Shown piece after piece: positions 1-23,422 of a stretch of 23,422 nucleotides of DNA. A program made the position numbers and the translations under genes. Each line of letters starts with the position of its first letter. Position 1 is the stretch's first letter. Origin of the DNA: Pseudomonadota bacterium (GTDB lineage: Bacteria > Myxococcota > Polyangia > GCA-2747355 > JACKDQ01); the NCBI GenBank assembly GCA_030591195.1, contig JAUVBO010000003.1, positions 1 to 23,422 on the forward strand, in the 5' to 3' direction. Under the pieces are notes generated by a model. That model was not told the DNA's origin, made no database searches, and saw nothing but the letters and a program-made list of their open reading frames with translations.

Positions 1-2301
1 ACCGACGACGACCTCGTCGGCTCGGCCCACGTCGTCGACCCGCCGCGGGACGACGACTGGAACGCGATGCCCGGGGCAGCCGACGGCGGAGCGATGGGCG
101 GCTGGGACGCTTCCGCCGTGGCCGACGCTGGCGTGTGGCCTCAGCCGTCTCCGCCACCCAACGGTGGCGCTGACGGTGGCGTCGCGCCGGAGCAGCAGCC
201 GGTGCGCCAGAACTTCCCCGAGACGCTCTACGTCGACCCGGCGCTGATCACCGATGGCAACGGCGAGGCGGAGATCGACCTCGCGCTCGCCGACAGCATC
301 ACCAGCTGGCGGCTGACCGCGATCGCCAGCAGCCAGGCCGGTCAGCTCGGCTCGACCGCGGCCGGGATCAAGGTCTTTCAGCCGTTCTTCATCGACGTGC
401 TGTTGCCCGAGCACCTGCTGCAGAACGACGAGGTCACGGTGCCGGTGGCGGTCTACAACTACCTCGCGGATCCCCAGCAGGTGACGATCAAGGTCGACGT
501 CGAGCCCTGGTTCGAGCTGCTCGATGGGGCCGAGAAGCAGGTCGAGCTGCCGGCGCGGGCCGTGGGCTCGGTCAAGTTCCGCATCCGGGTCAAGCAGGTC
601 GGCAAGTTCGGCTTCACCGCCCGCGGCAGCAGCGCCGGCGACAGCGACGCGGTCAAGCGCCAGGTGCGGGTGCTCCCCGACGGCGTGCGCAAGGAGGTGG
701 TCTTCTCCGGGTCGCTCGAGCCCGGGACCACCGCCCACCAGGTCGCGATCCCCGAGGCGGCGATCGACGGCAGCGCTGATCTGTTCGTCAAGATCTACCC
801 CGGCATCCTCGCCGAGGTCGTCGAGGGCTTCGAGTCGATGCTGGCGGCGCCCACCGGCTGCTTCGAGCAGACCAGCTCGACGACCTACCCCAACGTGATG
901 GTGCTGCAGTACCTGCGGCAGGCCAAGCTCGCCACGCCCGAGCTGGAGCAGAAGGCCAGCGACTACATCGCCCAGGGCTACCAGCGGCTGCTGAGCTACG
1001 AGGTCACCGGCGGCGGCTTCTCGCTGTGGGGTGATCCGCCGGCCCATCCGACGCTGACGGCCTTTGGACTGATGGAGTTTTATGACATGTCGCAGGTGCG
1101 CTTCGTCGACCCCGAGCTGCTCGACCGCACCCGCCAGTGGCTGCTCCAGCAGCAGGGGCCGACCGGCGCCTTTCCCGCGCCGAGCAACCCGCCGCTCGAC
1201 GGCACCGCCAGCGGCATGGCTGACGGTGAGGTCCGCGCCACCGCCTACGCCGCCTGGGCCCTGGCCCACAGCGGCGAGACCGGCCCGGCGGTGCAGCAGT
1301 CGCTCTCCTTTCTCCGTGGCCAGGCGTCAGGTCTCGACGACGCCTACAGTCAAGCAGTCGTGGCCAACGCGCTGCTCGCCGGAGCGCCGGGCGACGCTAC
1401 CGCTGGCCAGCTGGTCGCCAAGCTCAAGGCCTCGGCGACCAAGGACGGCGACACGGCGATGTGGGGCTCGACCAGCCAGAGCCTCTACAACGGCTACGGC
1501 CAGTCGATGAACCTCGAGATCATCGCGCTGGTGCTCAGCGCGCTGCTCGCTGCCGGCGACAGCGGCGAGCTGGTGACGCAGGGCATCGCCTACCTGACCA
1601 AGAACAAGAGCGCGCTCGGCGGCTTCCACACCACCCAGGCCACGGTGCTCGCCCTGCGCGTGCTGCTCACCGCGCTCGCCAAGCAGGGGGGCAACTCCGC
1701 GGCGGGTACGGTGACCGTCTCGCACAACGGCGTCGCCCAGGGCAGCGCCGAGCTGACCGAGCAGACCAGCGACGTTACGCGCTACTTCGACCTCAAGGGC
1801 GCCGCCATCGAAGGGACCAACACCGTCGCCCTCGACTTCGTCGGCAGCGGCGCGCTGAGCTACCAGGTGGTCGGCGTCTACTACCTGCCCCACGCGACCC
1901 AGTCGTCAGGAGCCGCGCCGTTCGACTTCAGCGTCGCCTACGACCGCACCGAGCTGGCAATGGGCGAGAAGCTGCTGGTCACCGCGACGATCGTCAAGAC
2001 CGGCGGCGGCGCCGTGCCCCAGGCGATGATCCACCTGGGGCTACCACCTGGCTTCACCTTCGACGAGTCCCAGCTGCTGCAGTCGAACCAGGGTACGGTG
2101 AACAACGTCGAGCAGAAGGGCCCCCACCTGGTGCTCTACCTCGGCGACGTCGTCGGCTCGGCCACGGTCACCGTCCCGTTGACGGCGACCCTGGCGGTCA
2201 AGGCCAAGGCGCCGGCCTCGCTGGCCTACCCGTACTACACCCCCGAGATGGTCCGGGTGGTCGAGACCCCGACGGTGACGGTGATCGGCACGCCGCTCTG
2301 A
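1..2301 (+). CDS. Alpha-2-macroglobulin-like thioester protein, 3' part (5' end outside window)
   Basis: The frame is open from base 1, so the gene starts upstream of the window and 766 codons are seen. A low-complexity Gly/Ala/Asp/Pro linker (codons 1-65) leads into the segment beginning NFPETLYVDP, typical of the A2M domain. Codons 286-290 read GCFEQ, matching the thioester motif Gly-Cys-x-Glu-Gln; Cys287 would bond to Gln290. A helical thioester domain with Trp/Gly-rich repeats follows. The last ~130 codons look like a beta-sandwich resembling the receptor-binding-like domain. Bacterial A2Ms are envelope or periplasmic protease traps that may protect against foreign proteases; that role is family knowledge. 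The signal peptide, macroglobulin domains and bait region are not visible, so lipoprotein or secreted status is unknown. The stop is followed by a repeat-rich spacer, so it is probably the last gene of its unit. Confidence 0.88.
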   Translation, partial: TDDDLVGSAHVVDPPRDDDWNAMPGAADGGAMGGWDASAVADAGVWPQPSPPPNGGADGGVAPEQQPVRQNFPETLYVDPALITDGNGEAEIDLALADSITSWRLTAIASSQAGQLGSTAAGIKVFQPFFIDVLLPEHLLQNDEVTVPVAVYNYLADPQQVTIKVDVEPWFELLDGAEKQVELPARAVGSVKFRIRVKQVGKFGFTARGSSAGDSDAVKRQVRVLPDGVRKEVVFSGSLEPGTTAHQVAIPEAAIDGSADLFVKIYPGILAEVVEGFESMLAAPTGCFEQTSSTTYPNVMVLQYLRQAKLATPELEQKASDYIAQGYQRLLSYEVTGGGFSLWGDPPAHPTLTAFGLMEFYDMSQVRFVDPELLDRTRQWLLQQQGPTGAFPAPSNPPLDGTASGMADGEVRATAYAAWALAHSGETGPAVQQSLSFLRGQASGLDDAYSQAVVANALLAGAPGDATAGQLVAKLKASATKDGDTAMWGSTSQSLYNGYGQSMNLEIIALVLSALLAAGDSGELVTQGIAYLTKNKSALGGFHTTQATVLALRVLLTALAKQGGNSAAGTVTVSHNGVAQGSAELTEQTSDVTRYFDLKGAAIEGTNTVALDFVGSGALSYQVVGVYYLPHATQSSGAAPFDFSVAYDRTELAMGEKLLVTATIVKTGGGAVPQAMIHLGLPPGFTFDESQLLQSNQGTVNNVEQKGPHLVLYLGDVVGSATVTVPLTATLAVKAKAPASLAYPYYTPEMVRVVETPTVTVIGTPL

Positions 2302-2316
2302 CCCACGAAAGGCGCG

Positions 2317-2402
2317 GTCGCGCGCGTCCCCAGAGAGGCGGCGGCCCACCTCCCGCTAGCGCAAACGCCCCGCGAAAAACCGAGAAGCCCGAACGCTGCC
2401 AG
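2317..2402 (+). repeat. ~86-bp direct repeat, copy 1
   Basis: It begins about 15 bases after the stop of the A2M-like gene. It aligns with 2747-2835 with a few substitutions and single-base indels; shared blocks include GGCGGCGGCCCACCTCCC, CCGAGAAGCCC and GAACGCTGC. Both copies are next to a GCGCGGTCGCGCGC string (2311-2324 and 2846-2859). The spacing and flanking IS-end-like palindromes suggest a non-autonomous or decayed mobile element, but no coding remnant supports this. Confidence 0.7.
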
Positions 2403-2428
2403 CCTGAAACTTCGCCTGGTTGATCGCG

Positions 2429-2482
2429 GAGGTGTAACTTTGGCGGGGTGTATGAATCGTCCCACCCGCTAAAGTGACACTC
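2429..2482 (+). repeat. 54-bp repeat with inverted ends, copy A
   Basis: It matches 2554-2607 at 52 of 54 positions. Within the unit, TGTAACTTTGGCGGG and CCCGCTAAAGTGACA are imperfect inverted repeats (13 of 15 pair) around an 18-base centre. The TG...CA ends and the short conserved arms resemble terminal repeats of insertion sequences such as the IS21 group; this resemblance is from memory and was not checked. Confidence 0.75.
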
Positions 2483-2521
2483 TGGCGCCCAGGGAAGCGT
2501 CAGAGTGTCAAGTTAGGCGGG
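2464..2521. repeat. Long imperfect palindrome between the 54-bp repeats
   Basis: TGACACTCTGGCG (2474-2486) pairs with CGTCAGAGTGTCA (2498-2510) at 12 of 13 positions around an 11-base loop. The pairing continues outward, with one bulge, between CCCGCTAA and TTAGGCGGG. The right arm is a further degenerate copy of the repeat end, so the site carries nested IS-end-like sequences. Confidence 0.6.
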
Positions 2522-2553
2522 GAGATGGCGCATCCACGCGACAAACGCGACCA

Positions 2554-2607
2554 GAGGTGTAACTTTGGCGGGGTGTATGAATCGTCTCACCCGCCAAAGT
2601 GACACTC
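2554..2607 (+). repeat. 54-bp repeat with inverted ends, copy B
   Basis: Second copy of the 2429-2482 unit, in the same orientation, 125 bases downstream. The only differences are two T/C changes in the right half. Here the arms TGTAACTTTGGCGGG and CCCGCCAAAGTGACA pair at 14 of 15 positions, better than in copy A. Confidence 0.75.
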
Positions 2608-2717
2608 CCGGTTCGGGCCAGCTGTCTCCTCGCTCCAATCTCGCAATGCTCGCTCGCATTCCTGCCGAGAGCGACGCCACGCCGTGTGCTGATCGCGATC
2701 CCGGAAGCGTTTGCGCA

Positions 2718-2784
2718 GGAGGTGGGCCGCCGTCTCCCGCCGGCCCGTCCGCGCGCGTCCCTAGGGAGGCGGCGGCCCACCTCC
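2718..2784. repeat. Large hairpin, 21-bp arms with one mismatch
   Basis: The arm at 2718-2738 is the reverse complement of 2764-2784 at 20 of 21 positions, around a 25-base centre. The right arm belongs to copy 2 of the 86-bp repeat. The left arm, extended to 2707, is an inverted copy of the same part of copy 1: GCGTTTGCGC and then GGAGGTGGGCCGCCG, separated by 1 base here and by 5 in copy 1. The repeat core is therefore present three times, once inverted. Confidence 0.75.
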
Positions 2785-2835
2785 CACCAGAGCGAACGCC
2801 CCCCCGAAAAGCCGAGAAGCCCCGAACGCTGCTAG
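2747..2835 (+). repeat. ~86-bp direct repeat, copy 2
   Basis: Second copy of the unit at 2317-2402, about 430 bases downstream and in the same orientation. Small indels, mostly in C-runs, separate the copies. Its first third forms the right arm of the hairpin at 2718-2784. Confidence 0.7.
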
Positions 2836-3179
2836 TCCCCAGACAAGCGCGGTCGCGCGCTGACGCGGGACGATTGACCCCACCATCTTTGCCCTGGCTC
2901 GGCCCACTCCGCGGATTATGAAGCGATCGCTCGCGGTTGATTGCCGGGGACGGACGGATCCGCGGCGCTGGTCAGTGTTGACCCCAGCGCCGGCTCGAAC
3001 GGCGCAACCACCGCAAGCCAGATCTCCCGATAATATCAGGGATAAATGCGTTGCTGCTGTCTGTCTCCGACCGCCAGAGCAGCCGGCTAATCGGACTTTT
3101 TAATCCAGTATTTTGGTAATTTATCCAACGGTTTCCTGGATGGAAGACCATGGCACGGAAGATGTATTGCTGGGGTGGC

Positions 3180-5033
3180 ATGTCCACACCAAACATGAAA
3201 TCCATCGCGATAACTCTGACTCTGTGCTCGGCCTTGATCGGCTGTGACCCGCCGAGGACGGGCTCCTCGGTCGACCCCCGTGACGCGCCAGCTCCCAGCG
3301 GCGCCAAGGTTCTGGCCCAGCTCCAGAGCGACCGGCAGGTCCGCGCCGCGGTGGCGTGGGCAGCGGTGGAGATCGATCTCAACCGCCCCAAGGGGGTCGC
3401 CCGCCTGATCGCGACGCTGAAGGACGACCTCCGAGGTCGGGGTCTTGACGTCAGCTCGCTGGACAAGATCGACGACCGGCACATCGGCCAGCCGCTGCCG
3501 CTCTACGGGATCGATCACGCCACGCTGACCCATGACTTGAGCGATGGGCTGGGTCAGAAGCGACAGTCGCTCGGTCAGCCGCCCACCGACTCGCTCGAGC
3601 AGTGGTTCGAGTGCCCGCTCTACGCGCCGGGCGAGGACCAGGGGACGGCCTGCGACGAGCTGGTCCAGGCGGTGCTGATCAAGGTCCGTCAGGCGATCGA
3701 GCAGGACCACCAGGCCGCCCTCGACGAGCTGCTGGTGGCCTACGAGGGCCAGCCTGAGCTGGCCCAGAAGTTCATCGCCGCCTGGGCCCAGGCCGCCGAG
3801 ATCTACGGCGCCAACGTCGCGGCGATCTACGCCGAGCACGAGCTGCGCGCCGCCGCCCAGTGCGACGACGACGCCACGGTGATGCGCGTCTCGGTCCAGC
3901 TCGGCACCGAGCAGGGCATCGAGATCGTCGAGGGCTACCGCGAGTGGGCCGAGCAGCAGGTGCGCAGCTGCGTCGTCGACACCGACGTGATCGCCGAGCA
4001 GGTGCGGGTGATGTCGAAGAACCAGGTCACCTCGTACATGGAGCTGCACGCGGTCTGCGTCAGCGCTGACTTCAGCGGCGAGAACGCGATGCTCAAGGAG
4101 TCGGAGGTCTCGCGTCGCACCGGGATCTTGCGCGGCATCGATCACCGGGTCCAGGTGCTCCGCCAGCAGCTATACTCGCTCCGCCAGCAGACCCCCTGCT
4201 ACTGCGAGACGCCCGACTTCAGCACCACCGTCACCACGCCGCGCCAGCAAGGCAGCTGCTGGGTCGATGTCGGCGGCTGGAGCGCGCGGGACAACCGCGA
4301 CAGCCGGCACCGTTACCAGGGCTGGTGGCGCGCCAGCGAGATCGGCAAGTTCTGCTGTCGACTCAAGGGCCGCAAGGAGGTCTGCGTCGGCAAGTACGAC
4401 AACGGCGACACCGGCTACTGCCACGTCGGCGGCGACACCATGCGCTGCGACTGCGAGCACGTGCACGTCGGCTCGCCGCTGGTGATCGACCTCGACGGCG
4501 ACGGCCTCGCGTTCGCCGACCGGACGGTGCGCTTCGATCTCCACGCCCGGGGGCAGGCCCAGCGGACGAGCTGGATCGGCCCGCGGGAAGCGCTGCTCGC
4601 CGTCGACCTCGATGGCGACGGCAAGATCAACAGCGGCGCCGAGCTGTTCGGCAACGCCAGCGACTGCGACGGACGGCGCTGCTTCGACGGCGTCGTGGCC
4701 CTGGCGCGCTTCGACAGGGCCGTCGACGGCGGCAACGGCGACGGTCGGATCGACCGCGACGACGCCGTCTTCAGCCGGTTGCTGCTCTGGCGCGATGCCA
4801 ACCAGGACGGCGTCTCCCAGCCGGCCGAGCTCACCTCGCCAGACGAGCTCGGCCTGGTTGGCCTCGACGTTGGCGGCGCGACCTACCAGACCGAGCGCTA
4901 CCTCGGCGGCACCAGCACCGTCCGGCTCCGGGTGCTGACCCGCGAGGGCTTCCGCGACGCCTACGATGTCTGGTTCTACACCCGCCTCGAGACTCCGAGC
5001 CTCGCCGCGATGATGCCGCGCGACGCCCGCTAG
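3180..5033 (+). CDS. Lipoprotein with Cys-rich centre and FrpC-like calcium-binding C-terminal domain
   Basis: I chose ATG 3180 because it gives a compact signal sequence ending in the lipobox ALIGC. ATG 3195 (MKS...) is equally likely; ATG 3150 has a better upstream GGAAG but would make a long n-region. The region after the lipobox is mainly helical. A cysteine-rich segment (roughly residues 338-430) with several CxC/CC pairs follows. The C-terminal ~180 residues carry DLDGDG at 437-442 and 476-481, NGDGRID near 520 and DANQDG near 540, in an arrangement typical of the domain shared by FrpC-type and other calcium-binding secreted proteins. Inferred role: surface lipoprotein that binds calcium; partner unknown. 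The usual RTX nonapeptides are absent. It stands alone between two large spacers. Confidence 0.8.
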   Translation: MSTPNMKSIAITLTLCSALIGCDPPRTGSSVDPRDAPAPSGAKVLAQLQSDRQVRAAVAWAAVEIDLNRPKGVARLIATLKDDLRGRGLDVSSLDKIDDRHIGQPLPLYGIDHATLTHDLSDGLGQKRQSLGQPPTDSLEQWFECPLYAPGEDQGTACDELVQAVLIKVRQAIEQDHQAALDELLVAYEGQPELAQKFIAAWAQAAEIYGANVAAIYAEHELRAAAQCDDDATVMRVSVQLGTEQGIEIVEGYREWAEQQVRSCVVDTDVIAEQVRVMSKNQVTSYMELHAVCVSADFSGENAMLKESEVSRRTGILRGIDHRVQVLRQQLYSLRQQTPCYCETPDFSTTVTTPRQQGSCWVDVGGWSARDNRDSRHRYQGWWRASEIGKFCCRLKGRKEVCVGKYDNGDTGYCHVGGDTMRCDCEHVHVGSPLVIDLDGDGLAFADRTVRFDLHARGQAQRTSWIGPREALLAVDLDGDGKINSGAELFGNASDCDGRRCFDGVVALARFDRAVDGGNGDGRIDRDDAVFSRLLLWRDANQDGVSQPAELTSPDELGLVGLDVGGATYQTERYLGGTSTVRLRVLTREGFRDAYDVWFYTRLETPSLAAMMPRDAR

Positions 5034-5044
5034 CGGCTGGCGTC
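5022..5044 (+). terminator. Hairpin around the stop codon
   Basis: GACGCC (5022-5027) and GGCGTC (5039-5044) are perfect inverted repeats, and the loop contains the TAG stop. There is no T-run, so termination is uncertain. Confidence 0.3.
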
Positions 5045-5419
5045 ATCGAACATCGCGTTCGTTCCCTTCGGCGGTCACGGCGTCGTGACACCCTGGAGGC
5101 GTCCACCCGCACGCGCTCCGCTCCGCCGTCACCGTCGTCGACCGGGTCCGGGCCGATGAGGCCGCCGTCCGTCATCGGCTAGGAGACTCCGGCCTCGAGG
5201 TCGCTGCCGTCACCGCGGCACGACGCCCACTGCGGACTCGAACGAGCAGTCGTTTTGCAGCCGAGTCTCTCGATGTCGGTCGCGGCCTGCCACCGACCGG
5301 CCGGGTCAGATCTCGGACAGGTTGAAATCATTTAATATTCTCTTGGGGGGAGATCCCAGAATCCGCGGCGCGCTCCTTGCTCTCTGCACGCAGGCGTCAA
5401 CCCGATACAGGAGTGCAGA
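5034..5419. other. Spacer of 386 bases without a gene
   Basis: No coding frame is convincing. There are several short inverted repeats: GCCGATGA/TCATCGGC (5152-5159/5172-5179), GACTCG/CGAGTC and CGGTCG/CGACCG. An A/T-rich patch around 5320-5342 (TTGAAATCATTTAATATTCT) stands out in otherwise GC-rich DNA about 80 bases before the next gene and probably marks its promoter region. Clear -35/-10 spacing is not present. Confidence 0.5.
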
Positions 5420-6442
5420 ATGGTCACAGCCGTGGTGCCGAAGCGCGGAGGGAACCCCCTCGACTGGTTCCCGATTCCTTGTCTGCTGGCGATCTCGTTG
5501 CTGCTGTCCGCGAGCCTCGCGCAGGCGAATGCCACGGCGCGGTTCCGCGTGACCGACGTCCAGACGCTCAAGGCGGGCAAGCAAGCCAAGCTGACGATCT
5601 TCTGGGAGTACAACGACGGCAACTCCAGCTACAGCGGCAAGGGGGTCAAGTTCTACCTGCACAGCAAGCTGCCGGGATACGGCAACGCTCAGAAGGGAAC
5701 CAAGATCACCCAGAAGGTCGACATGACCAACGGCAACGGGCTGGCCACGCTGCTCGTCGACCTGCCCCCGGGCGCTCAGCCGGGACAGAAGCTGGTGCTT
5801 ACTGGAGTCTGGCCGGGCTATGGCCACCAGTGGGGCACCGACGCGGGCCGGGCCGGTGGCCAGTTCGCCTTGCCGACCAGCGCGACCGGCGGGCTGAAGG
5901 TGCCTGTCAACCAGGCCACCGCCGTGGACTTCGCCCAGCTACCCGGCGTCGGCCCCGCCCTGGCGCAGCGGATGGTGGCCTTCCGTGACCAGCAGAAGGG
6001 AAAGAAGATCAAATCGCTCGGGCAGCTGGTCGGCGTCAAGGGCATCAGCCCCAAGAAGCTGACCCGGCTGCAGCCCTACCTGACGACCAAGGCGCCGAAG
6101 CGGCTCCCGACGATCGGCCAGATCAGCGTCAACCTCAACTCGGCGACCCAGGCCCAGCTGCAAGCGGTGCCAGGGATCGGACCCGCCAGGGCCAAGGCGA
6201 TCGTCGATCACCGGGCGACGATGAAGAAGCAGCCCTACGCCTACCAGCGCAAGTTTCGCAGCAACTGGGACGTGACCAAGGTTCCGGGCATCACCTCGGG
6301 TCTGATGACCAAGCTTCAGCCCTACATCAAGTTCTCCGGTAGAACGAAGGCCCCCCGAGCGCGGCGAAACTCGGCGCTCCGGCGTCCCGCTCGCCGCGGC
6401 ATCCTGTCCCCGCGGAGCTGGTTCCGTCCCCGCCGCCGCTGA
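5420..6442 (+). CDS. Exported protein with two ComEA-like helix-hairpin-helix domains
   Basis: ATG 5420 has AGGAG six bases upstream. The N-terminus, after a short polar stretch, has a hydrophobic segment ending LAQANA, consistent with Sec export. Residues ~36-145 look like a beta-sandwich with no family I can name. Two helix-hairpin-helix units follow: one near 160-215 (LPGVGPALAQRM) and one near 235-305 (VNLNSATQAQLQAVPGIGPA). The second matches ComEA-type proteins, in which this fold binds DNA without sequence specificity. The last ~35 residues are strongly basic (many Arg). Inference: an exported nucleic-acid-binding protein, perhaps for DNA uptake or extracellular DNA attachment. No com genes lie nearby. 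The Arg-rich tail could also be readthrough of former non-coding sequence. Confidence 0.8.
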   Translation: MVTAVVPKRGGNPLDWFPIPCLLAISLLLSASLAQANATARFRVTDVQTLKAGKQAKLTIFWEYNDGNSSYSGKGVKFYLHSKLPGYGNAQKGTKITQKVDMTNGNGLATLLVDLPPGAQPGQKLVLTGVWPGYGHQWGTDAGRAGGQFALPTSATGGLKVPVNQATAVDFAQLPGVGPALAQRMVAFRDQQKGKKIKSLGQLVGVKGISPKKLTRLQPYLTTKAPKRLPTIGQISVNLNSATQAQLQAVPGIGPARAKAIVDHRATMKKQPYAYQRKFRSNWDVTKVPGITSGLMTKLQPYIKFSGRTKAPRARRNSALRRPARRGILSPRSWFRPRRR

Positions 6443-6461
6443 GCTTGGCAGCGCCAAGCTC
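6441..6461 (+). terminator. Perfect 9-bp hairpin overlapping the stop
   Basis: GAGCTTGGC and GCCAAGCTC pair perfectly around AGC, starting within the TGA of the helix-hairpin-helix gene. The stem is stable, but C-rich sequence rather than a T-run follows. Confidence 0.5.
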
Positions 6462-6609
6462 CCCTGACTGACCACCGACGTAGCCGGATCTGGGGCAAAA
6501 GGGTCCAGTTTTCGGTGCAAGGCCCAATCCCCAGCGACACAAGGCGTCGATATCGTGAATGGTACGCCCCCTTCGCACATGGCGTGGGGGTTGCACATCT
6601 GCTAGCACA

Positions 6610-7398
6610 ATGATGCGCATGCCCATTCGTTTGCTCACATCCTTAGCCCTGGTCGCGTGCTTCGCTTCCTGCCCGCGGCCTGATGACAGCGCCCCGCATC
6701 AAACCTCGCTGAGTCGAATCCCGGCCGGCAAGGCCTCGCTGGCTCAGGGCGGCTGGACCTCGCTCGTCGCCCGCTGCGGTGCGCCGGAGGTTCCTCGCTA
6801 CATCAAGCACCGTGAGCTCGATCCGAAGAACCGCACCCGGGTCTTGCCCGCGCCGACCCTTCAGCGTGGGAGCATCGGCCAGCCGATCGTGGTGCGCAAG
6901 GACCAGGCCTACCTCTACTCGATCGCTGCGGACGGCACCTTCCTCGTCGCCGAGAAACGTCCCGTCGGCAGCAACGACGAGTGCGGTCACCCGAACCTCA
7001 CCGGTGGCAAGCCGGCCCGGCTGTCGGGCGAGCTGCGCCACGACCCGCAGCGCGGCAAGTTGGTGATCGACAACCGCTCGGGCCGCTATGGCTACCAGCT
7101 CTCGCGCAAGCGTCAGCACCTCGCGGCCGCCTGCACCTTGCTCGAGCGCATCGGCGTGCGCTATCGCGACGGCACGCGCGCGACCCTCGTCGAGCGTTGG
7201 GTCGAGCCCCGCCGCACCGACGAGTATCGGCTGATCGACTGCGTCCGCCCGCTGATCAAGGGCGCGCCGGCGGGCTTCGACGGCAACGGCTGGCGCAGTG
7301 CCTTCGTCTCGGCCCTGGGGCTGGTCACGGCCGAGCGCACCGCGAGCTGTGCGCGGCTGCTCGCCCGCGCGGCCGCCGCCGGCGCTGCCACCCTGTAG
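6610..7398 (+). CDS. Lipoprotein of unknown function with an SGRY motif
   Basis: I start at ATG 6610, giving MMRMPIRLL and a lipobox LVAC with Cys17; an FASC four residues later is an alternative. A longer frame from 6559 would add an unsuitable charged N-terminus. ATG 6613 and 6619 are also possible, and there is no clear ribosome binding site. The mature 246 residues are soluble-looking. The core reads GELRHDPQRGKLVIDNRSGRYG (shown here as two parts: GELRHDPQRGKL then VIDNRSGRYG), with Ser157-Gly-Arg-Tyr160, followed by a helix ending in ERIGVRYRDG. This arrangement (a short strand, a turn, SG-x-Y, then a helix before G-V/I) recalls a segment found C-terminally in some bacterial polymorphic toxins. 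That is pattern memory only; no catalytic residues are evident. Two Cys in the C-terminal half may form a disulfide. It converges with the next gene. Confidence 0.7.
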   Translation: MMRMPIRLLTSLALVACFASCPRPDDSAPHQTSLSRIPAGKASLAQGGWTSLVARCGAPEVPRYIKHRELDPKNRTRVLPAPTLQRGSIGQPIVVRKDQAYLYSIAADGTFLVAEKRPVGSNDECGHPNLTGGKPARLSGELRHDPQRGKLVIDNRSGRYGYQLSRKRQHLAAACTLLERIGVRYRDGTRATLVERWVEPRRTDEYRLIDCVRPLIKGAPAGFDGNGWRSAFVSALGLVTAERTASCARLLARAAAAGAATL

Positions 7399-7410
7399 AT
7401 CGATCTTCAG

Positions 7411-7440
7411 CTTGCCCCGCGCTACTTCACGGCGGGCAAG
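7411..7440. terminator. Inverted repeat between convergent genes
   Basis: CTTGCCC (7411-7417) and GGGCAAG (7434-7440) pair perfectly, extended by GC after one bulged base. It lies after the SGRY lipoprotein stop, and its loop holds the stop of the minus-strand lipoprotein gene. It could serve both strands; no T-run is evident. Confidence 0.4.
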
Positions 7441-8111
7441 ACGCCCCTGACGACCGTGCCCGGGGCGGGAAGGTCAAACGGAACCTCGACGCAGGTGGCG
7501 GGCATCGATGGCAGGCAGCTGTCGAGGCTCGGGTGCGCCATGTTGCGGCCCGCGCACATCAGCGCGACATAGTGGCCAGCCGTGGCGCAGGTTCGCTCGG
7601 CGCAGTGCACCCCCGTGCCGCAGGTGCTGGCGACCACGAGCTCGCCCTCCCAGCGCCGCTGCAGGCCACTGCTCGGAATCGGCGACGGCTCGCAGGAAAA
7701 CCCTGGGCAGGGCCTTGGCAGGCAGTCGGTGCATGAGGGCGAGCAGTCCATCGGGCCCGGCAGCTGCACGGGATCGCCGGCTGCGGTGCGGATGCGGAGC
7801 CAGGTGTCGCACGAGTCGTGGCAGTAGCTGTCCGGCCGGCCGCCGAGGTGCACCGTCAGCTCGAAGCGTACCGTGCCGACTGCGCAGCCGGTGTCCGGCG
7901 TCGTGACATCGGGATCGGGCAGTGACCCATCGACCGGAACCGAGGCGTCGTCGATTGCCAGGTCAGCCCCCTCACTGCTGTCGACAGCCGGGCTCGCGTC
8001 GTCCCCGACGTAGAGAGGGTTTCGATCGGTACAGGACTGGGCTGCGAGAAGAAGGGAGACGATCACCCACAGCGTGGTCAGGCTGCGCCAGACTGTTGAT
8101 CCACTGTTCAT
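7422..8111 (-). CDS. Cysteine-rich lipoprotein, unknown function
   Basis: I chose the ATG at 8111. It gives MNSGSTVWRSLTTLWVI and a hydrophobic core ending AAQSC (Cys27), a plausible lipobox. A longer frame from 8174 adds 21 polar residues and would spoil the signal. The mature protein starts with a ~60-residue Asp/Ser/Pro-rich linker typical of surface lipoproteins and is followed by a compact domain. There are 14 further cysteines, several in close pairs (SYCHDSC, CSPSCTDC), suggesting a disulfide-stabilised extracellular fold. I recognise no family. It is separated from the upstream TPR gene on the same strand by 124 bases containing hairpins, so it is probably transcribed separately. Confidence 0.72.
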   Translation of the reverse strand: MNSGSTVWRSLTTLWVIVSLLLAAQSCTDRNPLYVGDDASPAVDSSEGADLAIDDASVPVDGSLPDPDVTTPDTGCAVGTVRFELTVHLGGRPDSYCHDSCDTWLRIRTAAGDPVQLPGPMDCSPSCTDCLPRPCPGFSCEPSPIPSSGLQRRWEGELVVASTCGTGVHCAERTCATAGHYVALMCAGRNMAHPSLDSCLPSMPATCVEVPFDLPAPGTVVRGVLPAVK

Positions 8112-8182
8112 GGCCAGAGAGACTGCAAGACCCGTTCCGTCGCGAGGGCTCGGACAACCCCCGGTCTTTTCCACCGGAGGGT

Positions 8183-8201
8183 CTGAGTTGTCTCAACTCG
8201 G
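8183..8201 (-). terminator. Hairpin downstream of the TPR gene
   Basis: GAGTTG (8185-8190) and CAACTC (8194-8199) form a perfect stem with a TCT loop, extended by one wobble and one C-G pair. It lies about 35 bases past the TPR stop. A second imperfect stem (ACCCCCGGT with ACCGGAGGGT, 8148-8181 region) follows. Confidence 0.35.
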
Positions 8202-8229
8202 CACAGCGCGCTCCTCAGAAATTCGTCCT

Positions 8230-8243
8230 GCGCCCTCAGGCGC
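8230..8243 (-). terminator. Small hairpin containing the TPR stop
   Basis: GCGCC (8230-8234) and GGCGC (8239-8243) pair around CTCA, which contains the stop codon of the minus-strand TPR gene. The stem is only 5 bp. Confidence 0.25.
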
Positions 8244-8700
8244 CTTCGATCTGGGCGACGAATGCGTAGATCCGCTGCTGGGACTGGGGGAAGAGCTTCG
8301 CCGTCTCGCGCAGGGTGGAGACAGCCTCGTCCTTCTTGCCCGCCTCGGAGAGCACTACCGCCAGGTCCCACCAGGGGTCGAGCCAGCCGGGCTTGAGCGC
8401 GATCGCCCGTCGGATGAAGATCATCCCATCGTCGACCTCGCCCTGGCGGGCGAGGGCCAGCCCCAGGCCCTTGAGCGCGTAGGGCCGGTTGGGGCTTAGC
8501 TCCAGCGCCCGTCGGCAGAGGCGTTCGCACTCGCTGTACCGTCCCTGAAAGAACCTGACGAATCCAAACAAATCAAGAACTCGTAGGTCGTCCGGCGCAG
8601 CTCCCTGGGCCTGGGTCAGCAGCTCGGCGGCCTGGTCAAACCGCCTGCCGTTGGCGGCCTGGCTCGCCTGCTTCAACAACTCGTCGACCGGTGCGGCCAT
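8236..8700 (-). CDS. Small TPR-repeat protein
   Basis: The protein has 154 residues, no signal peptide and no membrane segment. About four tandem 34-residue helix pairs fill it, with TPR-type spacing of small and large hydrophobic residues; the clearest is ALKGLGLALARQGEVDDGMI followed by ALKP. TPR proteins are scaffolds for protein contacts, so the partner is unknown. The start ATG at 8700 has GGGGGAT seven bases upstream. It is divergent from the phosphonate operon across 173 bases and could share regulation with it, but nothing in the sequence ties it to phosphonate chemistry. The last unit is short and ends in QQRIYAFVAQIEGA, which would form the capping helix. Confidence 0.82.
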   Translation of the reverse strand: MAAPVDELLKQASQAANGRRFDQAAELLTQAQGAAPDDLRVLDLFGFVRFFQGRYSECERLCRRALELSPNRPYALKGLGLALARQGEVDDGMIFIRRAIALKPGWLDPWWDLAVVLSEAGKKDEAVSTLRETAKLFPQSQQRIYAFVAQIEGA

Positions 8701-8873
8701 CTAACCATCCCCCAAAATTTATCGAGCGCCCATCTTGCCACGGCTAGCGCCGAAGTGACATTGCCCCTTGGGTCGATCGGGCTCGATCTGCTATGTGTAG
8801 GCGGCTTCAATACGTGGTGTCCGTCCGCAACTTGCGCCGTGCGGACTGGGCGAAGCGACGAGGGGTAATGATC
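8701..8873. promoter_or_regulatory. Divergent intergenic region, probable promoters of TPR gene and phosphonate operon
   Basis: The two transcription units diverge here, so at least one promoter for each is expected. On the plus strand, TTGGGT (8768-8773) and TATGTG (8792-8797) are 18 bases apart, a weak sigma-70-like pair. An A/T-rich AAAATTTAT (8714-8722) faces the TPR gene. No operator palindrome is obvious. GAGGGG at 8860-8865 is the ribosome binding site that decides the start of the operon's first gene. Confidence 0.4.
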
Positions 8874-10499
8874 ATGCAGTCGAAAGCCAACCGCTTGAGA
8901 GAGCTGATGTTCTCCAAGGACGTCTCGATCCTGATGGAGGCCCACAACGGGCTCACCGCCAAGCTCGCCACCGGAGCCGGGTTCGAAGGGCTGTGGGGGT
9001 CGGGGCTCGCGATCTCGGCTGCCCTCGGCGTGCGCGACAACAACGAGGCGAGCTGGACCCAGGTGCTGGAGGTGCTCGAGTTCATGGCCGACGCCTCGCC
9101 GCTGCCGATCCTGCTCGATGGCGACACGGGCTACGGCAACTTCAACAACGCCCGGCGCCTGGTACGCAAGCTCGAGCAGCGTGGCGTGGCCGGCGTCTGC
9201 ATCGAGGACAAGCTGTTCCCCAAGACCAACAGCTTCATCGACGGCGACAAGCAGGCCCTGGCCGAGGTCGACGAGTTCTGCGGCAAGCTCAAGGCGATGA
9301 AGGATACCCAGCTTGACGACGACTTCGTCGTCATCGCCCGGCTTGAGGCGTTCATCGCCGGCTGGGGGCTGCAGGAAGCCTTGCTGCGGGCCCACGCCTA
9401 CGCCGACAGCGGCGCCGACGTGATCCTCTGTCACTCCAAGCGCAAGGACAGCGAGGAGATCCTCAGCTTCATCAAGCACTGGGACCGGGACGAGACCCCG
9501 GTGATCATCGTGCCGACCAAGTACCCGACCGAGCCGATCAGCAAGTTCGTCGAGCACGGGATCTACAACTTCATCTTCGCCAACCACACCCTCCGGACGG
9601 TCATCACCGCGGTGCAGAAGAACCTGAAGAAGCTGCGCGAGACCCAGGACCTGATGTCGATCGAGGACGAGATCGTGCCGGTCTCGGAGATCTTCCGCAT
9701 CCAGGACGCCCAGGAGCTCAAGGGCGCGGAGAAGGTCTACCTGCCGACGCCGAAGTCCGACGTGCGGGCGCTGGTGCTCGCGGCCAGCCAGGGCGACTTC
9801 GGCGAGCTGGTCGCCGACCGGCCGAAGTGCATGCTCTACGTCAAGGGCAAGCCGGTGCTGACCTGGCAGGTCGAGGCCTTCAACCGTCAGGGGGTCAAGC
9901 AGGTCGCCGTGGTGCGGGGCTACCACAAGGAAGCCGTCGCGCTCCAGGGGCCGCACTACTTCGACAACGACGACTACGCCACCACCGGCGAGCTCGCCTC
10001 GCTCTACGCCGCGCGCGACTACCTCAAGGGTGACCTGGTGGTGGCCTACGGCGACGTGCTGTTCGACGAGTTCATCCTCCGCAACCTGCTCGCCGAGGAG
10101 GCGCCGATCAGCCTCGCCGTCGACGCCTCGTGGAAGCTGCGCGATCGCGACGCCGACAAGAGCCGCGACCTGGTCGAGACCAGCGGGGTCTGCTCGCCGC
10201 TCGACCGTGGCCGCTGCACCCTGACCAAGGTCGGCGCCGAGGTCTCCGGTGACCAGGCCACCGGCGAGTGGGTCGGGCTGCTCGCCCTGCGCGGCGAGGG
10301 CACGGTCAAGGCGGTCGAGCTGCTGGACCGGATCGCCGCCGACGAGCCCGAGCTGCTCAAGAGCGGTGGCATCGAGACGCTGCTCAACCGCCTGGTCGCG
10401 GCGGGTGAGCAGGTCAACGTGGTCCACACCTACGGCCACTGGCACGACCTCGACGACGAGGAGTCGTTGCGCAAGGCGCGGGCAGTCACCAGCAGCTGA
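8874..10499 (+). CDS. aepX: Phosphoenolpyruvate phosphomutase fused to a nucleotidyltransferase-like domain
   Basis: Converts PEP to phosphonopyruvate, the C-P bond-forming first step of nearly all phosphonate pathways. Residues 1-~290 form an isocitrate lyase/PEP mutase barrel with DGDTGYGN at 82-89 and the diagnostic EDKLFPKTNS at 111-120. That signature separates true mutases from related lyases and hydrolases. Residues ~295-541 form a nucleotidyltransferase-like fold (VRALVLAASQGDFGEL, then RPKCMLYVKGKPVL). The usual GxGxR loop is replaced by SQGDFGE; as I recall, other mutase-fused domains look similar. Its activity is therefore uncertain. The start is ATG 8874 because GAGGGG lies eight bases upstream; ATG 8868 is too close to it, and a frame from 8793 has no support. 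It is the first gene of a five-gene operon, with the next start 10 bases after the stop. Confidence 0.93.
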   Translation: MQSKANRLRELMFSKDVSILMEAHNGLTAKLATGAGFEGLWGSGLAISAALGVRDNNEASWTQVLEVLEFMADASPLPILLDGDTGYGNFNNARRLVRKLEQRGVAGVCIEDKLFPKTNSFIDGDKQALAEVDEFCGKLKAMKDTQLDDDFVVIARLEAFIAGWGLQEALLRAHAYADSGADVILCHSKRKDSEEILSFIKHWDRDETPVIIVPTKYPTEPISKFVEHGIYNFIFANHTLRTVITAVQKNLKKLRETQDLMSIEDEIVPVSEIFRIQDAQELKGAEKVYLPTPKSDVRALVLAASQGDFGELVADRPKCMLYVKGKPVLTWQVEAFNRQGVKQVAVVRGYHKEAVALQGPHYFDNDDYATTGELASLYAARDYLKGDLVVAYGDVLFDEFILRNLLAEEAPISLAVDASWKLRDRDADKSRDLVETSGVCSPLDRGRCTLTKVGAEVSGDQATGEWVGLLALRGEGTVKAVELLDRIAADEPELLKSGGIETLLNRLVAAGEQVNVVHTYGHWHDLDDEESLRKARAVTSS

Positions 10500-10509
10500 G
10501 GAGCGAACG

Positions 10510-11661
10510 ATGCTGATCGAAGAGTTCGCCAGGATCCTCAAGGACCACGGCATCAGCAACGGTGCCGGCGTGCCCTGCTCGTACTTCAAGCCGCTGGTCA
10601 ACCACATGCTGGTCGACGAGGAGATGGACTACGTCTCGGCGGCGAGCGAGGGCGAGGCGGTGGCGATCGCCGCCGGGCTGACGACCGCCGGCCGGCCAGC
10701 CTTCGCGCTGATGCAGAACTCGGGGCTCGGCAACGCGGTCAACCCGGTGACCTCGCTGGTGCAGATCTACCAGATCCCGGTGACCCTGCTGGTCTCGCAC
10801 CGCGGCGAGCCCGGGCGCCCGGACGAGCCGCAGCACCTGATCATGGGCCAGATCACCGAGGAGCTGGCCCGGCTCTGCACCCTGCGGACGCATGTCTTCG
10901 ATCCGCCCGGGTTCCTCGCGCAGCTCGAGGCCGCCCAGCGCGCGCAGATCGCCGCGGCGTGGGTGGTCCGCAAGGGCCGGCTGGAGGGCGGCCCCAAGGC
11001 GCCGCCGATCGAGCTGGTGCTGAGGAGCGAGCGGGTCAACCCGCCGGCCAGCGGCGAGTGGGCCGCCGAGATGAGCCGCGAGCAGGCGCTGCGGCAGGTG
11101 CTGCCCTTGATCAACGCCGGCGGGGAGGACCGGCCGGCGGTGATCGCCACCACCGGCAAGCTCTCGCGCGAGCTCTACGAGCTCGACGATCGGGACCACG
11201 GCCGCGACAACCGCTTCTACATGGTCGGCTCGATGGGCTGCGCGGCGGGCTTCGGCCTCGGCGTGGCGGTGGCCCAGCCCTCACGCAAGGTGGTGGTGCT
11301 CGAGGGCGACGGTGCGGTGCTGATGAAGATGGGCACCCTGGCCACCGTCGGTGCCCTCGGGCGGGACAACTTTCACCACGTGGTCTTCGACAACGGCGTC
11401 CACGAGTCCACCGGCGGCCAGCGCACCTCCTCGGCGAGCGTCGACCTCGCCGCCGTCGCCGTCGCCTGCGGCTACCGGCTGGCCGAGACCGTCGGTGGCG
11501 AGGACGACTTCAAGGGCGCCCTCGATCGGCACCTCTCGACGCCGGGTCCGACGTTCCTCCGGCTGGCGATCAAGACCGGCTCGCGGGCGGACCTCGGACG
11601 GCCGAAGCTCTCGCCACGCCGCGGCTGGCTGCGGTTTTCCGGCTTCCTCAACCGCCGGTAG
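10510..11661 (+). CDS. aepY: Phosphonopyruvate decarboxylase
   Basis: Thiamine-diphosphate enzyme that decarboxylates phosphonopyruvate to phosphonoacetaldehyde, which pulls the unfavourable mutase equilibrium forward. The 383 residues match the family length. The pyrimidine-binding half carries SEGEAV at 46-51, with Glu47 or Glu49 in the position expected to activate the cofactor. The pyrophosphate half carries Gly266-Asp-Gly268 followed by FDNGVHESTGG, in the order of the ThDP/Mg-binding motif. SHRGEPGRPDEPQH in the middle is typical of these decarboxylases as opposed to sulfopyruvate decarboxylase subunits. GAGGAG overlapping the upstream stop is the ribosome binding site, so translation is probably coupled to the mutase. 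An inverted repeat covers the stop (11653-11680). Confidence 0.93.
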   Translation: MLIEEFARILKDHGISNGAGVPCSYFKPLVNHMLVDEEMDYVSAASEGEAVAIAAGLTTAGRPAFALMQNSGLGNAVNPVTSLVQIYQIPVTLLVSHRGEPGRPDEPQHLIMGQITEELARLCTLRTHVFDPPGFLAQLEAAQRAQIAAAWVVRKGRLEGGPKAPPIELVLRSERVNPPASGEWAAEMSREQALRQVLPLINAGGEDRPAVIATTGKLSRELYELDDRDHGRDNRFYMVGSMGCAAGFGLGVAVAQPSRKVVVLEGDGAVLMKMGTLATVGALGRDNFHHVVFDNGVHESTGGQRTSSASVDLAAVAVACGYRLAETVGGEDDFKGALDRHLSTPGPTFLRLAIKTGSRADLGRPKLSPRRGWLRFSGFLNRR

Positions 11662-11680
11662 GCCCGTACTGGAACCGGCG
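11653..11680 (+). terminator. Inverted repeat across the decarboxylase stop, within the operon
   Basis: CGCCGGT (11653-11659) and ACCGGCG (11674-11680) pair perfectly; the left arm ends in the T of the TAG stop. It sits in the 47-base gap before the nucleotidyltransferase gene and could cause partial termination or stabilise the upstream mRNA. No T-run follows. Confidence 0.3.
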
Positions 11681-11708
11681 CCGCCCGACCCAGAGAAAGA
11701 AGGACGCG

Positions 11709-12593
11709 ATGGATCGAGATCCCGCCGCCCCACCCTACGAGGCGGTGATCCTCGCTGCTGGCCGCGGCAGCCGCCTCGGCCAGCGTAGCGAGGAGATCCC
11801 CAAGGCCCTGCTGCCCCTCGGCCCGCGGGCCGCCGATGACCCGACCGAGACCTCGTTGCTGCGGCGCCAGTGCGAGCTGATGCACGCCGCCGGCGTCGAG
11901 CGGATCATCGTCGTCGTCGGATACCTGCGCCAGCAGCTGTTCGAGGCGATCGACAGCTGGGGCATCACGGGCGTGTCGACGGTGGTCAACCCGACGCCCG
12001 AGATCTGCACCTCGGGCAGCCTCCACAGCTTCCAGTTCGCCGTTCGAGCGGGCGTCGGTGTGCTCGACGGCTCGCGCCAGACCCTGCTCGTCGATGCCGA
12101 CATCGTCTACCACCACCGGATGCTCGACCTGTTGCTCGAGGCGCCGGCCGAGACGTCGGTCCTGGTCTGCGCCGGCGTTTGCTCGGACAACGAGGAGGTG
12201 CGGGTCTACGGCACCCTCGAGCGCCCACGCTTCCTCGGCAAGGGCCTCACCTCGGCGCTGGTCGGCGGGGAGCCCTGCCTCGGCGAGGCCACGGGCATCA
12301 TCAAGCTCGCTCCCGCTGACCACGCGCTGGTGCGTCAGACCATCGACTGGATGCTCGGTGATCCCGACGCGTCAGCCGACTCGGCGGTTCACCAGGGATT
12401 CGGGCCGGCCCGGCAGGCCACCGAGCACGAGGAGCTGACCCAGCGCCTGATGCACTACGGTCGGATCCGGACGGTGCGCTTCTCCGGCGCCGAGCTGCCG
12501 TTCATGGAGGTCGACAGCGAGGAGGAGTACGGCGTGCTGCGCGACGAGTTCTACCCGCGGCTGCTCGAGCTGGAGCAGGAGGGGCGGCGATGA
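11709..12593 (+). CDS. Nucleotidyltransferase, probable phosphonate cytidylyltransferase (PntC-like)
   Basis: The 294-residue protein has a canonical nucleotidyltransferase signature: Gly18-x-Gly20-x-Arg22 and Lys32 in AVILAAGRGSRL...PKALLPLG, plus Asp129-Ala-Asp131 for metal. Members transfer a nucleotidyl group from NTP to a phosphate or phosphonate. The likely reaction is CTP + 2-aminoethylphosphonate to CMP-AEP + PPi. This is inferred from context: the gene overlaps the AEP transaminase gene by four bases (ATGA). The Treponema denticola PntC enzyme, known to make CMP-AEP, is fused to an AEP transaminase. AAGGA lies upstream of the ATG at suitable spacing. A sugar-phosphate nucleotidyltransferase is a possible alternative, but there are no sugar genes nearby. 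Confidence 0.85.
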   Translation: MDRDPAAPPYEAVILAAGRGSRLGQRSEEIPKALLPLGPRAADDPTETSLLRRQCELMHAAGVERIIVVVGYLRQQLFEAIDSWGITGVSTVVNPTPEICTSGSLHSFQFAVRAGVGVLDGSRQTLLVDADIVYHHRMLDLLLEAPAETSVLVCAGVCSDNEEVRVYGTLERPRFLGKGLTSALVGGEPCLGEATGIIKLAPADHALVRQTIDWMLGDPDASADSAVHQGFGPARQATEHEELTQRLMHYGRIRTVRFSGAELPFMEVDSEEEYGVLRDEFYPRLLELEQEGRR

Positions 12594-13756
12594 CGCCAGG
12601 CGCGAGGATGGTGCTGCTCAACCCCGGGCCGGCCAACACCACCGAGACGGTCAAGGCGGCCCTGGTGCACCCGGACATCTGTCCCCGCGAGCGCGAGTTC
12701 GGCGAGCTGATGGCGCGGGTCGGGCGCCAGCTGGTGCAGGTGGTGCGGCCGCCGCTCGAGGCCCGGCCCGGCGATCTCGGCGACGTCGAGGACCCGGACT
12801 ATCTCGCGGTGCTCTTCTGCGGCTCGGGCACGGCCGCGGTGGAGGCCGCGGTGGCCTCGGCCGTGCCGTCGGGCGGGCGGCTGCTGGTGGTCGACAACGG
12901 TGCCTACGGCGCGCGGATGGTGAAGATCGCGGCGGCCTACGGCATCGCCTGCGACGTCGAGGGCTTCGCCTGGGGCGAGTGGCCCGACGTCGAGCGGATC
13001 GCCACGCGGCTCGACGCTGGCGGCTACAGCCAGCTCGCGGTGGTCCACCACGAGACGACCACCGGGATGCTCAACCCGGTGGAGCGAATCGGGGCGCTCT
13101 GCCGCGAGCGTGGGGTGGAGCTGATCGTCGACGCGATGTCGAGCTACGCCGGCCTGCCGATCGACATCGAGCGGCTCGGCGCCGACTACCTGATCTCCAG
13201 CGCCAACAAGTGCCTCCAGGGCATGGCCGGGCTCAGCTTCGTCATCTGTCGCCGGGTGGCGCTCGAGCGGCTCGAGGTGCCGGTGGGGCGCTCGCTCTAC
13301 CTCAACCTCAAGGAGCAGCAGCGGTACTTCGCCAGCAGCCGGCAGATGCGCTACACGCCGCCGGTGCAGCTGGCCTACGCGCTGGCCCGGGCGCTCGACG
13401 AGTTCTTCATCGAGGGCCAGCAGGCTCGTCGCGGGCGCTACGTCGGCTGCTTCGAGGCGCTCGATCGGGGGATGCGCGAGCTGGGCTTCGAGCGGCTGCT
13501 GGCAGAGCCGACGCTGTCGCGGATCCTCACCGCCTACGTCGAGCCTGACCACCCGGCCTACGACTACGACCGAATGCACGACCTGCTCTCCGGCCGTGGC
13601 TTCACGATCTACCCCGGCAAGGGGGCGATCAAGGAGACGTTCCGTCTGGCGAACATGGGCGCGATCACCGTCGAGGACATCCACCGCTTCCTCCAGGCGA
13701 TGGCCGAGACGATGGATGAGATGGGAATCCGCCCGCTATCTGCGAAGGCTCGTTAG
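12590..13756 (+). CDS. phnW: 2-aminoethylphosphonate:pyruvate aminotransferase family enzyme
   Basis: PLP enzyme of aminotransferase class V. SSANKCLQGMAG includes Lys207, the expected Schiff-base lysine, in almost the same context as characterised AEP transaminases. HHETTTGM and VDAMSSYAG are also family motifs. The N-terminal LLNPGPANTTETVK binds phosphate/phosphonate. In degradation, PhnW converts AEP to phosphonoacetaldehyde; beside a mutase and decarboxylase it should run in the other direction, making AEP from phosphonoacetaldehyde. No phosphonatase (phnX) or C-P lyase gene is present, which supports synthesis. At 388 residues it is slightly longer than usual. Its start overlaps the nucleotidyltransferase stop by four bases, indicating translational coupling. 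Confidence 0.92.
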   Translation: MTPGARMVLLNPGPANTTETVKAALVHPDICPREREFGELMARVGRQLVQVVRPPLEARPGDLGDVEDPDYLAVLFCGSGTAAVEAAVASAVPSGGRLLVVDNGAYGARMVKIAAAYGIACDVEGFAWGEWPDVERIATRLDAGGYSQLAVVHHETTTGMLNPVERIGALCRERGVELIVDAMSSYAGLPIDIERLGADYLISSANKCLQGMAGLSFVICRRVALERLEVPVGRSLYLNLKEQQRYFASSRQMRYTPPVQLAYALARALDEFFIEGQQARRGRYVGCFEALDRGMRELGFERLLAEPTLSRILTAYVEPDHPAYDYDRMHDLLSGRGFTIYPGKGAIKETFRLANMGAITVEDIHRFLQAMAETMDEMGIRPLSAKAR

Positions 13757-13775
13757 CGGGCGGTCCCCGGCTGCA

Positions 13776-14861
13776 ATGTCCCAGCAGAACGGCAGCCAAC
13801 AGCGTCAAGCGAGCAGCGACTTCGTCGCCGAGGTCAACTCGACCTTCGAGCCGCTGATCATCGCCAGGGTCTGCCAGCCGGTGCTCGAGCGGCTGCCCGA
13901 GAGCGTCGCGCCCAACGCGATCTCGCTCTTCAACCACTTCGTCAGCTGGCTGGTGGTCGCGATGGCGATCTCCTCGCCGCACCTCGGTCCGATCGGCCAG
14001 CCGGTGGCGCTGGTGCTGGCGGGCCTCGGCACCTTCGCGACGATGGTGATGGACTGCCTCGACGGGATGCAGGCCCGGCGCACCAACCGCTGCAGCAAGC
14101 TCGGCGAGCTGATGGACCACTGGCTCGACGCGATCCACGTGGTGCTCGGCGGCGTCGGAATCGTGATGGCCCTGCAGCTCGCGCCGTGGGCCGTGGCGGC
14201 GGTGGTGAGCACCACCGCGATGGTCTACAACGCCCAGCTGGTGCTCTACCACCACCGGGGGGCCTACGTGCACCCGCCGACCAGCGGCGTCGACGCCCAG
14301 GTCGGCGTCAGCGTCGGCTTTGTCGGCGCCGCGCTGTTCTTCTCCATCTTCTCGCGTCAGGAGCGCTGGGTCGAGCTGCTGCTGGCGGTGATCGCGGTCG
14401 TCGGGACCTTGGTCCAGACCCGCCTGGCGGCCTTCTACTATCGCCGGCTCGGACGGCTGGTGGTCCACCACCTCAAGTTCCTCGCGCTCTGCGGCGGCTG
14501 GGCGGCGCTCTACCTCGCCGGGGCGATCGACGCGCTGGCCTTCGTGCTGGCGATCACCTTCACCTCGTTTCGGGTCACCGGCTCCTACGTGCTCTACTCG
14601 ATCGTCAAGCAGCCCTACGGCGGCTTCGACTGGGGCCTGGCGCTGCTGATGCTGCTGATCGGCGTGCTCGGCCTCTTCGGCGGCGGCGCCGGCGCGCTGA
14701 CGATCCCCTGGCTCGTCGAGCCGCTGTCGGTGGCAGGCTACAGGGTGGCGCCGCGGGCGGCGCTCGACATCCTGCCCTACCTGGCGTTCGTCTACATCAT
14801 CGGGCGCAACCTGCACGAGCTCAGGGTCCACTTCGCCGAGCTCCGTCCCTCGCCGCGCTGA
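13776..14861 (+). CDS. CDP-alcohol phosphotransferase, ethanolaminephosphotransferase-like (putative phosphonolipid synthase)
   Basis: Integral membrane protein of 361 residues with about eight hydrophobic segments. The catalytic motif is complete: Asp93-x2-Asp96-Gly-x2-Ala-Arg101-x8-Gly110-x3-Asp114-x3-Asp118. Around it, QARRTN...LGELMDH and the preceding APN are much closer to eukaryotic choline/ethanolamine phosphotransferases (QARRTN, LGELFDH) than to bacterial PgsA or PssA. These enzymes transfer phosphoethanolamine from CDP-ethanolamine to diacylglycerol. In this operon the natural donor would be CMP-AEP, giving an aminoethylphosphonate lipid; the acceptor (diacylglycerol, ceramide or other) cannot be read from sequence. 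I start at ATG 13776, 19 bases after the transaminase stop, because a longer frame from 13596 lies inside that gene. Last gene of the operon. Confidence 0.9.
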   Translation: MSQQNGSQQRQASSDFVAEVNSTFEPLIIARVCQPVLERLPESVAPNAISLFNHFVSWLVVAMAISSPHLGPIGQPVALVLAGLGTFATMVMDCLDGMQARRTNRCSKLGELMDHWLDAIHVVLGGVGIVMALQLAPWAVAAVVSTTAMVYNAQLVLYHHRGAYVHPPTSGVDAQVGVSVGFVGAALFFSIFSRQERWVELLLAVIAVVGTLVQTRLAAFYYRRLGRLVVHHLKFLALCGGWAALYLAGAIDALAFVLAITFTSFRVTGSYVLYSIVKQPYGGFDWGLALLMLLIGVLGLFGGGAGALTIPWLVEPLSVAGYRVAPRAALDILPYLAFVYIIGRNLHELRVHFAELRPSPR

Positions 14862-14868
14862 GCAGCGC
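14855..14868 (+). terminator. Hairpin containing the operon's last stop
   Basis: GCGCTG (14855-14860) and CAGCGC (14863-14868) are perfectly inverted around AG, so the effective loop is four bases. The TGA stop is inside. There is no T-run immediately after, but TGTTTCTGG follows at 14877. It is the best terminator candidate for the phosphonate operon. Confidence 0.4.
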
Positions 14869-14980
14869 CAGGGGGCTGTTTCTGGTGGATCTTCTTTGGT
14901 AACCTTGCCTGCAGAACCGAGCGATGGGCGTCGAGCGAGTGAATGCGCTCTGCCAGCTGCTCGTTAGAAATAGCGGTGTG

Positions 14981-16231
14981 ATGAGACAATCCAGACGGAT
15001 CCGCAACGGCCTGTTGGCCGCTTCGATTTTGTTGTTCCTTCCTTCGGTGATCGGCGCCGCGCCCCGGCGCAAGGGGACCAAGGACGATCCCTGGCGCCGG
15101 AGGTACCCCGCCAAGACCCGCCCCTACACGCCAAAGAAGTATCCGGATTACGGGTTGAAGGACACGGTCACCGAGGCCGGGCGCCGGGCCCGCGGCATGT
15201 GGCTCACGCCCTACTGGAACTACCGCGTCAAGCCCGCCAAGACCGCACGGATCCTCAAGCGCGCCGGGATGAACGCGGTGGTGATCGACATCAAGGACGA
15301 CTGGGGCCAGCTGCTCTACCCGTCGAAGATCCCGCTGTCCCGCGGCCTGCGGCGCTACCTGATCAAGGATCCGAAGGCGATGGTGGCCGCGTACCACCAG
15401 CACGGGATCTACGTCATCGCCCGGATCACGACCTTCAAGGACAGCAAGCTGCCGCTGCTCCGGCCCGATCTCTCGGCGCGCATCGGTCGCGGCGGCCGCC
15501 GGCTGTTTCGCGCCGGTGTCGGCTGGCTCGACGCCTACTCGGCCGAGGTGCAGGACTACCTGGTGGACATCGCCCGGGACATCGAGTCGTTCGGCTTCGA
15601 CGAGGTGCAGTTCGACTACGTCCGGTTTCCCAAGGGACGCGCCGGCAAGCACGGCATCTGGATGCACCAGGACAAGCGCGACCGGGCGACCCTGATCGCC
15701 GACTTTCTCGAGAAGGTCGACCGCGCGATCCGGATCCCGATCTCGGTCGCGACCTACGGGCTGACGACGCTGGTCGACGGCGATCCCCGGGGCCTCGGCC
15801 AGACCCTCGAGAGGATGGCGCGCCACGCCGAGATCCTCTCGCCGATGATGTACGCCAACGGGATGACGTCGTACTTCAAGGGCAACACCATCTCCAAGGG
15901 GGTCTACTCGCTGATCCACTGCGGGCTCTGGCGGGCGCGCCAGAAGGCGCCAGAGGTGATCCTGCGGCCCTACCTGCAGGCCTACGCCAACAGCGTGCCG
16001 TTCTACGGCCCCGAGTTCATCAAGAAGCAGGTGCTCGCCGCCTACCGCGCCGGCAGCCAGGGCTTCCTCTTCTGGAACCCACCGATGAAGATGCGGACGA
16101 TGACCACCGGCGTGCGGATGGTCGGCAAGACGGTGCTCGCCGACTTCCCGAACACGCCCGAGCGCTACAAGGAAAAGAGGAACGGCCCGAGCCGCTGGTG
16201 CCGCAAGCGCGGGGCCGTGTTTGGCAAGTAG
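14981..16231 (+). CDS. Exported DUF4015-type putative glycoside hydrolase
   Basis: I chose ATG 14981. It gives MRQSRRIRNGLLAASILLFL and a cleavage region IGAAPR, a typical Sec signal; the frame also opens at 14924, which would place 19 extra residues ahead of the basic n-region. After a basic linker comes a TIM-barrel-like domain of ~320 residues. It has GMWLTPYWNY, AVVIDIKDDWG and the characteristic FDEVQFDYVRFP, which I associate with the DUF4015/GH-like family. The Asp in FDYVRFP and the Asp in DIKDD are candidate acid residues. LSPMMY and GSQGFLFWN close the barrel. The substrate is unknown; a cell-wall or exopolysaccharide is plausible. It lies 119 bases after the phosphonate operon and may be its own unit. 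It converges with a minus-strand gene. Confidence 0.85.
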   Translation: MRQSRRIRNGLLAASILLFLPSVIGAAPRRKGTKDDPWRRRYPAKTRPYTPKKYPDYGLKDTVTEAGRRARGMWLTPYWNYRVKPAKTARILKRAGMNAVVIDIKDDWGQLLYPSKIPLSRGLRRYLIKDPKAMVAAYHQHGIYVIARITTFKDSKLPLLRPDLSARIGRGGRRLFRAGVGWLDAYSAEVQDYLVDIARDIESFGFDEVQFDYVRFPKGRAGKHGIWMHQDKRDRATLIADFLEKVDRAIRIPISVATYGLTTLVDGDPRGLGQTLERMARHAEILSPMMYANGMTSYFKGNTISKGVYSLIHCGLWRARQKAPEVILRPYLQAYANSVPFYGPEFIKKQVLAAYRAGSQGFLFWNPPMKMRTMTTGVRMVGKTVLADFPNTPERYKEKRNGPSRWCRKRGAVFGK

Positions 16232-16245
16232 CGCCGCGGCTACTT
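16226..16245. terminator. Bidirectional terminator carrying both stop codons
   Basis: AAGTAGC (16226-16232) and GCTACTT (16239-16245) form a perfect 7-bp stem with loop GCCGCG. The left arm ends the DUF4015 gene (Lys-TAG), and the right arm, read on the other strand, ends the convergent small-protein gene (also Lys-TAG). TTCTTC follows on the plus strand, giving a modest T-tract. Confidence 0.6.
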
Positions 16246-16599
16246 CTTCAGCGACCTGTCGAGCGCTTCCTTGGCGCCCTTGAGAAACTCGCCCATGGCG
16301 CCGATGCCGGCGCCGAAGAGGCAGCCGGCGGCCTTGAGGCAGCTGTCGGCCTCGTCGATGCACTCGGAGGCCGCGGTCAGCTGCTTGTCGCCCGCGGTCT
16401 CCTTGAGCTTGAGCATCGCCTTCTCGCAGCGCCCGGTGTTCTTGGCCCCGGTCTTGTCTGTCCCGTCGTCGCTGCTGCAGAGCTGGGCCAGGCGGTCACA
16501 AGCGCGCTGCTCCGGGGGCACGAAGAGGCTGCGGTAGGCGACGAAGCCGCCGCCGCCAATCAGGCCGAGCACCAGCAGGGTCACGAGCAGCTTCTTCAT
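16240..16599 (-). CDS. Small exported or membrane-anchored Cys-rich protein
   Basis: The 119-residue protein begins MKKLLVTLLVLGLIGGGGFVAYRSL, a signal anchor or signal peptide. A soluble part with six cysteines follows, mostly spaced along predicted helices (RACDRLAQLC, RCEKAM, ECIDEADSCLKAAGC). The pattern suggests a disulfide-stapled helical hairpin in the periplasm. No family is recognised. GGGAGG lies six bases before the ATG at 16599. It follows the crotonase gene on the same strand after 55 bases and may be co-transcribed, although the functions do not obviously connect. Confidence 0.75.
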   Translation of the reverse strand: MKKLLVTLLVLGLIGGGGFVAYRSLFVPPEQRACDRLAQLCSSDDGTDKTGAKNTGRCEKAMLKLKETAGDKQLTAASECIDEADSCLKAAGCLFGAGIGAMGEFLKGAKEALDRSLKK

Positions 16600-16654
16600 C
16601 CGGCGCCTCCCTGAAGCGATGAGCGATACGATTGTGGCCGATCCAAAGCCGGCG

Positions 16655-17383
16655 TCAACTCGGCACCGACAAGGCGAGGGTCGCGGCGAACATCGGCGGG
16701 TCCTCCTCCTCGAGGATGCGCGCGATCTCGCCGCGGATCCGCCGCTTCATCTCGGCGTAGGTCCGGGTGCGCTTCTTCGCCAGCTCGGCGGCGAAGGCGA
16801 CGCTGCGGGGCAGCAGCTCTTGCTCGCTGTGGACCTCGTCGACGAAGCCGAGGCCCATGGCCTGCGGGCCGTCGAAGCGCCGGCCGGTGTAGTAGAGCTG
16901 GCGGAAGCCCTGGGGCGGCATCACCGCCTGGCAGATGGCGATCATCCCCGGCAGCAGCGGGATGTTGATGTCGATCTCGGGCAAGCAGACCCAGCCCCGG
17001 TCCTCGCGCATCAGGCGGAAGTCGAGGTGGGCCGCGAGGAAGGCGCCGGCAGCGAAGGTGTGCCCGTTGAGCGCACCCACCGTCGGCTTGGGGTAGATCG
17101 TCACCCGCTTGAACAGCCCGTTGACCGCGAGCAGGTACTCGCCGATCGCCGCCGGGTCGCCGGCGTGCTGCATCATCCACTCGAGGTGCAGGCCGGTGCA
17201 GAAGAACTTCGGCTCGGCGCCGGTGAAGACCAGCGCGCCGACGTCATCGTCCTGCTCGAGCTCGTCGAGGGTGCGCTGGAGGTCGCCGATCAGCTCCAGG
17301 CTGAGGCGGTTTTCGCGCTGGTCGTCGAGGGTGATCACTGCCACGCGCTCTGGGGCGTGGCGCTCGATCTTCACGGTGCTCAT
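16655..17383 (-). CDS. Enoyl-CoA hydratase/isomerase family protein
   Basis: Crotonase-fold protein of 242 residues, slightly shorter than the usual ~260. FTGAEPKFFCTGLHLEW and ALNGHTFAAGAFLAAHLDFR form the two oxyanion-hole segments, and LPEIDINIPLLPGM contains the Glu expected near the active site. YYTGRRFDGPQAMGLGFVDEV is the typical C-terminal helix region. The NGHTFAAG and REDRGWVCLPEIDI spellings resemble delta(3),delta(2)-enoyl-CoA isomerases, including plant forms, more than bacterial hydratases. It could assist degradation of unsaturated fatty acids; that fits with, but does not require, the FadL-type porin further along. The start ATG at 17383 has AGGAGA eight bases upstream. Confidence 0.88.
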   Translation of the reverse strand: MSTVKIERHAPERVAVITLDDQRENRLSLELIGDLQRTLDELEQDDDVGALVFTGAEPKFFCTGLHLEWMMQHAGDPAAIGEYLLAVNGLFKRVTIYPKPTVGALNGHTFAAGAFLAAHLDFRLMREDRGWVCLPEIDINIPLLPGMIAICQAVMPPQGFRQLYYTGRRFDGPQAMGLGFVDEVHSEQELLPRSVAFAAELAKKRTRTYAEMKRRIRGEIARILEEEDPPMFAATLALSVPS

Positions 17384-17490
17384 GCTTGGCTTCTCCTGCG
17401 GGTGGCTGGCGCGGTCTTCGACTGAAACCTGAATAGCATATCGGCGAAAGGTGTGGGACGGCGCCGCGGCCGCGGGCTACAGTAGGTGCC
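17384..17490. promoter_or_regulatory. Divergent promoter region, crotonase / PilZ-J-TPR gene
   Basis: The spacer has 107 bases between divergent starts. On the plus strand, TGGGAC (17454-17459) and TACAGT (17478-17483) are 18 bases apart. If this is the promoter, transcription would begin within about one base of the ATG at 17491, giving a near-leaderless mRNA; no clear ribosome binding site precedes that ATG, which is consistent. An A/T-rich GAATAGCATAT (17430-17440) may serve the minus strand. Confidence 0.3.
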
Positions 17491-18585
17491 ATGCCGGAAG
17501 CACCACGCACGCACCCCCGGTGCCAGAGTCGCCTCGCAGTCGACGTACGCCTCGGTAGCTGGGCCGAGTACGCCTGCCTCTACACCAAGGACATCAGCTG
17601 CGGCGGTCTGTTCATCGAGACCGACGACCCGGGAGACCTGTTCAGCGCCATCGAGGTCAGGCTCCACCTGCCCGAGGGCGTCGGGACGATCGCCCTCTCG
17701 GCCCAGGTGGTCCGGGTGATCCCCACCGACTGCAAGCCGGAGGGCGCCAAGGCAGGGATGGGGGTGCGGTTCACCGACGTCTCCGAGGAGCACCAGCGAC
17801 AGCTGGCGGCGTGGTTCGAGCGACACGGCGGGCGCCCGGCGCTGCCGGTGGCGGTCAGCGCCGGGGTCGGTCGTGGGTCCTTGCCGTCGATCTCCGAGTC
17901 GGAGCTGCCGGCCTTGCCCGCCGGCGTCCAGGCGGCGCTCGAGAACAAGCTCGCCTCGCTCGACGGCGAGCCGCTCGAGGTGCTCGGCGTGCCGCCGACC
18001 GCGGATCAGGCGGCGCTGCGTCGGAGCTACCTGGCCCAGGCGAAGAAGTACCACCCCCAGCGCTGGGCCCACTACGAGGACCAGGAGATCAGCCAACTGG
18101 TGGCGCGGATCTTCGATGCCCTCGAGCGGGCCTACGAGGCGGCCAAGGCCGGTCTCGAGGGTGCCCGGTCGAGCCCGCGGGAGGTCGGCGGCCACGCGCC
18201 GGTGGACCCGATCCATCGCTCGACCCACGCTGATCTCTCGGCCTTCGCCGCCGAGATCCGCGAGCCGCGCTCCGAGCCGCCCAGCGCGGCGGTGCAGGCG
18301 CAGATCTCCGAGGCGCTTAAGCACCTGGCGCTCAAGCGCCACGATCTGGCGCGAGCCTCACTGCAGCGGGTGCTCGACCAGGCGCCGGACAACAAGCAGG
18401 CCCAGACCTGGATCCGGGTCGCCGAGGCGCGCCAGCTGCAGCAGCTCGGCGACAAGGCCGACGCCATCGTCGTCTACCGGCAGATCCTCGACGAGATCGA
18501 TCCCGCCCACGGCGAGGCGCTCAAGGAGGTCCGCGCCGGCGCCGGGCGCCTGAGCAGCCTGTTCAAGAAGATCGTCGGCCGCTAG
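17491..18585 (+). CDS. PilZ, J-like and TPR domain protein
   Basis: Three parts are visible in 364 residues. Residues ~8-115 are a PilZ domain with both c-di-GMP-binding elements intact: Arg10-x3-Arg14 and Asp34-x-Ser36-x2-Gly39. Residues ~160-215 are a J-like domain (LEVLGVPPTADQAALRRSYL, KKYHPQRW, IFDALERAYEAAK) in which the HPD tripeptide needed for DnaK stimulation reads His188-Pro-Gln190. Residues ~270-345 hold TPR-like helix pairs. No signal or membrane segment is present, so it is cytoplasmic. Inference: a c-di-GMP-responsive adaptor that recruits partners via the TPR and J-like parts, with no expected Hsp70 co-chaperone activity. It converges with the PEGA gene, leaving only 12 bases between stops. 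Confidence 0.85.
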   Translation: MPEAPRTHPRCQSRLAVDVRLGSWAEYACLYTKDISCGGLFIETDDPGDLFSAIEVRLHLPEGVGTIALSAQVVRVIPTDCKPEGAKAGMGVRFTDVSEEHQRQLAAWFERHGGRPALPVAVSAGVGRGSLPSISESELPALPAGVQAALENKLASLDGEPLEVLGVPPTADQAALRRSYLAQAKKYHPQRWAHYEDQEISQLVARIFDALERAYEAAKAGLEGARSSPREVGGHAPVDPIHRSTHADLSAFAAEIREPRSEPPSAAVQAQISEALKHLALKRHDLARASLQRVLDQAPDNKQAQTWIRVAEARQLQQLGDKADAIVVYRQILDEIDPAHGEALKEVRAGAGRLSSLFKKIVGR

Positions 18586-18594
18586 TCCAGCGGC
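18578..18594. terminator. Hairpin between convergent genes, containing a stop
   Basis: GCCGCT (18578-18583) and AGCGGC (18589-18594) pair perfectly around AGTCC. The TAG of the PilZ gene spans stem and loop, and the convergent gene ends four bases further on. It could act on both strands; no T-run. Confidence 0.35.
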
Positions 18595-18597
18595 GGC

Positions 18598-19890
18598 TCA
18601 GGGCCTCGCGATCCAGCCCATCGGCACGGTCAGCATCACTGCCACCGGGTAGTACGACTCGGTCGTGCTGTTGGTGCCATCGTGGGTGGTGTACTCGAAG
18701 TCGCCGACCACCGGAAGGACCATCCGCAGGCCGACCCCGACGAAGTAGCGCTGGCCCTGGTAGTAGTAGTGCGCTGTCGGCGAGAGCAACACCCCGCCGT
18801 CCCCAACTCTGCCACCCATGGTGCCGCCGCCCACGCCGAGTCCGAAGCGTAGCTGGTGGGTGCCGTCGCTGCCGAGGTAGAGCGGGTAGCCGAGCCGGGT
18901 GGAGATGAAGCTTGGGCCGATATCCTTGCCGCCGCTCAGGGCGATCTCGAGGATCGACCAGAACAGCCGGCGCCACTTGAGCGTGACGACGGTCAGCAGC
19001 CCACCGCCGATGCCCTGGGTCTCCGCGCTGTAGGTTTCATTCGCGCCGTCATAGCGGTAATCGAGACTGTTGAACGTCGCGCCGGCTAGCACCTCGGCGC
19101 CGAACCACTCGGTCCGGGTGCGCAGCTGCGCCCGACCCGCGGCGGTCAGCGTGAGAGAAAACGAGCGGCTCAACCGGCCGTCGACCATCAGCCGTTGCTT
19201 GACCGGGGCGTAGCCGCGCTTCTCGAGCGTCAGCTCGAAGCTGCGTCCCTTGCCGAGCTCGAACCGCCGCGGCGTGACGCCCCGGGCGCGGCCATCGACG
19301 AAGATCTCGGCGCCCGCAGGAGTCGAGCGGATGTCGACCGAGACCATGGCGCCACCGGCGGGTCGGGGCGGCGTGGCCGGCGGGCTCGGCGGGGCGGGCG
19401 GCGAGGCCGGGGTCTTGCCGGGCACCAGGTCGGCGATCACCTGCTTGATCGACTGGACCACGGCTGCTTCCTCGCAGCCGCCCTCGGCCCGGGCCCCGCC
19501 CTCGCTGGCCGCCTTGCGCAGGTCGTACATCACCGCGGTGACCATGCAGAGCGAGCCGAGCTTGATCAACTGGGTCGAGAGCGACTTCTGCGCTGCCAGC
19601 TCGCGGCCGATCTCGACCTGGCACGACTGGTCGTAGCAGCGCTTCTGCGACTCGCGCTTGGCCCGCTTGAGGCGCTGCTTGAGCTGGGACCGGGGGACGA
19701 CCTGGTAGGCGCCGGTGGCGGCCAGGCTCGAGGCGAGGTAGTCGGTCAGCCGATCTCGCAGCCCCTCGTCGAGCCCGGCGCCCTTGTCCTCGATGTCGTA
19801 GACGACGACGATCGGCGTTGCCGCCCCGGCTGACGGGGCGAGCTGAGCCAGCAGCAGGACGACGACAGCGAGAATCGAACCAGCGCGCAT
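18598..19890 (-). CDS. PEGA-domain outer-membrane protein
   Basis: I chose the ATG at 19890 because AGGAG lies about seven bases upstream and it opens a clean Sec signal, MRAGSILAVVVLLLAQLA ending SAGAA. A frame extending to 20766 is shadow sequence. Residues ~25-160 resemble the TolB/CsgG-like nucleic-acid- or regulator-type fold seen in myxobacterial proteins (YQVVPRSQL, CYDQSCQVEIGRELAAQ, YDLRKAASE). A Pro-rich linker leads to a PEGA domain (~185-250: IRSTPAGAEIFVDG, KRGYAP), often an envelope or cell-wall-contacting module. The last ~170 residues have alternating beta-strands and end in ...GWIARP, suggesting an outer-membrane barrel. It is 104 bases downstream of the pseudo-M61 gene on the same strand. 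Confidence 0.83.
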   Translation of the reverse strand: MRAGSILAVVVLLLAQLAPSAGAATPIVVVYDIEDKGAGLDEGLRDRLTDYLASSLAATGAYQVVPRSQLKQRLKRAKRESQKRCYDQSCQVEIGRELAAQKSLSTQLIKLGSLCMVTAVMYDLRKAASEGGARAEGGCEEAAVVQSIKQVIADLVPGKTPASPPAPPSPPATPPRPAGGAMVSVDIRSTPAGAEIFVDGRARGVTPRRFELGKGRSFELTLEKRGYAPVKQRLMVDGRLSRSFSLTLTAAGRAQLRTRTEWFGAEVLAGATFNSLDYRYDGANETYSAETQGIGGGLLTVVTLKWRRLFWSILEIALSGGKDIGPSFISTRLGYPLYLGSDGTHQLRFGLGVGGGTMGGRVGDGGVLLSPTAHYYYQGQRYFVGVGLRMVLPVVGDFEYTTHDGTNSTTESYYPVAVMLTVPMGWIARP

Positions 19891-19970
19891 GGTGGCTCCT
19901 GCGACAGCAGAGGGGAACAGAACAGGGCGACGGTATCGCGGTTTCGAGGCCAGTTGAAGCCCCGAGCGTG

Positions 19971-19993
19971 TGATGTCGGTCACTGTGACATCA
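19971..19993. promoter_or_regulatory. Palindromic site between pseudo-M61 and PEGA genes
   Basis: TGATGTC (19971-19977) and GACATCA (19987-19993) are perfectly inverted. Overlapping it are GTCAC/GTGAC (19979-19983/19985-19989) and CACTG/CAGTG (19981-19985/19996-20000), the last including the upstream gene's stop. It could be a transcription terminator or an operator for the PEGA gene; the sequence does not decide. Confidence 0.35.
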
Positions 19994-19994
19994 G

Positions 19995-21806
19995 TCAGTG
20001 GGGGCGGGAGACCTTGGCCTTGGCGCGAGCGGCGGTCAGCCACTTGCGGTACGCCTCGGCGCTCTTGGCCAGCAGTGATTTCTGGTGGCGGAAGATCAAC
20101 AACCGGACGCTGCCGGGCAGCTTGTCGGCGAGCGCGATCATCTCCTGCGGCACCTCCTCGAGGTCTCGACGGCCGTACTCGGCAGCGACCAACAGCAGCT
20201 CGATCAGGCGCTCGCGCACCTTCGGCGGCTCCTTGACGTCGATCTTGGCCAGCACCCGCACCAGCTGGCCGTGCTGGCGGGCGCCGAGCGACTGGCCGTC
20301 GACGGTCAGCGCCGGCGTGGCGTCGGCGCCCTCGAGCTCGAGCTTCGTCACGTGCTCGAGGTACTGGCGGTGCAGCGGGTAGAGGAAGCCGGTGCGGTCG
20401 ACGTAGCGGCGGAAGAACCGGTCGAGGTTCAGCCCGGAGTAGCGCTCGAGCTCGCGCTTGAGCTGCAGGTTCTTCTGGTGTCCCCGGTGAGCCGGGTAGA
20501 TCGCCTTGATGAAGCCGTTGACCGACTTCTTGCCGCCGGTCCGTTGCTGGAGCTCCCAGTCGAGGTGCTGCACCACCAGCGGACCCTTGACGTAGTGCAG
20601 GTAGAGCGTCAGGTCCTTGTAGCTCCTCTTCGCCTCGTGGAAGATCGGGCAGTCCTTGACCTCCGTCGCGCCGAGGGCCGTGGCCTGGTAGCGCGCGCCG
20701 AGGGTCACCAGCTGCTGCTCGTTGCCGATGACCTTGGCCGCGCGGGTGTGAGTCACCTCGACCCACGAGGCCCAGCCCTCGGTGAACCAGCGCTCCCGAT
20801 CGCTGTCGATGTGGGTTCCGCAGACGTGGTAGCGGTTGATCGCGTGGGCGATGCGGTGGGCGTAGAGCTCCCAGACCCGGTTGGGCCGGTCCTCGTAGGC
20901 GTCGATCGAGTACGCCTGGCCGGTGGACCAGAACTGCCCGGTGACCGTCTTGCGGTCGGCGGCCGCGGGCAAGAAGATCGTCGTGTAGGTTGGCACGTCG
21001 CTGCAGGGCGCCTGCTTGTCGAAGACGCGGAAGAGCTGCAGCGCCCCCGAGGCGACGCGTTTTTTCTTCTCCGGGCGCCAGCCGCGATAGACGTAGACCC
21101 GGTTGTTCACCTCGCCGATGCGACGCTGGACCAGATCGAACTGACCGAGGCCGATGTTGCAGTGGGTCAGGTGCGTGACCTTCCAGCGGCCCTTGACCGC
21201 CGGGTCGAGCTCGCCCGTCGCGTCGCTCTTCATGTTCGAGACCACCTGCCAGCCGGGCCTCGGCTTGACCTTGACCCGGATCCGCTCGACGTCGGAGCTG
21301 CCGTGCCAGCCCTTGACCTCTTGCCGGAAGTACTTGCGCGGCACGAGGAAGACGCCGCCGTCGACCAGCGCGAAGCTCTTGCCGACGTAGCCCTCGTGGC
21401 CGTGTCGCGAGAGGCCGCCCTGCCGGGCCTCCCAGCGGACGGTCAGCGGCCCGTCGTCCTTGCTGGTGGTCAGCCTCCAGACGGCCCTCAGGTCGGGCGA
21501 CTCGGTGACCTTCACCGCGCGGTCGCCGGCCCTGGCGGTGATGGCGCGGATCGTCGTCGTCGCCGGGTTGCCACCCTGCAGCAGCAGGTGGCGTCCGGCG
21601 GGCAGGTTGGTCACCTCGAGCGCGAGCTGGATCCAGTCGGTGCCGGCGCGGCTGACGTCGACCGTGTAGCGCAGCGAGAGCCCGTCGCTGCCGGTGGCCG
21701 GCGGGCTACGCTTGCAGCCGGCGCCGGCCAGCGTGGCGAGCAGCGCGAACAACAGCGCCAGGTGAAGCGGCGGAACCCGGGTGTCTCGGCGATGGATGCA
21801 ATGCAT
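19995..21806 (-). CDS. M61/M1-like lipoprotein with a degenerate zinc motif
   Basis: I chose the ATG at 21806. It gives MHCIHRRDTRVPP, a hydrophobic stretch and the lipobox LAGAGC (Cys31); the frame continues to 23180 only as shadow of the FadL gene. Residues ~35-300 resemble the beta-sandwich N-domain of M61 (glycyl aminopeptidase-like) proteins. The catalytic region reads LYAHRIAHAINRYH and, 22 residues after the second His, FTEGWASW with Glu343. In M1/M61 enzymes this is HExxH followed by a third zinc ligand in xEGxA. Here Arg318 (CGC) replaces the catalytic Glu, while His317, His321 and Glu343 remain. It is therefore probably a non-peptidase that may still bind zinc or peptides. The C-terminal ~180 residues are helical. 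It starts 17 bases after the FadL stop, so the two share an operon. Confidence 0.82.
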   Translation of the reverse strand: MHCIHRRDTRVPPLHLALLFALLATLAGAGCKRSPPATGSDGLSLRYTVDVSRAGTDWIQLALEVTNLPAGRHLLLQGGNPATTTIRAITARAGDRAVKVTESPDLRAVWRLTTSKDDGPLTVRWEARQGGLSRHGHEGYVGKSFALVDGGVFLVPRKYFRQEVKGWHGSSDVERIRVKVKPRPGWQVVSNMKSDATGELDPAVKGRWKVTHLTHCNIGLGQFDLVQRRIGEVNNRVYVYRGWRPEKKKRVASGALQLFRVFDKQAPCSDVPTYTTIFLPAAADRKTVTGQFWSTGQAYSIDAYEDRPNRVWELYAHRIAHAINRYHVCGTHIDSDRERWFTEGWASWVEVTHTRAAKVIGNEQQLVTLGARYQATALGATEVKDCPIFHEAKRSYKDLTLYLHYVKGPLVVQHLDWELQQRTGGKKSVNGFIKAIYPAHRGHQKNLQLKRELERYSGLNLDRFFRRYVDRTGFLYPLHRQYLEHVTKLELEGADATPALTVDGQSLGARQHGQLVRVLAKIDVKEPPKVRERLIELLLVAAEYGRRDLEEVPQEMIALADKLPGSVRLLIFRHQKSLLAKSAEAYRKWLTAARAKAKVSRPH

Positions 21807-21823
21807 GCCTTGGTTCCCCGGGC

Positions 21824-23188
21824 TCAGCGGGCGGCGGGGGTGACGCCGATGCCGGGTCCGAAGCGGGTCTCGAGCACCAGCGAGAGCTGGTTGTTGTGAC
21901 CCGAGCCGATGAAGTTGGTCGGCGGGCTGGTGATGCTGTCGGTGGTCTCGCGCTCGAAGTACCAGTAGTGCGAGTAGAGCAGCGCGACGCGGAAGCGCTT
22001 GTTGATCGCCCAGCGGGCTCCCGAGTGGATCGCCAGCAGATCGAACGACGGCGCCGAGACCTCGACGGTGTTGTCCGGCGAGGCGGAGTTGTCGTAGTGA
22101 AAGCCCGCCATCAGCTCGAGATCGATCGGCAGCGACGGTCGGACGATGAAGCCCGCACCGGTGTGAAACGAGTTGTGCAGGTTCTTCGGCGTGACGATCC
22201 CGTCCTTGAGGAACGTCGGCAGCAGCTCGCCCTCGGTGATCTTGGTCAGCTGCTCGTCGACCTGGGAGCTGAGGTAGAGGCGAAACTCGGCGCCGACCTC
22301 GAGCCACGGGGTGATGTCCCAGTGGGCGCCGATGCCGAAGATCCATGGCGAGATGATCGTGGTCTCGTGCCGGTTGTCGGTGAGCTGGTCGGCGATCCCG
22401 GCGCCGAGGGAGTTGGGATCGAGCTTGAGCGTCAGCGGGCCCTCGAGGGCGACGTCGTAGCGGGTCAGCATCATCAGGCCGATGCTTACCGTCCGGTGCG
22501 GCCAGATCTGCACGCCGAGGTTGAAGGCCGGCTTGATGTCGTCGCCCTCGAGGGTCAGCTCGGTCTCCTTGCCGAGGGTGGCGGAGAAGTCGGTGCCGTC
22601 GGCCAGCACCGGAAAGAACAGCGACCGGCGGCTGATGCGGATATAGACCGCGCTGGCGCCGAAACCGACGGCGAGCCAGTCGAGGGGCCGGTAGGCGAGG
22701 GCCCCGGTGAAGAAGGCCGAGAACAGGGTGCCGTCGATGATGTGGTAGCGGCCGGGCGAGTCCTCGCCGAACGAGGCCCCGGCGGCGTTGGGCACGTAGA
22801 CGCCGAGGGCCCCGACGATCTTCTCCGACCAGAGGTTGGTCGAGACGCCGATCATCGGGATCGGCGCGAAGACGTTCGCCCCCTGCTCGGGGAAGTAGCC
22901 GTCCTTGTCCACCGGGTCGGTCAGGTAGGGCTCGCTGCCCGGCCAGGGGTGGACGCGGATGTCGGTGCCGATGAACGCCGCGCCGAAGCTGATCATCACC
23001 TGGGTGCCGGGCAGCAGCGCCAGCGCCCCCGGGTTGTGGTAGATCGCCGAGACGTCGTCGGGGCGACCGATGGCCGCGCCCATCCCGTTCACCCGCGTCC
23101 CGAGCTCGGGGATGATGAAGCCCTGGGCGTCGGCCCGCTCCGAGACGGCCAGCATCCCGACGATCAACAGCAGCGACCACTTCTTCAC
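21824..23188 (-). CDS. FadL/TodX-type outer-membrane transport protein
   Basis: I chose the GTG at 23188: GGGAGG lies five bases upstream and the product begins MKKWSLLLIVGMLAVSERADAQ, a good Sec signal with cleavage after ADA. A longer frame from ATG 23395 has no ribosome binding site and would bury that signal. Mature residues GFIIPELGTRVNGMGAA and SAIYHNPGALALLPG match the N-terminal hatch region of FadL/OMPP1 porins, which take up fatty acids and other hydrophobic compounds; NPG stands where NPA is usual. Many amphipathic strands follow, ending SLVLETRFGPGIGV. First gene of a probable operon with the pseudo-M61 lipoprotein and perhaps the PEGA protein. Confidence 0.88.
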   Translation of the reverse strand: MKKWSLLLIVGMLAVSERADAQGFIIPELGTRVNGMGAAIGRPDDVSAIYHNPGALALLPGTQVMISFGAAFIGTDIRVHPWPGSEPYLTDPVDKDGYFPEQGANVFAPIPMIGVSTNLWSEKIVGALGVYVPNAAGASFGEDSPGRYHIIDGTLFSAFFTGALAYRPLDWLAVGFGASAVYIRISRRSLFFPVLADGTDFSATLGKETELTLEGDDIKPAFNLGVQIWPHRTVSIGLMMLTRYDVALEGPLTLKLDPNSLGAGIADQLTDNRHETTIISPWIFGIGAHWDITPWLEVGAEFRLYLSSQVDEQLTKITEGELLPTFLKDGIVTPKNLHNSFHTGAGFIVRPSLPIDLELMAGFHYDNSASPDNTVEVSAPSFDLLAIHSGARWAINKRFRVALLYSHYWYFERETTDSITSPPTNFIGSGHNNQLSLVLETRFGPGIGVTPAAR

Positions 23189-23234
23189 CGGAGCCTCCCT
23201 TTGATCAGCTTGATCTCGCAATCTATCACGAAAT

Positions 23235-23254
23235 GGAGCCACGGCTCCCGTGGC
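23235..23254. promoter_or_regulatory. Two overlapping, mutually exclusive palindromes upstream of the FadL gene
   Basis: GGAGCC/GGCTCC (23235-23240/23243-23248) and GCCACGG/CCGTGGC (23238-23244/23248-23254) are each perfect but cannot form together. They lie about 47-66 bases before the GTG. They could be an operator or a leader-RNA switch; the TSS is unknown. Confidence 0.35.
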
Positions 23255-23316
23255 CGTTGACGCGGTGATCAGCGCTTCGCGTGGGGCGGACGACAGAACG
23301 AGGTGTTGACGAGTCA

Positions 23317-23332
23317 GTGACCCGTCGGTCAC
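23317..23332. repeat. Short palindrome near the right end
   Basis: GTGACC (23317-23322) and GGTCAC (23327-23332) form a perfect 6-bp inverted repeat around CGTC, just before the ATG at 23334. It may be an operator for a divergent gene. Confidence 0.3.
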
Positions 23333-23333
23333 C

Positions 23334-23422
23334 ATGGTTTCCTGCTTCGAATCACTAGATGCGAAGGTGTTCATTGCTTTGGCGGTGGCCAGCAAAGGGG
23401 ATCTGCTTGTGGCCGGTGGCGC
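23334..23422 (+). CDS. Possible start of a divergent gene, cut by the window end
   Basis: An ATG at 23334 opens a frame that stays open to the end (29 codons). The last part reads LAVASKGDLLVAGG, reminiscent of the blade repeats of beta-propeller proteins common in myxobacteria. There is no visible signal peptide or ribosome binding site, and a stop lies upstream in frame at 23307-23309. It could be a fragment or chance. Confidence 0.2.
   Translation, partial: MVSCFESLDAKVFIALAVASKGDLLVAGG

Follow-up and report, generated by a model that had tools for sequence, protein, structure and literature searches.

Does a compact bacterial operon encode a full route from PEP to a lipid with a C-P bonded head group, and which type of enzyme would perform its last step? 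Five adjoining genes in the window (the whole 23,422-nucleotide stretch of DNA that was analyzed) raise this question in a field in which the biosynthesis and roles of phosphonylated glycans and lipids of bacteria are described as almost wholly obscure in the excerpted text of PMC6697681. Our analysis favors, with a probability of roughly 0.74, an operon that makes a phosphonolipid via PEP, 2-aminoethylphosphonate (AEP), CMP-AEP, and transfer to a lipid.

Operon Layout and Genomic Context

All five genes lie on the forward strand and span positions 8874–14861, with intergenic gaps of 10, 47, −4, and 19 bases, as read from the window sequence and inspected at the junctions; genes 3 and 4 overlap by 4 bases. 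The coordinates, strand, gene order, and spacing given in the first-pass annotation were correct, and the motifs that it had claimed (EDKLFPKTNS, GDG, SSANKCLQG, GxGxR, and the full CDP-AP motif) were all located in the translations. Its five gene identities agreed with curated models and Pfam, but it had overlooked a second nucleotidyltransferase domain: the operon carries two, one in the C-terminal part of gene 1 and the other encoded by gene 3.

The G+C content of the window was 68%. Among the few close relatives of its proteins that bear a name, most were metagenome bins of Myxococcales, Polyangiales, Myxococcota, and Deltaproteobacteria, and one belonged to Pseudomonadota; with the G+C content, this makes it likely that the bacterium is related to Myxococcota. 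The operon is flanked on the left by a TPR gene (8236–8700, reverse strand) and on the right by a gene for a DUF4015 putative glycosyl hydrolase (14924–16231, forward strand). A tblastn search of 11 stretches that surround related genes gave no match for either of them; therefore, both were left out of the operon function, although the DUF4015 gene could be co-transcribed with the operon, being on the same strand after a gap of 62 bases. Scans of the whole window for tRNA and Rfam families gave no match. An alpha-2-macroglobulin-type protein with a TED domain was encoded at positions 67–2301, its reading frame being open at the left window edge.

Predicted Route from PEP to AEP

Gene 1 (8874–10499, forward strand) encodes a PEP mutase (PepM/AepX; TIGR02320, PF13714) of 541 aa with a C-terminal NTP_transf_3 nucleotidyltransferase domain (PF12804). 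It scored 353.7 bits against TIGR02320 (cut-off 319.55), and its nearest solved structure was PEP mutase 1m1b (E 3.1e-112). The signature EDKLFPKTNS was found at residues 111–120 (9204–9233, forward strand); EDKxxxxxNS was kept in 120 of 120 fused proteins, namely the query and 119 among the matches listed (of 7999).

Gene 2 (10510–11661, forward strand; 383 aa) encodes the ThDP enzyme phosphonopyruvate decarboxylase (Ppd/AepY), with a score of 370.8 bits against TIGR03297 (cut-off 312.5) and the ThDP motif GDG at residue 266. Gene 4 (12590–13756, forward strand; 388 aa) encodes a 2-aminoethylphosphonate transaminase (AEPT), scoring 390 bits against TIGR03301 (cut-off 360.8); the motif SSANKCLQG was found, with Lys207 as the PLP lysine, and the nearest solved structure was the AEPT half of the Treponema denticola (Tde) PntC-AEPT protein 6pd1 (E 8.6e-92). 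On the proposed route, the gene 4 product would work in the direction of AEP.

Two Nucleotidyltransferase Domains

Gene 3 (11709–12593, forward strand; 294 aa) encodes a stand-alone nucleotidyltransferase with GRGSR at residue 18; the GRGSR..PK stretch is intact (GRGSRLGQRSEEIPK) and conforms to the consensus GXG(T/S)RX4-8PK. The family profile of gene 3 scored LicC (1jyk, E 1.9e-12) as high as PntC (Tde PntC 6pd1, residues 3–172, E 1.1e-11). In Tde PntC, Glu104 faces the amine of AEP; its counterpart in gene 3 is Asp129, as in the choline-specific LicC, in an alignment that stops short of the region of Glu196, the second AEP-amine contact. Nucleotidyl activation of AEP is established, and Ari-PntC is AEP-specific though nearer to LicC than Tde-PntC is (PMC6697681, excerpt). 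Gene 3 is a probable PntC, a CTP:AEP cytidylyltransferase.

The second domain occupies about residues 296–541 of gene 1 (9759–10499, forward strand), with the Pfam match to NTP_transf_3 (PF12804) at residues 300–408, and has a PntC-like (PntC/LicC) fold by model. A reading in which this fused domain makes CMP-AEP and gene 3 has another substrate is decidedly unlikely in our estimate. The GXG(T/S)R pyrophosphate loop is absent from the fused domain, an ASKGDFG-like conserved loop standing in its place. Among the matches listed, GxGxR..PK occurred in none of 120 fused proteins and in all 120 stand-alone enzymes (of 302); the strict pattern GXG(T/S)RX4-8PK was found in 118 of these 120 and two narrower patterns in 103 and 110. 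An Arg-to-Ala exchange in the GxGxR loop left Tde-PntC with less than 10% of its activity (PMC6697681, excerpt). The overlap of gene 3 with the AEPT gene also argues against a fused-domain synthase, PntC being fused to AEPT in T. denticola. We therefore regard gene 3 as the candidate synthase and the fused domain as probably a conserved partner that lacks the pyrophosphate-loop Arg.

CEPT1-Type Transferase

Gene 5 (13776–14861, forward strand; 361 aa) encodes a class II (CEPT1-type) CDP-alcohol phosphotransferase, a probable CMP-AEP:lipid transferase, which scored 56.5 against Pfam CDP-OH_P_transf (cut-off 22). The CDP-AP motif DCLDGMQARRTNRCSKLGELMDHWLD, including Glu111 and His115, was located at residues 93–118 (14052–14129, forward strand) and fits the class II motif D1xxD2GxxAR...GExxD3HxxD4 (tally 88/91). 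Such a Glu/His catalytic-type pair is described for CHPT1/CEPT1 in the excerpted text of PMC10182977, where the pair is given as absent in most bacterial CDP-APs and TM7-10 as reported only in eukaryotic ones. Models of gene 5 had the extra C-terminal helices (TM7-10) and a whole-length match to the CEPT1 fold; by sequence and model, this bacterial family combines TM7-10 with the Glu/His pair.

An ordinary bacterial phosphatidyltransferase using a lipophilic CDP donor was considered for gene 5 and rejected on the distribution of GExxDHxxD among CDP-AP matches. Six genomes yielded 34 such matches, and the loci of 30 were checked: GExxDHxxD was present in four (L055, L061, L065, and L066), all of which are also gene 5 search matches, GDxxDHxxD in one (L062), and neither pattern in the other 25. 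The operon gene of genome G159 (read from L027) has GExxDHxxD; the survey leaves out 3 of the 34 matches. The best-supported reading of the sequence is that gene 5 encodes a eukaryotic-type transferase that would transfer a polar head group from CMP to a lipid alcohol. Its family is a candidate for the final reaction of phosphonolipid synthesis.

The choline-contact Trp50 of CHPT1 is replaced by Cys33 in gene 5, which thus lacks the choline-type aromatic contact; Cys stands in this column in 40 of 45 aligned rows. In the operon enzyme of G159, Trp is retained there; loss of this residue is consequently not a rule of phosphonate operons, and our confidence in the phosphonolipid reading, and in the bolder extension of it given below, was slightly lowered. 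The CEPT-like enzymes of G159 and G184 belong to another branch than gene 5: in a tree of about 127 columns, with the solved enzymes as fragments and some weak supports, which was used for that grouping only, CEPT1, CHPT1, 8ul9, G159, G184, and G019-C24 grouped apart from the gene 5 clade (support 0.977).

Five proteins (P0088 and P0091–P0094) grouped within the gene 5 clade; their sources carry the labels eukprot and merc, of which merc is presumably a marine eukaryote catalogue. Their core identity was 36–49% to gene 5 versus 24–32% to CEPT1 (for P0093, over 71 columns only). All five contained QCSKLGE.LDH.LD, and YNAQL.LYHH was found in P0088, P0092, P0093, and P0094. They could be a lead to the last enzyme of eukaryotic phosphonolipid synthesis, or could reflect contamination of the collections.

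Distribution of the Gene Set

The survey covered 195 genomes of the phylum of G001. Gene 5 matches at E ≤ 0.001 were found in 14 of them, with E below 1e-10 only in G001, G019, G159, and G184; gene 1 matches at E ≤ 1e-60 were found in five (G001, G011, G019, G135, and G159). The scan of genome contigs with gene 5 gave one locus, and a plasmid search with it at E ≤ 1e-5 gave no match. The neighborhood check suggested in the first-pass annotation, a search for the same five-gene order elsewhere, had a positive outcome: G019 carries all five genes in the order of the window, and G159 carries homologs of all five in a rearranged order. In G184, genes for ppd, a nucleotidyltransferase, AEPT, and a CEPT-like enzyme lie next to a PEP mutase with an N-terminal PF01467 fusion. 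In G001, one contig ends with the gene 1 homolog, and a second contig, which starts within the gene 3 homolog, continues with the homologs of genes 4 and 5; neither of these stretches showed a ppd gene. This recurrence of the gene set elsewhere shows that the operon arrangement is not due to chance.

Linkage was also apparent from contig sizes. Of the gene 5 homologs, 39 lay on contigs of at least 4 kb, and 10 of these had exactly the same contig size as one of the listed homologs of gene 1 or gene 3, versus a mean of 0.15 (maximum 1) over 120 shifts of the sizes; these 10 pairs, drawn from the best 120 of 7999 gene 1 matches and the best 120 of 302 gene 3 matches, are a lower bound. The remaining 29 had no equal-size partner among the matches listed. 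A G019 homolog outside the operon (C75) showed 44–45% identity to gene 5, versus 35–37% for the operon copy; the family is thus not confined to phosphonate operons.

Several further loci were recorded. In G019, the paralog that is nearer to gene 5 than the operon copy (L023:8549-9682) is divergent from a gene for a CRP-like regulator, and a further CEPT-type paralog outside the phosphonate operon was found at L025:8158-9192. The PEP mutase of G184 (L026:4913-6280), fused N-terminally to a PF01467 cytidylyltransferase and with a PntC-like nucleotidyltransferase nearby, is an alternative build of the module. The G011 match to gene 1 (L037:8141-9811), a PEP-mutase-like protein with a fused nucleotidyltransferase-like stretch, has EDNIFPKRCS instead of EDKxxxxxNS; that of G135 sits on a 4948-base contig. 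Homologs of genes 2–5 were not found in the DNA around the G011 and G135 matches.

The surroundings bear on a different fate of CMP-AEP, which could go into a phosphonoglycan or another polymer of the cell surface, with gene 5 a bystander such as a CDP-ethanolamine:diacylglycerol transferase. Many PEP mutase clusters are tied to glycan genes (PMC6697681 and PMC8931226, excerpts), CEPT-type paralogs of G019 also occur outside the phosphonate operon, and the DUF4015 gene lies close downstream. However, the Pfam scan of 17 window proteins detected no glycosyltransferase, LicD-like, ethanolamine-kinase, or PF01467 gene, the DUF4015 gene does not recur in the related stretches, and a CEPT-type gene is repeatedly found next to pepM, ppd, and AEPT (G019, G159, and G184). 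Of the four relatives searched, these same three also encode PS decarboxylase (PF02666) and can hence make PE without gene 5; no copy was detected in G001, possibly owing to incompleteness. We consider a glycan product very unlikely. The presence of PS decarboxylase in three relatives also means that replacement of PE by a phosphonolipid is not a general rule.

Proposed Pathway and Product

In the favored phosphonolipid route, the PEP mutase domain of gene 1 would convert PEP to phosphonopyruvate, and the gene 2 product would decarboxylate it to phosphonoacetaldehyde, a reaction that drives the unfavorable PEP mutase step forward. The gene 4 product would transaminate phosphonoacetaldehyde to AEP, and the gene 3 product, as PntC, would form CMP-AEP from AEP and CTP. 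Finally, in the membrane enzyme encoded by gene 5, Glu111/His115 would activate the hydroxyl group of a neutral acceptor lipid (probably diacylglycerol), which would displace CMP and take up AEP. The product, presumably located in the membrane, would be an analogue of phosphatidylethanolamine with P-C in place of P-O-C on the head-group side. For the AEP lipid proposed in the first-pass annotation, the pathway is supported, and the type of its last step is strengthened by the eukaryotic-type transferase; CMP-AEP as donor and diacylglycerol as acceptor are what we infer, and the concept is not new. The annotation's resistance to phospholipases that cut C-O-P bonds was too broad a claim: a C-P head group removes only the C-O-P bond on the head-group side, the phospholipase D site, and the glycerol-O-P and acyl ester bonds remain.

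The same pathway could end on ceramide or another lipid alcohol, giving a sphingophosphonolipid (ceramide-AEP) instead of a diacylglycerol phosphonolipid. The gene 5 family acts on a lipid hydroxyl and leaves the choice of alcohol free, the described phosphonolipids of Bdellovibrio relatives are ceramide-based, and an insect ceramide-phosphoethanolamine synthase is a member of the CDP-alcohol phosphotransferase family. The nearest solved relatives of gene 5, however, use diacylglycerol (PMC10182977 and PMC10156783, excerpts), and we consider a ceramide acceptor unlikely.

The compact five-gene operon with its CEPT1-type last enzyme would allow the whole path from PEP to lipid to be tested in a laboratory strain. 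A bolder extension is put forward tentatively, the odds being against it: gene 5 may found a distinct class II family, CMP-AEP:lipid phosphonotransferase, and thereby mark out a second type of phosphonolipid operon in bacteria that was assembled independently, the fused nucleotidyltransferase being kept for binding, channelling, or feedback while PntC does the chemistry. If this were true, the gene 5 clade could supply the last phosphonolipid enzyme in some eukaryotes too (P0088 and P0091–P0094).

Comparison with Known Systems

The PntC-AEPT protein of T. denticola (6pd1/6pd2) resembles genes 3 and 4, which match its cytidylyltransferase and its transaminase, respectively. It is, however, one fused protein, whereas the window has separate overlapping genes, and one of its amine-contact Glu residues is Asp in gene 3.

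Gene 5 shares with the eukaryotic CHPT1/CEPT1 (8ero, 8gyw), the type of enzyme by which animals produce their principal membrane lipids, the fold over 315 residues, the CDP-AP motif, and the Glu/His pair; Asn64, Glu43, and Gln175 of CHPT1 correspond to Asn47, Glu25, and Gln154, but the core identity is 31%. Among bacteria, a last step of the Kennedy type has a precedent in the CDP-choline pathway of T. denticola (LicAC, CPT), in which a CMP-linked polar head group is transferred to diacylglycerol (PMC6805115, excerpt). This likeness is one of description, not sequence, and the head group there is external choline, not PEP-derived AEP.

Phosphonolipid clusters as such are not a new concept, being already drawn in PMC5987646: its Fig. 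7 legend lists, for a lichen Nostoc and together with a Burkholderia cluster, pepM, ppd, AEPT, NTPT, CDP-alcohol phosphatidyltransferase, and 2OG-Fe(II) oxygenase, and the proposed phosphonolipid pathway was adapted from Yu et al. 2013 (excerpt). The Nostoc cluster was compared by published gene content, not protein sequence: pepM, ppd, AEPT, NTPT, and CDP-AP occur together in the window as in clusters of the Nostoc/Burkholderia type, and neither their 2OG-Fe(II) oxygenase nor their hpnL-labelled genes were found among the 17 window proteins scanned. In the part of the open-licence literature surveyed, no title or abstract opening named an enzyme of the CEPT type encoded within a pepM operon.

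Four similar clusters were found on plasmid records of Mycetohabitans rhizoxinica, Roseomonas marmotae, Cupriavidus sp. P-10, and Burkholderia arboris (L069–L072), each with a gene 1 homolog of 49–51% identity, a stand-alone nucleotidyltransferase, ppd, and AEPT. The Roseomonas marmotae cluster, with a short CDP-AP, on plasmid p1318-3 (L070) adjoins ispH, hpnH, and squalene-hopene cyclase genes of hopanoid synthesis. Two annotated clusters also encode a lysylphosphatidylglycerol-synthase-domain protein and the Mycetohabitans cluster a 2OG-Fe(II) oxygenase, both absent among the 17 window proteins scanned. The plasmid clusters share with the window a pepM fused to an NTP transferase; in contrast to gene 5, all four CDP-APs lack the GExxDHxxD pair (GHFYDLAAD, GHFYDLASD, GHRYDLVSD), and the two annotated ones have 231 and 200 aa versus 361 aa for the CEPT1-type enzyme. 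The operon in the window is a variant of the published phosphonolipid clusters with a different type of last enzyme.
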